Source: Bradyrhizobium sp. WSM1743
Lineage (GTDB): Bacteria; Pseudomonadota; Alphaproteobacteria; Rhizobiales; Xanthobacteraceae
DNA: 64,000 bases
NCBI RefSeq assembly: GCF_000473065.1
Contig: NZ_AXAZ01000011.1
Location: forward strand, 1-64,000
Direction of reading: 5' to 3'
Numbering within the stretch: the stretch's first letter is position 1; each line of letters begins with the position of its first letter. The translations under genes were made by a program, and so were the position numbers. This document shows, in pieces, positions 1 to 64,000 of this stretch. The notes under the pieces are model-generated. The model was given only the letters and a program-made list of their open reading frames with translations, searched no databases and was not told the DNA's origin.

Positions 1-95
1 TCGCTGATCCGCCTCAGCACCGGATTGCCTTTTCCACGCCGCGACGACGCCAGCGCGTCCGCAAAGCTCGGTTGCCCCACCTGCCGATATGCCAT
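1..95 (-). CDS. IS5-type transposase, N-terminal fragment (runs off left edge)
   Basis: Reading leftward from an ATG at 95 gives MAYRQVGQPSFADAL followed by a basic stretch ending ...NPVLRRIS at the window edge. That opening resembles the start of IS5/IS1182-group DDE transposases of rhizobia. The start at 95 is preferred over the ATG at 101 because GGAGG lies 8 bases upstream of it. Only about 31 residues are visible, so the DDE catalytic core is outside the window and intactness cannot be judged. The family call rests on recall of the N-terminal motif, so confidence is moderate. Confidence 0.5.
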   Translation of the reverse strand, partial: MAYRQVGQPSFADALASSRRGKGNPVLRRIS

Positions 96-150
96 TCCCA
101 TCCCCTCCAATCCGTCTAGGGAATCGCAGATTCGCGAATAATGCAAAGCT

Positions 151-272
151 CTCGCTTGCGGGAGAGGTCGGCGCGAAGCGCCGGGTGAGGGCTTTCTCCT
201 CTGGGGGGTTCTCGCTTGTGGAGACACCCTCTCCCCAGCCCTCCCCCGCAAGCGGGGGAGGGAGCGCAGCTA
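151..272. repeat. Intergenic palindromic repeat, family A
   Basis: Two facing arms of the form CTCGCTTGCGGGAGAGG and CCGCAAGCGGGGGAGGG flank a centre containing GCGCCGGGTGAGGG. The same design recurs at 24200-24380 and 60386-60500, and in a diverged form at 2570-2713. It fills the gap downstream of the methyltransferase gene. It looks like a dispersed REP/BIME-like element and has no coding potential. Confidence 0.7.
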
Positions 273-301
273 CGTTGGAGTTGCAGCTTGCTCTCACAGC
301 T

Positions 302-997
302 CTAGCCTTGCTCGCCGGCTTTCGGTTTCCGCAGCAGATATGTGCCGTGCATCGGTGCATGGTAATCGGCCGAGACCAGCGTGAAGCCGACGTCGGTCAG
401 CATCCGCTCCATCACCCAGCCGAAGGTGGAATATTCGTCGCGCATGTGCGTCACAACGCCCTCGCGCGAGAAATCGTGATTCTTGATCTGGAAGTCGGCC
501 CATTGCTCGACGTCACGCTCGACGGCGTCAGGCATCGACGCGTAGACGATATCGCGCAAGTAAAAGCTCGCGCCCGGCTTCAGCGCGCGATAGATCCGCG
601 ACATCGCCACCGCCTTCCAGAAATCCGGCAGATGGTGCAGCGTGAACTCGCTGACGATCAGGTCATAGGACTCCGGCCGGTAGGCGAAGCTGAGCAGGCC
701 GGCGGACTGGGTGCGAACCGGCGCCTTGCGGTCGCGGGCGTAGATCTCGGCGAGCGCCAGCATCGCCGGCGAGATGTCGATGGCGTCGACCTCGGCGCCC
801 ATCAGCGCGGCTTCCGTGGCGAGCACGCCGTTGCCGCAGCCGATATCGGCGATGCGCCAGCCGCGCTGCACACCGAGCATCTTCAGCGCGGCGCGCGCCC
901 GCAGATCGGCATCGTCATGGTTGTCGTAGATCGACGCCACCGCGGGCTCGATCCCCATCCGGTTCCGCTCGTTATAGTACCAGTCGCGCGCCAGCAT
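302..997 (-). CDS. Class I SAM-dependent methyltransferase
   Basis: This is a 231-residue soluble protein with the Rossmann-type methyltransferase fold. The glycine-rich SAM motif I reads IADIGCGNG at residues 49-57. An acidic motif II (VDAIDIS, about 70-76) would bind the ribose, and a post-motif stretch SEFTLHHLPDFWKA resembles the Methyltransf_11/25 families. It probably transfers a methyl group to a small molecule; no residue visible here fixes the substrate. It lies 3 bp downstream of ilvH on the same strand, so it may be co-transcribed, but the functional link to branched-chain amino acid synthesis is unclear. Confidence 0.8.
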   Translation of the reverse strand: MLARDWYYNERNRMGIEPAVASIYDNHDDADLRARAALKMLGVQRGWRIADIGCGNGVLATEAALMGAEVDAIDISPAMLALAEIYARDRKAPVRTQSAGLLSFAYRPESYDLIVSEFTLHHLPDFWKAVAMSRIYRALKPGASFYLRDIVYASMPDAVERDVEQWADFQIKNHDFSREGVVTHMRDEYSTFGWVMERMLTDVGFTLVSADYHAPMHGTYLLRKPKAGEQG

Positions 998-1000
998 GGC

Positions 1001-1543
1001 TCACATCCCTTCAGGCCCACGGCCGATCGCGGCAACGCCGGTGCGCGACACCTCGACAAGGCCGAGCGGGCGCATCAAATCGATAAATTGATTGATCTTG
1101 TCGGTATTGCCTGTGATCTCGAACACAAAGCTCTCGGTGGTGGCGTCGATCACCCGGGCACGGAACGCGTCCGCCAGCCTGAGCGCCTCGACGCGGTGCT
1201 CGCCCTGTCCCCGCACCTTCACCATCGCCAGCTCGCGCTCGATCGAGCGCTTGGTCTGGGTCATGTCAACGACGCGGTAGACCGGGATCATGCGGTCGAG
1301 CTGGTGCTTGATCTGCTCGATCACCATCGGCGTGCCCGTGGTGACGATGGTGATGCGCGACAGATGCTTCTGGGCCTCGGTCTCCGAGACCGTGAGGCTC
1401 TCGATGTTGTAGCCACGCCCCGAGAACAGGCCGATGACGCGCGCGAGCACGCCCGGCTCGTTCTGCACGAGCACCGCGAGCGTATGCGTCTCGTTGGGAT
1501 CGTGACGGTCCTCGATGAAATAGGCGGATGCGGGCTGGTTCAT
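1001..1543 (-). CDS. ilvH: Acetolactate synthase small (regulatory) subunit
   Basis: This 180-residue regulatory subunit of acetohydroxyacid synthase activates the catalytic subunit and confers valine feedback inhibition. An N-terminal ACT domain (residues 20-95) contains the typical THTLAVLVQNEPGVLARVIG and RGYNIESLTV segments. A C-terminal ALS_ss_C domain follows and ends in RTGVAAIGRGPEGM. The start MNQPASAYF at 1543 is chosen because the family begins just before the ACT domain; a longer in-frame reading adds unrelated residues. Its partner ilvB lies upstream on the same strand, but a threonine-dehydratase-like gene and a repeat now separate the two, which are usually adjacent. Confidence 0.93.
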   Translation of the reverse strand: MNQPASAYFIEDRHDPNETHTLAVLVQNEPGVLARVIGLFSGRGYNIESLTVSETEAQKHLSRITIVTTGTPMVIEQIKHQLDRMIPVYRVVDMTQTKRSIERELAMVKVRGQGEHRVEALRLADAFRARVIDATTESFVFEITGNTDKINQFIDLMRPLGLVEVSRTGVAAIGRGPEGM

Positions 1544-1565
1544 GTCGTCCCCTCTTGTCTCTCCG

Positions 1566-2537
1566 TCACGCCATCGCTGGCGCATCCGTCCCGGCCCAAC
1601 GGCGGAACAGATCGAAATCAATGTTGCCCCCGGACAGCACGAGACCGACGCGCTTGCCCTTCAGCTTGCTCTTCTCTTGCAGCGCGGCGGCGAGCGCAGC
1701 TGCACCCGCGCCTTCGGCGAGATTGTGGGTGTCTGTCCAATAGGCACGGATCGCGGCGGCGACCTCGTCGTCGGTGACCTCTACGATGCGCGAGGCGCCC
1801 TTGCGAATGAGCGCGAACGCATCCTCGTCAGGGATACGCGTCGCCATGCCATCGGCGCGCGTGTTGCTGGTCTCGGTCGTCACGATCTTGCCGGCCGCGA
1901 ATGACAGCGCGTAGGAAGGCGCTTCCGTCGACTGCACGCCGACGATCTCGGTCTTCAGGCCGAGCAGGTCGCGCGCCATGATGCAGCCGCAGATGCCGGA
2001 GCCCTGCCCAATCGGCACGTAGAGGATGTCGAGATCGGGCGCGGACCTGAACAACTCGAGCGCGTAGGTGGCGACGCCGAGCACGAGATCGGGATGGAAC
2101 GACGGCACCATGTGCAGGCCGGTAAACTGGGCGCGCCGCTGGGCCTCTTCGGCCGCCGCCTGAAAGTCCTCGCCGTGCTCGACCAGCTCAGCGCCAAAGG
2201 CCCTCATCGCGCGGTTCTTCTCGACCGAGTTGCCGCGCGGCACATAGATCACCGCGGGCACGCCGTGGCGCCCCGCGGCAAAGGCCAGGCTCTGACCGTG
2301 GTTGCCGCGCGTCGCCGAGATGATGCCTGATGTGTTCGGCCGCTCGCGCTTCAGCCGTTCGAGATAGACGAGCCCGCCGCGCACCTTGAAGGCGCCGATC
2401 GGCGTGTGGTTCTCGTGCTTGACCACGACCTCGGTGCCGAGGCGCTCGGCGAGCAGCGGCCAGGCATGCGCCGGCGTTGCCGGCACCGCCTGCCCCACGA
2501 TCGCATGTGCGCGCTCGAGCTCTCCGAGATCAAACAT
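1566..2537 (-). CDS. PLP-dependent threonine dehydratase / hydroxyaspartate ammonia-lyase-like enzyme
   Basis: This 323-residue fold-type II PLP enzyme has the Schiff-base lysine in GAFKVRGG (Lys51), the substrate loop SATRGNHGQ (74-82) and the phosphate-binding SGGN near 302. These are hallmarks of the serine/threonine dehydratase group, which deaminates hydroxy-amino acids to 2-oxo acids. There is no C-terminal ACT regulatory domain, so it is a short catabolic-type enzyme rather than full-length IlvA. Its place between ilvB and ilvH suggests it could supply 2-oxobutanoate for isoleucine, but threo-3-hydroxyaspartate ammonia-lyase or serine racemase activity is equally compatible. The start at 2537 excludes the repeat-derived upstream reading. 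Confidence 0.8.
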   Translation of the reverse strand: MFDLGELERAHAIVGQAVPATPAHAWPLLAERLGTEVVVKHENHTPIGAFKVRGGLVYLERLKRERPNTSGIISATRGNHGQSLAFAAGRHGVPAVIYVPRGNSVEKNRAMRAFGAELVEHGEDFQAAAEEAQRRAQFTGLHMVPSFHPDLVLGVATYALELFRSAPDLDILYVPIGQGSGICGCIMARDLLGLKTEIVGVQSTEAPSYALSFAAGKIVTTETSNTRADGMATRIPDEDAFALIRKGASRIVEVTDDEVAAAIRAYWTDTHNLAEGAGAAALAAALQEKSKLKGKRVGLVLSGGNIDFDLFRRWAGTDAPAMA

Positions 2538-2569
2538 AGAGGCGCCCCTCGATCCGCGCGGACGGTGAG

Positions 2570-2713
2570 CTCCCTCGCCCCGCCCTTCGCGAGAAGAGGG
2601 TGGGGGTGAGGGGCTGCTTCCGCACAGACGGTGACAGTGAGACTCGCGATGGCTCTCCCTCACCCGGATTGCGCTCGCGCGCAATCCGGCCTCTCCCCGC
2701 GAGCGGGGAGAGG
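2570..2713. repeat. Intergenic palindromic repeat, diverged family A copy
   Basis: The block contains CCCCGCGAGCGGGGAGAGG near 2696-2713 and a facing CTCGCCCCGCCCTTCGCGAG near 2575. Between them lies a second palindrome, CCGGATTGCGCTCGCGCGCAATCCGG. It separates ilvB from the dehydratase gene. The arms could fold in the transcript and affect coupling of ilvB to ilvH. It has no coding potential. Confidence 0.6.
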
Positions 2714-2750
2714 CAAAGGAAGATTGTTCGTCGCTGTTGTGCCATCCCAC

Positions 2751-4526
2751 TCACACCAGCGCCTTGCCGGCGGCGAACGCCTTGGCCGTCGCTTCGTCGT
2801 TGGCCTGCTCCGGCAGCAGCATCTCGTTATGCGCCTTGCCGGAGGGGATCATCGGGAAGCAGTTTTCGAGTGCCGCGACGCGGCAGTCGAACAGCACCGG
2901 GCGCTTGACCGAGATCATCTCCTTGATGGCGCCATCGAGATCGCCCGGCTTGTGCACCTGGAGGCCAACGGCGCCATAGGCTTCGGCGAGCTTGACGAAG
3001 TCCGGCAGCGCTTCGGAGTAGGAATGCGACAGGCGGTTGCCATGCAGCAGCTGCTGCCACTGGCGCACCATGCCCATGTACTGGTTGTTGAGGATGAAGA
3101 TCTTGATCGGCAGCTCGTACTGCACCGCCGTCGACATCTCCTGCATGGTCATCTGCACCGAGGCGTCGCCCGCAATGTCGATCACGAGGCTGTCTGGATG
3201 CGCCACCTGCACGCCGACCGCGGCCGGCAGGCCGTAGCCCATGGTGCCGAGCCCGCCCGACGTCATCCAGCGATGCGGCTCCTCGAAGCCGTAGAACTGC
3301 GCCGCCCACATCTGATGCTGGCCGACCTCGGTCGTGATGTACGTGTCCTTGCCGCGCGTCGCCTCGAACAGGCTCTGGATCGCGTGCTGCGGCAGGATGA
3401 CGTCGTTGCTCTTCTTGTAGTAGAGCGAGTTGCGGGCGCGCCATTGCGCGATCTGCTGCCACCACGACTTGATGTCGGGCTTCTTCGCCTCCGACTTGAA
3501 CACCTGGAGGATGTCGCCGAGGACGTTGCCGCAATCGCCGATGATCGGCACGTCGACCCGGATGTTCTTGTTGATCGAGGACGGATCGATGTCGATGTGG
3601 ATCTTCTTCGAGCCGGGCGAGAATGCATCGACGCGGCCGGTGATGCGGTCGTCGAAGCGCGCGCCGACGCACAGCATGACGTCGCAGTCATGCATGGTCA
3701 TGTTGGCCTCGTAGGTGCCGTGCATGCCGAGCATGCCGAGCCAGTTCTTGCCCGAGGCCGGATAGGCGCCGAGGCCCATCAGCGTGGAGGTGATCGGAAA
3801 ACCGGTGACCTCGACCAGCTCGCGCAAGAGGTTGGTCGCCTCCGGGCCGGAATTGATCACGCCGCCGCCGCTGTAGATCACGGGACGCTTGGCGTTCGCG
3901 AGCAGCGAGACGGCCTTGCGGATCTGCGTCGCATCGCCCTTCACGCGCGGCGCGTAGGAGCGGTGCACGTCGGACTTGCGCGGCGGATGATAGGTGCCGG
4001 TCGCGAACTGCACGTCCTTGGGCACGTCGACCAGCACCGGGCCCGGCCGGCCCGAAGTCGCGACATAGAAGGCTTCGTGCAGCACTTTCGCTAGATCGTT
4101 GACGTCGCGCACCAGCCAATTGTGCTTGGTGCAGGGGCGCGTGATGCCGACGGTGTCGCATTCCTGGAAGGCATCGTTGCCGATCAGATGCGTCGGCACC
4201 TGGCCGGAGATGCAGACCAGCGGAATGGAGTCCATCAGCGCGTCGGTCAGCGGCGTCACCATGTTGGTGGCGCCGGGACCGGAGGTCACCAGCGCAACAC
4301 CCGGCTTGCCGGTCGAACGCGCATAGCCCTCGGCGGCATGGCCCGCGCCCTGCTCGTGGCGGACCAGGATGTGCTGAACCTGGCTCTGCTGGAAGATTTC
4401 GTCATAGATCGGAAGCACCGCGCCGCCGGGATAGCCGAAAATGTCGGTCACGCCATGATCGATGAGCGCACGGACGATCATTGCGGCGCCGGTCATCTGG
4501 TTCGGATCGTGGCTCTTGTCGCTCAT
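2751..4526 (-). CDS. ilvB: Acetolactate synthase large (catalytic) subunit
   Basis: This 591-residue ThDP-dependent enzyme condenses two pyruvates, or pyruvate with 2-oxobutanoate, in the first common step of valine, leucine and isoleucine synthesis. The activating glutamate is Glu58 in RHEQGAGHAAEGYAR. The ThDP/Mg motif begins GDAS at 453 and ends at Asn480-481. The central FAD-binding domain is present, and the length is normal for the family. Expression is probably controlled by the attenuator directly upstream (leader peptide at 4636-4701, terminator at 4584-4606). The small subunit ilvH lies about 1.2 kb downstream on the same strand. Confidence 0.96.
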   Translation of the reverse strand: MSDKSHDPNQMTGAAMIVRALIDHGVTDIFGYPGGAVLPIYDEIFQQSQVQHILVRHEQGAGHAAEGYARSTGKPGVALVTSGPGATNMVTPLTDALMDSIPLVCISGQVPTHLIGNDAFQECDTVGITRPCTKHNWLVRDVNDLAKVLHEAFYVATSGRPGPVLVDVPKDVQFATGTYHPPRKSDVHRSYAPRVKGDATQIRKAVSLLANAKRPVIYSGGGVINSGPEATNLLRELVEVTGFPITSTLMGLGAYPASGKNWLGMLGMHGTYEANMTMHDCDVMLCVGARFDDRITGRVDAFSPGSKKIHIDIDPSSINKNIRVDVPIIGDCGNVLGDILQVFKSEAKKPDIKSWWQQIAQWRARNSLYYKKSNDVILPQHAIQSLFEATRGKDTYITTEVGQHQMWAAQFYGFEEPHRWMTSGGLGTMGYGLPAAVGVQVAHPDSLVIDIAGDASVQMTMQEMSTAVQYELPIKIFILNNQYMGMVRQWQQLLHGNRLSHSYSEALPDFVKLAEAYGAVGLQVHKPGDLDGAIKEMISVKRPVLFDCRVAALENCFPMIPSGKAHNEMLLPEQANDEATAKAFAAGKALV

Positions 4527-4583
4527 TGGCTTGCTCCGGATGCGCTGTTGTTAGCGGCTTCATTCGTGTCGGGTTCGGGAAAT

Positions 4584-4606
4584 AAAAAAGGCCCCGAAGA
4601 GGGCCC
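4584..4606 (-). terminator. Intrinsic terminator of the ilvB attenuator
   Basis: On the minus strand GGCCC-TCTTCG-GGGCC forms a compact GC stem followed directly by six T residues. It lies about 60 bp before the ilvB start codon and just downstream of the leader peptide stop, the position expected for a transcription attenuator. Confidence 0.85.
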
Positions 4607-4608
4607 GC

Positions 4609-4657
4609 GCACACCGCCTGTCTTGTGGATGGCAGCTAGCCACCCCCGGCGGTGTGC
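4609..4657 (-). promoter_or_regulatory. ilvB leader hairpin (pause or antiterminator element)
   Basis: A perfect 10-bp inverted repeat, GCACACCGCC with GGCGGTGTGC (4609-4618 and 4648-4657), encloses a second stem formed by GGGTGGC and GCCATCC with one G-U pair. It overlaps the last codons of the leader peptide and its stop codon, and abuts the terminator. A translating ribosome would therefore disrupt it. The exact competing antiterminator pairing could not be resolved by eye. Confidence 0.75.
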
Positions 4658-4701
4658 CTGGGTACGACGGCGATAAGGAGGATGGTAATAATGTTACGCA
4701 T
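4636..4701 (-). CDS. ilvB leader peptide, 21 residues
   Basis: The peptide begins MRNIITILLIAVV and ends in a glycine-rich tail before TAG. Eight of codons 4-13 are Ile, Leu or Val (Ile-Ile-Thr-Ile-Leu-Leu-Ile-Ala-Val-Val), the end products of the pathway encoded downstream. It starts about 26 bases after the predicted transcription start. Stalling of ribosomes at these codons when branched-chain amino acids are scarce would prevent formation of the terminator at 4584-4606. This architecture is established for ilv operons of enterobacteria and Caulobacter. The ribosome-binding site is weak. The role is inferred from sequence alone. Confidence 0.85.
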   Translation of the reverse strand: MRNIITILLIAVVPRHTAGGG

Positions 4702-4733
4702 GGCAGGCGCTCGGCTTCCCAAAGGTTGCGCGA

Positions 4734-4761
4734 AACATAGCGGCCAAACCTTGGATGTCAA
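4734..4761 (-). promoter_or_regulatory. Sigma70-type promoter of ilvB leader
   Basis: On the minus strand a consensus -35 TTGACA (4756-4761) and a -10-like TATGTT (4734-4739) are separated by 16 bases. Initiation near 4727 would place the leader ATG about 26 bases downstream. Confidence 0.7.
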
Positions 4762-4806
4762 GGCAATGCGGCCGTTCCCGCGCGATTTCGGCAGTGTAGC
4801 GGTGTT

Positions 4807-4844
4807 CCCCGGGTTCGGCGAGAGGTAAATTCGGGAACCCGGGG
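4807..4844. repeat. Perfect 10-bp inverted repeat downstream of miaA
   Basis: CCCCGGGTTC (4807-4816) and GAACCCGGGG (4835-4844) pair around an 18-base loop. It lies just after the miaA stop codon and before the ilvB promoter. It may insulate ilvB from miaA transcription, although no T-run follows it. Confidence 0.5.
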
Positions 4845-4856
4845 CACAAAAGCGTG

Positions 4857-5798
4857 TCAGCCAGGGTCCTCAGTTGCGCTCACGATCGCGGCCAGCCACC
4901 CCCTCGCCTCGTCCGGCCTCATCCATTCGAAGTCCGGCAATTGGTGCCGGAACCAGGTGAACTGGCGCTTGGCATAATGGCGGGTATCGGCGCGGCCGAT
5001 TCCGGCGGCCTCCTCCAGGCTCAGCTCGCCCCGCAGATGCCGGATCAAGGCCGGCACGCCATGGGCTTTCATCGCCGGCAGCAGCGGATCGAGGTGTCTG
5101 GCGGCGAGCCGCTCGACTTCCCTCAGCGCACCGGCACCCAGCATGGCATCGAAGCGGGCATCGATGCGGGCATACAGCTCGTCGCGCTCGGGGGCGAGAA
5201 ACACCGCGCGAAAACTGTCCTTGGGCAGCAGCGGTGGCTGCCCCTCCCGGTGCCAGTCGAGCAGCGACCGCCCGGTTGCCTCCATCACCTCGAGTGCGCG
5301 CGCAATCCGGGTGCGGTCGCGCAGGTTCAATCGCTCGGCCGCGCGCGGATCGCGGCGCGCGAGTTCCGCGTGCAGCGCCTCGACGCCGTTCCGTTCCAAC
5401 CGCGCGCGTACATCGTCGCGCACCTCGGCAGGGATCGGCGGCACCACGGAGAGGCCGGCCGTCAGCGCCTTGAAATAGAGCCCGGTGCCGCCGATGAAGA
5501 TCGGCAGACGTCCCAGAGCCCTTGCTTCATCGAGCGCCCTCGCTGCGTCACTTACCCAGGCACCAGCCGAGAAGTTCACGGCAGCATCGACATGGCCATA
5601 GAGACGATGCGGCACGAGCGCCTCATCCGCCGCTGTCGGCCGCGCCGTGATAATGCGGAGGTCGCGGTAGACCTGCATGGAATCGGCATTGATGACGACA
5701 CCGCCGGTGGCGAGCGCAAGCTCGAGCGCCAGCGCCGACTTGCCGCTGGCGGTCGGGCCTGCGATAAGCACGGCCTTGCTCGAATGCCCCTCGCTCAC
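4857..5798 (-). CDS. miaA: tRNA dimethylallyltransferase MiaA
   Basis: This 313-residue enzyme transfers a dimethylallyl group to N6 of A37 in tRNAs that read UNN codons. The P-loop GPTASGKS is at residues 14-21, and the conserved DSMQVYRDL follows at 39-47. The tRNA-binding [10 protein letters not shown] segment and the C-terminal FTWFRHQ motif are present. The length is normal. It is divergent from serB with 11 bp between the start codons, so the two promoters must overlap each other's coding sequence. Confidence 0.95.
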
Positions 5799-5809
5799 GA
5801 AAACCTCAA

Positions 5810-6715
5810 ATGTCCCTCGTTGCCACGCTGATCTGCAACCCCGACAATCCCGCGCTCGACTCGACCATCGTCGACGGCGCCCGCGCCGTGCTGCCTCAGG
5901 CAGCTCCCGCGCACTGGCTGTTCGACGGGGTTGCGGTCGACATTCCCTTCGGCGCCGACAGTAACCTCGAAGGCGACCGCCACGCCATCGAGCGGCGGCT
6001 CCGCGAGCTCCGGGGCGACCTGCCGATCGACATCGTCGTGCAGCCAGTCGGCTTCCGGCGCAAGAAGCTTTTTCTCGCCGACATGGATTCCACCATGATC
6101 GGCCAGGAATGCATCGACGAGCTCGCCGATTTCGTCGGGGTGAAGGCGCATGTCGCTGCCATCACCGAGCGTGCGATGCGCGGCGAGATCGAGTTCGAGC
6201 CGGCGCTGCGCGAGCGCGTCGCGCTGCTCAAGGACCTGCCCGCGAGCGCGGTCGACGAGGTGCTGGCCAAGCGCATCACGCTGACGCCGGGCGGACGTGA
6301 ACTGGTGGCGACCATGCGCGCCCACGGTGCCTACACCTGCCTCGTCTCCGGCGGCTTCACGCTGTTCACGCGTGCGGTCGCCGCCAAGCTCGGCTTCCAG
6401 GAGAACCGCGCCAACGAGCTCGTCGTGCGCGACGGCAAGTTCACCGGCGAGGTGAAGGAGCCGATCCTCGGCCGCGCCGCGAAGCTGGCGACGCTGGTGG
6501 ATCTGATGGAGTCGTTCGATCTCGACGACATCGACTCGGTCGTGGTTGGCGACGGCGCCAATGATCTCGGGATGATCCAGGCGGCGGGGCTGGGTGTGGC
6601 CTATCACGCCAAGCCGGCCGTTGCGGCCGCCGCAGCAGCGCGGATCGACCACGGCGATCTCACCGCGTTGCTCTATGCGCAGGGGTATCGGCGCGACGAG
6701 TTCGTGGAGACGTAG
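5810..6715 (+). CDS. serB: Phosphoserine phosphatase SerB
   Basis: This 301-residue HAD-superfamily hydrolase carries out the last step of serine synthesis, converting phosphoserine to serine. The nucleophile motif [10 protein letters not shown] places the catalytic aspartates at 91 and 93. Motif II is VSGGFTLF and motif III is GDGANDLGM (247-255). An N-terminal ACT-like domain of about 80 residues precedes the HAD core, as in long SerB proteins. It is divergent from miaA. A palindromic repeat follows the stop codon and may act as a 3' end. Confidence 0.95.
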
Positions 6716-6725
6716 CTTCCTCTCC

Positions 6726-6806
6726 GTCATTCCGGGGCGATGCGAAGCATCGAACCCGGAATCTCGAGATTCCGGGTCTGGTGCTTGCGCACCATCCCGG
6801 AATGAC
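6726..6806. repeat. Intergenic palindromic repeat, family B
   Basis: The element opens GTCATTCCGGGGCGATGCG and closes CATCCCGGAATGAC. Inside, CCCGGAATC and GATTCCGGG face each other. It lies between the convergent serB and degP genes. A second copy of the same family sits inside the uvrD coding sequence at 52823-52920. Confidence 0.75.
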
Positions 6807-6814
6807 AGTGACTC

Positions 6815-8341
6815 CTACTGCACGCTCAGCGCCACAAACCGCAGCTCGCCATCGGCATTCGACACCAGCAGCAGCACCGACTTCTTGCCGTCCTTCTTGA
6901 GCTGGTCGACCCGCTTCTGGATGTCGGCACCGCTGGAGACGGCTTCCTGCGCCACCTCGACGATGACATCACCGGCGGACAGGCGCTTCTCGGCGGCGTC
7001 CGAATTGGCATCGACGTTGGTGACGACCACGCCCTTGACGCTGTCCTTGATCTTGTAGCGCGTGCGCAGATCCTTGTTCAGCGTTGCGAGATCAAGGCCG
7101 AGCGCCTTCTGCGTCACCGGCTTCTCCGGCGCCGGCTCCTCGGTCTTCACCGCAGCCTGCACCTTTTCCGGATCCTGCAGGCGGCCCAGCGTGACCTTCT
7201 TGGTTTCTTCCTGGCCCTTGCGGATGATGACGACGTCGACCTCCTTGCCGACCGCCGTATCGGCGACGACGCGAGACAGGTCCTTCGGGTCCTTGACGTC
7301 CTTGCCGTCGAACTTGACGACGACATCGCCGGGCTCGATGCCAGCGGGCTTGGCCGGGCCTTTGTCGTCGACGCCGGCGACCAGCGCACCGCGCGCGGGC
7401 TTGATGTTGAGACTCTCGGCGATCTCGTCGGTGACGCTCTGGATACGCACGCCAAGCCAGCCGCGGCGCAGCTCGCCGAACTGGCGGAGCTGGTCGACGA
7501 CGCCCACCACCGTCTTCGACGGCACGGCGAAGCCGATGCCGATGGAGCCGCCGGAGGGGGAGATGATCAGCGTGTTGACGCCGATGACGTCGCCGTCGAG
7601 GTTGAACAACGGACCGCCGGAATTGCCGCGGTTGATGGAGGCGTCGGTCTGGATGTAGCTGTCGTATGGCCCGGAGGAGATGTCGCGGTTCTTGGCCGAG
7701 ACGATGCCGGCGGTCACCGTGCCCCCGAGGCTGAAGGGGTTTCCGATCGCGACCACCCAGTCGCCGAGGCGCAGCTTGTCGGAGTCGCCGAACTTCACCG
7801 CGACCAGCGGCTTCGGCGGCTTGATCTTGAGCACGGCGAGATCGGTCTTCTTGTCGACGCCGACCAGCTCGGCCTTGATCTTGGTGCCGTCGTTGAGGAT
7901 GACGTGGATCTCGTCGGCATCCGCAATGACGTGGTTGTTGGTGACAACGACGCCTGATGTGTCGATGATGAAGCCGCTTCCGAGCGAGTTGGTCTTGCGC
8001 GGCGGATTGTTGTCGCCGCGCTCGCCGCCCTTGCTGCCGCCACCGGGGCCCCGGCGGTTCTTGAAGAAGTCGTCGAAGAACTCCTCGAACGGCGAGCCGG
8101 GCGGCAGTTGCGGCATGGTGTTGCTGCCGCCGCCCTTGGCGTCGACGGTCTGCGAGGTCGAGATGTTCACGACCGCGTCGATCACCTTTTCGGCGACGTC
8201 GGCGATGCCATCCGGTCCGCGCGCATGAGCCGGCGTGCCGAACGCGCTGAAAGCAACGACGGCGAGCGCGGCCAGCCCAATTCGCACACCAAGTCGCACG
8301 CAACGGCGCGAGCGGGACGGGGCAGTGGTGGCAGCGGTCAT
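6815..8341 (-). CDS. degP: Periplasmic serine endoprotease, Do/HtrA family
   Basis: This 508-residue envelope protease-chaperone degrades or refolds misfolded periplasmic proteins. A signal peptide (about 1-40, ending AHA) leads into a trypsin-like domain with catalytic His137 (TNNHVIADAD), Asp167 (KKTDLAVL) and Ser241 (NRGNSGGPL). Two PDZ domains follow, at about 290-385 and 415-500. A Gly/Pro-rich loop at about 98-118 (GPGGGSKGGERG) matches the LA-loop region. The start at 8341 is chosen for its GGAG ribosome-binding site and for giving a proper signal peptide. It lies downstream of hflK-hflC-DUF2065 on the same strand, a conserved alphaproteobacterial membrane quality-control cluster. Confidence 0.93.
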   Translation of the reverse strand: MTAATTAPSRSRRCVRLGVRIGLAALAVVAFSAFGTPAHARGPDGIADVAEKVIDAVVNISTSQTVDAKGGGSNTMPQLPPGSPFEEFFDDFFKNRRGPGGGSKGGERGDNNPPRKTNSLGSGFIIDTSGVVVTNNHVIADADEIHVILNDGTKIKAELVGVDKKTDLAVLKIKPPKPLVAVKFGDSDKLRLGDWVVAIGNPFSLGGTVTAGIVSAKNRDISSGPYDSYIQTDASINRGNSGGPLFNLDGDVIGVNTLIISPSGGSIGIGFAVPSKTVVGVVDQLRQFGELRRGWLGVRIQSVTDEIAESLNIKPARGALVAGVDDKGPAKPAGIEPGDVVVKFDGKDVKDPKDLSRVVADTAVGKEVDVVIIRKGQEETKKVTLGRLQDPEKVQAAVKTEEPAPEKPVTQKALGLDLATLNKDLRTRYKIKDSVKGVVVTNVDANSDAAEKRLSAGDVIVEVAQEAVSSGADIQKRVDQLKKDGKKSVLLLVSNADGELRFVALSVQ

Positions 8342-8483
8342 TGTGATCTCCAGACAAAGGGATTCGGCGCCAGACTGCGCTCGAACGGGGGCACGGCGCA
8401 AGCGCGGAGCTTAACGGGCCTCAAGAGCCCGATAATAGGGCGAAAACCAGTCCGGCGCCTTCACTTTGGCGTTGGCCTGATAC

Positions 8484-8690
8484 TTAAATCGGGCGCCGCA
8501 TAACCCAGATCAGGACCAGGCCGGCCACGGCCGAGCCGATCCCGACCGCCCGCAGGATGTTGTCCGGCGTGGCGATGGCGCTCTTCATGGCTTTGCGCAT
8601 CCAGTTGGGACTGGCCGCGAACATCAAGCCTTCCAGCACGAACAGGATGCCTAGGCCGATGAGGAAGTCGGCGAACGCAATGGACCTCAT
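8484..8690 (-). CDS. DUF2065 (YjeT-like) small inner-membrane protein
   Basis: This 68-residue protein has two hydrophobic helices (about 5-25 and 45-64) joined by the basic linker NWMRKAMKSAIATPD, and ends RRPI. The composition and location after hflC match the DUF2065 family; E. coli yjeT also follows hflC. The function is unknown. The conserved position suggests an accessory role to the HflKC/FtsH complex. A strong ribosome-binding site, GGGAGG, precedes the ATG. Confidence 0.85.
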   Translation of the reverse strand: MRSIAFADFLIGLGILFVLEGLMFAASPNWMRKAMKSAIATPDNILRAVGIGSAVAGLVLIWVMRRPI

Positions 8691-8729
8691 CGGAATGGAA
8701 CCTCCCGTTATGCTGTTCTTGTCTGGGCA

Positions 8730-8754
8730 AAGGGCGGCCAGACCGGCCGCCCTT
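8730..8754 (-). terminator. Hairpin after hflC
   Basis: AAGGGCGGCC (8730-8739) and GGCCGCCCTT (8745-8754) form a perfect 10-bp stem with a 5-base loop, about 10 bases past the hflC stop codon. The following T-run is short, so it may be a partial terminator or mRNA-stabilising hairpin rather than a full stop before the DUF2065 gene. Confidence 0.6.
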
Positions 8755-8761
8755 GTCTAGC

Positions 8762-9658
8762 TTACGGCTTCGCCGGCGTCTCGGTTGCCATCTTGCCGGA
8801 CGGGTTACCGAAGTACCGGAAGAAATCCGAGTCCGGCCGCAGCAGGAAGCGGGTGTCGCTCGCACGCAGCCCGTTCTCATAGGCCGTCATAGAGCGGTAG
8901 AAGGCGAAGAAGTCGGCGTCCTTGCCGTAGGCCTCCGCAAACAGGCGGTTGCGCTCGGCATCGCCCGCGCCGCGGGTCTGCTCAGCCTGCGAATTGGCTT
9001 CCGCGATGATGACGGTCGCCTCGCGGTCGGCCTTGGACTTGATCTCCTGAGCCTTCTGTCCACCCTGCGCGCGGAACTCGGCCGCCTCGCGCTCACGCTC
9101 GGTCTTCATGCGCTGGTAGACCGCCTGGCTGTTCTGCTCCGGCAGGTCGGCGCGGCGGATCCGGACGTCGACGACCTGAATGCCGTAACCATCGGCCTCG
9201 CGGTCGAGCTGGTCGCGGATCCGCAGCATCAGCTTCTCGCGGTCGTCACGCACCACGTTGATGAAGGTGACCTCGCCGAGAACGCGGCGCAGCGCCGCGT
9301 TGAGGAGCGTGGTGAGCTGGATGTTGGCGGCCTGGATCGAGCCGACGCTCTGATAGAAGCGCAGCGCGTCCTTGATGCGGTAGCGCGCGAAGGCATCGAC
9401 CACGAGCCGCTTCTGGTCGGATGCGATCGCTTCCTGCGACGGATTCTCCAGGTCGAGGATCCGCTTGTCGATGTTGATCACCGAATTCCACGGCGCCTTG
9501 AAGTGCATGCCGGGCGCGGTGACGACGTCGACGGGCCGGCCGAACTGGAGCACGATCGTCTGCTCGGTCTGCTGCACCGTGAACAGCGACATGTAGGCCA
9601 CGATCAGGACCAGGAGCAGCCCGAGCAGCGTGACAAAACCTGTAACCGGAGACCTCAT
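8762..9658 (-). CDS. hflC: Protease modulator HflC (SPFH/band-7 protein)
   Basis: This 298-residue inner-membrane protein forms the HflKC complex that encloses and modulates the FtsH protease. There is one N-terminal transmembrane helix (about 7-26), then a band-7/SPFH domain starting VQQTEQTIVLQFGRPV. A long charged helix follows (about 180-250, rich in Arg, Glu and Ala), as in the cage-forming coiled-coil. The start codon overlaps the hflK stop by 4 bp, indicating translational coupling. A short C-terminal extension ends KMATETPAKP. Confidence 0.93.
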   Translation of the reverse strand: MRSPVTGFVTLLGLLLVLIVAYMSLFTVQQTEQTIVLQFGRPVDVVTAPGMHFKAPWNSVINIDKRILDLENPSQEAIASDQKRLVVDAFARYRIKDALRFYQSVGSIQAANIQLTTLLNAALRRVLGEVTFINVVRDDREKLMLRIRDQLDREADGYGIQVVDVRIRRADLPEQNSQAVYQRMKTEREREAAEFRAQGGQKAQEIKSKADREATVIIAEANSQAEQTRGAGDAERNRLFAEAYGKDADFFAFYRSMTAYENGLRASDTRFLLRPDSDFFRYFGNPSGKMATETPAKP

Positions 9659-10791
9659 CGGCTGCCTCCGCTCGACTGCGGACCGGTCATAGGCGTCCGC
9701 TTGGGCGCGAGTTCGGGAAGCGGCAGATAGGGCACGACGCCTTGGCCTGAGGGGCCGCCGTCATAGACGAGCTTGTCGGCGCCGCCGAGCACGCGCTCCA
9801 TCGTCTCCAGATAAATCCGTTCTCGCGTCACGTCGGGCGCCTTCTTGTATTCGTCGTACACTTTCAGGAAGCGCGCGCTCTGGCCCTTGGCCTCCGCGAC
9901 CGCCTGCTCCTTGTAACCTTCGGCGTCCTGCAGGATCTTGGCCGCACGTCCACGCGCCTGCGGTACCACCTGGTTGGCGTAGGTCTGCGCTTCGTTCTGC
10001 AGCTGCTCGAGATTGGCGCGCGCAGCCTGCACGTCGCGGAAGGCGTCGATCACTTGCGCCGGCGGATCGACCTTCTGCATCTGCACCTGGGTGATCTGAA
10101 TGCCCGCTCCGTAGCTGTCCAGCGTCTTCTGGATCAGCTCCTGCACGCCCTGTTCGGTGACATTGCGCGCCCCGGTCAGGATCGGCTGGATCTGCGAGCG
10201 GCCAATCACCTCGCGCATCGCGCTCTCGGCGACTGCCTTCACGGTGCCTTCCGGATTCTGGATGTTGAAGAGGAAGTCGCCGACGCCGTCCGGCTTGATG
10301 CGCCAGAGCACGGTGAAGTCGACGTCGACGATGTTTTCGTCGCCTGTCAGCATCAGGCTCTCTTCCGGGACGTCACGGATGGAGCGGCCGCGACGCGCCG
10401 GATCTTCGATCAGCGTCATGCCGATGGAGATGGTGTTGACGCGCAGCGCCTTGGGCAGCAGCACTGTCTCAATCGGATAAGGCAGATGATAGTTCAGGCC
10501 CGGCTGCACGGTGCGGACATGCTTGCCGAAGCGCAGCACGACGCCGAGCTCTTCGGACTGCACGCGGAAGAAGCCCGACAGCAGCCAGAATGCAACGATC
10601 AGCAGGATGATCAGCGTGATGCCGAGACCGGAGAAATAGCCACCCGGCATGATCTGCTGGAGGCGGTCCTGGCCGCGCCGCAGAAGATCCTCCAGATCCG
10701 GCGGCCTCGGCCCGACCGGTTGCGGGCCTGAGCCCCATGGTCCCTTTGGACCCGAGCCCCATGGGCCACCGCCCTGATTCTTCCACGGCAT
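9655..10791 (-). CDS. hflK: FtsH protease activity modulator HflK
   Basis: This 378-residue partner of HflC has the Gly/Pro/Trp-rich cytosolic head typical of HflK (MPWKNQGGGPWGSG). A transmembrane helix lies near residues 57-79. The SPFH domain begins EELGVVLRFGKHVRT, and a long helical region with many Ala, Glu and Arg residues follows. The tail ends in a proline-rich segment. It is the first gene of hflK-hflC, and the gap to the folA stop upstream is about 150 bp, where its promoter should lie. Confidence 0.94.
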   Translation of the reverse strand: MPWKNQGGGPWGSGPKGPWGSGPQPVGPRPPDLEDLLRRGQDRLQQIMPGGYFSGLGITLIILLIVAFWLLSGFFRVQSEELGVVLRFGKHVRTVQPGLNYHLPYPIETVLLPKALRVNTISIGMTLIEDPARRGRSIRDVPEESLMLTGDENIVDVDFTVLWRIKPDGVGDFLFNIQNPEGTVKAVAESAMREVIGRSQIQPILTGARNVTEQGVQELIQKTLDSYGAGIQITQVQMQKVDPPAQVIDAFRDVQAARANLEQLQNEAQTYANQVVPQARGRAAKILQDAEGYKEQAVAEAKGQSARFLKVYDEYKKAPDVTRERIYLETMERVLGGADKLVYDGGPSGQGVVPYLPLPELAPKRTPMTGPQSSGGSR

Positions 10792-10944
10792 TCGACGCTC
10801 TCCTCGGCAGGGTGGAATTGCCCCCGCCCGCTTTGTCCGGTCCGGCTTTATAGGGGACAGGCAGGTCCCTTACAACGCAGCCTGGGCCATCTTCCGAGCT
10901 ATGCTTGGGCACGAAAAAGTCAATGTAAACATTGACGAATGCGG

Positions 10945-11457
10945 TTAATGGCGGGGGCGCCGACGATATGTCACATAGGAGAAGTCGGCGCTGTCGTCGG
11001 GGCCGGCAGGATGGCGGATGCGTTCAACCTCGTCCCATTCCGCCTTGTCGATGTCGAAATGCGTGTCGCCTTGGGGGCGCGCGTGCACTTCGGTGATCTC
11101 GAGACGGTCGGCGCGACCGAGCCATTGCCGGAAGATCTCGGCGCCGCCGATCACCGCGACCTCAGTGACCGAACGCCGCAGGGCATCGCCACGCGCAACC
11201 GCGTCCGCATCCACCGCCGACGTGGTGACGATGGCACCTGCGGCGCGATAGGCCGCATCGCGCGTGATCACGATGTTGGTGCGGCCCGGCAGGGGACGGC
11301 GGGGCAGGGATTCGAAGGTCTTGCGGCCCATGATCACCGGCTTGCCGATCGTCAGCGCCTTGAAGCGCGCCATGTCGGACTTCAATCGCCACGGCATCGC
11401 ATTGCCCGCGCCGATGACGCCGTTCTCCGCGATCGCGACGACGAAGACGATCTCCAT
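10945..11457 (-). CDS. folA: Dihydrofolate reductase
   Basis: This 170-residue NADPH-dependent enzyme reduces dihydrofolate to tetrahydrofolate. The substrate loop GAGNAMPWRLKSDMARFK contains the catalytic acid Asp28, and the NADPH-binding segments GRKTFESLP and GGAEIFRQ are intact. The ATG overlaps the stop codon of the upstream acetyltransferase by one base (TGATG), which fixes the start and implies translational coupling. ThyA, which generates the dihydrofolate this enzyme recycles, is two genes upstream. Confidence 0.94.
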   Translation of the reverse strand: MEIVFVVAIAENGVIGAGNAMPWRLKSDMARFKALTIGKPVIMGRKTFESLPRRPLPGRTNIVITRDAAYRAAGAIVTTSAVDADAVARGDALRRSVTEVAVIGGAEIFRQWLGRADRLEITEVHARPQGDTHFDIDKAEWDEVERIRHPAGPDDSADFSYVTYRRRPRH

Positions 11458-11942
11458 CAGGCCGAGCTCCCGGCAAGTCGCGTCAGCGCAGGCCCGGTGA
11501 CGCGGCACAGCGTCCAGTCGTCCATCATGATCGCGCCGAGCGATTTGTAGAACGCGATCGACGGTGCGTTCCAGTCCAGCACGGCCCATTGCAGGCGCGA
11601 CCAGCCGTTCTCGACGCATTCCCTGGCGAGATACACCAGCAGCGCCTTGCCGAGGCCCCTGCCCCGATGCGACGGCCGCACGTAGAGATCTTCGAGATAG
11701 ATGCCATGGCGGCCGCTGAAGGTGGAGAAATTCGCAAACCACACCGCGAAGCCGACCGGCTCGCCGTTCCACTCCGCGATCGCGCAATAGAGCTGCGGCC
11801 TCTCGCCGAACAGCGCATCGGCGATGTCAGCCTCGGTCGCCTCGACCTCGTGCGAAAGCTTTTCGTACTCGGCGAGCTCGCGAATGAAGGACAGAACGAG
11901 CCCGGCTTCTCCAGGCTGCGCACGGCGGACGTTGAGCGACAT
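11457..11942 (-). CDS. GNAT family N-acetyltransferase
   Basis: This 161-residue protein has the GNAT fold with the acetyl-CoA pyrophosphate-binding loop RGRGLGKALL, preceded by LEDLYVRPSHR. The LEDLYV motif and overall length resemble spermidine/diamine acetyltransferase-like (SSAT-like) proteins, but substrates vary widely in this family. It is wedged between thyA (6 bp downstream of the thyA stop) and folA (1-bp overlap), so it is co-expressed with folate and thymidylate enzymes. Any metabolic link is unproven. Confidence 0.85.
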   Translation of the reverse strand: MSLNVRRAQPGEAGLVLSFIRELAEYEKLSHEVEATEADIADALFGERPQLYCAIAEWNGEPVGFAVWFANFSTFSGRHGIYLEDLYVRPSHRGRGLGKALLVYLARECVENGWSRLQWAVLDWNAPSIAFYKSLGAIMMDDWTLCRVTGPALTRLAGSSA

Positions 11943-11948
11943 AGGGCG

Positions 11949-12743
11949 CTAGACCGCGACTTCCGCCTTGATGTGCGGATGCGGATCGTAGCCGACGAGC
12001 TCGAAGTCTTTGTAGCGGAAGGAGAAGATGTCCTTCACCTCAGGATTGATCCGCATCACCGGCAGCGCGCGCGGCGCGCGGGTGAGCTGGAGCCGCGCCT
12101 GCTCCAGATGGTTGGAGTAGAGATGAGTGTCGCCGAGCGAGTGCACGAAGTCGCCGGGCTTCAGGCCTGTGACCTGCGCGACCATCATGGTGAGCAGCGC
12201 GTAGGAGGCGATGTTGAAGGGCACGCCGAGAAAGACGTCGGCCGAGCGCTGATAGAGCTGGCACGACAGTTTGCCGTTCGCGACATAGAACTGGAACAGG
12301 AGGTGGCAGGGCGGCAGCGCCATCTTCTCGACGTCGGCCGGATTCCAGGCGGTGACGATCAGCCGGCGGGAATCGGGAGTGCGCTTGATCATGTCGATGA
12401 CATTGGCGATCTGGTCGATGCTGCGCCCGTCGGCCGTGGGCCAGGAGCGCCATTGATGGCCGTACACCGGGCCGAGATCACCATTGGCATCCGCCCATTC
12501 GTCCCAAATGGTGACGCCGTTGTCGCGCAGATATTTGATGTTGGTGTCGCCCTTCAGGAACCAGAGCAGCTCGTGCACGATCGCCTTCAGCGGCAGCCGC
12601 TTGGTAGTCAGCATCGGGAAGCCGGCGGACAGATTGAAGCGCATCTGGTGGCCGAACACCGAGAGCGTGCCGGTGCCGGTCCGGTCGGTCTTCTCGGCGC
12701 CGTCTGAAAGAATCCGCTCGAGCAGGTCCTGATACTGGTGCAT
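11949..12743 (-). CDS. thyA: Thymidylate synthase
   Basis: This 264-residue enzyme methylates dUMP to dTMP using methylene-tetrahydrofolate. The catalytic cysteine is Cys146 in [13 protein letters not shown], the same position as in E. coli ThyA. The phosphate-binding [14 protein letters not shown] and the C-terminal closing loop [12 protein letters not shown] are intact. It heads the thyA-GNAT-folA gene set on the minus strand. Its promoter should lie in the 187-bp gap upstream. Confidence 0.96.
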
Positions 12744-12880
12744 GTGCCAAAAACCTTAAGAAGACGGCAGCCTTTGGGGAGGCGGCGAACTTAACGGCCA
12801 CCCCCGTGCTGCGACAGCGGCGATTCGCTGCTCCCATCGATTATACCCGGAAAAATGAGTGTCCCCGGCACAAACGACAA

Positions 12881-12902
12881 GGGCGGAACTGACGTCCCGC
12901 CC
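12881..12902 (-). terminator. Hairpin downstream of tctC
   Basis: GGGCGG (12881-12886) and CCGCCC (12897-12902) pair around a 10-base loop, about 30 bp after the tctC stop codon on the minus strand. Only a short T-rich stretch (TTGTCGTTT) follows. It is a probable transcript end separating tctC from thyA. Confidence 0.5.
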
Positions 12903-12930
12903 CTTCTGCCTATCAGCTTGATTGCATTGC

Positions 12931-13911
12931 CTAAGTCGCCGGCTTGAGCACCGGGGTCCACTTCCCGATCTCGTTCTTGACCAGGGTGGCCAGCGATTCC
13001 GGCGTCCGGTCGGCTGGGCCCGGAATGACGCTGCCGAGCTCGAGCAGGCGCTTGCGCACGGTCTCATCATCGAGCGCCTTGACGGCCGCTGCGTTCAGGG
13101 TCGCCACGATCGCAGGCGAGGTTCCCTTCGGGGCGAATATCGCGTTCCAGGCCTGGGCCTGGAACTTCGGCAAGCCGGCTTCCGCCGTCGTCGGCACGTT
13201 CGGCAGCGACGGATTGCGCTCCGGTGTTGCGATCGCATAGGCCTTGATCGTGCCGGCGTTGATCTGCGGCACGGCGTTGACGATCTGGTCACACATGTAA
13301 TCGACCTGGCCCGCCACCAGCGCGTTCATCGCGGGGCCCGTGCCGTTGAAGGGCACGCCGACCGGCTTGATGTCGAGGATCGAGTGCAGGAGCTCGCAGG
13401 AGACGTGCGAGACCGAGCCGACGCCGGCATGCGCGGCATTCACCTTCTCGGCGTTCGCCTTCACATATGCGACGAACTCCGTCAGGTCTTTCGGTGGAAA
13501 GTCCTTGCGCGCGAGGATCAGGATCGGCGTACCCGCGAGCAGCGCGATCGGCTCGAAGTCCTTCTCGGGATGATATGCGAGCTTCGCATAGAGCGGCACC
13601 GATGCCGCATGCGTGCCCATGTGGCCGGTGATCAGCGTATAGCCGTCATTGGCCGCGCGCGCGGCGCGCGTGGTTGCGGTGGTGCCGCCGGCACCGACGA
13701 CGTTCTCGATGATGATGCTTTGTCCCAGCGTCTGCGCCATGTGTGCGGTGACGATGCGCGCGACCACGTCGGTCGGGCCGCCGGCCGCAAACGGCACGAT
13801 CATGGTGACGCTGCGCGTCGGATAGGTCTGCGCCTCAGCCGGCGCGATGAAGCTGCCCAGCGACGCGAGCGCTACGGCACATGCGCCCGTGAGCGCGCGA
13901 ATGAAGGTCAT
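12931..13911 (-). CDS. Tripartite tricarboxylate transporter substrate-binding protein (TctC/Bug family)
   Basis: This 326-residue periplasmic binding protein has a signal peptide ending AEAQ (about residue 28). The family hallmark follows: YPTRSVTMIVPFAAGGPTD, with the ligand-contacting AAGGPTD loop. Later it carries AGVGSVSHVS and GTGPAMNALVAGQVD, which are conserved in Bug proteins. It would deliver a carboxylate (citrate-like or another organic acid) to the TctAB permease encoded just upstream. The start at 13911 is preferred because GGGG lies 6 bases ahead and the signal peptide is clean. It is separated from tctA by a strong hairpin. Confidence 0.9.
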   Translation of the reverse strand: MTFIRALTGACAVALASLGSFIAPAEAQTYPTRSVTMIVPFAAGGPTDVVARIVTAHMAQTLGQSIIIENVVGAGGTTATTRAARAANDGYTLITGHMGTHAASVPLYAKLAYHPEKDFEPIALLAGTPILILARKDFPPKDLTEFVAYVKANAEKVNAAHAGVGSVSHVSCELLHSILDIKPVGVPFNGTGPAMNALVAGQVDYMCDQIVNAVPQINAGTIKAYAIATPERNPSLPNVPTTAEAGLPKFQAQAWNAIFAPKGTSPAIVATLNAAAVKALDDETVRKRLLELGSVIPGPADRTPESLATLVKNEIGKWTPVLKPAT

Positions 13912-13933
13912 GTCGATCCCCTTGGACACAAAC

Positions 13934-13961
13934 AAAATGCCGGCCCAAAGGCCGGCATTTT
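13934..13961 (-). terminator. Strong hairpin between tctA and tctC
   Basis: A perfect 12-bp inverted repeat, AAAATGCCGGCC (13934-13945) and GGCCGGCATTTT (13950-13961), has a 4-base loop and ends in T residues on both strands. It sits between two genes that act together. It may terminate most tctBA transcripts, or set a differential level for the binding protein. Confidence 0.8.
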
Positions 13962-14009
13962 CATTTCACGAAGCCGTCACACAAGTCGATTCGACTTCCG
14001 AATGCGGCG

Positions 14010-14045
14010 CGCCGACGCAGGGCGCGGCGCCGACGCAGGGCGCGG
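14010..14045. repeat. Two tandem copies of an 18-bp unit
   Basis: CGCCGACGCAGGGCGCGG occurs twice head to tail with no mismatch, just past the tctA stop codon. Such a GC-rich duplication is prone to slippage. No function is evident. Confidence 0.75.
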
Positions 14046-14051
14046 GCGACC

Positions 14052-15569
14052 TCAGTTCTCGGACTCGGTGAACACCTCGTCGCGCTTGGCGCGCAGCACC
14101 GGTAGCACCGTAAGGACAAGCAGGCTCGCCGCGACCGCAAGCAGCACCGCCGACAACGGACGCGTCAGGAACACGCTCCAGTCGCCGCGCGAGATCAGTA
14201 GCGCCCGACGCAGGTTCTCTTCCATCAGCGGTCCGAGCACCATGCCGAGCAGCAGCGGTGCCGGCTCGAAATCGTGCTTGATCAGCCAGTAGCCGACGAG
14301 GCCGAACACACCGGCGAGGATGACGTCGACCGGCGCGTTGTTCACCGAATAGATGCCGATCGCGCAGAAGATCACGATCGAGGGGAACATCAGCCGGTAC
14401 GGCACGCGCAAGAGCCGCACCCAGATTCCGACCAGCGGCAGGTTGATGATGATCAGCATCAGATTGCCAATCCACATCGAGGCGATCATGCCCCAGACGA
14501 GATCCGGCTGCTTCTGCATCACCTGCGGACCAGGCACGATGCCATGGATGGTCATCGCACCTACCATCAGCGCCATCACCGCGTTCGGCGGGATGCCGAG
14601 GGTGAGCAGCGGGATGAACGAGGTCTGGGCCGCGGCATTGTTGGCACTCTCCGGCCCCGCCACGCCCTCGATCGCGCCGCGGCCGAACCGCGACGGATTC
14701 CTGGCGAGCTTCTTCTCGAGCGTATAGGCAGCGAACGACGCGATCACCGCGCCGCCGCCGGGCAGAATGCCGAGGATCGAGCCGAGCACGGTGCCGCGAA
14801 GGATCGGCGGCGTCGAGTCGGCGAGGTCCTTCCTGGTCGGCATCAGGCCGGTGATCTTCTGCTGCACGAGATCGCGGTTCATCTCGGCGCCATGGTCGAG
14901 ATTGCGGATGATCTCGGCGAAACCGAACACGCCCATCGCCACCGTCGCGAAGCCGAGGCCGTCGGCGAGCTCCGGAATGTTGAAGGCCATGCGCGAGGCG
15001 CCGGTCTCGATGTCCGAGCCGACCATCGACAGCAAAAGGCCGAACACGATCATCGCGATCGCCTTCAGCACCGAGCCCTTGGCGAGCACGACCGCGAAGA
15101 TCAGGCCGAGCACCATCAGCGAGAAATACTCGGCCGGGCCGAAGGCCAGCGCGAGTTTCGTGAGCGGCGCGCCGAGGATGGCAATCAAGACGGTCGCGAC
15201 GCAGCCGGCGAAGAACGAGCCGATCGCGGCGATCGCCAGCGCCGGGCCGGCGCGGCCCTGCTTGGCCATCTGGTGACCGTCGATGGCGGTAACGACCGAC
15301 GTCGCCTCACCGGGTATGTTGACCAGGATCGACGTGGTCGAGCCGCCATATTGGGCACCGTAATAAATGCCGGCGAGCATGATCAGCGCGCCGACCGGCG
15401 GCAGTCCGAACGTGATCGGCAGCAGCATCGCGACGGTCGCGATGGTGCCGATGCCCGGGAGAACGCCGACCAGCGTGCCGACGAGGGCGCCGATCAGGCA
15501 CATCAGAAGGTTGATCGGGGAGAGCGCGACGGCGAAGCCGTGAGCGAGGTTGGCAAAGATATCCATCAC
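14052..15569 (-). CDS. Tripartite tricarboxylate transporter large permease (TctA family)
   Basis: This 505-residue membrane protein has about a dozen hydrophobic segments. It carries the TctA signature near the N-terminus (LVGVLPGIGTIATVAMLLPITF) and a second internal copy (GSILGILPGGGAVIASFAAYTL), reflecting the inverted-repeat fold. It forms the main transport channel with TctB and receives substrate from a Bug-type binding protein. It starts 4 bp after the tctB stop codon, so the two are an operon. The length is typical. Confidence 0.92.
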   Translation of the reverse strand: MMDIFANLAHGFAVALSPINLLMCLIGALVGTLVGVLPGIGTIATVAMLLPITFGLPPVGALIMLAGIYYGAQYGGSTTSILVNIPGEATSVVTAIDGHQMAKQGRAGPALAIAAIGSFFAGCVATVLIAILGAPLTKLALAFGPAEYFSLMVLGLIFAVVLAKGSVLKAIAMIVFGLLLSMVGSDIETGASRMAFNIPELADGLGFATVAMGVFGFAEIIRNLDHGAEMNRDLVQQKITGLMPTRKDLADSTPPILRGTVLGSILGILPGGGAVIASFAAYTLEKKLARNPSRFGRGAIEGVAGPESANNAAAQTSFIPLLTLGIPPNAVMALMVGAMTIHGIVPGPQVMQKQPDLVWGMIASMWIGNLMLIIINLPLVGIWVRLLRVPYRLMFPSIVIFCAIGIYSVNNAPVDVILAGVFGLVGYWLIKHDFEPAPLLLGMVLGPLMEENLRRALLISRGDWSVFLTRPLSAVLLAVAASLLVLTVLPVLRAKRDEVFTESEN

Positions 15570-15573
15570 GCCC

Positions 15574-16335
15574 TCACTGGTTCAGGAAACGCGGAAACAT
15601 CGGCATCGGCAGCCCGAGCACGTAGGGGAACAGGATCGCGCAGCCGAGCGTCAGGCAGGCGCCGACGATGGCGGCCTCCAGCCAGCGCGTCTCGTGCGAG
15701 CCCGTCGCCGCGATCATGAAGCTGGCGAATGCCGTCACCACGAGGCCGAGCGGCCGGATCGCCAGCGCGAAGAAGAGGATCGCCGCCATCACGAACAGCG
15801 GTCCGCGCCAGGAATAATGGGCGAGCGCCGCTCCCTCCGTTATGAGGCCCGTCAGTGCGATGCCGGCAGACAGGGCAACCAGGAGCCCACCGAACATACG
15901 CGGCGCAGTGCCCGCGCCGAAGGAGAAGCCCCGCATGCCCTGCAAGTCGCTCCCTGCCCACAGCGCGAACAGGGCAACCGCCATCAGGACGACGCCTCCG
16001 ACATAGTCCTGCGCCGACCGGATGGTCATGAACAGCGTGAGGATCGCCACCACGAGCAGCGGGTACGAATAGATCAGCGCGAGCAGCACCTCGGACGATG
16101 CCTTCTTGGTGCCTCCACCGAACGAACCGAATATGGCACTGGGCGCGCCGGCGAGCAGCGCCGTCGCGTGACTGGTGACGACCGCCGCCGGGCCGCGGCC
16201 GCTGCCCCAGCCGAAGATCGTTCCGATCGACCAGATCAATTCGAAAATCTGCGGCGCAATCGCCAGCAGACAAAAGCCGAGCGCCACCTGGGTGTTTCGG
16301 GTGGCTGTCGCTGAGTGGCCCATCGTGTCGGCCAT
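15574..16335 (-). CDS. Tripartite tricarboxylate transporter small permease (TctB family)
   Basis: This 253-residue integral membrane protein has several hydrophobic helices and a C-terminal part (LGCAILFPYVLGLPMPMFP) typical of TctB/DUF1468. At 253 residues it is longer than the usual 150-190; an extra N-terminal block of helices (about 1-90) accounts for the difference. Two in-frame ATGs (codons 1 and 5) are possible starts. It heads the tctB-tctA unit. Confidence 0.82.
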   Translation of the reverse strand: MADTMGHSATATRNTQVALGFCLLAIAPQIFELIWSIGTIFGWGSGRGPAAVVTSHATALLAGAPSAIFGSFGGGTKKASSEVLLALIYSYPLLVVAILTLFMTIRSAQDYVGGVVLMAVALFALWAGSDLQGMRGFSFGAGTAPRMFGGLLVALSAGIALTGLITEGAALAHYSWRGPLFVMAAILFFALAIRPLGLVVTAFASFMIAATGSHETRWLEAAIVGACLTLGCAILFPYVLGLPMPMFPRFLNQ

Positions 16336-16430
16336 GCCTGTCTCCTCCGCGACCCGTAAGTCACGAGCACTGTTGTTCTAAATCGGCTGGAAAGGGATCC
16401 CCCGCCCGGACCACTGCCTAGCGATTTTCA

Positions 16431-16581
16431 TCACACAATGCCAGCAAAACCCAACACGCCTCCGGCGGGGAGGAGCGATCTGGTGCATCTCGGGCACCGC
16501 CGCCGCGGCTCCGCCGACGGCGAACAGCGACATCAGAGCGAAGGTGGAGATCAGCGCCGAGATCGGGCTGTGGCCGGTCAT
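16431..16581 (-). pseudogene. chrA: Chromate transporter C-terminal half (CHR-C) relic with internal deletion
   Basis: The reading starts MTGHSPISALISTFALMSLF and continues AVGGAAAAVPEMHQ, the usual start of the second half of a bipartite ChrA chromate transporter. It then loses homology. The last codons before the TGA at 16431, in another frame, read GVLGFAGIV, like the end of that protein. About 150 bp remain of a gene normally near 550 bp, so a large internal deletion has removed the membrane core. Its ATG overlaps the stop of the N-half relic (ATGA), preserving the original operon junction. It cannot encode a functional transporter. Confidence 0.6.
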
Positions 16582-16746
16582 GCTGCTACTTTCCGCCGCA
16601 GGAAAAAAGCGGCGCCGATGCTGACTGGGATCGCGACCAGGACCCACCGAAACCGGCGAGCCGAAGACCAGAAACAGCGCGACCAGGCCGGGCGGCGCGG
16701 TGGCGAGAACCGGCTGTTGGAGCGCCGGTGCTGAATCCGAGGACAT
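16578..16746 (-). pseudogene. chrA: Chromate transporter N-terminal half (CHR-N) relic with internal deletion
   Basis: The start MSSDSAPALQQPVLATAPPG and then LVALFLVFGS matches the head of a short-chain ChrA N-half. After about 30 codons the frame changes, and the final segment reads LVAIPVSIGAAFFLRRKVAA before TGA, like the tail of the same protein. Only the two ends are left (169 bp in place of about 600). Both halves of the transporter therefore suffered separate internal deletions while the junction between them survived. The identity rests on recognition of the ends only. Confidence 0.58.
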
Positions 16747-16849
16747 GTCAGGAGTTTAGAATAAGGGTGGCCGCCGCGGCCAAAACGGTCCGGAACCTAT
16801 CCAAAGGGAACCACAGGATCGCGCTTCCAACCCTCTGTTTTTTGGGAGC

Positions 16850-17200
16850 TTTGCCCCCTATATTGGGGGTGCCGGTTCGCCGGCTATGGAAATAAACGGT
16901 CGTCGCAATAAACCATTCGGACCCGGGGGCGGTACCCGGCGCCTCCACCAAAGCCCACCATCGGGCAAGCCTGAAGCTGAGCTTTGGCGGGGGCGAAATA
17001 GGATCGACGAGGGCGTAAAGGGCGTACTTTTTCCCGGTATTGTTCCGCCGTTATCGGGCTACTGCAATAGTTGCCAACGACAACTTTGCTCCGGTTGCTC
17101 AGGCTGCGTAACGCAGTTTGAAAGACCATCTTAAAGTCCTAGCGGGTTAAGCTCCGCTAGGCGGGGTTCGGAGGCACCTGGCAACAGAAGCCTCCACTTT
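16850..17200 (+). ncRNA. ssrA: Transfer-messenger RNA, circularly permuted two-piece form
   Basis: tmRNA rescues stalled ribosomes and tags the nascent protein. The acceptor piece comes first and ends CGCCTCC-A-CCA (16940-16950). After a 38-base spacer that is removed, the coding piece begins GGGGGCG at 16989, which pairs with CGCCTCC to form the acceptor stem with one G-U pair. The resume reading frame at 17073-17111 encodes ANDNFAPVAQAA and then TAA. Hairpins CCTAGCGG/CCGCTAGG and GGAGGC/GCCTCC close the coding piece. The outer boundaries are approximate. This gene order (acceptor, spacer, coding) is the established alphaproteobacterial permutation. Confidence 0.95.
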
Positions 17201-17315
17201 AACTCTTTGATTTCTTCCCGGGCGGGGACTCCTGCTCACCCGTCAGGCGCGGTACTATTGCGGCTTGGCGAGTCGGGCCGGCAGGGTCCGGCTTCGGGGA
17301 TGCAACAGGACCACC

Positions 17316-17834
17316 ATGGCGACCGATCATATCCGATACGATGTGCTGGCCCGCGATGCGCTGCGCGGCGTGCTGCGGAAGGTGCTGACCGATGCCGCGG
17401 CCCATGGCTTGCCGGGCGAGCACCATTTCTTCATCACCTTCGTATCGAAGGCCGAGGGCGTGAAGCTGTCGCCGCGGCTGCTGGCGCAATATCCGGACGA
17501 GATGACGATCATCCTCCAGCACCAGTTCTGGGACCTGACCGTGCTCGAGGACCGCTTCGAGGTCGGCCTGTCCTTTGGCGGCATTCCGGAGCGGCTGGTG
17601 GTGCCGTTCAGCGCCATCAAGAGTTTCCTCGATCCGTCCGTGAAATTCGGCCTCCAATTCGATACGTCCGATGTCGCTGAAGTGACGCCCGAGAATTTGC
17701 CGGCTGCGCCCGCGCCATCGGCCGTATCGGTCCCGGCACCTGCCACGGAAAAGGCAGAAGCTGCCGATGAACCGCCCCCACCGAGCCAGGGCGGCGCCGA
17801 AGTCGTACGGCTCGATCGTTTCCGGAAGAAATGA
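17316..17834 (+). CDS. sspB: SspB, ClpXP adaptor for ssrA-tagged proteins (alphaproteobacterial type)
   Basis: This 172-residue adaptor binds the ssrA tag and tethers the substrate to ClpX for degradation by ClpXP. The substrate-binding domain occupies about residues 1-125, with the typical segments HHFFITFVSK, LSPRLLAQYPDEMTIILQHQFWDL and VPFSAIKSFLDPSVKFGLQF. A flexible Pro/Ala-rich linker leads to a short C-terminal tail (EVVRLDRFRKK), which should be the ClpX-binding module. The ATG at 17316 has AGGA seven bases upstream. It begins about 115 bp after the tmRNA that makes the tag, a direct functional pairing. Confidence 0.92.
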   Translation: MATDHIRYDVLARDALRGVLRKVLTDAAAHGLPGEHHFFITFVSKAEGVKLSPRLLAQYPDEMTIILQHQFWDLTVLEDRFEVGLSFGGIPERLVVPFSAIKSFLDPSVKFGLQFDTSDVAEVTPENLPAAPAPSAVSVPAPATEKAEAADEPPPPSQGGAEVVRLDRFRKK

Positions 17835-17934
17835 TTAGGTTGGGCCCGAGCCCGTCGCACACGGCCAAACTGCCTATATAGAGAAGCACATGAAAAGGCC
17901 GTGCGGCGTTTCGCGCGGCGGAATGGATGTGCTC

Positions 17935-19356
17935 ATGGCCAAAGCTTCCCGCTCGAAGACCGCCCGCCCCGCAGCCCGCACCGAGACCGACAGCTTTGGT
18001 CCCATCGAGGTCCCAGCCGACCGCTATTGGGGAGCCCAGACCGAGCGGTCGCGGCAGAATTTTCGCATTGGCACCGATCGCATGCCGATCTCGCTGGTGC
18101 ATGCGCTCGGCATCGTCAAGCTCGCCGCCGCGCAGTCCAATCTCGAGCTCGGCCTGCTCGACCAGCGCCGTGCCAATGCCATCATCCGCGCCGCGCGCGA
18201 GGTGATCGAGGGCAAGCTGGACGACCATTTTCCGCTTGTCGTGTGGCAGACCGGCTCGGGCACGCAGAGCAACATGAACCTCAACGAGGTGATCGCCAAC
18301 CGCGCCAATGAGCTGCTCGGCGGCGAGCTCGGCGCCAAGAAGCCGGTGCATCCCAACGACCAAGTCAACATGAGCCAGTCGTCGAACGACTCGTTTCCGA
18401 CCGCGATGCACATCGCGGCGGCAAGCCGCATCAATGCCGATCTCGTCCCTGCCCTCGGCGAGTTGCTGCGCGCGCTGCGCAAGAAGGAGAAGGAGTTTTC
18501 GAAGATCGTGAAGATCGGCCGCACCCATACCCAGGATGCGACGCCGCTGACGCTGGGTCAGGAATTTTCCGGCTATGCCGCGCAGGTCGAAAGCGGCATC
18601 GCCCGCCTCAAGGTCGCGGTGAAGGACCTCTATCCGCTGGCGCAGGGCGGCACCGCGGTCGGCACCGGCCTCAACTCGAAGCCGCGCTTTGCAAAGCTGT
18701 TCGCCGAGCACGTTGCCGGAATCACCAAGCTCCCCTTCACCAGCGCCGCCAACAAATTCGAGGCACTGGCCTCGAACGACGCCTATGTGCTGGCGCACGG
18801 CGCCATCAATTCGGTCGCGACCGGCCTGTTCAAGATCGCCAATGACATCCGCCTGCTCGGATCGGGCCCCCGCTCGGGGCTCGGCGAATTGATCCTGCCG
18901 GAGAACGAGCCCGGCTCCTCGATCATGCCGGGCAAGGTCAATCCGACCCAATGCGAGGCGATGACCATGGTGTGCTGCCAGGTATTCGGCAATCACACCG
19001 CCATCACCGTCGCCGGCAGCCAGGGCCATTTCGAGCTCAACGTCTACAAGCCCGTGCTGGCCTACAACATGCTGCACTCGATCCGCCTGCTCGCGGATGC
19101 CGCCCGCTCCTTCACCGAGCATTGCGTCAGCGGCATCCGCGCCGACGAAAAGCGCATCAAGGAACTGATGGAGCGCTCCCTGATGCTGGTGACGGCGCTG
19201 GCCCCGAAGATCGGCTACGACAACGCTGCCAAGGTGGCCAAGACGGCGCATGCCAACGGCACCACGCTGAAGGAGGAGGCGCTGCGGCTCGGCTTCGTCT
19301 CGGCCGAGGAGTTCGACCGGCTGGTACGCCCCGAGAAGATGACCAGCCCGGGATAA
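17935..19356 (+). CDS. fumC: Fumarate hydratase, class II
   Basis: This 473-residue oxygen-stable fumarase interconverts fumarate and malate in the TCA cycle. The superfamily signature [11 protein letters not shown] lies at 327-337. The substrate-binding regions [27 protein letters not shown] and [16 protein letters not shown] are intact. The start MAKASRSK is the best match to relatives; ATGs at 17890 and 17923 are in-frame alternatives. It follows sspB on the same strand with a gap of about 100 bp and probably has its own promoter. Confidence 0.94.
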
Positions 19357-19631
19357 TTCCGAATTCCGATAGTCATCCGTAATGATACGGACGCTCGGCG
19401 CCCAAAAATATGCGGCTTTGCGGGCGGGATTTGATTACCGTCAATGTTGCGGTGGGGCGGCGTGTTACGCAGCCCCCTCTGCCCTCGAGCGGCGAAATCA
19501 TCCTTTCATACCCCAAGGGGCCGATTGACGAGGACGAGCGAATGGCGATCAAGTCTTGTAGGGCGCAACGCGGCACCCTGTTTCTGAATGTTTCATCCTG
19601 CCTGAAGAGGAGCGGATGATGGAGACGCGGC
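19357..19631. other. Intergenic gap with no recognisable gene
   Basis: This 275-bp region between fumC and the DUF4169 gene shows no convincing coding sequence on either strand. It should contain the promoter for the following two-gene unit. No clear hairpin terminator for fumC was found. Confidence 0.5.
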
Positions 19632-19820
19632 ATGGGGAACGTCATCAACCTGAATCGTTTCAGGAAGCGCGCCGAGCGGGAAGCCTCGGCGAAGCAGGCG
19701 GACGCCAACCGGGCGAAATTCGGGCGCACGAAGGCGGAACGGTCGGCGGAGGAGAAGCGGGCGGACCAGGCCAAGGAACATCTGGACCAGCACCGGATCG
19801 ATCGCGAGGAGCAGCCATGA
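19632..19820 (+). CDS. DUF4169 family protein
   Basis: This 62-residue highly charged protein begins MGNVINLNRFRKRAERE and is almost entirely helical, with many Lys, Arg, Glu and Ala residues. This is the pattern of the DUF4169 family of Rhizobiales. No function is known. A GGAG site precedes the ATG by 9 bases. Its stop overlaps the start of the following ribbon-helix-helix gene by 4 bp (ATGA), so the two products are made together. Confidence 0.85.
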   Translation: MGNVINLNRFRKRAEREASAKQADANRAKFGRTKAERSAEEKRADQAKEHLDQHRIDREEQP

Positions 19821-20068
19821 AGTCGCCGGTCGTGAAACGGTCGATCGTCGTCGCCGGTCACAAGACCAGCGTCAGCCTGGAAGAGGCGTTCTGGAACGGC
19901 ATGAAGGAAATCTCCGGCCTGCGCAACATGACGTTGTCCGAGCTGGTCGGCGAGATCGACAACAACCGGCAGCAGGGCAATCTGTCGTCGGCGATCCGTC
20001 TCTTCGTCCTGGACTACTTCAAGAGCCGCGCCATGGCCGCCCAGCCGGACAAGGTCCCGGCCCAATAG
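19817..20068 (+). CDS. Ribbon-helix-helix domain protein
   Basis: This 83-residue protein begins MKSPVVKRSIVVAGHKTSVS. The sequence KRSIVVAGHKTSVSLEEAFW would form the ribbon strand and first helix, and MTLSELVGEIDNNR the second helix, of a MetJ/Arc-type fold (the RHH_4-like family common in Rhizobiales). It may bind DNA as a dimer, but members of this family lack established targets. The start is fixed by the ATGA overlap with the DUF4169 gene, a conserved pair that may act as partners. Confidence 0.82.
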   Translation: MKSPVVKRSIVVAGHKTSVSLEEAFWNGMKEISGLRNMTLSELVGEIDNNRQQGNLSSAIRLFVLDYFKSRAMAAQPDKVPAQ

Positions 20069-20099
20069 CCACCGGGCGCCCTCGACGGAGCCCCGGCCC

Positions 20100-20128
20100 C
20101 TGCACTTTAAAATCACTCTAAGGTGCAG
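20100..20128. promoter_or_regulatory. Irr-box-like palindrome upstream of feoAB
   Basis: CTGCACTTTA and TAAGGTGCAG are inverted (9 of 10 positions) around AAATCACTC. Read on the other strand the core TTAGAGTGATTTTAA resembles the rhizobial iron control element bound by Irr. It lies about 55 bp before feoA. A -35-like TTGACC follows at about 20149. Iron-responsive control of feoAB is therefore likely, but the regulator is inferred. Confidence 0.55.
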
Positions 20129-20181
20129 CTTCGACGGGCGCGTGCGCTTGACCTCAATGCCCTGCGTTGAAAATACAGGGC

Positions 20182-20457
20182 ATGACCGACACCACTGACA
20201 CGCGTTCGCACATGCCGCTGGGTCTGGCCCAGCGTGGCTATACCGGCGTCATCCAGCACCTTGCCGCCAAACAGGCGGGCTCGGCGCTCTCGGACGTCGA
20301 GCTCGAGAGCCGCCTGATCGAACTCGGCTTCGTCGAGGGCGCCCGGGTCGAGATCTTGCATGAGGGGCTGGTCGGGCGCGACCCGATCGCGGTGCGGGTC
20401 GACAACATCACCATCGCGGTGCGCCGTCGCGAAGCCATGGCCATCATCGTCGCCTAG
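20182..20457 (+). CDS. feoA: Ferrous iron transport accessory protein FeoA
   Basis: This 91-residue SH3-like protein of the FeoA/DtxR-C-terminal type contains PLGLAQRGYTGVIQHL, ELGFVEGARVEILHEG and DPIAVRVDNITIAVRRREA, the typical FeoA strands. It is cytosolic and thought to support FeoB. The start is uncertain: ATG at 20182 has AGGG very close, a TTG at 20167 is in frame, and ATG at 20212 (MPLGL) would match shorter family members. feoB follows 48 bp later. Confidence 0.88.
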   Translation: MTDTTDTRSHMPLGLAQRGYTGVIQHLAAKQAGSALSDVELESRLIELGFVEGARVEILHEGLVGRDPIAVRVDNITIAVRRREAMAIIVA

Positions 20458-20505
20458 ATCGCGACGGGACGCCTCATTAAAGCTGTTTGCCGGGCCCTTG
20501 ATCAC

Positions 20506-22377
20506 ATGGAATTACCCCTGCTGCATCTCGCCCTGGTGGGCACGCCAAACAGCGGCAAGACCTCGCTGTTCAACGCCCTGACCGGCAGCCGGCAGAAGGT
20601 CGCGAACTATCCCGGCGTCACCGTCGAGCGCAAGGAAGGCTTCTTCGTCACTCCCATGGGGCGCCAGGTCTCGGTGGTCGACCTGCCCGGCACCTACTCG
20701 CTGCGCGGCCGCAGCCCGGACGAGGAGATCACCCGCGACTTCGTGCTCGGCAAGGCCACCGGCGAGACGGTGCCCGATCTCGTGCTGTGCGTCGCCGATT
20801 CCACCAATCTGCGCCTGACCATCCGCCTGCTGCTCGAGCTCAAGCGCACCGGACGGCCGATGATCCTCGTGCTCAACATGTTCGACATCGCGAGCCGCCG
20901 CGGCATCACCGTCGACGTCGAGCGGCTCGCCAAGGAGCTCGGCGTGCCCGTGGTCACCTCGATCGCGGTGCGCAAGGGCGGCACGGCCGACCTGCTGGCG
21001 CTGACCGACGAGATCTCGGCCAAGCTTGCCACTGAGCCACAGGAGAACAGCTGGCGCGCGCTCAGCGTCAGCGAATTGCGCGCGACCCAGCGCGAGGCCG
21101 ACCGCATCATCGCCGACTGCGTCAGCCTGCCTGCCAGCCCCGACACCTGGACCGCGCGGATCGACGCCGTGGTGCTGCATCCGGTCGGCGGCCTCATCGT
21201 GCTCACGCTGATCCTGTTCGTGATGTTCCAGGCGGTGTTCGCCTGGGCGCAGCCGGCGATGGAGCTGCTGAAGTCGGGCTTCGATGCGCTCGGCGAGCTG
21301 GTGCAGGCCACCCTGCCCGAAGGCTTGCTACAAAGCTTCCTGCAGAACGGCGTGATCTCCGGCGTCGGCAGTGTCATCGTGTTCCTGCCCCAGATCATCC
21401 TCATCTTCCTGTTCATCCTGCTCCTGGAAGATTTCGGCTACATGGCCCGCGCCGCGTTCCTGATGGACCGGATCATGGGCGGCGCAGGGCTGCACGGCCG
21501 CGCCTTCATTCCGCTCTTGTCGAGCTTTGCCTGCGCCATTCCCGGCATCATGGCGACGCGCGTGATTGACAACAAGCGCGACCGGCTGACCACGATCCTG
21601 ATCGCGCCGCTGATGACCTGCTCGGCGCGCATTCCGGTCTACACGCTGATCATCTCCGCCTTTATCCCCGCGAAGGACGTCTGGGGCTTCATCAACCTCC
21701 AGGGCCTCGTGATGTTCGGCCTCTACGCCACCGGCATCGTCAGCGCGCTTGCCGTCTCCTTCGTGATCAAGTTCTTCATGATCCGCGACTATACGCCGGC
21801 GCCGTTCATGCTGGAGCTGCCGGACTACAAGATGCCGCGGCTGAAATCGATCGCGATCGGCATCTACACCCGCGCCAAGATGTTCTTGCAGCGCGCCGGC
21901 ACCACGATCTTCTCGATGATGGTGCTGATCTGGTTCCTGGCCTCGTTCCCGCAGCCGCCGGCAGGCAGCACCGAGCCCGCCATCGATTTCAGCCTGGCGG
22001 CGATGATCGGTAAGGCGCTCGCGCCGCTGCTCGCGCCGGTTGGGTTCAACTGGCAGATCGCGGTCGCGCTGATCCCCGGCATGGCGGCCCGCGAGGTCGC
22101 GGTTGCAGCCCTCGGCACCGTCTATGCGATCGAAGGCGGCAAGGAAGCGGCCGAGCAGATCGGCCAGGTGCTGGCGACGAAATGGTCGCTCGCGACCGCG
22201 CTGTCGATGCTGGCCTGGTACATCTTCGCCCCGCAATGCGCCTCCACGCTCGCCGTGATCCGGCGCGAGACCGGAAGCTGGGGATGGATGGGCGTGACCT
22301 TCACCTACATGCTGGTGCTGGCTTATGCGGCGAGCCTCCTGACGTACAACGTCGCGGTCGCGCTGGGCGCGGGATAG
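20506..22377 (+). CDS. feoB: Ferrous iron transport protein B (GTP-dependent permease)
   Basis: This 623-residue inner-membrane Fe(II) transporter has an N-terminal G domain with G1 GTPNSGKT (12-19), G3 DLPG (59-62) and G4 NMFD (124-127). The membrane part has two Gate motifs, the first around SFACAIPGIMATRVI and the second around TCSARIPVYTLIISAF. The protein is shorter than E. coli FeoB (about 770) because the cytosolic linker and C-terminal part are reduced, as in many alphaproteobacteria. No FeoC follows. Expression probably responds to iron through the palindrome at 20100-20128. Confidence 0.94.
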   Translation: MELPLLHLALVGTPNSGKTSLFNALTGSRQKVANYPGVTVERKEGFFVTPMGRQVSVVDLPGTYSLRGRSPDEEITRDFVLGKATGETVPDLVLCVADSTNLRLTIRLLLELKRTGRPMILVLNMFDIASRRGITVDVERLAKELGVPVVTSIAVRKGGTADLLALTDEISAKLATEPQENSWRALSVSELRATQREADRIIADCVSLPASPDTWTARIDAVVLHPVGGLIVLTLILFVMFQAVFAWAQPAMELLKSGFDALGELVQATLPEGLLQSFLQNGVISGVGSVIVFLPQIILIFLFILLLEDFGYMARAAFLMDRIMGGAGLHGRAFIPLLSSFACAIPGIMATRVIDNKRDRLTTILIAPLMTCSARIPVYTLIISAFIPAKDVWGFINLQGLVMFGLYATGIVSALAVSFVIKFFMIRDYTPAPFMLELPDYKMPRLKSIAIGIYTRAKMFLQRAGTTIFSMMVLIWFLASFPQPPAGSTEPAIDFSLAAMIGKALAPLLAPVGFNWQIAVALIPGMAAREVAVAALGTVYAIEGGKEAAEQIGQVLATKWSLATALSMLAWYIFAPQCASTLAVIRRETGSWGWMGVTFTYMLVLAYAASLLTYNVAVALGAG

Positions 22378-22623
22378 CGCCCTCTCAAAACGAAAACTGC
22401 GAAAACAACCCCATGCACAGTAGGCGGGGGCTGTGAAATCAATCGGTTACGGATTATCCTAAGCCCGCTTGCTCCGTCGGGCAAAACAGTGGCATCATGG
22501 CATCGTCGAGGATGGGCAAGGCTCATGCCTTGGCGGACACCGGATTGGTTCCCAGCGGAAGGATTCTGGATTGCTTCGCTTCGCTCGCAATGAGGGTGTT
22601 GATGCGGTCGTGAGGGACGAGCC
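22378..22623. other. Gap after feoB
   Basis: No gene was recognised. The stretch includes fragments of dispersed repeat-like sequence (for example GATTGCTTCGCTTCGCTCGCAATGA near 22572) that resemble degenerate intergenic palindromes. Confidence 0.4.
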
Positions 22624-22872
22624 CTACCTGAAATATCCCAGCACGAGATCCACGTCCGCGCTGCGCGCCACCGTGCCGTTCAGCTCGGCGTCGATGACGC
22701 GGCGACAGGCTTCGATCGCCGCTTGGTCGCCGAGGTCGTTGGCGGCTTCCAGCACGAGCCAGGCGGCGTCGACCGATGCCTTTTCCGGCGCACCGCCGCC
22801 GAGATCGGCGGCGGGGGCCTTGTTGATCTTCTTGCGAACGGCGGTGCCGAATTGAGGCAACATTGCAGACAC
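22624..22872 (-). CDS. Hypothetical protein, 82 residues
   Basis: The protein is not assigned to a family. It has a basic head (TAVRKKINKAPAAD), a glycine-rich turn and a helical C-terminal part containing DAAWLVLEAANDLGDQAAIEACRRVIDAEL. It has no signal peptide or membrane segment. An internal ATG four codons in (MLPQFGT) is an alternative start. It follows the DUF2336 gene on the same strand with a gap of about 10 bp, so it is likely co-transcribed. Confidence 0.65.
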   Translation of the reverse strand: MSAMLPQFGTAVRKKINKAPAADLGGGAPEKASVDAAWLVLEAANDLGDQAAIEACRRVIDAELNGTVARSADVDLVLGYFR

Positions 22873-22882
22873 TCCCCTCTCC

Positions 22883-24001
22883 TCAGTGGACCTGAAGCTC
22901 GGGCTGACGGCCCGCCTCGGCGCCCGCGCCGGTCTTGCGCGACTGGTAGAACTTCAAGATGCTGCGCGAGGTCTCGATCTTGAGCCGGCCGAACTCGCGC
23001 TCATTGTCCTGGAGGTCGCGCGCGGTGATCAGATGATCCTTGGCGCCGAGAAACAGGAGCGACATCGTCGTGTCCCAGGAGAAGTCGAGCGCCTTGCACA
23101 AGACCAGCAGCATCTCGCGATTGCGGTCCATCAGCGCGCGCTCGATTACGTCGACAGGCAGTGACGACAGCAGCGACAGGCCGATCTGCACCTCGTCGAA
23201 GCGGTGCTGGCGCGCATAGTTCGAGATGGAGTCCTGATTGAGGTTGCCCTGCCGGTACTGCGTCGTGACCACGCGCTTGGCGACGAAATAGCTGCGCGAG
23301 GACGGACCGAACTTGGACTGGAGATCGCCGGTGACCTCGGTCACCGAGCTCTGGATCTGCGCCATCATCTCGGGCCGCTCGGTCTCGAGGCGGCGGCGGA
23401 CGTCTTCCGAGGCCTTCGAGATCAGCTGCTGGAAGATGTGGCGCGGCACGTCCTTGCGCAGGCCGAGCTTTTCAGCGAGAATCGAATCGCCCTCGGCACG
23501 GCGAACCATGTGCAACAGGCCCGAGCCCGAGAAGCGCGCGCCCTCGTTCTTGGCAACCGACGTCACGACCTCTTGGTTGCCGCGCTTGACCAGCACGTCG
23601 GTCACGGCTTCGCCGAGCGACTGGCGCTGGGAAATCGCAAGCAGATGCGCCTGGCCCTTGGTCATGGCGCTCTCGACCAGCATCTTTTCGTCGATACGGG
23701 TGGAGTCGCGCAGCACGGGGCCTGCGACCTCGATCTCATCGTCGAGGGCGAGCTTTTCGATGACGTTGAGCGGGGCGTGATCGCACGCCGACATGACTTC
23801 AGAGAGCTGCGCGCGCGCAGCAACCTCGATCTCGTCGGCGAGCCTGCCGATGACCTCGCCGAACATGCTGATCTCATCGTCGCTGTAGCGGCCGGTGATC
23901 AGAATATCGGTCGCATGCCACAAGGCCTTCGCCCTGCTTTCGTCGGTGCCGCGCGCGATCGCGTCGTCCAGATCCTGTAGAAGCGATTTCGCCCCGTTCA
24001 T
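22883..24001 (-). CDS. DUF2336 domain-containing protein
   Basis: This 372-residue all-helical cytosolic protein consists of HEAT-like repeats with many Ala, Leu, Arg and Asp residues. The segments VIGRLADEIEVAARAQLSE and HAPLNVIEKLALDDEIEVAGPVL are characteristic of the DUF2336 family of alphaproteobacteria. The function is unknown; helical-repeat proteins of this sort are usually protein-binding. The start MNGAKSLLQDLDD at 24001 is preferred over upstream readings because the family alignment begins there. Confidence 0.85.
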   Translation of the reverse strand: MNGAKSLLQDLDDAIARGTDESRAKALWHATDILITGRYSDDEISMFGEVIGRLADEIEVAARAQLSEVMSACDHAPLNVIEKLALDDEIEVAGPVLRDSTRIDEKMLVESAMTKGQAHLLAISQRQSLGEAVTDVLVKRGNQEVVTSVAKNEGARFSGSGLLHMVRRAEGDSILAEKLGLRKDVPRHIFQQLISKASEDVRRRLETERPEMMAQIQSSVTEVTGDLQSKFGPSSRSYFVAKRVVTTQYRQGNLNQDSISNYARQHRFDEVQIGLSLLSSLPVDVIERALMDRNREMLLVLCKALDFSWDTTMSLLFLGAKDHLITARDLQDNEREFGRLKIETSRSILKFYQSRKTGAGAEAGRQPELQVH

Positions 24002-24113
24002 CTCGATCACCCCAGTTCTTGGTAGCCCTTTGGCGAACCATCCCGCGCCGCTCGCGGCGGGACGCCAAATTCCTCTGGGAACCGACACTAGAGATGAAAC
24101 GCGAGAATTCAGT

Positions 24114-24138
24114 AAAATCGGCAAATCAGTTTTGCCGA
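24114..24138 (-). terminator. Hairpin with T-run between the asmA-like gene and DUF2336
   Basis: TCGGCAAA and TTTGCCGA pair around a 5-base loop. On the minus strand the stem is followed by TTTTACT. It lies in the 418-bp gap downstream of the large AsmA gene and probably ends that transcript. Confidence 0.45.
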
Positions 24139-24199
24139 CGAAAATTCATTCAAATGCGAAGGAATGCGTTAACGGGCTGGCAAGGTGCTGCGGACGGCT

Positions 24200-24380
24200 C
24201 ACCTCTCCCGCTTGCAAGCGGGAGAGGCGTAGGCCGCCTTCGGCGGCCGTCCCCTCAAAAAAGACGCCGAGGCAAAGCCTCGGCTATGGCGAAGCGCCGG
24301 GTGAGGGCTCTCTCCTCTTGGTGACTATCCCGTTGCGGAGACACCCCCCAACCCTCTCCCGCAAGCGGGAGAGGGAGCGC
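24200..24380. repeat. Intergenic palindromic repeat, family A (compound copy)
   Basis: CACCTCTCCCGCTTGCAAG opens the block and CCTCTCCCGCAAGCGGGAGAGG closes it. The GCGCCGGGTGAGGGCTC core is shared with the copies at 151-272 and 60386-60500. Inside it carries an extra insertion containing GCCGCCTTCGGCGGC and GCCGAGGCAAAGCCTCGGC, two short perfect hairpins. It is non-coding and occupies most of the gap after the AsmA gene. Confidence 0.7.
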
Positions 24381-24419
24381 ACCTCTCGCACAGCTCTCAA
24401 TTGGCGCCAACCAAGCCGT

Positions 24420-27400
24420 TCACGGATTCTGCGGCGTCAGCACCAGCGGCGGCTTTGGCCTGGGCTTGGGAGGCGGCGGACCCGGGGCAGGCTTCACGTC
24501 GATCGGCGGCGGCAGGGGCGCGAGTTGCTGGCTCGCCAGCGGTGGGCTCGGCGCGGCGGGCGCGGCTTGCGGAGCCTTCGGGGTCGGCGCCACCTTAGGC
24601 TTTGCCGGCGCGCGGCGCGGATCCTGGCCCGGCAGCGGCACATTGGCGGGCGCCTGCTCGGGCGCAGCATCCGGAGAGACCAGCGTCGGCAGCGCGGCCG
24701 TTGCCGGCGGCGGCTCGCCGCGCTCGATGGCATCGAGCCGCCGCGTCTCGCGATCGATCGTGCGCACCGCGAGCCATGACGACAGCGGCGCGAGGTCGAT
24801 GGTGCGGCTCAGCTTGTCGGGGGGGCCTGCCGCGAACAGCTGGATCTCCGGCGGGGCACCGGAGAGCCCGGTCATGATCGGCGTCAGGCTGGCGCGGATG
24901 TCGGCCTGGTCGGCGGGAATGTCGTAGCCGCCGGAGACGATGGCGCGGGCGTTCTTGGCTTCCAGCGGTGTTGCGCCGACCCGCAGGCGGCCGTCGCGGA
25001 TCGTGAACGGGATCTGCGCTGAGGGCACCGCAATGCGACCCGCCGACAGCGCAGGCTCGACGAGCTGCCGCAGCCGGTTGTCGTCATTGACCTGGCCGCC
25101 GTCGCTGGCGCGGATGGCGATCTCGAACGCGCGGGGATTAAGGCCGGCGATCTCGGCGGATTCGAGCGTCACCGTGCCGTTGCCGGCGAGCGCACCGGTC
25201 AAGGCCGCGACGCTGCGGCCCTGGCTTGTCAGCGCCATCTGCACCGAGGCGCGGCCCTTGGGCAGCGCGAGGTCGCGATAGCGCAGCACTGTCGCATCGA
25301 CATTGCTGAGCTCGATGCGCGCATTCAACGCAAGACCGCCCGCGCCATTGCGCGCGTCAACGCTCGCAGACATCTCGCCGCCCCCGACGCCGCTCTTGAG
25401 CGCATCGAGCGCGAGCGACTGCCCGTCACTCCGGAGCGTGCCGCCGAAGGGGCGCAGCTCGATTCCGCCAGGCAACGTTCCGCGCAAGGCCTGGAAGGCA
25501 ATGCGACCGCGCCAGCTGTTGACGAGTCCTGCAGTGAGCGGCTCGCTCGCATCGCGTCCCGCCGCGCCGATCGCCATCGCGAGCGCGGGCCCAAGGTCGA
25601 GCGTATCGAGGCCCACCTCGCCGTCGACGCTCTTCTCCTGATCGAGCGTGACCGCGAGACGCCCGCGCAGATGCGAACCGGCCGCGCTGCCGTCGAGATC
25701 GTTGAAGGTCAGGCGGTTGCCGGAGAGCGTGAGGCGCGAGGACAGGCTGACGCTCTGCGCGGACTTGTCGGCCGGGCTGGTCCCGAACAGCGGCGCGAAA
25801 TTGACGTTGCGCACGCGCAGATTCACGCTGCCTTTGGGCTCCGACAGTTCGGCGCTGCCCTGCGCATCTGCGTCCAGCCCGCCGCCGCTGATCTTCGCGT
25901 TCAATTGCAGTGGCCGCCGCCAGGCGCCGCTCAAGCGGCCTTCGAACTGCGAAGCGCCCTCGCCTGCGGCCACCACACGATCGAGCCCGAGCAGGGCCAG
26001 CAAGGTGCCGGCCTGCGGTGTCGACAATTTGGAGTCCAGCGTGAAGTCGCTGCTCTGCAATTTGTCGAGATCGATGCCATTGACGGCTGCCACCGGCGTC
26101 TGCGCGGCCAGCGTCGCATTGGCCTTGAGCTGCGGCGCGTCGAGATCGAGCACGGCGCGGGCATTGCTGCGATCGGCATGCTCGGCGTTCTTGTCGAGGC
26201 TGAGATCGAGCTTGAGACGGGTCGCGCCGGGCAATGACGGGAGGGCATCGAAGCGCGCGCGCACCGCGGGCGCGAACGGCTCGATCAGCGCGGTGAGCTC
26301 ACGCAGCGAATTGGCCGAGGATTTCAGCGCGAGCTTGCCGGTGGCCTTGGTGCGGTCGAAGCTGCCGCTCGCCTCCGTGGTCACGCCGCTGGCCTGGCCG
26401 AAGCGCAACTGCTCCAGGGACAGCGATGCGGGGCTGTAAGCGAGTTTGGCCGCGAACGGCCGCAGCTCCTGGCCGGCGGAGATGGCGCGGCCGATATCGA
26501 GCGAGAGCTTTGCTTCCTCCGGCCATTCGCCCTGCGGCCCGGCCAGCGCGCGCACGAAGCTCGCGGCGGCATCGAGGTCGAGACGGTCGGCCCTGAGGTC
26601 CGCATCGATCCGCGAGCCCTTGCTCGCGCCTGCTCGCACGAAGGCGATGCGGCCCTCCACCGCGCCGCCTTCGATGTCGGCCTTCAGCCTGTCGATGGCG
26701 AGATGATTGGCAGCGATCGTCACGTCGCCGGCGAGGCGCAGCGGCCGCGTGCTGCGGCGGTTGATCTCGCTGCGGCCCTGCAGCCAGGCGACCAGCGTGT
26801 CGGGGTCTGAGGACTCGACGCTGAGACGGCCGCTGAAACTGTCGGCGCCGGGAGCCGCGCCATTGAGCGAGAGCTGCGTCATGCCAGGTGCGCGCAGCTC
26901 GAGCCGCCGGAAGGTCCAGGACCTGCCGTCAGTCGCGAGCTCGGTCGCGATGTTCTGGAGCGGTCGGCCACCGAGCATGATCTGATCGGCATTGAACTCG
27001 ATCTGCGCCGGGATCGGCACCTGCGGGATCGCCGCCAGCCCTGCGCGTAGCGCCGGCATGACGCGCTGCGGATCAGCATCGTCCTTGGCGGTCAGCCTGT
27101 CGGCATCGACCTGCCGCGCCGACAGCACCGCGCGCAGCAGCGGCGAGGCGCCGAACCTGAGGTCTCCGACGCCGCCGAGCTTCAGCGCGGTGTCCTCCGT
27201 GCCGAAGCTCGCATCGATCTGATCGAATTTCGCGCCAGCCGGATCGGCCTTGAACCTGGTCGCGAGCTTCCAGGGCGTGGGCCCCGCCTCGCCCGCCTTC
27301 TTGGTCGCAGGCACGGCGAGCGTCAGCGCGCCGTCGAATTTCGGCTGGCGATTGTCGAATGCGAGCACGCCTTCGAGATCGGCGAGGAAGGCGCGCTCGC

Positions 27401-28052
27401 CGGGATCGATGTTGAGGTGGAGGCGGGTCGCGCTGCCGTCGGCGCTCGGGCCGGAGGAGATGCGGAACGGGTAGCGCACTCCGCTAGCGGTGAAACTGCC
27501 GTCGCCGCGCATCGAGCCTGCGAGCGAGCGCACGTCGCCGGAGAAGGCGATGTCGCTCAACTCCAGCGTCGAGCGGCTGGCGGCATCGTGCAAGGCGATG
27601 CGGCCGCTGAGGTTCAGCCGCTCGATGGCGAGGGACGCCAGATTGAAGGTGCCGCTCGCGCTGGAGGGCAAATCGACCCGCCCGCGCGCATCGAGGCCAA
27701 CATCGACCGCCATGCCGCCTAGCGTGAGCTCGGTGGCGCGCCATTCGCCGCGCATCAGGGAGCCCAGGCTGAACTCGACGTCGAGCTTGTCGGCGCGCAG
27801 GCGGCCGAGATCGTTGTTGCTGCCGAAGGTGACCCGGCGCAGCCGCAGCGTCGGCGTCGGTAACAGCCGCGCATCGAGCTCGCCCGCCACCCGCACCGGC
27901 ACGCCGATGATCTTGCTAGCCTCCGCCTCGAACTGGGGCCTGAACTGGTTCCAGTCGATGTAGTAAGGCCCGACCAGCGCGGCCAGCAGCGCAATGATGA
28001 AGGCAATCGCCAATCCGAGCAGCGTCGTCTGCACGGGTCTCCCCTCGGCCAA
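24420..28052 (-). CDS. AsmA family protein, very large
   Basis: This 1210-residue envelope protein has an N-terminal membrane anchor (about residues 10-30: LLGLAIAFIIALLAALVGPY) followed by the AsmA N-terminal signature YIDWNQFRPQFEAEASKIIG. A long beta-rich body follows, with repeated L-x-G-x-L strands, and then an AsmA_2-like domain near 900-1080. The C-terminal 100 residues are proline- and alanine-rich. AsmA-like proteins are thought to span the periplasm and move phospholipids to the outer membrane. It stands alone between two repeat blocks. Confidence 0.9.
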   Translation of the reverse strand: MAEGRPVQTTLLGLAIAFIIALLAALVGPYYIDWNQFRPQFEAEASKIIGVPVRVAGELDARLLPTPTLRLRRVTFGSNNDLGRLRADKLDVEFSLGSLMRGEWRATELTLGGMAVDVGLDARGRVDLPSSASGTFNLASLAIERLNLSGRIALHDAASRSTLELSDIAFSGDVRSLAGSMRGDGSFTASGVRYPFRISSGPSADGSATRLHLNIDPGERAFLADLEGVLAFDNRQPKFDGALTLAVPATKKAGEAGPTPWKLATRFKADPAGAKFDQIDASFGTEDTALKLGGVGDLRFGASPLLRAVLSARQVDADRLTAKDDADPQRVMPALRAGLAAIPQVPIPAQIEFNADQIMLGGRPLQNIATELATDGRSWTFRRLELRAPGMTQLSLNGAAPGADSFSGRLSVESSDPDTLVAWLQGRSEINRRSTRPLRLAGDVTIAANHLAIDRLKADIEGGAVEGRIAFVRAGASKGSRIDADLRADRLDLDAAASFVRALAGPQGEWPEEAKLSLDIGRAISAGQELRPFAAKLAYSPASLSLEQLRFGQASGVTTEASGSFDRTKATGKLALKSSANSLRELTALIEPFAPAVRARFDALPSLPGATRLKLDLSLDKNAEHADRSNARAVLDLDAPQLKANATLAAQTPVAAVNGIDLDKLQSSDFTLDSKLSTPQAGTLLALLGLDRVVAAGEGASQFEGRLSGAWRRPLQLNAKISGGGLDADAQGSAELSEPKGSVNLRVRNVNFAPLFGTSPADKSAQSVSLSSRLTLSGNRLTFNDLDGSAAGSHLRGRLAVTLDQEKSVDGEVGLDTLDLGPALAMAIGAAGRDASEPLTAGLVNSWRGRIAFQALRGTLPGGIELRPFGGTLRSDGQSLALDALKSGVGGGEMSASVDARNGAGGLALNARIELSNVDATVLRYRDLALPKGRASVQMALTSQGRSVAALTGALAGNGTVTLESAEIAGLNPRAFEIAIRASDGGQVNDDNRLRQLVEPALSAGRIAVPSAQIPFTIRDGRLRVGATPLEAKNARAIVSGGYDIPADQADIRASLTPIMTGLSGAPPEIQLFAAGPPDKLSRTIDLAPLSSWLAVRTIDRETRRLDAIERGEPPPATAALPTLVSPDAAPEQAPANVPLPGQDPRRAPAKPKVAPTPKAPQAAPAAPSPPLASQQLAPLPPPIDVKPAPGPPPPKPRPKPPLVLTPQNP

Positions 28053-28165
28053 ACCGGCCCGGGCCGAACCTGAGGGCCTCAGGCGCGCCGGAACAGCCCC
28101 TTATATAGGGGGAAGTGTGGCGAAGTCACAGCGACTGTTGCGCGCGGAGGTTAACGGGAAAGACC

Positions 28166-28269
28166 CTCATGGTGAGGAGGCGCGGAGCGCCGTCTCGAAC
28201 CATCGAGGCCCGGCTGTCGCCCGCAACCATCCTTCGAGACGCCCGCTCCGCGGTCTCCTCAGGATGAGG
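28166..28269. repeat. Intergenic palindromic repeat, family C
   Basis: CTCATGGTGAGGAGGCGCGGAGCGCCGTCTCGAAC and a facing ATCCTTCGAGACGCCCGC...CTCCTCAGGATGAG form the arms. The same module, with the phrases CTTCGAGACG and CTCAGGATGAG, recurs at 51441-51572 and 58486-58614. It separates the P450 and AsmA genes. Confidence 0.7.
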
Positions 28270-28292
28270 AGCTGCGCTCGCGATGCCAACTC

Positions 28293-29522
28293 CTACCAGC
28301 TCGCCGGCAGCCGCTTCAGCCCGCGCAGCACGAAGGTCGGCCGCCATTCCGGGTTTGCGACGTCGTCGATGCGCAAGTCCGGCAGCCGCCGTAACAGCGT
28401 AGCGATGGCGATCTCGGCCTCGATGCGCGCCAATTGGGCCCCCAGGCAGAAATGGATGCCGCCGCCGAACGACAGCGGCTTGACGTTCGCCCGGGTGACG
28501 TCCAGCCGGTCGGGCCGATCAGGGTAGACCGCGGGGTCGCGGTTGGCCGAGCCGAGCAGGCACAGCACGGTCTCGCCCTTGGGAATTTTCACGCCGCCGA
28601 GATCGTCGATCTCCTCCAGCGTGACGCGCCCGGTCATCTGCACCGAGGAATCGTAGCGCAGGAATTCCTCGATCGCGCCCACCATCAGCTCGGGCCGCGC
28701 CTTGAGCAGCGCAAGCTGGTCCGGATTGCGGTGGAGCGCGAGCAGGCCGTTGCCGATCAGGTTGACGGTGGTCTCATGGCCGGCCCCGAACAAGAGGATG
28801 ATGTTGGCGGTCAGCTCCTCATTGGTGAGCTTGTGGCCGTCCTCCTCGGCCTGCACCAGCTGGGTGATGAGGTCGTCCCCGGGACTACGGCGGCGCAGCT
28901 CGAACAATTGCTGGAAATACATCTGCGCCATCAGGTTGCGGGCGTTGCTTTGTCTGATCTCCTCTGGAGACAGGGGCACAGGGTCGAGCAGCCGCCCGCC
29001 ATCGCGCGAGCTCTTGTAGAACACCTCGCGATGCTCCTCGGGGATGCCGAGCATGTCGCAGATGATGGTGACAGGCAGGCGGAAGGCGAAATCCTCGATC
29101 AGGTCCATGTGGCCGCGATCAATCACGGCATCGATCGTCTGGTCGACGATCTCCTGGATCCGCGGCCGCATGTCCTCGACGCGGCGGGCGGTGAAGGCCT
29201 TCACCACGAGGCCGCGCAGGCGGGTGTGGTCCGGCGGATCGGCTTGCAGCATCCAGTGGCTCATGCTGCGAAACACCGGCTCGTTCATGATCTCGGGACC
29301 GTAGCGCCGCGTGGTGCGCTCGACGAAGTCCTTGCCGAAGCGCTTGTCGCGCATCACGAGGCTCACCTCGACATGACGGCTGGTGACGAACTGGCCGAAC
29401 GGCGTCACATGGATCGGATCGAGAGTGCGCAACCGTTCATAGTGCGGATAGGGATCGCGGATGAAATCCGGCGAGAGCGGGTTGAACAGCGGTCCGCCAA
29501 CGGGTTGCGCTTGCTCGTTCAT
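28293..29522 (-). CDS. Cytochrome P450
   Basis: This 409-residue soluble bacterial P450 would need separate ferredoxin and reductase partners, which are not encoded nearby. The I-helix oxygen-activation motif is GAGHETT (246-252), the K-helix ExxR pair is Glu286 and Arg289, and the haem-binding loop FGGGIHFCLG puts the thiolate ligand at Cys359. There is no membrane anchor. The substrate is unknown; it resembles general CYP107-like monooxygenases. It is divergent from a TetR regulator across a palindrome, so it is probably inducible. The start at 29522 has GAGG upstream. Confidence 0.92.
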   Translation of the reverse strand: MNEQAQPVGGPLFNPLSPDFIRDPYPHYERLRTLDPIHVTPFGQFVTSRHVEVSLVMRDKRFGKDFVERTTRRYGPEIMNEPVFRSMSHWMLQADPPDHTRLRGLVVKAFTARRVEDMRPRIQEIVDQTIDAVIDRGHMDLIEDFAFRLPVTIICDMLGIPEEHREVFYKSSRDGGRLLDPVPLSPEEIRQSNARNLMAQMYFQQLFELRRRSPGDDLITQLVQAEEDGHKLTNEELTANIILLFGAGHETTVNLIGNGLLALHRNPDQLALLKARPELMVGAIEEFLRYDSSVQMTGRVTLEEIDDLGGVKIPKGETVLCLLGSANRDPAVYPDRPDRLDVTRANVKPLSFGGGIHFCLGAQLARIEAEIAIATLLRRLPDLRIDDVANPEWRPTFVLRGLKRLPASW

Positions 29523-29603
29523 GGTGACCTCGGATCGGTTGCCGCATGACACGAATACGCAAGGCTGCCCCAATCGCCTGGCGTAACCATTCCCCGAAAT
29601 AAT

Positions 29604-29631
29604 CAACTCGATACATTGTTGTATTGAGTTG
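29604..29631. promoter_or_regulatory. Operator-like palindrome between P450 and TetR genes
   Basis: CAACTCGATACA (29604-29615) and TGTATTGAGTTG (29620-29631) are inverted repeats matching at 11 of 12 positions with a 4-base spacer. It lies in the 131-bp divergent promoter region, 23 bp before the regulator start. The size and symmetry suit a TetR-family dimer pair. Confidence 0.75.
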
Positions 29632-29653
29632 CAGTTTGCCCTAACTTGGGCCG

Positions 29654-30265
29654 ATGTCAAGGGTGAGAACCAGACCGACCAGGGACGACACGCGCGACAA
29701 ACTGTTCGAGGCGGCCGCGCGCGTGTTCGAACAGGACGGCATCGGCGGCGCCAGCATCGAGGCGATCGCGGCGGCGGCGGGCTTTACCCGCGGTGCGTTC
29801 TATTCGAACTTTGGGAGCAAGGACGAATTGATCATCGCCATGCTCGAGGACCATGTCGAGCAGTCGATCCGGCGCAATCTCGACATCCTCGCGCAGCACG
29901 ACAATCTCGACGATTTCATCGCGGCGCTGAAGACGATGGATCACAGCCGGCAGGATCCGCTGGGACGCTCGCCCCTGCTCCACATGGAGATGATCCTGTT
30001 CGTCGCGCGCGCCGAGACGCGCCGGCCCGAGCTGGCCAAACGCCTGCGTGCGCGGCGCAAGCTGGTCGCCGACATCATCGAGGCGACGTTGAAGAGCAAC
30101 GGCAAGAACAGCTCGCTGAACCCGCCCTGGATCGCCTCCATCGTGCTCGCGCTGGAGGACGGCTTTCGCCTGCACCGGCTGATCGATCCGGAGACGACGC
30201 CGGCCGACAGTTTCCTGCGCGCGATCAAGGATCTCAGACGCAGGACGGGGCTGGCCTCCGCCTAG
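29654..30265 (+). CDS. TetR family transcriptional regulator
   Basis: This 203-residue regulator has an N-terminal helix-turn-helix (residues about 10-57) with the TetR signature GIGGASIEAIAAAAGFTRGAFYSNFGSKDELI. The C-terminal ligand-binding part contains HMEMILFVARAETRRPELAKRL, a region seen in regulators of oxidative genes. It probably represses itself and the divergent P450 through the palindrome at 29604-29631, released by a small-molecule ligand that is likely the P450 substrate. Confidence 0.9.
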   Translation: MSRVRTRPTRDDTRDKLFEAAARVFEQDGIGGASIEAIAAAAGFTRGAFYSNFGSKDELIIAMLEDHVEQSIRRNLDILAQHDNLDDFIAALKTMDHSRQDPLGRSPLLHMEMILFVARAETRRPELAKRLRARRKLVADIIEATLKSNGKNSSLNPPWIASIVLALEDGFRLHRLIDPETTPADSFLRAIKDLRRRTGLASA

Positions 30266-30414
30266 CAAGCGAGCTGCGAGATTTGTCGCAGGATCGGACA
30301 AGGCAGGTCCGCTTTGGGAAAGACGCTTCGATCCGCGCTGCGCGACAAGCAACCCCCATCGTTCGAATCCAGGGTTCGGTCCTGCCAGAGTTCCCGAGCG
30401 GCGCAGCCACGCCG

Positions 30415-31299
30415 ATGTCCCTTGTCGAGGCCCTGAGGGCGGTTGCCGGTCTTCCGCCAACGGCGCGGGCGAGCTTTTGCCGGGGCCGATGCGTTCGCGG
30501 CACCTACGCCCCCTCGGATCAGGCCAAGGAGATCACCAAGTCCCGCAGCTTCACCATGCCCTCCCGGGTGCTGGCGCGCTTCTCGGCGGAATGCGACAGC
30601 CCGAACGCGGTCGACACGCACGGGTGCTCGCTGCGCGGCTTCAGCTTCCGGCTCGGCAGCGGCCTTCACCGCTCCGAGATTCTCACCCAGAGCGCCCCGG
30701 TTCATTTCGCCAGAACGCCCGACCAGATGCTGGCTTTCCTGCAAGCGCGCATGCCGGGACCGGACGGCAAGCCGGACGTTGCGCAAGTCGCGACATTCTC
30801 CGCCGCCAATCCCGAAACGCTGCGTCAGGCAAGCTACCTTGCGGCAAATCCACCACCTGCAAGCCTTGCCTGCACGACCTATTGGGGCGTGCACGCCTTT
30901 CCCGCAACGAACGCAAAGGGAGAGACACGGTTCATCAAGTTCAAGGTGGTGCCGGTCGGCCCAGAACGCAGGCCGGCCGAGGACGCGGCCACGGCCACCG
31001 GCTTGTTGCGCGATCTCGAGTCCCGGATTGCGGCGCGCGATGTCAGGTTCAGCGTGATGGCGCTGCTGGACCGTCCCGGCGACCCCGTCATGGACGTGAC
31101 CAACCGCTGGCCCGATGAGGATGGGCACGACGCGGTGCGCCTCGGAACGATCGTGATAACAGGATTCGATTCAAACGAAGCATGCGACGCGGCCGTGTTC
31201 AATCCAGCCAATCTTGCCGAAGGCATCGGCCATCCGCCGGACGAGATATTCGCGGCGCGGCGCGCCGCTTACGCCATCTCCCAGACCAGGCGACGCTGA
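30415..31299 (+). CDS. Catalase-like haem protein with altered distal site
   Basis: This 294-residue protein has the short catalase/SrpA-type fold: a conserved SYLAANPPPASLACTTYWGVHAF core, FKVVPVGPE, and a C-terminal ARRAAYAIS that should supply the proximal tyrosine ligand (Tyr286). In active relatives the distal histidine sits in R-N-H-A-K-G; here the aligned stretch is ASFCRGRC with Phe21 in its place. The distal Asn in AGGNP is replaced in ECDSP. There is no signal peptide. Catalase activity is doubtful, and another haem function or a degraded paralogue is possible. The ATG at 30415 is the first plausible start. Confidence 0.78.
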   Translation: MSLVEALRAVAGLPPTARASFCRGRCVRGTYAPSDQAKEITKSRSFTMPSRVLARFSAECDSPNAVDTHGCSLRGFSFRLGSGLHRSEILTQSAPVHFARTPDQMLAFLQARMPGPDGKPDVAQVATFSAANPETLRQASYLAANPPPASLACTTYWGVHAFPATNAKGETRFIKFKVVPVGPERRPAEDAATATGLLRDLESRIAARDVRFSVMALLDRPGDPVMDVTNRWPDEDGHDAVRLGTIVITGFDSNEACDAAVFNPANLAEGIGHPPDEIFAARRAAYAISQTRRR

Positions 31300-31308
31300 G
31301 CGGAAAGC

Positions 31309-32241
31309 TCAGGTTTCGCTGTCCAGCACGCCCTGCGCCTCACGGCGCCACATTCCCGGGCTGATGCCGACCACCGAGGAGAACACCCGGGTGAAGTGGC
31401 TTTGATTGGCGAACCCGGCCGATATCGCAATCTCCGCCAGCGACAGCTCGCGCACCGTCATCAATTGCTTGGCCGTGTCCACGCGCTGGCGCAGCAACCA
31501 TTGGTGCGGCGGCAGGCCGGTGGAGACGCGAAATGCGCGCGAAAAATGACTGAGGGAGAGATCGAACTCGGCTGCGATCTTCTCCAGCGAAAGCTTGCCG
31601 CGGAGATCGGACTCCAGCCTTTCGCAAGCCCGCCTCACCTGCCAGGGAGCAAGGCCGCCGCGCGCCGGCTCGGCGGCGCGCCGCAATCCGCCGTAGGTCG
31701 TCGCGACATGTGCGGTGAGCGCGAGCATCATGTGGTCGATGAAGAGCTGGTTGGCCTCTTCAGGCTGCCGCAACGCTGCCAGGAACGATGCGCCGAGATG
31801 GCGGATCGTCACATCGTCATGGCCGACGCCGGGCTGATAGGCGAGTTCACCGATGCGCGGCGCGCCGCTTTGTCTCGCCATGTCGTCCAACGCCGAACGG
31901 GGCAGATGGAAGAACAGGGAATGGAAGGGCTTGTCGATCACGTAGCGCGGATCGCGTTTCAGATCGTACAGATAAGTGGCGCCGGCATGGATATCGCTCT
32001 TGACCACGCATCGGCCGCGCTCCCAGCACTCGCAATCGGCGAAATCGCGGAATTTGAGGCTGACGAGATAGGCGTCCTCCGACGGCATCGACTCGGAAAG
32101 ACGCGTGATGGGATGATCATCCCGGGTTTCGGTGACGGCGAGCTCGGCGCTGCGCAGCGAACGCGTGACCAGCGTTGGCGGCGCATCCTTCAAATGCAAA
32201 AATCGTTCGAGCTTCTGCGCGAAGGCGCCCGCCTGTGTCAT
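31309..32241 (-). CDS. AraC family transcriptional regulator
   Basis: This 310-residue protein has a C-terminal AraC/XylS DNA-binding domain (about 210-305) containing both helix-turn-helix units: LSLEKIAAEFDLSLSHFSRAFRVSTG and LSLAEIAISAGFANQSHFTRVF. The N-terminal half is a sensor region related to other rhizobial AraC proteins, without a recognised ligand. It is convergent with the catalase-like gene (10 bp between stop codons). Its target is not evident from the neighbours. The start MTQAGAFAQ at 32241 is preferred to a longer reading. Confidence 0.88.
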   Translation of the reverse strand: MTQAGAFAQKLERFLHLKDAPPTLVTRSLRSAELAVTETRDDHPITRLSESMPSEDAYLVSLKFRDFADCECWERGRCVVKSDIHAGATYLYDLKRDPRYVIDKPFHSLFFHLPRSALDDMARQSGAPRIGELAYQPGVGHDDVTIRHLGASFLAALRQPEEANQLFIDHMMLALTAHVATTYGGLRRAAEPARGGLAPWQVRRACERLESDLRGKLSLEKIAAEFDLSLSHFSRAFRVSTGLPPHQWLLRQRVDTAKQLMTVRELSLAEIAISAGFANQSHFTRVFSSVVGISPGMWRREAQGVLDSET

Positions 32242-32608
32242 GGGAGTGCATCTCGTATGTGCGGAGACTGGGGAGCGGAGGCGCCACCGCCAAATCACGT
32301 GCCATTATCCGACATCGGCAAACGACGGTCCAGACTTGCGCTTTGGAACGGCAGCCGTGTGACTCCTCGCCGCATCCATTGTCACAGAACGTTTTCACAA
32401 GAGATTTCAACGGATTTTGAGTCCGCTCGCGCGATCTCCGCTCAATGCCTCGACAACTCGTCGCTCGCGCATCGTGCGATTGTGAAAGCATGCGCCTCCG
32501 CGGAGCATTGCGCCTGCACCCATCTCCGCATCATGCTGAGCGACAGGAGCGATCCATGCCTCGGCGTCGCCTCGGCTCCCTCATTGCCCGCTCGGTGTCG
32601 GCTCCTCG
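32242..32608. other. Gap upstream of the AraC gene
   Basis: This 367-bp stretch contains no convincing gene. It should hold the AraC promoter on the minus strand. It is less GC-rich than its surroundings. Confidence 0.4.
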
Positions 32609-32953
32609 CTACTTCTTCTTTGCGGGTCCGAAGTCCGGCTGCCAGACTGCTTCCTTGCGGGACGGGGCCGCGGCAATCACCTTGGCTTTGTCCTTCTTCG
32701 GCTTCTTGGCTTCGCGGTTGCCGCGTTGCTGGCCTTTAGCCATCTCGCTCTCCTTTGCTGGTTTGAGCTCGTCGAATTCATTCGGTTGCAGGACCCGGCC
32801 GCGCGGGGTGCAGACCCTGACGTCCATGTAGCCCTCGCGCAGCAGTTTTTCCGCAAGGCGTAGCGCGACCGTCGCAGTTCCGCGGCCGAGATTGGAGCTG
32901 CCGTATTCGTTGGTCCCGCTGACCAGATACTGCACGCGTGTTGTCCTAGCCAT
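32609..32953 (-). CDS. Hypothetical protein with an internal start (possible two-gene fusion)
   Basis: The 114-residue reading has two distinct parts. Residues 1-70 (MARTTRVQYLVSGTNEYGSS...) form a small globular unit. Residues 71-114 start MAKGQQRGNREAKKPKKDK and are extremely basic, ending DFGPAKKK, like a stand-alone rhizobial small protein. The codon for Met71 (32743) has its own AAAGGAG six bases upstream, so the tail can be made separately. The first part overlaps the preceding microgene by 8 bp. No function is known. Confidence 0.65.
   Translation of the reverse strand: MARTTRVQYLVSGTNEYGSSNLGRGTATVALRLAEKLLREGYMDVRVCTPRGRVLQPNEFDELKPAKESEMAKGQQRGNREAKKPKKDKAKVIAAAPSRKEAVWQPDFGPAKKK
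32744..32756 (-). promoter_or_regulatory. Internal ribosome-binding site
   Basis: AAAGGAG followed by six bases and ATG (32743) lies inside the longer reading frame. It would start a 44-residue basic protein at codon 71. It is stronger than the site in front of the full-length reading. Confidence 0.6.
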
Positions 32954-33044
32954 TGAGGACCGCGGCTCCGCATATGAGAAGCAGAAGAAACAGCGGAACG
33001 ATCACCGGCGGCACGATCCATTCCGAAATGCGAACACGCGACAT
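32946..33044 (-). CDS. 32-residue single-span membrane microprotein
   Basis: The reading is MSRVRISEWIVPPVIVPLFL followed by LLLICGAAVLNG and TAG. A short basic head (Arg3, Arg5) precedes a continuous hydrophobic helix of about 20 residues, giving an N-in single-pass topology. AGGAG lies six bases before the ATG. The stop overlaps the start of the next gene by 8 bp, which suggests translational coupling. It resembles small KdpF-like or stress membrane peptides in size only. It is too short for routine gene callers and no homology is claimed. Confidence 0.65.
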   Translation of the reverse strand: MSRVRISEWIVPPVIVPLFLLLLICGAAVLNG

Positions 33045-33404
33045 CGAACGCTCCTGCGCAGCCTTCGGCGGGAGCACACGTGCCCTCAGTCACCGGTCGA
33101 AGCCGTCGAGACGCGCGGTGATGGCAACGAGCCTACGCCCGCGCCGAACCAATAGCGAGCGCTAAGTGCCTCTTGCCGTCGCATCGCGACATTATCGTTT
33201 GCCGCCACGGAGACGATAGTGCTGGCTATTGCCGTGCCAAAGGCGCATGCTCGCAGCAGCCGGCACCGGTTGGGGCTTCACTTGCGAAAGGCAGGCGTGC
33301 ATGACCATCCGCTCGCGGCGAAAATCCGTCTCGTTCAGGCAATACGTTCCGCATGAACTTTGTCGATCTTGCGAATGCGCAAGCTGCAGACGCGAGCATC
33401 GCCG
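33045..33404. other. Gap without recognised gene
   Basis: This 360-bp region between the membrane microprotein and a small plus-strand gene shows no coding sequence with a good start and codon pattern on either strand. It should contain the divergent promoters of the two flanking units. Confidence 0.4.
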
Positions 33405-33701
33405 ATGACTGACCAGCCGGTCGATCTCGACAAGCACCGTGGCATGGCCGCACAAAAGGCCACCGACCTGCGCCGCGCGCTGGCCGAGGTCGAGGCCCAT
33501 GTCCGAGAGCTGCGCGAGCGCGAGGCCGATCTCGAACATCGCATGATGACGGTGCCCGCTGCGTCCTGGCCGGAAGCCGCGGTGAAGGCGCGCCATCTGC
33601 TCAACCTCTATGCTGCGAGCCTGCCGGCCGAGGACACGCGCCACCGCGCGCTTGTGTCGGCGCTGTTCGACGATTTCGTCCGGCTGTCCGGGGACGGCTG
33701 A
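33405..33701 (+). CDS. Hypothetical helical protein, 98 residues
   Basis: The protein begins MTDQPVDLDKHRGMAAQKAT and is predicted to be mainly helical. A charged coiled-coil-like section (DLRRALAEVEAHVRELREREADLEHR) is followed by a second helix (AAVKARHLLNLYAASL). It has no membrane segment or enzyme motif. In-frame alternatives at 33360 (TTG) and 33375 (ATG) would lengthen the head. It lies in a group of small unknown genes and no family is recognised. Confidence 0.6.
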   Translation: MTDQPVDLDKHRGMAAQKATDLRRALAEVEAHVRELREREADLEHRMMTVPAASWPEAAVKARHLLNLYAASLPAEDTRHRALVSALFDDFVRLSGDG

Positions 33702-33818
33702 AGCGAGCGAGCTGCACTCTCAAAACGTGCATGCTCGGCGCGAGCCGGGAAGCGGGCGCGCGGTCAATGATTGGATGGCGCGAACTCGCCGAGAAGCGAA
33801 CACGTAACGGAGTGAGCC

Positions 33819-34094
33819 ATGACCCTGACCAGCGGCCGCTTTATTGGCCACGAATACGACCGGATGATCGTCCGGTTCTCGATGCATGACGGCGCCAGGG
33901 AGATTCCTTGCGCGATCTCGACCTCCGCGATGGACGATCTCGAGCAGGGCCCGCGAGTGAAGCCGGAGCAGCGGGAGGCCCAATTCGCCCGTCTACGGGA
34001 TCGCATCGAAGCATGCGCCGCGAGCAAGTATCGCGCCACGGAGTTCGAAGGCACGCCGCCGGGCATCGTGCTCCGAGGCATCGATTTCAGGTAA
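33819..34094 (+). CDS. DUF1488 family protein
   Basis: This 91-residue protein contains YDRMIVRFSMHDGAREIPCAISTSAMDDL, the pattern of the DUF1488 family, in which a short beta sheet with a conserved Asp-Gly turn is followed by helices. The function is unknown. GGAG precedes the ATG by 6 bases. It is convergent with the bS21 gene, 18 bp apart. Confidence 0.78.
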   Translation: MTLTSGRFIGHEYDRMIVRFSMHDGAREIPCAISTSAMDDLEQGPRVKPEQREAQFARLRDRIEACAASKYRATEFEGTPPGIVLRGIDFR

Positions 34095-34112
34095 TCCGGA
34101 CGTAGATCGTTT

Positions 34113-34388
34113 CTACTCCGCTCGTGCTTTGATCTCCGGCAAGGGCGGCTTGCGCTCGAAAGGCTTCTTTTTCGGTGGCGCGGGCAGCAATCCCTCCCTG
34201 ATCGCCTGCTTCCGGGCGAGCTTGCGGGCGCGGCGAATGGCCTCGGATTTCTCGCGGGTCTTTCTCTCGGACGGCTTTTCGTAGGACCGGCGCTGCTTCA
34301 TTTCCCGGAAGACGCCCTCGCGCTGCATCTTCTTCTTGAGAACGCGGAGCGCCTGCTCAACATTGTTGTCTCTGACGAGTACGTGCAA
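34113..34388 (-). CDS. rpsU: 30S ribosomal protein bS21 (TTG start)
   Basis: This 91-residue protein has the S21 core [29 protein letters not shown], which lies near the anti-Shine-Dalgarno region of the 30S subunit, and a long basic tail ([20 protein letters not shown]). The start is a TTG at 34388, chosen because AGGAGG lies 5 bases upstream and the product then begins exactly where S21 proteins do. The rhizobial tail ends [11 protein letters not shown]. It is divergent from cspA. Bradyrhizobia usually have more than one S21 gene, so this may be a cold- or stress-linked paralogue. Confidence 0.85.
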
Positions 34389-34670
34389 TTGATCCTCCTG
34401 GCTCGGGCTGCGAATGCGAGACGTCCTGCAGGGCAGCCAATTGCGCAGGAGCTTCATTGCGATTGTTGAGGATAGCAGCGGCGACATTCGTCGCGGCTTC
34501 GGACGAGCCGATCTGCTTTGTCACAGCGAGCAGCTTGGTGACGTCAACGTGACCACTGTCGCGCAGCGCTGTCAATCGATAACGTCCTGCTTGCAGGTCG
34601 ACGGATGCACGCAAAGCGCCTCGATCGGAACAGAAGAACTGTCTCGCGGAAAACAAACTGGCTTCGCTCC

Positions 34671-34698
34671 TTGCAAAACCGTGAAATTCATATATATT
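34671..34698 (+). promoter_or_regulatory. Promoter of cspA with long 5' UTR
   Basis: A -35 TTGCAA (34671-34676) and a -10 TATATT (34693-34698) are 16 bases apart. The transcript would carry about 120 bases before the cspA start, a length typical of cold-shock mRNAs whose leader folds differently at low temperature. The gap between the bS21 and cspA starts (34389-34827) shows no other gene. Confidence 0.6.
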
Positions 34699-34827
34699 GG
34701 ACTCGTTCGATTAGCCGCTGTGCCTTGTTGAATGCGCCCGCGGGCTCCTTTTCCAAAGACATCGACGAAGTTGAAGGTAACCGCGTGATTGTCGCGCGGG
34801 ATGCGCTTGCGCGCTTTGGAGAAGAAA

Positions 34828-35037
34828 ATGACGACAGGTACAGTCAAGTGGTTCAATGGCCAAAAGGGCTTCGGTTTCATTCAGCCGAGCGACGGCGGCA
34901 ACGATGTGTTCGTTCACATCAGCGCCGTTGAAAGAGCTGGTCTCACCGGTCTCGGAGAGGGCCAAAAGGTCAATTTCGAGATCAAGACCGATAAGATGCG
35001 AGGCAAAGTCAGCGCTGAGAACCTCTCGCTGGCTTGA
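34828..35037 (+). CDS. cspA: Cold shock protein (CspA family)
   Basis: This 69-residue single cold-shock domain is an RNA chaperone that melts mRNA structure. RNP1 is KGFGFI and RNP2 is VFVHI, with the leading GTVKWFNGQ intact. The start MTTGTVKWF is preceded by GGAGAAG. It lies in a group with a bS21 gene, consistent with adjustment of translation under stress. The length is normal. Confidence 0.95.
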
Positions 35038-35133
35038 TATCGTGGCGCCGTTTCACGGATGTACTGAAACGGTTGCTTTGCCCGCTCGATCCCGGGATTG
35101 AGCGGGTTTAGCCGTTGCGGATCCGGGTGAACG

Positions 35134-35376
35134 ATGAGCACCAAGAAACCGGCAGAGCCGTCACCCGAAAGCATTGCGCGTTCCGATCGCAAGCGCCTGG
35201 CCGCTGAAGAGGGAGCGCGGGCATTGGCAGAGGTCGAAAGACAAGCCATCGAGGTTCGCAAGAACATGGCGCGGCTCCGGGAGGTACGCGAGGCGAGGGA
35301 AGCGGCTGATGAAGCTGTTCGAGCAGCTTTGCCAGCGCCTCCGCTCAAGAAGCGTTCAAGGAAGCCGGCGCGATAG
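35134..35376 (+). CDS. Hypothetical charged helical protein, 80 residues
   Basis: The protein starts MSTKKPAEPSPESIARSDRK and continues as one long Ala/Glu/Arg-rich helix, ending in a Pro/Lys/Arg tail (PPLKKRSRKPAR). It is probably cytosolic and could bind nucleic acid, but no family is recognised. It follows cspA by about 95 bp on the same strand. Confidence 0.6.
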   Translation: MSTKKPAEPSPESIARSDRKRLAAEEGARALAEVERQAIEVRKNMARLREVREAREAADEAVRAALPAPPLKKRSRKPAR

Positions 35377-35436
35377 TCGTCTTCGAGGCCGCCGGCAAAA
35401 TCTGAAGTGCCGATCACATGCCGGAGAGTGCAGATC

Positions 35437-35649
35437 GTGCCTAGAATCAAGCCAGACCACGGAACCATCACCTTCTTTCTCGCGTCGGGCGCAAATCGGC
35501 AAATGTGCCGGCTTGCCACGACCTTCAACACGCAGAAGCAGGCCTTCAGCTATCTCCAGAAGCATCGAACGGAGTTCGAGCGTATGGCGCGAGCGCGTCT
35601 GGCCTCAGGCGAGCTCGAGGACGGCATTGTCGTGCTTTCGATGCTCTAG
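35437..35649 (+). CDS. Hypothetical protein, 70 residues (GTG start likely)
   Basis: The reading VPRIKPDHGTITFFLASGAN continues RQMCRLATTFNTQKQAFSYLQKHR, an alpha/beta fold not assigned to a family. A GTG at 35437 with GGAGAG upstream is preferred; an in-frame GTG at 35407 is possible. It is soluble and has no signal peptide. The single cysteine is not in a metal motif. Confidence 0.6.
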   Translation: MPRIKPDHGTITFFLASGANRQMCRLATTFNTQKQAFSYLQKHRTEFERMARARLASGELEDGIVVLSML

Positions 35650-35687
35650 TCAGTGCGGACACGTGAGCGAGAGCACGTTTGGCGGTC

Positions 35688-35924
35688 TCAATCTGCCCGT
35701 TGAACTGTTTCGTAGACGAATGTCGCTCTCAAGACGGGGCCGCTCGCATCCCGAACGTTGATGGCGACGCCATCGCAGCTGGCGAGCGGCTCGAGCTGTT
35801 TGGCAATGTCGGCAAGAGACAGCGCCGCCTCGATCTCCGCGGCCCGCCGGCTGGCCAAATCCAGACCTTCTTCGTCTAAGACGAGCGCTTCACCATCCCA
35901 GATGTCAAAGTAGAATTGCGACAC
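35688..35924 (-). CDS. DUF6894 family protein
   Basis: This 78-residue protein starts MSQFYFDIWDGEALVLDEEG and has the YFD-x-W/x-DG and D-x-x-G pattern followed by an Ala/Glu helix that defines the DUF6894 proteins abundant in Bradyrhizobium. The function is unknown. Its ATG shares one base with the stop codon of the upstream 61-residue gene, so the two are coupled. Confidence 0.78.
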   Translation of the reverse strand: MSQFYFDIWDGEALVLDEEGLDLASRRAAEIEAALSLADIAKQLEPLASCDGVAINVRDASGPVLRATFVYETVQRAD

Positions 35925-36109
35925 TAGGTCTTCCTCTCGGACTGGCTTCGTCGTTCAGCCTCCCTCGCCAGCCGTTCAGCCTTCAGTCGCTCCCGATTTG
36001 CGTGGAAAGCCTGTTCTGCTTTCTCGTAATCGGTCGGGGGCTTCGTCGCGGTCTGCTTGAAGAGCTTGTTCGCCTCCTTCGCTGCATGCGATTGGGAATG
36101 CCGTCTCAT
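35924..36109 (-). CDS. Hypothetical basic protein, 61 residues
   Basis: The protein begins MRRHSQSHAAKEANKLFKQT and is a lysine- and arginine-rich helix (KAEQAFHANRERLKAERLAREAERR). No domain is recognised. It is coupled to the DUF6894 gene by a one-base overlap. Codon use is like the surroundings. Confidence 0.55.
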   Translation of the reverse strand: MRRHSQSHAAKEANKLFKQTATKPPTDYEKAEQAFHANRERLKAERLAREAERRSQSERKT

Positions 36110-36438
36110 TGCTCGTCCTCCTGTCGACAGCCTGCCGCTCGGACGGTGGCGCTGCTTTCCGGTTTACGGGCCCATGCAGTTTGCAAACAGGACATGGCGC
36201 GGGGCCGCTCCGGCGGACGCCGAAGACCAAACCGCCGGTCGCCGATGCGTTCCTATCGGCCGGGAATATCGCTCAAAGGCGGCTACGCCGACCGCTTCAC
36301 CGCAGCCCGCCCGCGGAAGCCAGGTCGAGCCGCCCCGGCATCGTTCTCGCCTGCTCGGCGCAGTGCTCGATCAGTCAGCGCTCGAAAGCTACGGGCGCGA
36401 GCGCAGGCGCGTCGCAGGCAATGCAGTGCGTCGGGAAC
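36110..36438. other. Gap between small-gene island and MFS gene
   Basis: This 329-bp region contains no gene with a credible start, ribosome site and codon pattern. A promoter for the minus-strand pair ending at 35688 is expected at its left end. Confidence 0.4.
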
Positions 36439-37737
36439 TCACTGCGCAGTTCGGCGCTGGAGCTCGTGCAGCCGGCCAGCCACGGCCCGCACCTTGCCAG
36501 GCGCTGCCTGCCAGATCGCGAGCGCCGACAATCCGCTCACGACCATTGCGACGGCGAAAGCCAGCGTGTAGTCGCCGGCGCGATCATAGAGCAAGCCGGT
36601 TACCCACGGTCCGGCCGCACCACCCGCCAGCGCCGCCAGCATGATCGTGCCGAAGATGCTGCCCTGGTGCCTGCCCTGGAAAATCTCGAACACCACCGCG
36701 CCCATGATCGAGGTGAGGCCGTAGCCGAGCGCGCCTTGCGTGAACACCATGAGATAGACCAGCCAGAACGAAGATTGATACTTCAGCGCGATGAGCGCAG
36801 CGAAGCAGACGACAAAACCTGCGCAGCTGATCGCCCAGACCCATTCCCGGCCAATGCGGTCGGAGACATGGCCGAGCACGATCTGGCCGGGAATGCCGAG
36901 CAGGCTGACGATGCCGAGTGCGCACACCGCAACGCTGGGGCTGAAGCCAATGTCGAGCAGGAATTTGGTCTGGTGCACCTGCACCGCGTACCAAATGTAA
37001 AGGCCGCAGAAATAGCCCAGCGCGATCCACCAGAACCGCGCGGTCGCGATGGCGCGTTGCAGCGTCCATTCGGTGCCGGCCCAGGCGGGATCGACGATGT
37101 TGGAGACGGATTTTGCGGCGCCTGCGACCGGGGCGGCATCGCCGTCCGGCTGCAGGCCGATGTCCTCGGGGCGCTTGCGCAGCAACAGATTGATCGGCGC
37201 AAGCACGATCAGGACCAGCAGGCCCATCGCGGTGCAGGCGGTGCGCCAGCCGGTCTGTTCGATCATGTGCTGCACCCATGGCAGCAGCGTCACCGAGCCG
37301 ATGCCGACGCCGGCGAAGGCGATACCGATGGCGAAGCCGCGCTTGCGGAGGAACCAGTTCGGCAGGAACAGCGACTGGCCGGAATAGCCGAGACAGACGC
37401 TGCCGGCGCCGACCATGACGCCGATGGTGACATAGAGGTGCCAGGGCGCGCTGGTCAGCGGTGCCAGCAGCAGCCCGCCGCCCATCAGCACGACACCGAG
37501 CTCCATCACGGCGCGCGGGCCGGCGCGATCCATCAGGCGGCCGATCAGCGGGCTGACCACGCCCGACACCACGAAGCCGAAGGAGAAGGCGCCCGCAGTG
37601 ACACCGCGCTCCCAGCCGAACTCGGAGATGATGGGCGGAAAGAACAATGAAAAGGCGGTGCGCGCGTTGACGCCGATGGCCATGGTGACGAAGGTCACGG
37701 CGACCACGACCCAGCCGTAGAAGAACGGAAGCCGCAT
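36439..37737 (-). CDS. MFS transporter
   Basis: This 432-residue permease has 12 hydrophobic segments. The loop after helix 2 reads PLIGRLMDRAGPRAV, the MFS motif A variant, and the equivalent in the C-half is LGHVSDRIGREWVW. The N-terminus MRLPFFYGWVVVAVTF resembles monocarboxylate/oxalate-formate type porters. The substrate is probably an organic anion, but this is inference. No partner enzyme is adjacent. Confidence 0.88.
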   Translation of the reverse strand: MRLPFFYGWVVVAVTFVTMAIGVNARTAFSLFFPPIISEFGWERGVTAGAFSFGFVVSGVVSPLIGRLMDRAGPRAVMELGVVLMGGGLLLAPLTSAPWHLYVTIGVMVGAGSVCLGYSGQSLFLPNWFLRKRGFAIGIAFAGVGIGSVTLLPWVQHMIEQTGWRTACTAMGLLVLIVLAPINLLLRKRPEDIGLQPDGDAAPVAGAAKSVSNIVDPAWAGTEWTLQRAIATARFWWIALGYFCGLYIWYAVQVHQTKFLLDIGFSPSVAVCALGIVSLLGIPGQIVLGHVSDRIGREWVWAISCAGFVVCFAALIALKYQSSFWLVYLMVFTQGALGYGLTSIMGAVVFEIFQGRHQGSIFGTIMLAALAGGAAGPWVTGLLYDRAGDYTLAFAVAMVVSGLSALAIWQAAPGKVRAVAGRLHELQRRTAQ

Positions 37738-37750
37738 GGTGTGCTTATTT

Positions 37751-37785
37751 CATCCCTGGACGGTCCTTCGGACCATCCGGGGATG
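37751..37785. repeat. Strong intergenic hairpin
   Basis: CATCCCTGGACGGTCC and GGACCATCCGGGGATG pair over 16 positions (14 Watson-Crick, 2 wobble-type differences) with a 3-base loop. It lies between the c-di-GMP enzyme stop and the MFS start on the same strand. No T-run follows on the minus strand. Confidence 0.6.
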
Positions 37786-37825
37786 CTCTGGTCAAGCGCT
37801 TTTCGCGCATGCCCCTTAGGCGCGC

Positions 37826-40255
37826 TCAGGCGGCGTCGAGCTCTGAGGATTTGACCGGCACGTCGAACAGGATCCGCTCGATCGGCTGCGGCCGCCCGAA
37901 CAGATAGCCTTGCGCAAAATTGACGCCGAGCGCCTTCAGCCGCTCGAATTCCTCGCGGGTCTCGACGCCCTCGGCTGTGACCGACATGTCCAGCCCGCGC
38001 GCCAGCGTCACGATCGAGGAGATGATGGCGGATGAGCGCGGTTGATGCGTGAGGTTGCGGATGAACGACTTGTCGATCTTGATCTTGTCGAACGGGAACG
38101 CGGTGAGATAGCTGAGCGACGAATAGCCGGTGCCGAAATCGTCGAGCGCAAGCTCGATGCCGAGGTGCTTCAGCCGCTCCATGAAGGCGTGATTCTCGCT
38201 GCCGCGCTCCAGCAGCACGGATTCGGTGATCTCGATCTCCAGCCGCTGCGGCGGCAGGCCGGAATCGGCGAGCGCCGCGCAGATCATTTCGAACAGCTCG
38301 GCTTCCTTGAACTGGATCGGCGACAAATTGACGGCGACCATGAGATCGGAAGGCCAGCCGGCGGCGTCCGCGCAGGCGCGCCGCAGCACGAATTCGCCGA
38401 GCGGCACGATCAGCCCGGTCCCCTCCGCGAGCGCGATGAACTGGTCCGGCGGGATCAGTCCGCGCGTCGGATGTCGCCAGCGCACCAACGCCTCGAAGCC
38501 GCGTCGTGCGCCGCTGAGGGCATCGACGAACGGCTGGTAGTGCACCTCCAGCTGGCAGCGCGCGATGGCGTCGCGCAGATCTCCTTCCAGCGTGTTGCGG
38601 GCCTCCAGCTCGGCCGACATCGCCTCGTCGTAGATGGTGAAGCAGTTGCGGCCGGCCGATTTCGAACGATAGAGCGCCAGATCCGCCTTCTTCAGGAGCT
38701 GCTCCTGGTCGCTGCCGTGATCCGGCGCGATCGCGATGCCGATGCTGGTGCCGATCTCGACGCGGTGCCCGGGCAGCAGGAACGGTTCGCTCACGAGCTT
38801 GGCGATCCGCGCCGCCAACTCGGTCGAGCAGGCGCGCTGATCCTCGCCGGCTTCCTGGATGATGGCGAACTCGTCGCCGCCGAGCCGCGCCAGCACGTGG
38901 TTCGCGCGCACAGCGGACTTCAGCCGCTGCGCCACCTGGCACAGCAGCGCATCGCCGGCTGCATGACCAAGGGAGTCGTTGACGTTCTTGAAGCGGTCGA
39001 GGTCGAGCATCAGGATCGAGAAGGGCAGGCCCCTCACGCTCAACTGGCTGTTCATCTCGTCGAGCCGCGTGAGGAAGAAGGCGCGGTTCGGCAATCCGGT
39101 GAGGATGTCGGTCTGGGCAAGCTCCAGCACCCGCCGGTTCGCCAGCGACAGCCGCCGCGAATTGCGGCTTGCGAGCATCAGATAGGTCGACAGTGACAGC
39201 GTCAGCAGCATGCCGACGGTGAGGACCGCGACGGCGCGATCGTAAGGCGTCGCCAGCGGGCCGCCGGCGGTAGGAGCCGCCCGCACCTGCCAATCAGTGT
39301 CCCCGATCCTGAGACTGCCCGACCAGTGCACGGCCCGTGCGATGTCGCGCATCGACTGCTGCGCCGTGGCGGCCGCCGAATAATCTGGCAGCATTTCCTC
39401 CAGGCTGACGATCTGCGCCGTGAAGGGCGGGAAGACGTTCATGCTGACCGCGGGGCTTGCTCCGGTGGTCACGCGAATGGACTGGATCAGCAGCGGCAGG
39501 TCGAAGATGCCGACCACGAAGCCGGTGAGATTGCGGCGCCGATCCGCGATCTCCTCGCGCGAGGTTCCCTTGGCGTAGACGGGAATGGCGACGAGGACGT
39601 CGGGCGACCGGCCGCCCTCCTTCGGCTCGAACAGGCGCGTGCGAATGGCCGCGACGCGATCGTTGTCGCGCGCGCGCTCCAGCACCGCCCGCCGCTCCGG
39701 AACTGTCGTGTAGTCCATGCCATAGACCGACGAGGTCTTCGGCTGAGTCGAGTAGAACACCGGAAAATATTCGTCGCTCTGCGGCGCGGTGACGAAATCC
39801 TCGCCCTGGAGCGACTTGATGCGATAGCTGGAAACGCCGTCCCTGATCACGGCGGTCTCGTATTCTGCGCGCTCCTTGCGGCTGACGCGCGGCAACCAGG
39901 CAATGCGCAGCATGCCGGGATGGCGCTCGAACAGGCGGGCGCTGAAGGTCTCGAATTCGCTGCGGGTGACTTCGTCGTTGGTCGACTCGAACAGCGTGCG
40001 CAACGCGAGAAGCCTCGAGATGTACTCGTTCATGCCGTTCTGCATGACGATGGCCCGGGTCTCGGCGACGTTCTCGAACTCGATCCTGTTGACGCGATCT
40101 TCCCATCGCGCCACGGCGGCAGCGCCCATGATCGAGAACAGTAGGCCGACGCCGACCGCGACGAGCGCAGGGCGATAGAGCCCGAGCAGCGGCGCGGCAC
40201 GCCACCATCCGCCTCTACGCTTCCGATCCTGATCGTTCTGATCGCGACCGCCCAT
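37826..40255 (-). CDS. CHASE-GGDEF-EAL c-di-GMP turnover protein
   Basis: This 809-residue inner-membrane protein has transmembrane helices at about 30-50 and 340-362 enclosing a periplasmic CHASE sensor domain (75-260). The diguanylate cyclase motif GGDEF is at 459-463 and appears catalytically complete. The product-inhibition I-site directly upstream reads RANH in place of RxxD, so feedback control is probably lost. The phosphodiesterase EAL is at 588-590 with DDFGTG at 705-710, also intact. Both activities are therefore possible, with net output set by the CHASE ligand. It is transcribed alone. Confidence 0.9.
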   Translation of the reverse strand: MGGRDQNDQDRKRRGGWWRAAPLLGLYRPALVAVGVGLLFSIMGAAAVARWEDRVNRIEFENVAETRAIVMQNGMNEYISRLLALRTLFESTNDEVTRSEFETFSARLFERHPGMLRIAWLPRVSRKERAEYETAVIRDGVSSYRIKSLQGEDFVTAPQSDEYFPVFYSTQPKTSSVYGMDYTTVPERRAVLERARDNDRVAAIRTRLFEPKEGGRSPDVLVAIPVYAKGTSREEIADRRRNLTGFVVGIFDLPLLIQSIRVTTGASPAVSMNVFPPFTAQIVSLEEMLPDYSAAATAQQSMRDIARAVHWSGSLRIGDTDWQVRAAPTAGGPLATPYDRAVAVLTVGMLLTLSLSTYLMLASRNSRRLSLANRRVLELAQTDILTGLPNRAFFLTRLDEMNSQLSVRGLPFSILMLDLDRFKNVNDSLGHAAGDALLCQVAQRLKSAVRANHVLARLGGDEFAIIQEAGEDQRACSTELAARIAKLVSEPFLLPGHRVEIGTSIGIAIAPDHGSDQEQLLKKADLALYRSKSAGRNCFTIYDEAMSAELEARNTLEGDLRDAIARCQLEVHYQPFVDALSGARRGFEALVRWRHPTRGLIPPDQFIALAEGTGLIVPLGEFVLRRACADAAGWPSDLMVAVNLSPIQFKEAELFEMICAALADSGLPPQRLEIEITESVLLERGSENHAFMERLKHLGIELALDDFGTGYSSLSYLTAFPFDKIKIDKSFIRNLTHQPRSSAIISSIVTLARGLDMSVTAEGVETREEFERLKALGVNFAQGYLFGRPQPIERILFDVPVKSSELDAA

Positions 40256-40541
40256 CTCGAAGCCGCCGTCCCTATCCCCACGAGCCGAACCTCTGGTTGA
40301 GGTGCCGGCGCCGCTATCGGAACAAGACTGCGGTTAAGAACTGCACAATTTCGGAACCCGACCGTTTTGCAATGCGGAAATTAGTTAACGAAGTCTGCGA
40401 ACGAGCCAGCATTGTGGACACAAGTTACCGGTTTTACCCGGAGTATTACGGGCCTTCGACACAGTGCCGCTTAGCGAGCTGTTCAGGCTCGCGAGGGTAC
40501 GTTGCTTGAAATTTCTTCCAACGATCCGGCAAAACATCCCG

Positions 40542-41707
40542 ATGTATCGATTTCGAGCAGCGAGCTCCGTCGTCCTGACCATCGTGCTCCTGGCCGCGAC
40601 CACGCTCGCGGCGAGGAGCGAGGAGGCCGGCGTCAGCGAGGATGCGATCCTGTTCGGCCAGGCCGCCGCGCTGGAAGGCCCCTCCTCCGCGCTCGGACAG
40701 CGTATGCGGCAAGGCATCGTCGCGGCGTTCACCGAGATCAACGCCAAGGGCGGCGTCCACGGCCGCAAGCTCCAGCTCATCAGCCGCGACGACGGCTACG
40801 ATCCCGACCGTTCCGTGGTGCAGACGCTGCGCCTGATCGAGGACGACAAGGTGTTCGCGCTGATCGGCGCGGTGGGCACGCCGACCGCCATGGCGACGAT
40901 TCCGATCACCAGTGCCAAGAACATTCCTTTCATCGGCCCCTTCAGCGGCGCCGAGTTCCTGCGCGACCTCGAACTTCCGAACGTCGTCAACATCCGCGCG
41001 AGCTACGGCGCGGAGGCGGAGGCCTGGATCAAGCATCTCACCGAGGATCGCAAGTTCACCCGCATCGGCATCTTCTACCAGGACGATTCCTTCGGCCGCG
41101 ACGGTCTCCTTGGCGTGAAGCGCGCGCTCGCCAGGCGCGGCCTCGAGCTCGCCGCCGAAGGCACCTTGAACGCAACACCCGCGCGGTGGCCGCGGCCTGG
41201 CGGGTGATCAAACGCGCCGAACCAGAGGCCATCGTGATGGTCGGGACCTACGGGCCCTGTGCGGAGTTCATCAAGCTCGCGCACCGCGGCGGCTTCTATC
41301 CGACCTTCGTCAACGTCTCCTTCGTCGGCGCCAATGCACTCGCCACCGAACTCGGCCCTGAGGGCGAAGGCGTCATCGTCTCGCAGGTCGTGCCGTTTCC
41401 ATGGGATCGCTCGCTCAAGCTCGTCGCCGACTACCAGGCGGCGCAGCAGGCGTTCGACCCGACGCTGACACCGGACTTCGTGTCGCTCGAAGGCTATCTC
41501 TCCGGCCGCCTCACCGCCGCGGCGCTGGAAAAGGCAGGACCGCAACCGACGCGCGCGAGCCTCCTTCGCGCCATCAACGAGATCGGCCGCTTCGACATCA
41601 GCGGCAGCATCGTCACGGTCGGCCTGCGCACGATCGACACGCCGCCGAAGGTGTTCTTGACGATGATCCAGAAGGACGGAACGTTCAAGGCGGTGGACCG
41701 GCTGTAG
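40542..41707 (+). pseudogene. ABC transporter substrate-binding protein (branched-chain amino acid type), frameshifted
   Basis: The first part (from MYRFRAASSVV, with a signal peptide ending ARSEE) reads well through FGRDGLLGVKRALARRG to EGTLN. The homologous continuation ERNTRAVAAAWRVIKRAEPEA lies in another frame. Restoring one G in ACCTTGAACGC near 41167 (giving TTGGAACGC) joins the two frames into a single LivK-like protein of about 388 residues. It is thus a single-base deletion, either a real mutation or a sequencing error. No permease or ATPase genes are adjacent, so it is an orphan receptor-type protein. Without the repair the product would stop at about 222 residues, lacking the second lobe. 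Confidence 0.8.
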
Positions 41708-41714
41708 GGTCCCT

Positions 41715-42692
41715 TCACGGCCGGCGCGTCCAGCGGTCGGCATTGACGGCGCCTTGCGGGACCTCGCCCCGCACGATCGCTTCGACCTGGCGTACCGTTT
41801 CCAGCGACTGATATTCGATCGCCTGCGGCGTCAGGCCGCCGACATGCGGCGTGGCGATGACGTTGGGGAGTTTCGCCAGCTCCGGCGTCGGCATCTGGTC
41901 GGGTGCGCGGCCGACATCCATCGCCGCGCCCGCGATGCGGCCCTCGCGCAGCGCACGTGCCAGCGCGGCCTCGTCGACGAGATTGCCGCGCGAGAGATTG
42001 ATGAAGACGGCATGTTTCTGCATGCGCGCCAGCGCCGCCTCTCCGATCAGGTTTTCAGTCTGCTCGTTGGCGATGGCGAGGCAGACGACATAGTCCGATG
42101 CGACGAGCAGCTCGTCGAGGCCGACTTGCCGGATCGCAGCATCGCTGACGGTCGCGAACGGATCGGCGACCAGCACCTCCATGCGCAGCACCTTTGCGAT
42201 CTCGGCGAGATAGCGCCCGATGCTGCCATAGCCGATGATGCCGATCCGGCTGCCGGCGAGTTGGCGGCCCATCCGCGCCTCGGGCTTTCGCCCCGCCTGG
42301 TAATCCGCAGTGGTCCGCGACACGCCGCGGAAGAGATCGACCATGAACCCGAGCGCGAGCTCGGCCACCGCCTGCACGAAGCCGGGCCCGGCGCGGGTCA
42401 CGAGCACGCCGGCTTGCGAGGCCGCATCCACATTTACGTTGCGGATGTCGACGGCGCAGCGGACGAAGGCCCGCAGACGCGGCAATTGCGCAAAGATCTC
42501 GCCGCGGCCTTCGGTCATGCGATCGGCGACGATGATGTCGACGTCTTTGGCGGCGCGCACGAGGCCGGCTGCATCCAGCGGGTCATCGCCCTCGTGCAGG
42601 ATCACCTCGGCGGCCGCGCGCAGGCCGTTCAGGCTATGATCGCCGTAATAGTTGCGCCGCATCTCCGGGGTGTGCGCGAGCAGAACCTTCAC
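41715..42692 (-). CDS. D-2-hydroxyacid dehydrogenase family protein
   Basis: This 325-residue NAD(P)-dependent enzyme has the Rossmann motif GIIGYGSIGR (151-160), catalytic Arg235 in NLSRGNLVDE and catalytic His283 in TPHVGG. The third catalytic residue, normally Glu in D-V-F-x-x-E-P, is missing: the segment reads DVGRAPDQMP. Some family members lack this Glu, so activity may be altered or the fold may serve another oxidoreductase role. It is the last gene of the TRAP unit, with 12 bp after the permease stop codon, suggesting it acts on the imported hydroxy- or keto-acid. Confidence 0.87.
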   Translation of the reverse strand: MKVLLAHTPEMRRNYYGDHSLNGLRAAAEVILHEGDDPLDAAGLVRAAKDVDIIVADRMTEGRGEIFAQLPRLRAFVRCAVDIRNVNVDAASQAGVLVTRAGPGFVQAVAELALGFMVDLFRGVSRTTADYQAGRKPEARMGRQLAGSRIGIIGYGSIGRYLAEIAKVLRMEVLVADPFATVSDAAIRQVGLDELLVASDYVVCLAIANEQTENLIGEAALARMQKHAVFINLSRGNLVDEAALARALREGRIAGAAMDVGRAPDQMPTPELAKLPNVIATPHVGGLTPQAIEYQSLETVRQVEAIVRGEVPQGAVNADRWTRRP

Positions 42693-42704
42693 GACAAGAC
42701 TCCT

Positions 42705-44579
42705 TCAGTAACCGAATGCCCGCGGCAGCGCGGTGGAAAGCCACGGCACGAACGCGATGACGAGCAGGCAGAGGAACAGCAAGCCGAGATAGGCCATGAT
42801 CGGCTTCACCGTCTGCTCGATCGGCACGTTGCCGATCAGGCAGGCGCCGTAGAGCCCGAGCCCGAGCGGCGGCGCGAACAGGCCGATGCCCATGGCAATG
42901 ACGAGCACCACGCCGAAATGCAGGGGATCGATTCCGAGCTGCACGGCAACCGGCAACAGCAGCGGCCCGAAGATGATCAGCGCCGCGGCGCCTTCCAGCA
43001 CCGAGCCCATCACGATCAGCACGGCGATCGCGAGCAGGATGAAGAGCCAGACGCCCGAGGTCTTGGACAATCCGAGCATGAAGTCGCCGACCGCATGCGG
43101 CACCTGCTGCAAGGTCAACGTGAACGCCAGCGACTGCGCGGCAGCGACGATGAACAGCACGAGGCCGGCGCGCGTCGCCGCCTGGACGAAACTGTGCGCG
43201 GCCGATTTGAAGCCGAGCTCGCGGAACACCACGCTGCCGACGACGAGCGCATAGGCCACGGCGAACGCCGAGATCTCGGTCGCGGTGGCAAAGCCGGTCT
43301 TGAAGCCGAAGAAGATCATGAAGATCAGGCCGAACGAGGCGATCGCACCGCTCCACAGACCCGACACCGGCATTTGCGGCTCGACATCCTCCGCCTCCGC
43401 CGGCCGCTTGCCGAAGATGATGGACACCGCGATCAGCACCAGCGCCATCAGCGCCGACGGCAAAAGACCCGCGACGAACAGGCCACCGATCGACAGGTTC
43501 GCGACGAAGCCAAGGATGATCAAATTGATGCAGGGCGGAATGGTCTCCGCCATCACCGCGGAGGCTGCGAGCAGCGCCACCGCGCCGCCCGGATTCTGCC
43601 TGGAGCGGCGTGCGGCCGGAATCAGCACGGAGCCGACCGCGGCGACGTCGGCCATCTTCGAGCCTGATATGCCCGAGAACAGCACCATGGAAGCGACCAT
43701 CACCACATTGAGGCCGCCGCGCATACGCCCTACCGCGCGCTGCAGCAGCTCGATCAGCCGCACCGACATGCCGTTGGCTTCCATGAGATAGCCGACGAGG
43801 ATGAAGAAGGGGATCGCAAGCAGGACGAAATTGTCGATGCCGCGCGCCATCTGCTGGGCGAAGATCACACCGGGCAGCGCGCCTTCCACCCAGATGAAGA
43901 TCAGCGCGGCGAGCGCCAGCGCAAAGCCGATCGGCAGCCCGCCGAACAGCGTGGCGAAGAAGCCGATCAGCATAAAGGTGCCCGCCGACGGCACGGAGGA
44001 TGGCGACAGATAATCCCAGGCAAGATAGAGGCCGGTCACGAGGATGACCGCAAAGAGGCCCCTGACGATATCAGGGAACGGCCGCGCGCAGAGATGGTCG
44101 ATCGCGAACACCGTCATGAACAGCGCGCCGATGCCCATGGGGTAGAAGGTCAACTCCAGCGGCAGGCCGGAGCCGGTGGTCTGGCCCGCCGTCAGCGCCC
44201 CCAGCTTGATCGCGTGATAAGCAACATAGCCCGAGATCAGTACGACCAGCAGTGCGCTTGCGGCGTCGACCAGCGTGCGCAGCCGCAGCGGCAGCAGATC
44301 GCGGAAGAAGGACACGCCGACATTCTCGCCGCGCGCGAGCGCGCTGGCCGCACCAAAAAAGGCCGAGCCGACCATCAATCCGCGTGCGACGTCGTCGGAC
44401 CATTCGACCGGCGCGTTGAAGAAGAAGCGCAGCAGCACGGAGGCGCACACCACCACGAGATCGGCGGCCAGCAGAATGGCCGCGATCGCGTCGCTGACGC
44501 GAAGCAGCAGGGTGATGCTTCCGTGGCGGCCGCCCGAGAGGGGCAGGACGGCTGACATTGCCACGTCAGATTTGGTCAT
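42705..44579 (-). CDS. TRAP transporter, fused small (DctQ) and large (DctM) permease subunits
   Basis: This 624-residue membrane protein fuses a four-helix DctQ module (about 1-170, containing WSDDVARGLMVGSAFFGAASAL) to a 12-helix DctM module (about 185-624). The DctM part has the conserved GFATVTEISAFAV-like and PPLGLGLYGACLIG segments. It imports a carboxylate using a sodium gradient, together with the extracytoplasmic DctP protein encoded 1 bp upstream. The dctP-dctQM-dehydrogenase order is an operon. The substrate is unknown, likely a small keto- or hydroxy-acid. Confidence 0.9.
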   Translation of the reverse strand: MTKSDVAMSAVLPLSGGRHGSITLLLRVSDAIAAILLAADLVVVCASVLLRFFFNAPVEWSDDVARGLMVGSAFFGAASALARGENVGVSFFRDLLPLRLRTLVDAASALLVVLISGYVAYHAIKLGALTAGQTTGSGLPLELTFYPMGIGALFMTVFAIDHLCARPFPDIVRGLFAVILVTGLYLAWDYLSPSSVPSAGTFMLIGFFATLFGGLPIGFALALAALIFIWVEGALPGVIFAQQMARGIDNFVLLAIPFFILVGYLMEANGMSVRLIELLQRAVGRMRGGLNVVMVASMVLFSGISGSKMADVAAVGSVLIPAARRSRQNPGGAVALLAASAVMAETIPPCINLIILGFVANLSIGGLFVAGLLPSALMALVLIAVSIIFGKRPAEAEDVEPQMPVSGLWSGAIASFGLIFMIFFGFKTGFATATEISAFAVAYALVVGSVVFRELGFKSAAHSFVQAATRAGLVLFIVAAAQSLAFTLTLQQVPHAVGDFMLGLSKTSGVWLFILLAIAVLIVMGSVLEGAAALIIFGPLLLPVAVQLGIDPLHFGVVLVIAMGIGLFAPPLGLGLYGACLIGNVPIEQTVKPIMAYLGLLFLCLLVIAFVPWLSTALPRAFGY

Positions 44580-44580
44580 C

Positions 44581-45612
44581 TCAGGCTTGCGTCGCGCGGA
44601 TGATGTCGATGACGGGCTTGGATTCCGGCCGCGCCTTGATGAAATTCTCGGTCTGCGGTGCGACGCGCTTCTGGAAGGCTTCGCGGTCGCATTCGGCGAC
44701 CGTCACGCCTTTCTCGGTCAAGGCCGCCAGGGCCTCCTTCTCGACGGCAAGGCCATGGGCACGCGTGTCGACCGCGGCCTTCTTGGCGGCATCGAGGAAG
44801 CCTTCGCGCAGCTTCGGGTCCATGCGGTTGTAGGTCATGTCGCTGAAATAGATCGCGAGCGGCGAGAAATTGTGCTGCGTCAGCGCATAGGATTTCGAAG
44901 TCTCGAAGAACTTGCTGGCGAGGATCGTCGGCGGATCGTGCTCGAGACCATCGAGCACGCCGGCCTGGAGCGCCGTGTAGATCTCGCCGAACGCGAGCGG
45001 CGTTGCAGCCGCGCCCATCAGGCGCAGGCATTCCGTGATCACCGGATTTGGCAGCGTCCTGATCTTGAGCCCGGCGAGATCCTCCGGCGTCTTCACCGGC
45101 TTCTTCGCCAGCACGCTGCGCGAGCCGAAATTATAGGCCCAGGCGATGATGCGGATGTTGCCGCCCTTGAGCAGGGCGTCCTCGATCGGTTTGGCGGCAC
45201 CGGCGTCGAACGCCTTGGTCTGCTGCGGGAAGCTCGAGAACAGGAAGCCGAGGTCGAAGGTGCCAACCAGCGGCACCAGATTGGCCGAGATCGACGAGCC
45301 CGACACCATGAGATCGATGACCCCGAGCTTCACCGAATTGATGACGTCGATTTCCTGGCCGAGCTGGTTGTCGGGGAAGAAAGCGACCTCTACTTGCTCG
45401 CCCAGCCCGTTCGCCTTCAGGTTCTTGACGAGATTGTCATAGTAGACGCGGCCGTTGGCGTATTTGGGATCGTTCGGCAGCGAGGAGGAGCATTTCAGCT
45501 TCAGTGTGGCAGCTTCGGCGCGGCCGATGATCGCAGGAGAGAGCACGAGGCCGGCGGTGACCGCCGCTGATGACTTGATCAACGCGCGACGGTCCACGGG
45601 CACGATGGTCAT
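44581..45612 (-). CDS. TRAP transporter substrate-binding protein (DctP family)
   Basis: This 343-residue exported binding protein has a twin-arginine-like leader (DRRALIKSSAAVTAGLVLS, cleavage near AEA), so it may be exported folded by Tat. The mature part has DctP hallmarks: ANGRVYYDNLVKNLKANG, VAFFPDNQLGQEIDV, LAGLKIRTLPNPVITE and MGAAATPLAFGEIYTALQAGVLDGLE. The arginine of LKIRTLP is the usual carboxylate ligand. It is the first gene of the TRAP operon. The start at 45612 is chosen because it yields the leader and because GGGAGAG lies just upstream. Confidence 0.92.
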   Translation of the reverse strand: MTIVPVDRRALIKSSAAVTAGLVLSPAIIGRAEAATLKLKCSSSLPNDPKYANGRVYYDNLVKNLKANGLGEQVEVAFFPDNQLGQEIDVINSVKLGVIDLMVSGSSISANLVPLVGTFDLGFLFSSFPQQTKAFDAGAAKPIEDALLKGGNIRIIAWAYNFGSRSVLAKKPVKTPEDLAGLKIRTLPNPVITECLRLMGAAATPLAFGEIYTALQAGVLDGLEHDPPTILASKFFETSKSYALTQHNFSPLAIYFSDMTYNRMDPKLREGFLDAAKKAAVDTRAHGLAVEKEALAALTEKGVTVAECDREAFQKRVAPQTENFIKARPESKPVIDIIRATQA

Positions 45613-46038
45613 GGTGCGATCTCTCCCTGATTCTTCTTGTTCGCCGCGGTCGTTGCGTGCGGCCTGTTGCGCGGACTGTATGGCCAAAGCGACGGCACAG
45701 GCAAGGTAGCCCACTGCCGTCGCAGAGTGTCGCGACGCGCATACCGGCCGTCCGCAAGCGCGGCGAAACGACCGTTATTCCCGGAGATTTGCCCCGAGGA
45801 TCGGCCTGCGGCCCGATCTGCGCAAAGAACGCCGTCGCCCATTGTCATGGATCAATCCAATTGGAGCATGGATCAATGCGCAGTTGACATGGATGATGCC
45901 TGACCGATGCCTCGAGCTCCGGCAGACGGAATGCCCCATTTTGCCGCGGCTCCTGCGTGATCCAGCGCACAGACGGCCTCATGGTGCAGATGTAGAAAAA
46001 GTGACATCATCGCGCGCATTGCCGATGGAGGTGACATC
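45613..46038. other. Divergent promoter region, 426 bp
   Basis: It separates the TRAP operon from the caspase-like gene and must hold both promoters. It contains two copies of ATGGATCAATCC/ATGGATCAATGC 27 bp apart and a TTGACA at about 45884. An 18-codon reading at 45847-45903 was considered and rejected. No stable RNA was recognised. Confidence 0.4.
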
Positions 46039-47520
46039 ATGCGCCGTCCAATCCTTTGCAATTTGTTGCTTGCGTCCGGTCTTCTCGCACTCACCCAATT
46101 GACGACGCCAACGGAGGCCGCCGCGGAAGCGCGGCTTGCACTGGTGATCGGCCAATCGGCCTATCGCACCGTGCCGGAGCTGCCCAACGCCGCCAACGAC
46201 GCCAAGGGCATGACCGAGCTGCTCGGCAGTGCCGGCTTCACCGTCACCACGGCGGCCAACCTGGTGCAGACCGAGATGCGCGCGGCGATCTCGGATTTCG
46301 CCGGCAAGGTCAGCGCCAGCGGCGCCGACACCGTCGCGCTGGTGTTCTATGCCGGCCACGGCCTGCAGATCGACGGCGAGAACTATCTGGTGCCTGTCGA
46401 TCTCGATCCCAAGCGCGAGGCCGACATTCCGCTCCAGGGCGTGCGGCTGAACGATCTGCTCAACACGCTCGGCGCGCTGCCGACGCGGGCGCGCATCTTC
46501 ATGCTCGATGCCTGCCGCAACAATCCGTTCCCCGCACTCAGCGGCGCCGGCCACGGCCTTGCGATCGTCGACACCAAGGCCGGCGCGCCCGGCTCCTTCA
46601 TCTCCTATTCGACCTCGCCCGGCGCCGAGGCCGAAGACGGCAACGGCATCGACAGCCCCTACACGACCGCCGCGCTGACCATCGCCAAGCAGCCCAATCT
46701 GCCGATCGAGGAAGTCTTCAAGCGCATCCGCGTCGCCGTGGCGCAATCGACCGACGGGCGGCAGATCCCCTGGGAGAGCTCGTCACTGACCACCGACTTC
46801 AAGTTCTTCGGCGAAAGCAGCGGCAGTCAGGCTGCTATTCCCGGCGCATCCGCGATGGCGCTCGCCAGCGGCACGCGCAGCGTCGCGGACTGGCGCAAGG
46901 ATTTGCAAGGCAAGGATGCCAAGGCCGCCTACGAGCTCGTGATAGCGGATGATACCGTCGAAGCCTATCAGGCCTATATCGAGCTCTACGCGCAAGCTTC
47001 CTACACGCCACGCCTGCGCACGGTGCTGGAGCGCCGGCGCCAGATGCTGGCCTGGGAGCGCGCGGTCGCCATCAACACCCGCGCCTCGTTCGAGGCTTAT
47101 CTGGCGAACTGGGACAACAGCGATCTCGCGGCAACCGCGCGCCGGCTGCTGCTGCGCGTGCAGAACCGCAACTACGCCGTGCCCGTGGCCGCCGCGGCGA
47201 CGCCCGTCGCGGTCGCGATGGCGCCGACCTGCCCGTGCTCGGCGCCCGCGACACCGGCAACGCCGGTCAACCCGTCGGTCCCGCCCGTCATCAAGAAGCG
47301 CGTCGACGAGACCCCGCCGAAGCGCAAGGTGGTCGAGACGCCGCCCAAACGAAGACCGCCATCTGACCAAGTCGTCTACGAGCGCGCGCCGCCGCCGGAT
47401 CGCGGCCCCCCGCCCGAGGCTGTCATGCAAGGCATCGGCATCGGTGTTGGCATCGGCCTCGGCGTGGGAATGGGCGGCCGCGGCGGAGACCATTATCGCG
47501 GCGACTACCGCAGATACTGA
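46039..47520 (+). CDS. Secreted caspase-like (peptidase C14) protein
   Basis: This 493-residue protein has a signal peptide (about 1-30, ending TEAAAEA) followed by a p20-type caspase domain. The catalytic dyad is His107 in VFYAGHGLQ and Cys159 in MLDACRNNPF. The segment LPNAANDAKGMTELLGSAGF is typical of the C14 family. The middle region (about 270-390) is helical, and the C-terminal 110 residues are rich in Pro, Arg and Lys and end in a Gly-rich tail. Targets and function in bacteria are poorly known; the export signal places it in the periplasm. It is transcribed alone. Confidence 0.9.
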   Translation: MRRPILCNLLLASGLLALTQLTTPTEAAAEARLALVIGQSAYRTVPELPNAANDAKGMTELLGSAGFTVTTAANLVQTEMRAAISDFAGKVSASGADTVALVFYAGHGLQIDGENYLVPVDLDPKREADIPLQGVRLNDLLNTLGALPTRARIFMLDACRNNPFPALSGAGHGLAIVDTKAGAPGSFISYSTSPGAEAEDGNGIDSPYTTAALTIAKQPNLPIEEVFKRIRVAVAQSTDGRQIPWESSSLTTDFKFFGESSGSQAAIPGASAMALASGTRSVADWRKDLQGKDAKAAYELVIADDTVEAYQAYIELYAQASYTPRLRTVLERRRQMLAWERAVAINTRASFEAYLANWDNSDLAATARRLLLRVQNRNYAVPVAAAATPVAVAMAPTCPCSAPATPATPVNPSVPPVIKKRVDETPPKRKVVETPPKRRPPSDQVVYERAPPPDRGPPPEAVMQGIGIGVGIGLGVGMGGRGGDHYRGDYRRY

Positions 47521-47576
47521 GCCTTGTCCGTCACAAGCACGGCATCCGCGCTCGCGCCAACCGCGCGAGCGCGGAT

Positions 47577-47948
47577 TTACTGCGACAGGGCCGGGTAGTC
47601 CCGGAGCACGGCTTCGCGTATCCAGCCTGCCTGGATTGCACGCGACAATATCTGCGCGGTCTTGATGTCCTCAGCCTTCATGCAGAGATCGACGATGCGG
47701 CGCACCGCATCGTCGCGCATCAGATCGTCGGCGATCTTCATCGCGATCTCCATCGCGACGCGGGCCGCCCGTTCATAGCGCTCGCGCTCGCGCTTGCCGG
47801 CCCGCGTGGTACCTTCGACATTTTCGGCGCTCGCCCGCGCTGCCTGGCAGATGTTGCGGATCCGATCGGCCGCCTCGATGTCGCCGATCGGCCCCTGGAT
47901 CGGCTCATCCCAGATGTCTGCCGGCTCTCGCCTTGCAAACCACTTCAT
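47577..47948 (-). CDS. Hypothetical protein, 123 residues
   Basis: This acidic-basic helical protein starts MKWFARREPADIWDEPIQGP and has a long helix region (RERERYERAARVAMEIAMKIADDLMRDDAVRRIVDLC). It is soluble, with no signal peptide or known motif. It lies in the same orientation as the LTXXQ gene, 34 bp downstream of its stop codon, so the two may be co-transcribed. Confidence 0.65.
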   Translation of the reverse strand: MKWFARREPADIWDEPIQGPIGDIEAADRIRNICQAARASAENVEGTTRAGKRERERYERAARVAMEIAMKIADDLMRDDAVRRIVDLCMKAEDIKTAQILSRAIQAGWIREAVLRDYPALSQ

Positions 47949-47982
47949 TGCCCCACCCGTGGTCTTGGATTGCGCAGCGCGT

Positions 47983-49281
47983 TCAGGACATCCGGCGCGG
48001 CCCGATCGCCTCGAACTGCGCCTTCTGCTCGTCGTTCAGCGTTGCATAGAAATCATCGAGCGCCGCGCGCACCGACTTGATCCCGTCCAGCATCACGTCG
48101 AGTCGCTTACGGATCGCGGCCATGCGCGCCGGCGGTGTCATCACCTCATTGGGCTCGCAGGCCGCCTTGAGCGATGCGCTGACTTTGGCGCTGGTGTCCT
48201 GCAGCACCTGAAGCGCCGCGCGCTGGGTGTCGCTCGGACGAAGCCTCTCTTCGATCGTGGCGCCGGGCCAGTCGAACGCGGCGGACGCGCTGCAATTCTG
48301 CACCGACGATCCGCTCGCATTGTTCGATGCCGTGGCACGACGCTGATCGTCGGCCAGCGCGTTGAAACGTGCCTTCTGCTCGTCCGTCAGTGAACCATAG
48401 AAGGTGTCGAGCGCGGGCTGGACCAGATCGACCGCCTTCTCCATCGCCTCGACACGCTGCTGCATGGCCGCGAGCCGGCCGGGCGCCGTCGCTGCAGCCT
48501 GGGTCGGACAGGATGTGCGGATCAGCGCTGCCGCGTCGATCGAGGCGTTGCCGAGCGCATCGAGCGCGGCGCCTTGCGCATCCGTCGGCTGCACCGCGGC
48601 TGCAATCTGATCGATCGGCAGACCGACGATGGCACGGCGGTCGCTGCCGCAGAGCTGATCGAGCGGCGCGCTGCGCGCCCGCCGTCGTCCCTGCGGCTGC
48701 TGCGGCAGATAGGCTGATAGGCGATCATAACCATAGGGGCCGAAAATGCCGGCATAGATGTCCGGATAGCCGTAGCCCCAGAACCCGAGCCCATCGCCCC
48801 AGATCGTGTAGTCGTAGAGATCATTGTAGGCGAACGGCCAGAACAGCGGCCCGACCCAGCCATAGCCGCCGCCCGCATGCTGCCACCATCCGCTGCTTGC
48901 GCCGCTCCAGCCGGCGAGTGCGGCTGCGGCCGCAAGCTGCGCGCGAGCCGCCGGATTGCTGATCAGCCGGCCGTTCCGGAATGCGCTGGCGTTCAGCGCA
49001 TTGCGGAAGTTCGCCGGCCGGATCGCGGCATTGCGGATCTGACCGAAGTTCGGGCCGCCACGTCGGGCGCCGGCTGTGAACCGCATCCCGCGATGATGCC
49101 CGCCGCCGTGCGCATGCCCGCCGCCGTGCCCATGGAAATGCCCGCCGCCGTGATGACCACCACCGTGCCCGCCTCCATGGCCACCGCCATGGCCGCCGCC
49201 ATGTCCGCCCTTGGCCAGCGCCGCACCCGCCAGCATGCAGGCAAAGGCCACCGCGGCAATTCCAATGACCGGTCGCACCAT
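47983..49281 (-). CDS. LTXXQ-motif family exported protein with His/Gly-rich head
   Basis: This 432-residue exported protein has a signal peptide ending GAALA. A low-complexity segment of GGHGGG-type repeats with about 20 histidines follows, a likely metal-binding region. The C-terminal two-thirds holds two homologous helical units, each ending in an LTxxQ-type motif: FYGSLTDEQKARFNAL and FYATLNDEQKAQFEAI. CpxP/Spy-like proteins with this motif bind unfolded protein or metals in the periplasm. The two copies arose by internal duplication. The start at 49281 has GAGGGTG just upstream. Confidence 0.85.
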   Translation of the reverse strand: MVRPVIGIAAVAFACMLAGAALAKGGHGGGHGGGHGGGHGGGHHGGGHFHGHGGGHAHGGGHHRGMRFTAGARRGGPNFGQIRNAAIRPANFRNALNASAFRNGRLISNPAARAQLAAAAALAGWSGASSGWWQHAGGGYGWVGPLFWPFAYNDLYDYTIWGDGLGFWGYGYPDIYAGIFGPYGYDRLSAYLPQQPQGRRRARSAPLDQLCGSDRRAIVGLPIDQIAAAVQPTDAQGAALDALGNASIDAAALIRTSCPTQAAATAPGRLAAMQQRVEAMEKAVDLVQPALDTFYGSLTDEQKARFNALADDQRRATASNNASGSSVQNCSASAAFDWPGATIEERLRPSDTQRAALQVLQDTSAKVSASLKAACEPNEVMTPPARMAAIRKRLDVMLDGIKSVRAALDDFYATLNDEQKAQFEAIGPRRMS

Positions 49282-49381
49282 CACACCCTCCCGCGCACAG
49301 CCCTGCCATTGAGGCATCGGAACTTGGCGGGAATTGGAACCGGCAAGATTACCTAAAGTTCCCGATCCCTGGGCGCAGGCC

Positions 49382-50812
49382 TTAGACCTCCGGCACGATC
49401 TTGCTGGGGTTGAAGATGTTGAGCGGATCGAGCGCCTTCTTCAGCGCCCGCATCGCATCGAGCGCTTCGGGGCCGAGCTCGGCCTTGAGATATTTCTGCT
49501 TGCCCTGGCCGATGCCGTGCTCGCCGGTGCAGGTGCCGTCCATCGCCTGGGCGCGCTCGACCAGGCGATGCATGAACTCCTCGCCGCGCGCCATCTCGGC
49601 GGCATCGTTGGTGTCGCAGACCAGCGAGCAGTGGAAATTGCCGTCGCCGACATGACCGACGATCGGCGACAGCAGGTTGAGGCGCTTGAGATCCTCCTCG
49701 GTCTCGCTGACACAATCGGCGAGCCGCGAGATCGGCACGCAGACGTCGGTTGCGACCACGCCGATGCTGTCGCCGGGCCGCAGCGCCTTCACTGACCAGT
49801 ATGCGTCGTGCCGCGCCTGCCACAGTTTTGTGCGGTCCTCCGGCTTGGTGGTCCAGGAGAAGTCGCCGCCGCCGCACTCCTTTGCGATCTCGCCGAACGC
49901 CTTGGACTGCTCGGCGACCTCGATCTCGCTGCCGTGGAATTCCAGCAAAAGCAGCGGCGTCTCCGGCAGAGTCAGCTTCGAGTACGCGTTGCAGGCCTTC
50001 ACCTGTGCGGCATTGAGCAGCTCGATGCGCGCCACGGGGATGCCGGTCTGGATCGCCAGGATGACGGCCTGACAGGCCCCGTGCACGGTCTCGAACGACA
50101 CCGCGCCCGCCGCGATGGTCTCGGGAATGCCGCGCAGGCGAATGGTCAGCTCGGAGATGATGCCGAGCGTGCCCTCGGCGCCGACGAAGAGATGCGTGAG
50201 GTCATAGCCCGCAGCGGATTTCTTCGCGCGCGTGCCTGTGGTGATGATCTCGCCGTCGCCCCGCACCACCTTCAGCGCGAGCACGCTGTCGCGCATGGTG
50301 CCGTAGCGCACCGCATTGGTGCCGGAGGCGCGGGTCGAGGCCATGCCGCCGAGCGAAGCATCCGCGCCGGGATCGATCGGGAAGAACAATCCCTGGTCGC
50401 GCAGATGCTCGTTCAGCGCCTTGCGGGTGACGCCGGGCTGGATCACGCAGTCGAGATCCTCGGCATGCACCGCGAGCACCTTGTTCATGTCGCGCAGGTC
50501 GATCGAGATGCCGCCGGCGGGCGCGTTGACCTGGCCTTCCAGCGAGGTGCCGGTGCCGAAGGCGATGACGGGCACGCGGTTCTTGGCGCAGATCCGCACC
50601 ACGTCCTGGATGTCGGCGGTCTCCTGCGCCATCACCACGCCATCCGGCGGCTGGTTGACGATCCACGTAGTGGTATGGCCGTGCTGCTCGCGGACGGCCT
50701 GCGAGGTGATGAGGCGGTTGCCGAAGCGTGCGGCAAGCTGCTCCAGCGCGCTCGCGAGGGCTTTCGGCTCCGGCCGCGGCGGATTATTGGTGATGGTCGT
50801 ACCCACGGACAT
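49382..50812 (-). CDS. FAD-binding oxidase (D-lactate/glycolate dehydrogenase, GlcD-like)
   Basis: This flavoprotein of about 476 residues has an N-terminal PCMH-type FAD domain with RVPVIAFGTGTSLEGQV and PGADASLGGMASTRASGTNAVRYGTMRDSV, and a C-terminal FAD-oxidase domain ending GEHGIGQGKQKYL. It oxidises a D-2-hydroxyacid, probably lactate or glycolate, and passes electrons to the respiratory chain. GGGAGG lies almost against the ATG at 50812; a GTG two codons later would have better spacing and may be the true start. No GlcE or GlcF partners are nearby, so a stand-alone D-lactate dehydrogenase is likely. Confidence 0.88.
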   Translation of the reverse strand: MSVGTTITNNPPRPEPKALASALEQLAARFGNRLITSQAVREQHGHTTTWIVNQPPDGVVMAQETADIQDVVRICAKNRVPVIAFGTGTSLEGQVNAPAGGISIDLRDMNKVLAVHAEDLDCVIQPGVTRKALNEHLRDQGLFFPIDPGADASLGGMASTRASGTNAVRYGTMRDSVLALKVVRGDGEIITTGTRAKKSAAGYDLTHLFVGAEGTLGIISELTIRLRGIPETIAAGAVSFETVHGACQAVILAIQTGIPVARIELLNAAQVKACNAYSKLTLPETPLLLLEFHGSEIEVAEQSKAFGEIAKECGGGDFSWTTKPEDRTKLWQARHDAYWSVKALRPGDSIGVVATDVCVPISRLADCVSETEEDLKRLNLLSPIVGHVGDGNFHCSLVCDTNDAAEMARGEEFMHRLVERAQAMDGTCTGEHGIGQGKQKYLKAELGPEALDAMRALKKALDPLNIFNPSKIVPEV

Positions 50813-50892
50813 TCCTCCCGACAGAAGAACCGTGGCAAAGGACATAAAACCGGTCAAGTCAAGCGACCGGACGCATAGCTTGGGAAGGAAAC

Positions 50893-51399
50893 ATGCCGGA
50901 GACCGCCGCCTCAGCACCCAAAGCCGAGCCGTTCCGCGCCTCGATCATGCAGATCGAACCGCAATGGATCGACTATAACGGCCACCTCAACATGGCCTAT
51001 TACAACGTGATGTTCGACCGCGCGATCGACCAGCTCTGGCTCGAGCTCGGGATGGGGCCGGCCTACATGAAGGAGCGAGGCGGCTCGAGCTTCACCGCCG
51101 AATGCCACGTCCGGTACTTGCGCGAGATCCACCTCGGCGATCCCGTGCAGATCTTCGTCTGGCTGCTGGAGGCCGACGACAAGCGGCTGCACACATTCGA
51201 GGAGATGCGGCACGCAAGCGAGGGCTGGCTGTCGGCAACGTCCGAGAACATGTCGCTGCACATGGACATGACCGCGCGGCGCGTCGCGCCGTTTCCGCCT
51301 GATATAAGCGAACGTATCGCTGCGGTCGCCAAGGCCCACCGCGCCATGGCGCGACCCGAGGGCATCGGCCGAAGCGTGGCGATGCCCTCGAAGCGGTAG
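50893..51399 (+). CDS. Acyl-CoA thioesterase-like hotdog protein
   Basis: This 168-residue 4HBT-type hotdog-fold protein has the motif WIDYNGHLNMAYYNVMFDRA, with Asp, Asn and His in the positions used by 4-hydroxybenzoyl-CoA-type thioesterases. It is soluble, probably a homodimer or tetramer, and would hydrolyse an acyl-CoA. It is divergent from the FAD oxidase gene, 80 bp apart. The substrate is unknown. Confidence 0.85.
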   Translation: MPETAASAPKAEPFRASIMQIEPQWIDYNGHLNMAYYNVMFDRAIDQLWLELGMGPAYMKERGGSSFTAECHVRYLREIHLGDPVQIFVWLLEADDKRLHTFEEMRHASEGWLSATSENMSLHMDMTARRVAPFPPDISERIAAVAKAHRAMARPEGIGRSVAMPSKR

Positions 51400-51440
51400 G
51401 TTCAGGCGTGGGGCATCGTAACCGCGGTCTGAGCGCGCGC

Positions 51441-51572
51441 CTCGTCCTTCGAGACGACCGCTTCGCGGTCTCCTCAGGATGAGGCTAAGCAGCATCTGCG
51501 CCCGTCAAAACTGCTGCCGCACACTCCGCCCTCATCCTGAGGGCCCGCCGGAGGCGGGCGTCTCGAAGGATG
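51441..51572. repeat. Intergenic palindromic repeat, family C
   Basis: CTCGTCCTTCGAGACG and CCTCAGGATGAGG in one arm, and CCTCATCCTGAGGGCCC and GCGTCTCGAAGGATGGG in the other, form a large imperfect palindrome. Related copies are at 28166-28269 and 58486-58614. It is non-coding. Confidence 0.7.
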
Positions 51573-51588
51573 GGCCGCAGGGAAGCAC

Positions 51589-51759
51589 CTATATTCTGTT
51601 GCGGCGTGCCAATCCGACCACGGCCGAGACCAGGAACAGCACGACCGCGATGAAGAAGATGATCTTGGCGATCTCGATCGAAGCGCCGGCGATGCCGCCG
51701 AAGCCCAGGATGCCGGCGATCAGTGCGATAACCAGAAACGTCACAACCCAGCCAAGCAT
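51589..51759 (-). CDS. DUF1328 membrane peptide
   Basis: This 56-residue protein has two membrane helices: MLGWVVTFLVIALIAGILGF and IAKIIFFIAVVLFLVSAVVG, ending RRNRI. This is the standard DUF1328 (YtjA-like) pattern. The function is unknown; relatives are stress-induced. GAGG precedes the ATG by 8 bases. A palindromic repeat follows the stop codon. Confidence 0.88.
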   Translation of the reverse strand: MLGWVVTFLVIALIAGILGFGGIAGASIEIAKIIFFIAVVLFLVSAVVGLARRNRI

Positions 51760-51991
51760 GGTCAAATCCTCGTCTTGATGTCTGCGTCGACGCGGCTGGC
51801 CGCGCCACCTGCCTGACAATCTCGACGCCGGAACGATAGTTCCGGCTCGCGCTGGAGCGAAATTCGCGGCCCTTGCTGGAACAAATCCGCCTGCCGCGCA
51901 CGTGGAAAACCTGTCCCGGCGCCCCCATATAGGCACCAATCCCTGTTAAGAAGGCTCCCTCCCGTCACCCCGCGGTGCCATCGTGGGGCCC

Positions 51992-54571
51992 ATGATTCGC
52001 ATGACCGAGCCGAGCAAGATCACAGCCGTACCCGACCACCAGCCCCCAGCCGGCGGCATCGCCGCGCGTGCGCGCGCCTCGGTGGGCCCGAAATACCTCT
52101 CCGGGCTCAATCCGGAGCAGCGCGAGGCGGTGGAGACGCTGGATGGGCCGGTTCTCGTGCTCGCCGGCGCCGGCACCGGCAAGACGCGCGTCTTGACCAC
52201 GCGCATCGCCCATATCCTGAGCCAGGGCCGCGCCCGCCCCGCCGAGATCCTGTCGGTGACCTTCACCAACAAGGCCGCGCGCGAGATGAAGCACCGGCTC
52301 GGTCAGATGCTCGGCCACGCGGTCGAGGGCATGCCGTGGCTCGGCACCTTCCACTCCATCGGCGGCCGCATCCTGCGCGTCCATGCCGAACTGGCCCAGC
52401 TCAAGTCGAACTTCACCGTGCTCGATGTCGACGACCAGGTCCGGCTGCTCAAGCAGCTGCTCCAGGCCGAGAACATCGACGACAAGCGCTGGCCAGCACG
52501 CATGCTGGCCGGCCTGATCGACGGCTGGAAGAACCGCGGTCTGATGCCGTCGCAGGTGCCGTCGGGCGAGGCCGCGATGTTTGCCAACGGCAAAGGCGGC
52601 AAGCTCTATGCGAGCTACCAGGAGCGGCTGAAGATCCTGAACGCGGCCGACTTCGGTGATCTCCTGCTGGAGAACATCCGCATCTTCCGCGAGCACCCTG
52701 ACATTCTCAGGCAGTACCAGCAGCGCTTCAAGTTCATCCTGGTCGACGAGTACCAGGACACCAACGTCGCGCAATATTTGTGGCTGAGGCTCTTGTCGCA
52801 GGCGCCGGCGGCAACCAAGGCCGTCATTCCAGGGCAGCTCGAAGAGCCGAACCCGGAATCCAGAGATGAGTCCTCAGCTCGGGATTCCGGGTTCGATGCT
52901 GCGCATCGCCCCGGAATGACGGAGCGGGCGGCGCTGGCGGCTGCCCCTGCGGCCCCCACCAAAAACATCTGCTGCGTCGGCGACGACGACCAGTCGATCT
53001 ATGGCTGGCGCGGCGCCGAGGTCGACAACATCCTGCGCTTCGAGCACGATTTCCCCGGTGCCAAGGTGATCCGCCTGGAGCGCAACTACCGCTCCACCGG
53101 CCACATCCTCGCCGCCGCCTCGCATCTGATCGCACACAATGAAGGCCGGCTCGGCAAGACGCTGCGCACCGAGGACCAGGACGGCGAGAAGGTCACGGTC
53201 ACGGGCTCCTGGGATTCGGAAGAGGAAGCGCGCGGCATCGGCGAGGAAATCGAGCAGCTGCAGCGCCAGGGCGAGAAGCTCAACGAGATCGCCATCCTGG
53301 TACGCGCCTCCTACCAGATGCGCGAGTTCGAAGACCGTTTCGTCACGCTCGGCCTGCCCTACCGCGTCATCGGCGGCCCGCGCTTCTACGAGCGCGCCGA
53401 GATCCGCGACGCGCTGGCCTATTTGCGCGTCATCAATTCGCCGGCGGACGATCTCGCCTTCGAGCGTATCGTCAATACGCCGAAACGCGGGCTTGGCGAC
53501 GCCACCGTGCAGATGCTGCACGACCACGCCCGCAAGCGTCGCATCCCCTTGTTCGAGGCGGCGCGCGCGGTGGTCGAGACCGACGAGCTGAAGCCGAAGG
53601 CGCGCGGCTCGCTGCGCGACCTCATCGCGCAGTTCGAGCGCTGGCGCGCCCAGTGCGAGGTCACCGCGCACACCGACCTGGCCCAGATCGTGCTCGATGA
53701 GAGCGGCTATACCGAGATGTGGCAGAAGGACCGCTCGGCGGACGCCGCCGGCCGGCTGGAGAACCTGAAAGAGCTCGTGCGCTCGATGGAGGAGTTCGAG
53801 AACCTGCAAGGATTCCTGGAGCACATCTCGCTGGTGATGGACCGCGAGGGCGGCGCCGAGGACGACGCGGTGTCGCTGATGACGCTGCATTCGGCCAAGG
53901 GGCTCGAATTCGACAACGTGTTCCTGCCGGGTTGGGAGGAAGGCCTGTTCCCGAGCCAGCGCACGCTGGACGAACAGGGCCGCGCTGGCCTGGAAGAAGA
54001 GCGCCGGCTCGGCCATGTCGGCCTGACACGCGCCCGACGCCGCGCAAAGATCTATTTTGCGACCAACCGGCGGATCCATGGCACCTGGTCGACCACGATC
54101 CCGTCGCGCTTCCTCGATGAATTGCCGGCGGCCAATGTCGAGATCACGGAATCCAAGGGCGGCTCGGCCTGGGGCGGCAGCGGCGGCTACGGCGCCTCGC
54201 GCTTCGACGACATGGAGGCGTTCGGCTCCAGCTATTCGACGCCGGGCTGGCAGCGCGCGCAGGCCAACCGAAATCGTGGCGGCGGCAGGAGCGGCGGCTT
54301 CGAGGAAGAAGCCGCGACGTTCTCATCCTCCTCATCGGCCGGCCCCGATTTCGGCAGCTTCTCCTCGCGCCGCCGCGGGCCCCTGACGATCGAGGGCGAG
54401 CTGGTGGCCAAATCGACCGGCACCACCTCGGAATTCGCGCTGTCCGACCGCGTCTTCCATCAGAAGTTCGGCTATGGCCGCGTCACCAAGATCGACGGCA
54501 ACAAGCTCACCATCGCCTTCGACAAGGCCGGCGAGAAGAAGGTGGTGGACAGTTTTGTGCAGCGGGCGTGA
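51992..54571 (+). CDS. uvrD: UvrD/PcrA-type ATP-dependent DNA helicase with an in-frame repeat insertion
   Basis: This 859-residue superfamily 1A 3'-5' helicase acts in excision and mismatch repair. Walker A is GAGTGKT (59-65), motif II is DEYQDTN (252-258) and motif III is GDDDQSIYGWRGA (330-342). Between II and III there is an unusual extra segment of about 43 residues (about 276-318), encoded by a palindromic repeat normally found between genes. The C-terminal part has a long Gly/Ser-rich linker, then a Tudor-like end that includes FGYGRVTKIDGNKLTIAF, as in PcrA. Start codons at 51983 (GTG) and 52001 (ATG) are alternatives. Confidence 0.93.
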   Translation: MIRMTEPSKITAVPDHQPPAGGIAARARASVGPKYLSGLNPEQREAVETLDGPVLVLAGAGTGKTRVLTTRIAHILSQGRARPAEILSVTFTNKAAREMKHRLGQMLGHAVEGMPWLGTFHSIGGRILRVHAELAQLKSNFTVLDVDDQVRLLKQLLQAENIDDKRWPARMLAGLIDGWKNRGLMPSQVPSGEAAMFANGKGGKLYASYQERLKILNAADFGDLLLENIRIFREHPDILRQYQQRFKFILVDEYQDTNVAQYLWLRLLSQAPAATKAVIPGQLEEPNPESRDESSARDSGFDAAHRPGMTERAALAAAPAAPTKNICCVGDDDQSIYGWRGAEVDNILRFEHDFPGAKVIRLERNYRSTGHILAAASHLIAHNEGRLGKTLRTEDQDGEKVTVTGSWDSEEEARGIGEEIEQLQRQGEKLNEIAILVRASYQMREFEDRFVTLGLPYRVIGGPRFYERAEIRDALAYLRVINSPADDLAFERIVNTPKRGLGDATVQMLHDHARKRRIPLFEAARAVVETDELKPKARGSLRDLIAQFERWRAQCEVTAHTDLAQIVLDESGYTEMWQKDRSADAAGRLENLKELVRSMEEFENLQGFLEHISLVMDREGGAEDDAVSLMTLHSAKGLEFDNVFLPGWEEGLFPSQRTLDEQGRAGLEEERRLGHVGLTRARRRAKIYFATNRRIHGTWSTTIPSRFLDELPAANVEITESKGGSAWGGSGGYGASRFDDMEAFGSSYSTPGWQRAQANRNRGGGRSGGFEEEAATFSSSSSAGPDFGSFSSRRRGPLTIEGELVAKSTGTTSEFALSDRVFHQKFGYGRVTKIDGNKLTIAFDKAGEKKVVDSFVQRA
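52823..52920. repeat. Family B palindrome inside uvrD
   Basis: The 98-bp block starts GTCATTCCAGGGC and ends CCCCGGAATGAC, with CCCGGAATCC facing GGGATTCCGGG. It matches the intergenic element at 6726-6806. It contributes residues such as NPESRDESSARDSGFDAAHRPG to the helicase and keeps the frame open. Confidence 0.85.
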
Positions 54572-54579
54572 GGCCCGAT

Positions 54580-54867
54580 ATGGCTCAGTACGTTGCCATC
54601 ATCGAGGGCGCCGGCCCGGACGAGGCCGTCGGCTTGTGGTTTCCCGATCTGCCGGGTTGCATTTCCGGCGGCGACGATTTCGACGAGGCCCTGGAGAATG
54701 CGCCCGAGGCGCTCGCGCTCTATGCGCAGGAGCTGATCGCGGACGGTCGCCAGCTTCCGCCGCCACGGACATTGGACCAGCTCAAGGCCGACCCTGATGT
54801 GGCCGACGACCTCAGGAACCATACTGTCGCCCTGATCGACTGGCCGCCTCTCACTGAGGCCGAGTGA
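54580..54867 (+). CDS. HicB-like antitoxin-family protein (no partner seen)
   Basis: This 95-residue protein has the HicB fold: YVAIIEGAGPDEAVGLWFPDLPGCISGGDDFDEAL, an RNase H-like sheet, then a helical tail lacking an obvious helix-turn-helix. Usually hicB pairs with the small toxin gene hicA; no HicA-type reading was found within 300 bp on either side, so it may be an orphan. It begins 8 bases after the uvrD stop codon with GAGG upstream, implying co-transcription with the helicase. The start at 54580 is preferred over an overlapping GTG. Confidence 0.8.
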   Translation: MAQYVAIIEGAGPDEAVGLWFPDLPGCISGGDDFDEALENAPEALALYAQELIADGRQLPPPRTLDQLKADPDVADDLRNHTVALIDWPPLTEAE

Positions 54868-54955
54868 GGACTGTTCGCCGCACCTGTCGAACTCTCGACA
54901 GTTCTCGCCCGAACGCCCCTTGACCACCGCGAACTTCCCCGTATCAGATAAACCC

Positions 54956-55372
54956 ATGGTCCGGGGCTCCATCACACTGATCGTGCTTGCATTGGGGATG
55001 CCGTCGCTTGCGGCGGCGGAGACCATGAGCTTTGGCGATTCGATCGGGAAGCTTGCGGCGAGCTGCGGCGCGGAAATCGTCGCCAATTGCCGCGGCGTCA
55101 ACCCGGACTCGACCCGGCTGAAGGAGTGCCTGTCGCGCAACCGCGACGTGCTCTCCCCGCAATGCGCGAGCGACTATCTCGGCGTCTTCGACGCCATCCA
55201 GAAGCGCGTCGCCGCCCGTGTCACAGTGGCGAACGCCTGCCAGCGCGAGATCGTCAAGGTCTGCGGCGGCTCGACCAAGGAGACCAGCAAGTCGGTCCCC
55301 TGCCTGGTCTCGACGCCCAAGGGCATCAGCAACAACTGCCTGAAGGCCGTCGACGACGCGGGGTATCGCTGA
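54956..55372 (+). CDS. Exported cysteine-rich-repeat protein
   Basis: This 138-residue protein has a signal peptide (MVRGSITLIVLALGMPSLAA, cut near AAA-E). The mature part has seven cysteines arranged as in the GLG1-type cysteine-rich repeat: ASCGAEIVANCRGV, KECLSRNRDVLSPQC, and a second set ending NNCLKAVDDAGYR. The cysteines are probably oxidised in the periplasm. The function is unknown. Its TGA overlaps the ATG of the OmpA-like gene by one base, so the two are coupled. The ribosome site at 54956 is weak. Confidence 0.78.
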   Translation: MVRGSITLIVLALGMPSLAAAETMSFGDSIGKLAASCGAEIVANCRGVNPDSTRLKECLSRNRDVLSPQCASDYLGVFDAIQKRVAARVTVANACQREIVKVCGGSTKETSKSVPCLVSTPKGISNNCLKAVDDAGYR

Positions 55373-56040
55373 TGCGCGCGAAGGGTCTCGCCACCGCCGG
55401 ACTAGGCATTGCGCTGGGCTTCGTCCTGCTCGCGGGCGCCGCCGGCGCGCAGACGGCGGCGCCGACCCGCGACGACATCGTCGGCAAGCTGAACCAGTTC
55501 GAGCAGGCCGCCGAGGTCGATCTGCCGGCGCTGAAGCAGCAGGTGATGGAGCGCGCCAAGACCAGGATCAAGAACGATCCGGGACCGGTGAACCGGCCGC
55601 TGATCGCGCCGGAACTTGCCAAGCTGCCGGCCTTCAATGCGCAGATCCAGTTCGACGCCGATACGCCGATCATCCAGCCGGCGTCCTACCAGAGCGTCGG
55701 CCGCATCGCGGACGCGTTGGTTCATTCCTCGCTGCTGCCCTACACCTTCCTGATCGTCGGCCACGTCGAATCCAATTCGAAGACGCGCGAGGCCAATGCA
55801 ATCCTGAGCCAGCGCCGGGCAGATGCGATCCGCGACGTGCTGGTGAACACCTTCAAGATCTCGACCAAGCGGCTGCATCCGATCGGCCTCGGCGAGGAGC
55901 AGCTTCTCGACCGAGCCAAGCCGACCTCCGCCGTCAACGGCCAGTTGCAGATCCTGACCTATGCCAAGCTGCCGGAGGAGACGCCGCATCCGGCTGCGGC
56001 ACCTGCGCCTGCGGCGAAAAAACCCGCCAAGAAGCGCTGA
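55372..56040 (+). CDS. OmpA-family periplasmic protein
   Basis: This 222-residue protein has a signal peptide (about 1-26, ending AAGAQ). A C-terminal OmpA-like peptidoglycan-binding domain follows, with IQFDADTPIIQPASYQSVGRIADAL and LSQRRADAIRDVLVNTFKISTKRL. The usual D-x-x-G-x-x-x-x-N is relaxed: the loop reads GHVESNSKTREAN. The tail is Pro/Ala/Lys-rich. It is translationally coupled to the cysteine-rich protein upstream, and the two probably act together at the cell wall. Confidence 0.85.
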   Translation: MRAKGLATAGLGIALGFVLLAGAAGAQTAAPTRDDIVGKLNQFEQAAEVDLPALKQQVMERAKTRIKNDPGPVNRPLIAPELAKLPAFNAQIQFDADTPIIQPASYQSVGRIADALVHSSLLPYTFLIVGHVESNSKTREANAILSQRRADAIRDVLVNTFKISTKRLHPIGLGEEQLLDRAKPTSAVNGQLQILTYAKLPEETPHPAAAPAPAAKKPAKKR

Positions 56041-56211
56041 GCGGACGCGGCTTCGCGGCTGACGGAACCCTTTGAAGTGATAGCAATTTTGTGGCCTGTC
56101 CCGGGCGCGCCAAGACGGTTTCACGCGACAAAAGCGCCGGTTTGTGCACCGCCCGGTCCAGTGCTATAGCCTCTGTTCGCCCTTCCCGACCCTGTGCCGC
56201 ATGAGACCGAA

Positions 56212-56730
56212 ATGGGTGGCTTTTTTCAGCGCCAACTTGCCGTGTACGTCGAGTACCATCGCGATCCCCGGAATACGGCGATGCATGTGGTTGGCATTCT
56301 GCTGCTGTTCACGGGCGCTGTAATGCCGCTGACGCTGGTCAAGCTTCCGCTTGTCGGATTCGATGTCAGTCTTGCGGTGATCCTGGCGCTGCCGGTGCTG
56401 GTTTACTGGCTGCTGCTCGACGCGGCGCTCGGGCTCGGCATTCTGGCCGTTTCTGTCGTGCTGTTTTTGGTTGCGACGACCATTGCGGCGCAAGTCAGCA
56501 CCGCGACGATGTGGGCGATCTTTGCCACGCTGGTGGTGCTCGGCCTCGCCGCGCAGGCCATCGGCCACAAGGTTTTTGAGGGGCGCGAGGCCTCGCTGTT
56601 CACCTTTCCCTCGCACCTTTTGCTTGGACCGATGTTCGTGATGGCAAAATTATTCATTGCATTGGGCTTCCGTCGCGACCTTGCCGCGATTCTGGGGCCT
56701 CTTCCGACCAACTCCCTTTCAACCCGATAG
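56212..56730 (+). CDS. Mpo1-like (DUF962) membrane protein
   Basis: This 172-residue protein has about four membrane helices. It contains the family's histidine motifs EYHRDPRNTAMHVVG and AQAIGHKVFEGREAS. Yeast Mpo1 of this family is an Fe(II)-dependent dioxygenase acting on 2-hydroxy fatty acids, so a role in 2-hydroxy fatty acid breakdown is plausible here but untested. The ATG at 56212 is preferred; an in-frame GTG at 56194 would add six residues. Confidence 0.8.
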   Translation: MGGFFQRQLAVYVEYHRDPRNTAMHVVGILLLFTGAVMPLTLVKLPLVGFDVSLAVILALPVLVYWLLLDAALGLGILAVSVVLFLVATTIAAQVSTATMWAIFATLVVLGLAAQAIGHKVFEGREASLFTFPSHLLLGPMFVMAKLFIALGFRRDLAAILGPLPTNSLSTR

Positions 56731-56760
56731 CTTCCAGAAGCGAAACAGCAAACCTTCTTC

Positions 56761-57792
56761 ATGGCTCTCGTCCTGGTTACCGGTGGCAGTGGCTTCATCG
56801 GACATCACCTCGTAGAAGCACTCCGCACCCGTGGGCAGCGGGTCCGTGTTCTCGATGTCCGTACGCCGACCGCGGCGAACGCGGACGTCGAGCACGTCCA
56901 CGGCTCGGTGCTGGACGGCGCCGCAGTCGATGCTGCGATCGCCGGTGTCGATCAGGTCTATCACCTCGCCGGCCTGCCCGGCATGTGGGTCGCCAACAAG
57001 CAGGACTTCCACGACGTCAATTGCCGCGGCACCGAAATCGTGCTGGCGGCGGCAATGAAGCGCGGCGTGTCGCGCTTCCTGCACTGCTCGACCGAATCGA
57101 TCCTGTTCCCCTATTGCGACCTCAACGGCGTTCCCGCCGAGGAGGCGCTGCAGCCAGCCGACGCGATGCCCGGCGCCTATACGCGATCGAAATCGCTCGC
57201 CGAGCATCATGCCGCCAAGGCGGCGGCTGCAGGCTTCCCGCTCGTGATCGGCACGCCGACCATGCCGATCGGCGCTGCCGACCACAATCTGACGCCGCCG
57301 ACCGCGATGCTCTGGTACTTCCTGCAGAAGAAGGTGCAGCCGCATCTCAACTTCCTGGTCAATCTCGTCGATGTCCGCGACGTCGCCACGGGCCTCGTGC
57401 TGACCATGGAACGCGGGCGCCTCGGCCAGCGCTACATTCTCGGCGGCGACTGCGTCCCGCTCGGCAACATCCTGCGCATGATGTCGGCGATGAGCGGCCG
57501 CCGGCAGTTTCCGGTCGTCGTGCCCGGAAAGATCGCCGAGCTCTCCGCCATCATGCTCGAATACATCGCCGATCATGTCACCCGCCGGCCGCCCAACGGC
57601 ACCGCCGAGGGCGTGCGCATCGCGCTCGCCGCGAGCGACCTATCGATCGGCAAGGCGCGCACCGAGCTCGGCTATTCGCCGCGTCCGATCGAGCCGGTCT
57701 TGCGCGAAACCATCACCCATCTGCTCGCCCGCAATGGCCAGCAGCCCTCCGGCGCCATCGAGCATCACGCGCTCTCCTCGCGCGCGGGCTGA
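56761..57792 (+). CDS. NAD-dependent epimerase/dehydratase family protein
   Basis: This 343-residue extended short-chain dehydrogenase has the Rossmann start MALVLVTGGSGFIGHHLVEAL, a serine in HCSTES, and the catalytic Y-x-x-x-K in AYTRSKSLAEHH. The fold is like dihydroflavonol reductase, 3-beta-HSD or sugar epimerases. The substrate is unknown. The next gene is an ICMT-like methyltransferase 27 bp downstream, and the DUF962 gene is 30 bp upstream, so all three may form a lipid-related operon. Confidence 0.85.
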   Translation: MALVLVTGGSGFIGHHLVEALRTRGQRVRVLDVRTPTAANADVEHVHGSVLDGAAVDAAIAGVDQVYHLAGLPGMWVANKQDFHDVNCRGTEIVLAAAMKRGVSRFLHCSTESILFPYCDLNGVPAEEALQPADAMPGAYTRSKSLAEHHAAKAAAAGFPLVIGTPTMPIGAADHNLTPPTAMLWYFLQKKVQPHLNFLVNLVDVRDVATGLVLTMERGRLGQRYILGGDCVPLGNILRMMSAMSGRRQFPVVVPGKIAELSAIMLEYIADHVTRRPPNGTAEGVRIALAASDLSIGKARTELGYSPRPIEPVLRETITHLLARNGQQPSGAIEHHALSSRAG

Positions 57793-57819
57793 AGCCGCCG
57801 CCTAACGCAAAGAACCTTC

Positions 57820-58446
57820 ATGTCCTTCGATTTCAGCAAGCTTCTCTCTGTCGCCTGGGGTGGCTGGACCACGACCTGGCCGACCGAACTTCTGGCTCTG
57901 CTCTGGCTTGCCTTTCTCGCCAGCTGGGTCGGCGCCTCGTTCTGGCAGGGGCGGACCAAGAAGCAGGTCATGACGCTGGAGTCGCAGCGCTATCGGCTGC
58001 CGATCCTGGTCGGCGGCATCCTGTACACGCCGTGGGTTGCGGAGATCCTCGGCTGGAAGCCGCTCTGGGTACTCGGCAACACAGGCATCGCCGTCGCGGC
58101 GGTCCTCTCGGCCGCTGGCATTGCCTTCGCCTGGTGGGGTCGGCTGCATCTCGGCAAATTCTGGTCCAACACCATCACCCACAAGGAAGACCATCGCGTC
58201 ATCGACACCGGTCCCTACGGCATCGTGCGCCACCCCATCTACACGGGGCTGATCTTCGGCATGCTGGTGACCGGGGTTGCGATCGGCTTGGTGACGACGA
58301 TCCTCGGTGCCATCCTGATCTCGCTCGGCATGTGGCAGAAGGGCCGGATGGAAGAGGTGTTCCTGTCGAAAGAGCTCGGCGAGGACGCCTACGGCGCCTA
58401 TTGCCGCCGTGTTCCGATGATCATTCCGTTCACGTCGCCGCGGTGA
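57820..58446 (+). CDS. Isoprenylcysteine carboxyl methyltransferase-like membrane protein
   Basis: This 208-residue protein has about five membrane helices and the C-terminal motif GPYGIVRHPIYTG, followed by ELGEDAYGAYCRRVPMIIPF, typical of the ICMT/PEMT family that uses SAM. Bacteria do not prenylate proteins in the eukaryotic way, so the substrate is probably a lipid or small hydrophobic acid. It follows the epimerase closely on the same strand, and a palindromic repeat lies after its stop codon. Confidence 0.85.
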   Translation: MSFDFSKLLSVAWGGWTTTWPTELLALLWLAFLASWVGASFWQGRTKKQVMTLESQRYRLPILVGGILYTPWVAEILGWKPLWVLGNTGIAVAAVLSAAGIAFAWWGRLHLGKFWSNTITHKEDHRVIDTGPYGIVRHPIYTGLIFGMLVTGVAIGLVTTILGAILISLGMWQKGRMEEVFLSKELGEDAYGAYCRRVPMIIPFTSPR

Positions 58447-58485
58447 GCGTCTTCGCTTTCTCGGCGTAACACTCCTGTTGGTCCC

Positions 58486-58614
58486 GTCATCCTGAGGTGC
58501 GAAGTTCGCGATGCTCATGCATCCCGAACCGAGCCTCGAAGGATGCACGGCCGCGATGCAGCCGGGCCGTCCATCCTTCGAGGCCTCAGCTACGCTCCGG
58601 CACCTCAGGATGAC
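58486..58614. repeat. Intergenic palindromic repeat, family C
   Basis: GTCATCCTGAGGTGCGAAG opens and CACCTCAGGATGAC closes. Inside are the facing CTCGAAGGATG and CATCCTTCGAG. The two arms would fold into a long hairpin. It is related to copies at 28166-28269 and 51441-51572. Confidence 0.75.
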
Positions 58615-58707
58615 GGGGCGAGAGTTGGAACGCTAGCGTCACAAGGAACCGCCTCTCCCCATATCCGTTACCCCTCGACACCTGCACGACCCGCAGAGCA
58701 TCGAGCC

Positions 58708-58917
58708 ATGTCGGACGCCTACGATTATTTTCGCGCGCACGCGATTGCCGCAATCCGCAAGGCGCGAGCATTGCCGCGCGGCCCGATGCGGCAGAAGCAG
58801 CGCACGGTGGCGCGGGTCTATCATCTCCTGTCCAGGGAGGCCGCGCTGGCGCCGAATATCCATCACTTGGATGATTTTCGCGCGGCCCGGCGGCTAGAGC
58901 GGCAGGTCGGCCGCTGA
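58708..58917 (+). CDS. Hypothetical basic protein, 69 residues
   Basis: The protein begins MSDAYDYFRAHAIAAIRKAR and continues PRGPMRQKQRTVARVYHLLSREAALAPNIHHL, an arginine-rich two-helix protein. No family is recognised. GAG precedes the ATG by a few bases. It could be a small nucleic acid-binding protein, but this is a guess. Confidence 0.55.
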   Translation: MSDAYDYFRAHAIAAIRKARALPRGPMRQKQRTVARVYHLLSREAALAPNIHHLDDFRAARRLERQVGR

Positions 58918-59038
58918 TCTTCTCTTCATGCAAATTTGAGCGGCTGCCATTCCACGGGAATAGGCCCCGGCGGCGTGCCGCACAGGTTGACGTGTGCTCC
59001 GTCAGCCAGTTGGATGCGCGCGCAAACAGGGGCTTCTC

Positions 59039-60343
59039 ATGACCTTTTCCAGTATGTTCGCGCAATTCGTCGCATTCATCGGCGGCATCGCGCTGCAATG
59101 GCGCAAGCTGTCGGGCAGCGAGCCCGCGCCGGCATGGGGAGAGAAGCCGGCCATTCCCGAAGCCAAGCCGCAAGGCGCGATCCCGACGCTGAAGATGCCG
59201 AGCGCGCGCGGCTGGCGCGAGGGGCAGAAGCCGACGGTCGCGCCAGGGCTCAAGGTCAACGCGTTCGCGAGCGGCCTCGACCATCCGCGCTGGATCGAGG
59301 TGCTGCCCAATGGCGACGTGCTGATCGCGGAAGCAACGCAGATCGCAGGTCCCCCGCGCACCGTGTTCCACTACGCGATGCAGGCGACGATGCGGCGCGC
59401 CGCGGCGCTCGGCGTGTCCGCCAACCGCATCACGCTTTTGCGCGACAAGGACGGCGACGGCGTCGCCGAAGTGCGCGGCGCGTTCATGGAGAATCTCAGC
59501 CAGCCCTTCGGCATGGCGCTGGTCGGCGACACCTTTTACGTCGGCAACACCGACGGCGTGATGGCGTTTCCTTATGTCGCCAATGCCGACCGCATCACCG
59601 CGCCGGGCAAGCGGCTCACCACCTTCAAGCCGGGCGGACACTGGACACGCAGCCTGCTCGCCAGCCCCGATGGCAAGAAGCTCTATGCCGGCGTCGGTTC
59701 GCTCAGCAACATCGCCGAGATGGGCATGGAGGTCGAGGAAGGCCGCGCCGCGATTTACGAACTCGACCTCGTCGCCGGCACGCATCGCATTTTCGGCGCC
59801 GGCCTGCGCAATCCGGTTGGCCTTGCCTGGGAGCCGAACACGGGCGTGCTCTGGACCGTCGTCAACGAGCGCGATGGCCTCGGCGACGAGACGCCGCCGG
59901 ATTATCTCACCTCGGTGCGCGACGGCGGCTTCTACGGCTGGCCCTATTGCTATTGGGGCAAGACCGTCGACGACCGCGTGCCGCAGGACCCGGCAATGGT
60001 CGCCAAGGCGCTTCAACCGGACTACGCGCTCGGCGGACACACCGCCTCGCTCGGCCTGTGTTGGATGCCCGCAGGCACCCTGCCCGGCTTCGGCGACGGC
60101 ATGGTGATCGGCCAGCACGGCTCCTGGAATCGAAGCAAGCTGTCGGGCTACAAGCTGGTGTTCGTCCCATTCGAGAACGGCAAGCCGTCCGGCCCCGGTC
60201 GCGACATCCTGTCTGGCTTCCTGTCGCCGGACGAGAAGGAATCCTACGGCCGTCCGGTCGGCGTCGTGATCGGCCCCGACAAGAAGTCGCTGCTGATGGC
60301 CGACGACGTCGGCAACGTGATCTGGCGCGTCACCGGCGCGTAA
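59039..60343 (+). CDS. PQQ-dependent sugar dehydrogenase-like protein (sorbosone dehydrogenase family)
   Basis: This 434-residue protein has an N-terminal membrane helix (about 5-22) without a clear cleavage site. A six-bladed beta-propeller of the glucose/sorbosone dehydrogenase (GSDH) family follows, with DHPRWIEVLPNGDVLIAEA, GLRNPVGLAWEPNTGVLWTVVNERDGLGDE and DGGFYGWPYCYWG. It would oxidise an aldose or sorbosone in the periplasm using PQQ or bound calcium. The start at 59039 has AGGGG upstream. No PQQ synthesis genes are nearby. Confidence 0.85.
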   Translation: MTFSSMFAQFVAFIGGIALQWRKLSGSEPAPAWGEKPAIPEAKPQGAIPTLKMPSARGWREGQKPTVAPGLKVNAFASGLDHPRWIEVLPNGDVLIAEATQIAGPPRTVFHYAMQATMRRAAALGVSANRITLLRDKDGDGVAEVRGAFMENLSQPFGMALVGDTFYVGNTDGVMAFPYVANADRITAPGKRLTTFKPGGHWTRSLLASPDGKKLYAGVGSLSNIAEMGMEVEEGRAAIYELDLVAGTHRIFGAGLRNPVGLAWEPNTGVLWTVVNERDGLGDETPPDYLTSVRDGGFYGWPYCYWGKTVDDRVPQDPAMVAKALQPDYALGGHTASLGLCWMPAGTLPGFGDGMVIGQHGSWNRSKLSGYKLVFVPFENGKPSGPGRDILSGFLSPDEKESYGRPVGVVIGPDKKSLLMADDVGNVIWRVTGA

Positions 60344-60385
60344 AGCGAAATTTGTTCAGGCCGGATCGGTCGCCGCGGGCACGGT

Positions 60386-60500
60386 CACCTCTCCCGCTTG
60401 CGGGAGAGGTCGGCGCAACGCGCCGGGTGAGGGTTCTTTCCTCTAGGGGAGTGCCCCATCGTAGAGACACCCTCTCCCGCAAGCGGGAGAGGGTGCGCAC
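60386..60500. repeat. Intergenic palindromic repeat, family A
   Basis: CACCTCTCCCGCTTGCGGGAGAGG is itself a hairpin, and CCCTCTCCCGCAAGCGGGAGAGGG is the other end. The core GCGCCGGGTGAGGGTTC is the same as at 151-272 and 24200-24380. It lies between the convergent sugar-dehydrogenase and nadX genes. Confidence 0.75.
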
Positions 60501-60530
60501 CGCCGTCCAGGCCAATTGAGTCTCAACCCA

Positions 60531-61364
60531 TCACGTCCCCACGCACAGCGTGGCGCGCTGCTTGCGCAGCAGCGCGATCACCGAGAGTGCCGTGATCAGC
60601 CCGGTCTTGGGATTCTCGGACGGGATGTTCTCGATGCCCATCGAGAAGCGCGCCGAATCCGCCTCGACCTCGATGCGGTGAACGTTGCGCGTTACGGTGG
60701 GATCGGCCCAAACCTGGATCTGGGTGCGATCGGGCCCGATCCCGGCCAGCGACAGCGCAACGGCGACATTGACGTTCGCGGGAAAGCCTTTCGCCGCTTC
60801 GCGCGCGCTGCCCTCGAACAGTTTTAGCGGCTCGCGCAGATTGGCGATGTCGATGTTGTTCTGGACGATGAACGGCGCGCCCTTCAGCCCGTCGATCGGC
60901 TTGCGCGTCACCATCTTCACGGAATGGACGGTGCCGATCGCGGCGGCATTGACGGCGTCGAGCCCGATCAGCGCGCCGGTCGGCACCAGGATGCGGCCGC
61001 CATTGGCGCAGGCGAGATCGACCAGATCGAAATTGTCGAGCAGGCCGCCGACGCTGACCACGACCGCCGACTTGCCCCGCTTCACCGCGGGCTCGACGAT
61101 CGCGCGCAGCTGGCTGCTCGGCGCACACTCGACGACGATGTCGGCGGCATCACCAAGCTGGCCGATCGGCAGGATTTGCGGCGGGTGGCGCAGGCCGGCC
61201 AGAAAGGCCTGATGCTTTGTGGGATCGCGCACCGCGATCGCCGACAGCGTCAGCCCTTCGATGCCCTGGTCGAGCGCAGTCGCGATCTTGGTGCCGATCG
61301 AGCCCAGCCCGGCGATGGCCACCCGCAATTCACCCGACGCATTCTGTTCAGTCATCGCATCCAC
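60531..61364 (-). CDS. nadX: Aspartate dehydrogenase (NadX-like)
   Basis: This 277-residue NAD(P)-dependent enzyme oxidises L-aspartate to iminoaspartate. The Rossmann motif GLGSIGTK is near the N-terminus, and the family signatures GALIGLDAVNAA and FPANVNVAVALSLAGIG are intact, with the catalytic His expected in the C-terminal half. The product can feed NAD synthesis or give oxaloacetate after hydrolysis. It lies 27 bp downstream of a LysR gene on the same strand, so the two are probably one transcript. Which pathway it serves here is not fixed by context. Confidence 0.87.
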   Translation of the reverse strand: MDAMTEQNASGELRVAIAGLGSIGTKIATALDQGIEGLTLSAIAVRDPTKHQAFLAGLRHPPQILPIGQLGDAADIVVECAPSSQLRAIVEPAVKRGKSAVVVSVGGLLDNFDLVDLACANGGRILVPTGALIGLDAVNAAAIGTVHSVKMVTRKPIDGLKGAPFIVQNNIDIANLREPLKLFEGSAREAAKGFPANVNVAVALSLAGIGPDRTQIQVWADPTVTRNVHRIEVEADSARFSMGIENIPSENPKTGLITALSVIALLRKQRATLCVGT

Positions 61365-61391
61365 CTTCTCTCCAGCTTAGGTCATAGCCGC

Positions 61392-62309
61392 TCAAGCCTC
61401 TCGCGCATAGCTGCGCAGGCGCGCTTCGAGCACCGCCAGCATGGCGTCACGCGCCGGATCGCGCGAGCCGCGCAGCCAGGCTGCGGCGAGCGGCAGCCGG
61501 CCGACCGGGCCGCTCTGCTTCGGCCGAAGCGGCACGAAGCGCACGCCCGAGACCGCCATCCGCGTGGTCCAGCGCGGCACGATCGCGACTCCGAGCTTCG
61601 TTGCCACCAGATTGATGATGGTCTGCTTCTCGTCGGCAACGTGCACGATGCGCGGTGTCAGGCCGGCCTGTTCGAACAGTTTTACCGTGAGGTCGTGGCT
61701 GTGCGGCCGCGAGCGGCGGCCCGGCACCAGCATCGCCTCGTCGGCGATATCCGCCAGCGTGATCGCTTTGCGCCCGGCCAGCGCGTGCCGCCGCGGGAAC
61801 GCCACGATCGCACTCTCCTGGAGCAGGTCGCGGAATTCAAGCCGCTTGTCCGGCCGGTCCGGCGGACGGACGAAGGCGAGATCGAGCGCGCCGGTCAGAA
61901 TTTTGGGCAAGAGCCGGACGGTCTTGTCTTCGAGGAGCTGCACGGCGATGTCAGGATGCCTGACGCGAAAGTCGCGCAGCAGCGGCGGCAGCAATCCCGC
62001 AGCCGCGCTGTCGATGGCGCCGACCCGGAGCCGCCGCGCGGCCCCCGCGCGCGAGCGGTTGCGCAGATTGTTCTCGACCGCCTCGACCTTGGCGAGGATG
62101 GCGCGGGCATCGCGCAGCAGCGTGGTGCCGTCCTCGGTCAGCGACACCGCGCGCGTGGTTCGCGCGAACAGACGCGTGCCGAGATCCTCCTCCAGCAGCC
62201 TGATCTGGCGCCCGAGCGCGGAGGGCAGCATCTGGAGTTGCTGCGCCGCGCGGCCGAAATGCAGCTGCTCGGCCGCCGCCACGAAGCATCGGAGCTGATG
62301 CAATTCCAT
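61392..62309 (-). CDS. LysR family transcriptional regulator
   Basis: This 305-residue LysR protein has an N-terminal winged helix (MELHQLRCFVAAAEQLHFGRAAQQLQMLPSALGRQIRLLEEDLG). A two-lobed effector domain with FVRPPDRPDKRLEFRDLLQE follows. It is divergent from the MFS/dehydrogenase genes and probably activates them in response to the imported acid, binding the TTATA-N11-TATAA site at 62429-62449. It is co-transcribed with nadX. Confidence 0.92.
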   Translation of the reverse strand: MELHQLRCFVAAAEQLHFGRAAQQLQMLPSALGRQIRLLEEDLGTRLFARTTRAVSLTEDGTTLLRDARAILAKVEAVENNLRNRSRAGAARRLRVGAIDSAAAGLLPPLLRDFRVRHPDIAVQLLEDKTVRLLPKILTGALDLAFVRPPDRPDKRLEFRDLLQESAIVAFPRRHALAGRKAITLADIADEAMLVPGRRSRPHSHDLTVKLFEQAGLTPRIVHVADEKQTIINLVATKLGVAIVPRWTTRMAVSGVRFVPLRPKQSGPVGRLPLAAAWLRGSRDPARDAMLAVLEARLRSYAREA

Positions 62310-62322
62310 CTGCCGTCCTCAT

Positions 62323-62408
62323 CGTCATGCCCGGGCTTGCCCCGGGCACCCACGTTCTCCGTGCCGCGGGGCAAGGCGTGGATGGCCGGGTCAAGCCCGG
62401 CCATGACG
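62323..62408. repeat. Intergenic palindromic repeat, family D
   Basis: CGTCATGCCCGGGCTTG and CAAGCCCGGCCATGACG form the outer arms, with GCCCCGGGCAC and GTGCCGCGGGGC inside. It lies within the divergent promoter region between the LysR gene and the operator. It is non-coding. Confidence 0.7.
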
Positions 62409-62428
62409 TCGTGGCGGCGTTCCGAGGA

Positions 62429-62449
62429 TTATATCATTTTTTTGTATAA
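62429..62449. promoter_or_regulatory. LysR-type operator (TTATA-N11-TATAA)
   Basis: TTATA (62429-62433) and TATAA (62445-62449) are exact inverted repeats separated by 11 bases, fitting the T-N11-A rule for LysR regulators. It lies in the 214-bp gap between the divergent LysR and MFS genes, about 75 bp before the MFS start. Confidence 0.75.
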
Positions 62450-62523
62450 ACCAGCGCCAATTGAGTTCATCTCCTTCCCCCGCCTAGGCTCGCTGCCGCA
62501 CAACGAAAAACCGGGAGGCCAGG

Positions 62524-63822
62524 GTGGCGAGCAAGATTCAGACGCGCGTGCTGCGCAAGATCACCTTGCGCATCGTTCCCTTCATCATGCTGCTGTACTT
62601 CGTGGCTTTCATCGACCGCGTCAACATCGGCTTCGCCTCGCTGACGATGAACAAGGACATCGGCCTGTCGCCGGTGGTCTACGGCTTCGGCGCCGGCATC
62701 TTCTTCTGGGGCTATTTCCTGTTCGAAGTACCCTCCAACGTTATCCTGCACAGGATCGGCGCCAGGATCTGGATCGCGCGGGTGATGATCACCTGGGGCC
62801 TGGTCTCGGCCGCCATGGCCTTCGTACAAGGGCCGACCAGCTTCTACATCCTGCGCTTCCTGCTCGGTGTCGCCGAGGCCGGCTTCTTTCCCGGCATCAT
62901 CCTCTATCTCTCCTACTGGTTCCCGTCTCGGCAGCGCGCGGCGGTGACCGCGCTGTTCATGGCGGCCGCGCCGCTCTCGACCGTGCTGGGCTCGCCGATC
63001 TCCGGCGCGCTGCTGGAGATGGACGGCATGCTCGGCTTCAAGGGCTGGCAATGGCTGTTCGTGCTCGAGGCGTTGCCGGCCGTGCTGCTTGGCTTCGTCG
63101 TGCTGGGCTTTCTGACCGACCGCCCCGAGAAGGCGAGATGGCTCACTGATGACGAGCGGCGCTGGCTAGTCGAGACCATGAACGTGGAGACCACCAGCAA
63201 GGCTGCCACCGCCAGCCACAGCATCTGGCGCGGGCTTGCCGATCCGCGCGTGCTGGCGCTGTCGCTGATCTATTTCGGTACCTCGGCCGGGCTCTACACG
63301 CTCGGCGTCTGGGCACCGCAGATCATCAAGCAGTTCGGCCTGTCCTCGCTCCAGGTCGGCTTCCTCAATGCGCTGCCGGCAACCGCCGCGGTGGTCGCCA
63401 TGATCCTGTGGGCGCGGCATTCGGACCGCACCGGCGAACGCACCTGGCACGTCGTGTGGGCCTGCCTGATCGCCGCGGCCGGGCTCGCTTATGCCGGGCT
63501 CGCGGTCGGCGTCGTCGCCGTGCTGGTCGCGCTGACGCTCGTCAACATCGGCATCTCCTCGGCCAAGCCGCCGCTGTGGAGCATGCCGACGCTGTTCCTG
63601 TCCGGCCCCGCGGCCGCAGCCGGGATCGCCACCATCAACTCGATCGGCAATCTCGGCGGCTTCGCAGGTCCCGCCATGATCGGCTGGATCAAGGACCAGA
63701 CCGGCAGCTTTGTCGGCGGACTCTATTTCGTCAGCGGCCTGCTCGTTCTCTCCGCAGCCCTCACTTTGCTATTGTCGCGCGCAAAAACCGCGCCCGTCGA
63801 ACCCGTACCGCAATCCCACTGA
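62524..63822 (+). CDS. MFS transporter, anion:cation symporter (phthalate/tartrate permease-like)
   Basis: This 432-residue 12-helix permease has MFS motif A-like loops and the ACS-family N-terminal pattern FIMLLYFVAFIDRVNIGFASLTMNKDIGLS. This family moves organic anions with protons or sodium. The next gene is a tartrate/D-malate-type dehydrogenase 21 bp downstream, so the substrate is probably tartrate or a related hydroxyacid. The start is a GTG at 62524, preceded by GGGAGG. Confidence 0.9.
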   Translation: MASKIQTRVLRKITLRIVPFIMLLYFVAFIDRVNIGFASLTMNKDIGLSPVVYGFGAGIFFWGYFLFEVPSNVILHRIGARIWIARVMITWGLVSAAMAFVQGPTSFYILRFLLGVAEAGFFPGIILYLSYWFPSRQRAAVTALFMAAAPLSTVLGSPISGALLEMDGMLGFKGWQWLFVLEALPAVLLGFVVLGFLTDRPEKARWLTDDERRWLVETMNVETTSKAATASHSIWRGLADPRVLALSLIYFGTSAGLYTLGVWAPQIIKQFGLSSLQVGFLNALPATAAVVAMILWARHSDRTGERTWHVVWACLIAAAGLAYAGLAVGVVAVLVALTLVNIGISSAKPPLWSMPTLFLSGPAAAAGIATINSIGNLGGFAGPAMIGWIKDQTGSFVGGLYFVSGLLVLSAALTLLLSRAKTAPVEPVPQSH

Positions 63823-63843
63823 TCTCTCAAACGGAGCCTTCCC

Positions 63844-64000
63844 ATGCGCACCCATTCGATCGCAGCCATTCCCGCCGACGGCATCGGCCCCGAGGTGATC
63901 TCGGCCGGCGTCCGTGTGCTGGAGGCACTGGCCAAGCGCAGCGGCGATCTCGCCTTCAACGTGAAGACGTTCGACTGGGGCTCGGACTATTACAAGAAGC
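63844..64000 (+). CDS. Tartrate/D-malate dehydrogenase family protein, N-terminal part (runs off right edge)
   Basis: The visible 52 residues, MRTHSIAAIPADGIGPEVIS and on to FDWGSDYYKK, match the start of the isocitrate/isopropylmalate dehydrogenase superfamily. The GDGIGPEV-type loop reads ADGIGPEVI. WGSDYY is typical of the tartrate dehydrogenase (TtuC) and D-malate dehydrogenase branch. It would oxidise and decarboxylate the acid imported by the adjacent permease. The rest of the gene is beyond the window. Confidence 0.85.
   Translation, partial: MRTHSIAAIPADGIGPEVISAGVRVLEALAKRSGDLAFNVKTFDWGSDYYKK

Follow-up and report, generated by a model that had tools for sequence, protein, structure and literature searches.

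A conserved leader ahead of ilvB in Bradyrhizobium with the parts of a ribosome-mediated transcription attenuator

The stretch of DNA that we analysed, called the window here, comprises 64,000 nucleotides of Bradyrhizobium sp. WSM1743 and carries on its minus strand the genes for both subunits of acetolactate synthase. The large subunit, ilvB, lies at 2751-4526 with its start at 4526 (NF006581, 1198.8 bits against a cut-off of 974), and the small subunit, ilvN, at 1004-1546 (NF008864, 235.5 bits against a cut-off of 119; the coordinates are those of the query stretch). Between the two, on the same strand, sits a threonine dehydratase-like gene (1566-2561, NF004771), which is found at this position in 10 of the 12 named loci closest to ours (L160-L171); the exceptions are L167, where it is missing from this position, and L168, which is truncated at ilvB. 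Between ilvB and ilvN of the Rhodopseudomonas loci L172 and L173 there was no match. Among named proteins, the IlvB of Bradyrhizobium glycinis is the nearest (99% identity), in a search that may omit the records of the window's own genome. Elsewhere, on the plus strand, the window carries an alphaproteobacterial tmRNA gene at 16832-17198 (RF01849, 312.8 bits; permuted form RF04321, 139.9 bits).

Upstream of ilvB, on the minus strand, we find an element of 178 bp (4761-4584). The initial annotation had placed all of its parts within 180 bp before ilvB, which is right as to length, but the 3' end lies 57 bp short of the ilvB start. The TTGACA/TATGTT promoter that it had described is present at 4734-4761, with TTGACA at 4761-4756, a 16-nt spacer and TATGTT at 4739-4734. 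Downstream, the 5' UTR contains a conserved segment, CCTTTGGG (4718-4725), able to pair with CCCAG at 4662-4658, and is followed by a leader peptide of 21 codons, MRNIITILLIAVVPRHTAGGG, at 4636-4701 (ATG at 4701, the stop TAG ending at 4636). As had been claimed, the peptide contains a run of Ile, Leu and Val codons: eight, every one of them in codons 4-13 (4663-4692), a block that includes the rare codons ATT, CTT and GTA. A 10-bp inverted repeat, perfect in the window, gives a hairpin with its 5' arm GCACACCGCC at 4648-4657 and its 3' arm GGCGGTGTGC at 4609-4618; inside it, an inner 7-bp hairpin, which our analysis adds to the initial description, pairs GGGTGGC (4639-4645), directly ahead of the stop codon, with GCCATCC (4627-4633). 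The 10-bp hairpin had been said to overlap the stop; the hairpin itself stands, and the stop sits in its loop. Finally, the intrinsic terminator spans 4584-4606, with its stem at 4606-4589 and the six-T run, also as first described, at 4589-4584. By sequence, then, a promoter and an intrinsic terminator precede a biosynthetic gene, and a short leader frame carries a run of codons for amino acids of the pathway, as expected of an attenuator.

Taken as a single sequence, these parts stand out only modestly. The promoter agrees with the consensus at 10 of 12 positions (one site found against 0.2 expected in shuffles), the leader fold is somewhat stabler than shuffles (z -2.08, with 5 of 200 shuffles equally good), and the terminator-like site by itself is no more than chance, one being found and 0.7 expected. 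Eight Ile/Leu/Val among the 20 codons after the start have a P of 0.08; eight in the ten codons 4-13 have a P of 3e-4, uncorrected for the choice of those ten. We found no clear ribosome-binding site ahead of the leader ATG (window 4702-4727, minus strand), and the dozen or so bases just 5' of the start codon are variable across the genus loci loaded. At the start of the 5' UTR, CGCAACCTTTGGG shows strong conservation and no clear cis role.

Conservation is what lifts the element beyond chance. A DNA search of 60 genomes matched it in 36 of 36 genomes of the genus, the window's own included, and returned short matches only in two genomes of other families. Thirty loci from the 36 matching genus genomes were loaded, and the 21-codon frame, whose loss in close relatives would have spoken against the initial annotation, is intact in all 30, ending in TAG, TGA or TAA. 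In the family, 85 of 248 genomes gave matches to the DNA search, at 86 places in all, of which 80 were fetched; one of these, L146, is a 34-base match without ilvB, and each of the remaining 79, counting the window's own copy and one repeat, has a leader frame. Our script required two adjacent Ile/Leu/Val codons, so this set is no independent test of richness; the poorest leader among the 79, L145, has three Ile/Leu/Val of 16.

We built a covariance model, R1, from 102 distinct leaders of the family. The alignment (A2) omits the identical leaders L087, L088 and L094, the repeats L067 (of L001) and L071 (of L002), L125, which the leader script missed, and L134, at a contig end. In these 102 leaders the -35 motif TTGAC is always present (best site within 45 nt upstream), the promoter spacing is 16 in 76, and the mean promoter score is 9.5 against 5.9 in mononucleotide shuffles. 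R1 matches 220 of the 248 family genomes and 42 of 47 genera, with one match per genome in all 220. In the window's own genome it gives the window place and one other at E 4.5, hence no second copy. Because a class-wide search scored no more than some 10 candidates in each genome, its single match among 289 genomes, in the window's own, is weak evidence of absence; it also missed G116, a match of the Rfam family discussed below.

The codons themselves are kept. The family's leaders have 21 codons in 85 of 102 cases, and our codon table comprises 83 of these (L022 and L106, whose sites were set by hand, were left out). All 83 encode Ile, Leu or Val at codons 5, 12 and 13, in line with the conserved codons that the initial annotation had proposed to look for; codon 5 is ATT in 69, codon 9 is CTT in 71 and codon 13 is GTA in 80. 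In the window, ATT makes up 9% of Ile codons, CTT 4.4% of Leu codons and GTA 2.3% of Val codons, measured over 14,400 codons in 33 frames that we treated as genes. That leaders prefer rare codons for sensitivity is an old idea, since called an oversimplification (PMC1183508), and a low-G+C stretch kept unpaired would give a similar pattern. Codon 7 of the window leader (4681-4683, minus strand) is ATC, one extra Ile codon; it is Lys in 25 of the other 29 genus loci loaded and Glu or Val in the rest.

Compensatory changes in the stems, a further check proposed at the outset, occur in both hairpins. In the 102 leaders of the family, standard pairs fill 96.0% of the cells of the two hairpins taken together: 97.3% for the 10-bp hairpin, in which 4 of 10 pairs changed on both sides, and 94.1% for the inner 7-bp one, in which 5 of 7 did. 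These double-sided changes, in 9 of 17 pairs, amount to 81 cells against 14.9 in shuffled alignments (0 of 500 shuffles). Kinship can beat shuffles without any structure; slid versions of both hairpins, a control that retains relatedness, are lower on every measure. The terminator is paired in 88.7% of cells (102 sequences; the alignment there is loose), and its covariation score of 0.273 exceeds the 0.219 of shuffles (0 of 500), while the pair count and pair-type measures are not above shuffles. A terminator slid by one column scores equally (0.274, with 69 double-change cells against 28) because the alignment there is loose.

For an independent test, 80 named loci were picked by the IlvB protein alone. 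R1 matches upstream of ilvB in 67 of them (E <= 0.05), all on the ilvB strand and 44-176 bases ahead of where the IlvB match begins. The leaders of five of these (L162, L170, L172, L173 and L232) were already in the R1 alignment; excluding such loci leaves 62 matches in 75. All 67 matches carry a frame with a stop at the expected distance, and 65 of these frames have at least five Ile/Leu/Val, compared with 96 of 670 shuffled controls holding any such frame and 20 of 670 holding one with at least five. Among the 13 misses, L231 has just 33 upstream bases and L197 passes the cut-off of RF02502; the others may be without the element or too distant from it.

RF02502, filed in Rfam as the Rhizobiales sRNA Atu_C8, matches the window at 4693-4574 with 31.4 bits (E 1.4e-4). 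The match spans model positions 1-122 of 122 in sequence and structure, lies on the same strand and in the same place before ilvB, and is the single one in the genome at E <= 1, a loose threshold at which 8 of 14 control genomes also match, none above the cut-off. The curated cut-off of 50 is not reached, and for this reason the window copy is not filed as a member. The claim that the leader is unannotated thus holds for the window copy and fails for the order, where its relatives are in Rfam under this accession. A scan of Rfam up to E 10 adds merely two hits, at E 1.9 and 8.5, and we rejected another RNA class at the locus. In the order, RF02502 is found in 131 of 249 genomes at E <= 0.001, 37 of them above the cut-off (0 of 14 controls), and in the family of genome G221 in 193 of 199, 187 above it. 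In 29 of the 30 order loci fetched from the best-scoring genomes it lies 38-221 nt upstream of the point where an IlvB match begins. Twenty of the 80 named loci were scanned with Rfam, and 15 pass its cut-off, all before ilvB, two of them from Agrobacterium. Reciprocally, R1 matches all 44 RF02502-found loci given to it, at E 0.013 or better. Read by eye from its AUG, the RF02502 consensus encodes Met-Ile-Ile-Leu-Val-Val-Gly-Pro-Arg-Met-Gly-Arg-Ala-Val-stop, a short frame rich in Ile/Leu/Val like that of the window. Most likely, therefore, RF02502, although labelled as an sRNA and not as a leader, describes the Rhizobiales ilvB leader. We did not find it named as such in the literature searched, and the identity may be in print. 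PMC3738593 states that three sRNAs from Wilms 2012 represent 5' UTR leaders and that 32 resemble parts of 5' UTRs; RF02502 is among 40 families chosen as test cases for sRNA homology (PMC5913331). If it is a cis-acting ilvB leader, as our results suggest, searches for its targets should be read differently.

The ordered parts and their position before ilvB, the conservation that they show, the rare codons that persist and the covariation of the hairpins support the attenuator interpretation of the initial annotation, and the element is very probably a ribosome-mediated transcription attenuator for ilvB. We infer translation, stalling, termination in the cell, and an antiterminator that acts kinetically. 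RNA polymerase would start some 25 nt 5' of the leader ATG. With Ile, Leu and Val tRNAs charged and ample, the ribosome would reach the stop and cover the 5' arm of the 10-bp hairpin; with this arm covered the terminator would form, and transcription would stop as a short RNA. With charged tRNAs scarce, the ribosome would stall where the leader calls for Ile or Leu, including at the rare ATT and CTT, upon which the 10-bp hairpin would form and extend via CCC to the first GGG of the terminator before the second terminator arm has been transcribed. The captured arm would let the polymerase proceed into ilvB.

The possible antiterminator in this scheme, a part that the initial annotation had not named, is the 10-bp hairpin extended through CCC (4660-4662), which could pair with the terminator GGG at 4606-4604, taking three G of the terminator; the exclusion between the two structures rests on this 3-base overlap, and it may be kinetic only. 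In our model of the window with only the first terminator arm made, the extension pairs at 0.97-0.99 when the A site is at codons 4-10 and at 0 from codon 11 on. With the same half-made terminator and without a ribosome it pairs at 0.03, probably because the 5' UTR takes CCC, as it does in the minimum-energy fold, where CCTTTGGG is partly paired with CCCAG. As a covarying protector this last pairing was rejected, for cognate partners had no advantage (515 of 2000 permutations were at least as good). The finished terminator wins at equilibrium for every ribosome position in the window model (0.83-0.95), and therefore the antiterminator would have to be kinetic. Also, a ribosome that stalls at the two Val codons in the window sweep prevents the extension from forming, so that a shortage of Val would not be sensed by that route, and shortages of Ile and Leu would be. 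In a model of the 102 leaders, the first terminator arm is held upstream at 0.74 with the ribosome at codon 8 and at 0.34 with the ribosome at the stop, and equally, at 0.76, without a ribosome.

It is possible, although we would not favor it, that the element is an attenuator in which the 10-bp hairpin serves as a pause or protector hairpin while some other pairing is the true antiterminator. Indeed, the minimum-energy fold contains both the 10-bp hairpin and the terminator, and in fixed columns the extension is without covariation, 58 of 500 shuffles reaching its paired percentage and 125 of 500 its score. However, cognate arms extend the fixed stem by -7.4 kcal/mol on average against -6.4 for permuted ones (0 of 2000 permutations, relatedness not removed), and the consensus fold offers no other long pairing. 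In many relatives the base after CCC appears to vary with the bases before GGG, as in CCCA/UGGG and CCCUG/CAGGG.

We consider it unlikely that the terminated leader mainly works as a trans-acting sRNA or supplies a functional peptide, whether or not it also attenuates ilvB, even though the Rhizobiales form stands in Rfam as an sRNA, the conserved CGCAACCTTTGGG has no clear cis role, and the trp leader of Sinorhizobium meliloti is reported to yield both a trans-acting sRNA and a peptide (PMC7298713). A free sRNA would need neither Ile/Leu/Val codons nor a link to ilvB, whereas the rare codons are kept and the leader is tied to ilvB in 29 of the 30 order-wide loci fetched and in 67 of the 80 named ilvB loci. 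As for a plain terminator behind a chance short frame, with no regulation at all, it could draw on the terminator-like site and the Ile/Leu/Val count of the window leader, neither of which is above chance; but frame, codons, hairpins and place are conserved across the family and, more weakly, the order, which makes it extremely improbable. A chance origin was likewise rejected, given the conservation, the covarying hairpins and the rich frames compared with shuffles.

Copies of the leader also stand before other genes. RF02502 matches twice in 8 of 199 genomes of one family, and of the eight second copies we read six (those of G982 and G985 were left out): three lie before a second ilvB (L062, L241 and L245) and three before an MFS transporter (L063:2903-3022, L242 and L246). 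In another family of the order, L040 likewise has such a leader before an MFS transporter (L040:1501-1621). These transporter-linked leaders carry Ile/Leu/Val/Met codons. Two of the transporters were scanned: that of L040 scores above the Bcr/CflA efflux family cut-off (217.1 against 200.9), and that of L063 has the same family as its best match but stays under the cut-off (163.4). The leaders of L063, L242 and L246 (for example MKIAMVLVVVIKRMGRMV) are similar to the one ahead of the second L062 ilvB (MKIAMVLAVVIGRMGRMV), suggesting a path of copying. The transporter copies offer an example in which another gene has taken over an amino-acid attenuator. A bolder reading, which we regard as speculative and rather improbable, is that the ilv leader is a movable unit of control, copied in a few Rhizobiales before Bcr/CflA-type exporters, where slow translation of Ile/Leu/Val codons would switch the exporter on, and that the terminated RNA may act in trans like the trp leader; the slow translation would come from starvation or from ribosome-blocking drugs. 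Separately, G257 has two close ilvB genes, each with its own leader (L065:4032-4159 and 6700-6827, minus strand).

Attenuation of ilv operons is textbook knowledge in enterobacteria, and the ilvGMEDA and ivbL-ilvBN attenuators of Escherichia coli have the mechanism and the regulated pathway that we propose here. A difference is that the antiterminator proposed for the window overlaps the terminator by just three bases. Nothing pertinent on ilv, attenuation or leaders appears in the main texts of PMC4842269, PMC5082802, PMC4201532, PMC3927594, PMC2881028 and PMC2873474. For alphaproteobacteria, passages of two papers point to Vitreschak 2004: one calls the ilvB leader peptide previously described (PMC1273637), and the other has an entry for an 'ilvIH cis regulatory' element of Sinorhizobium meliloti, which Rfam lacked at that time (PMC2573895). 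The attenuators of that study, known to us through these citing papers, are like the window leader in gene, bacterial class and proposed control. The parallel with Caulobacter drawn by the initial annotation holds in kind, since leader attenuation of the Caulobacter ilv operon is in print, in a passage citing Tarleton 1994 (PMC4117421). By that description, the ilvBN/ilvIH leader of Caulobacter crescentus resembles ours in having a frame of Ile and Val codons before an acetolactate synthase operon and a Rho-independent terminator, in the same bacterial class. The class of mechanism is thus already known, and the window leader is a further case of an ilv attenuator, one for which the conservation makes a strong case and which yields a covariance model and a testable switch.
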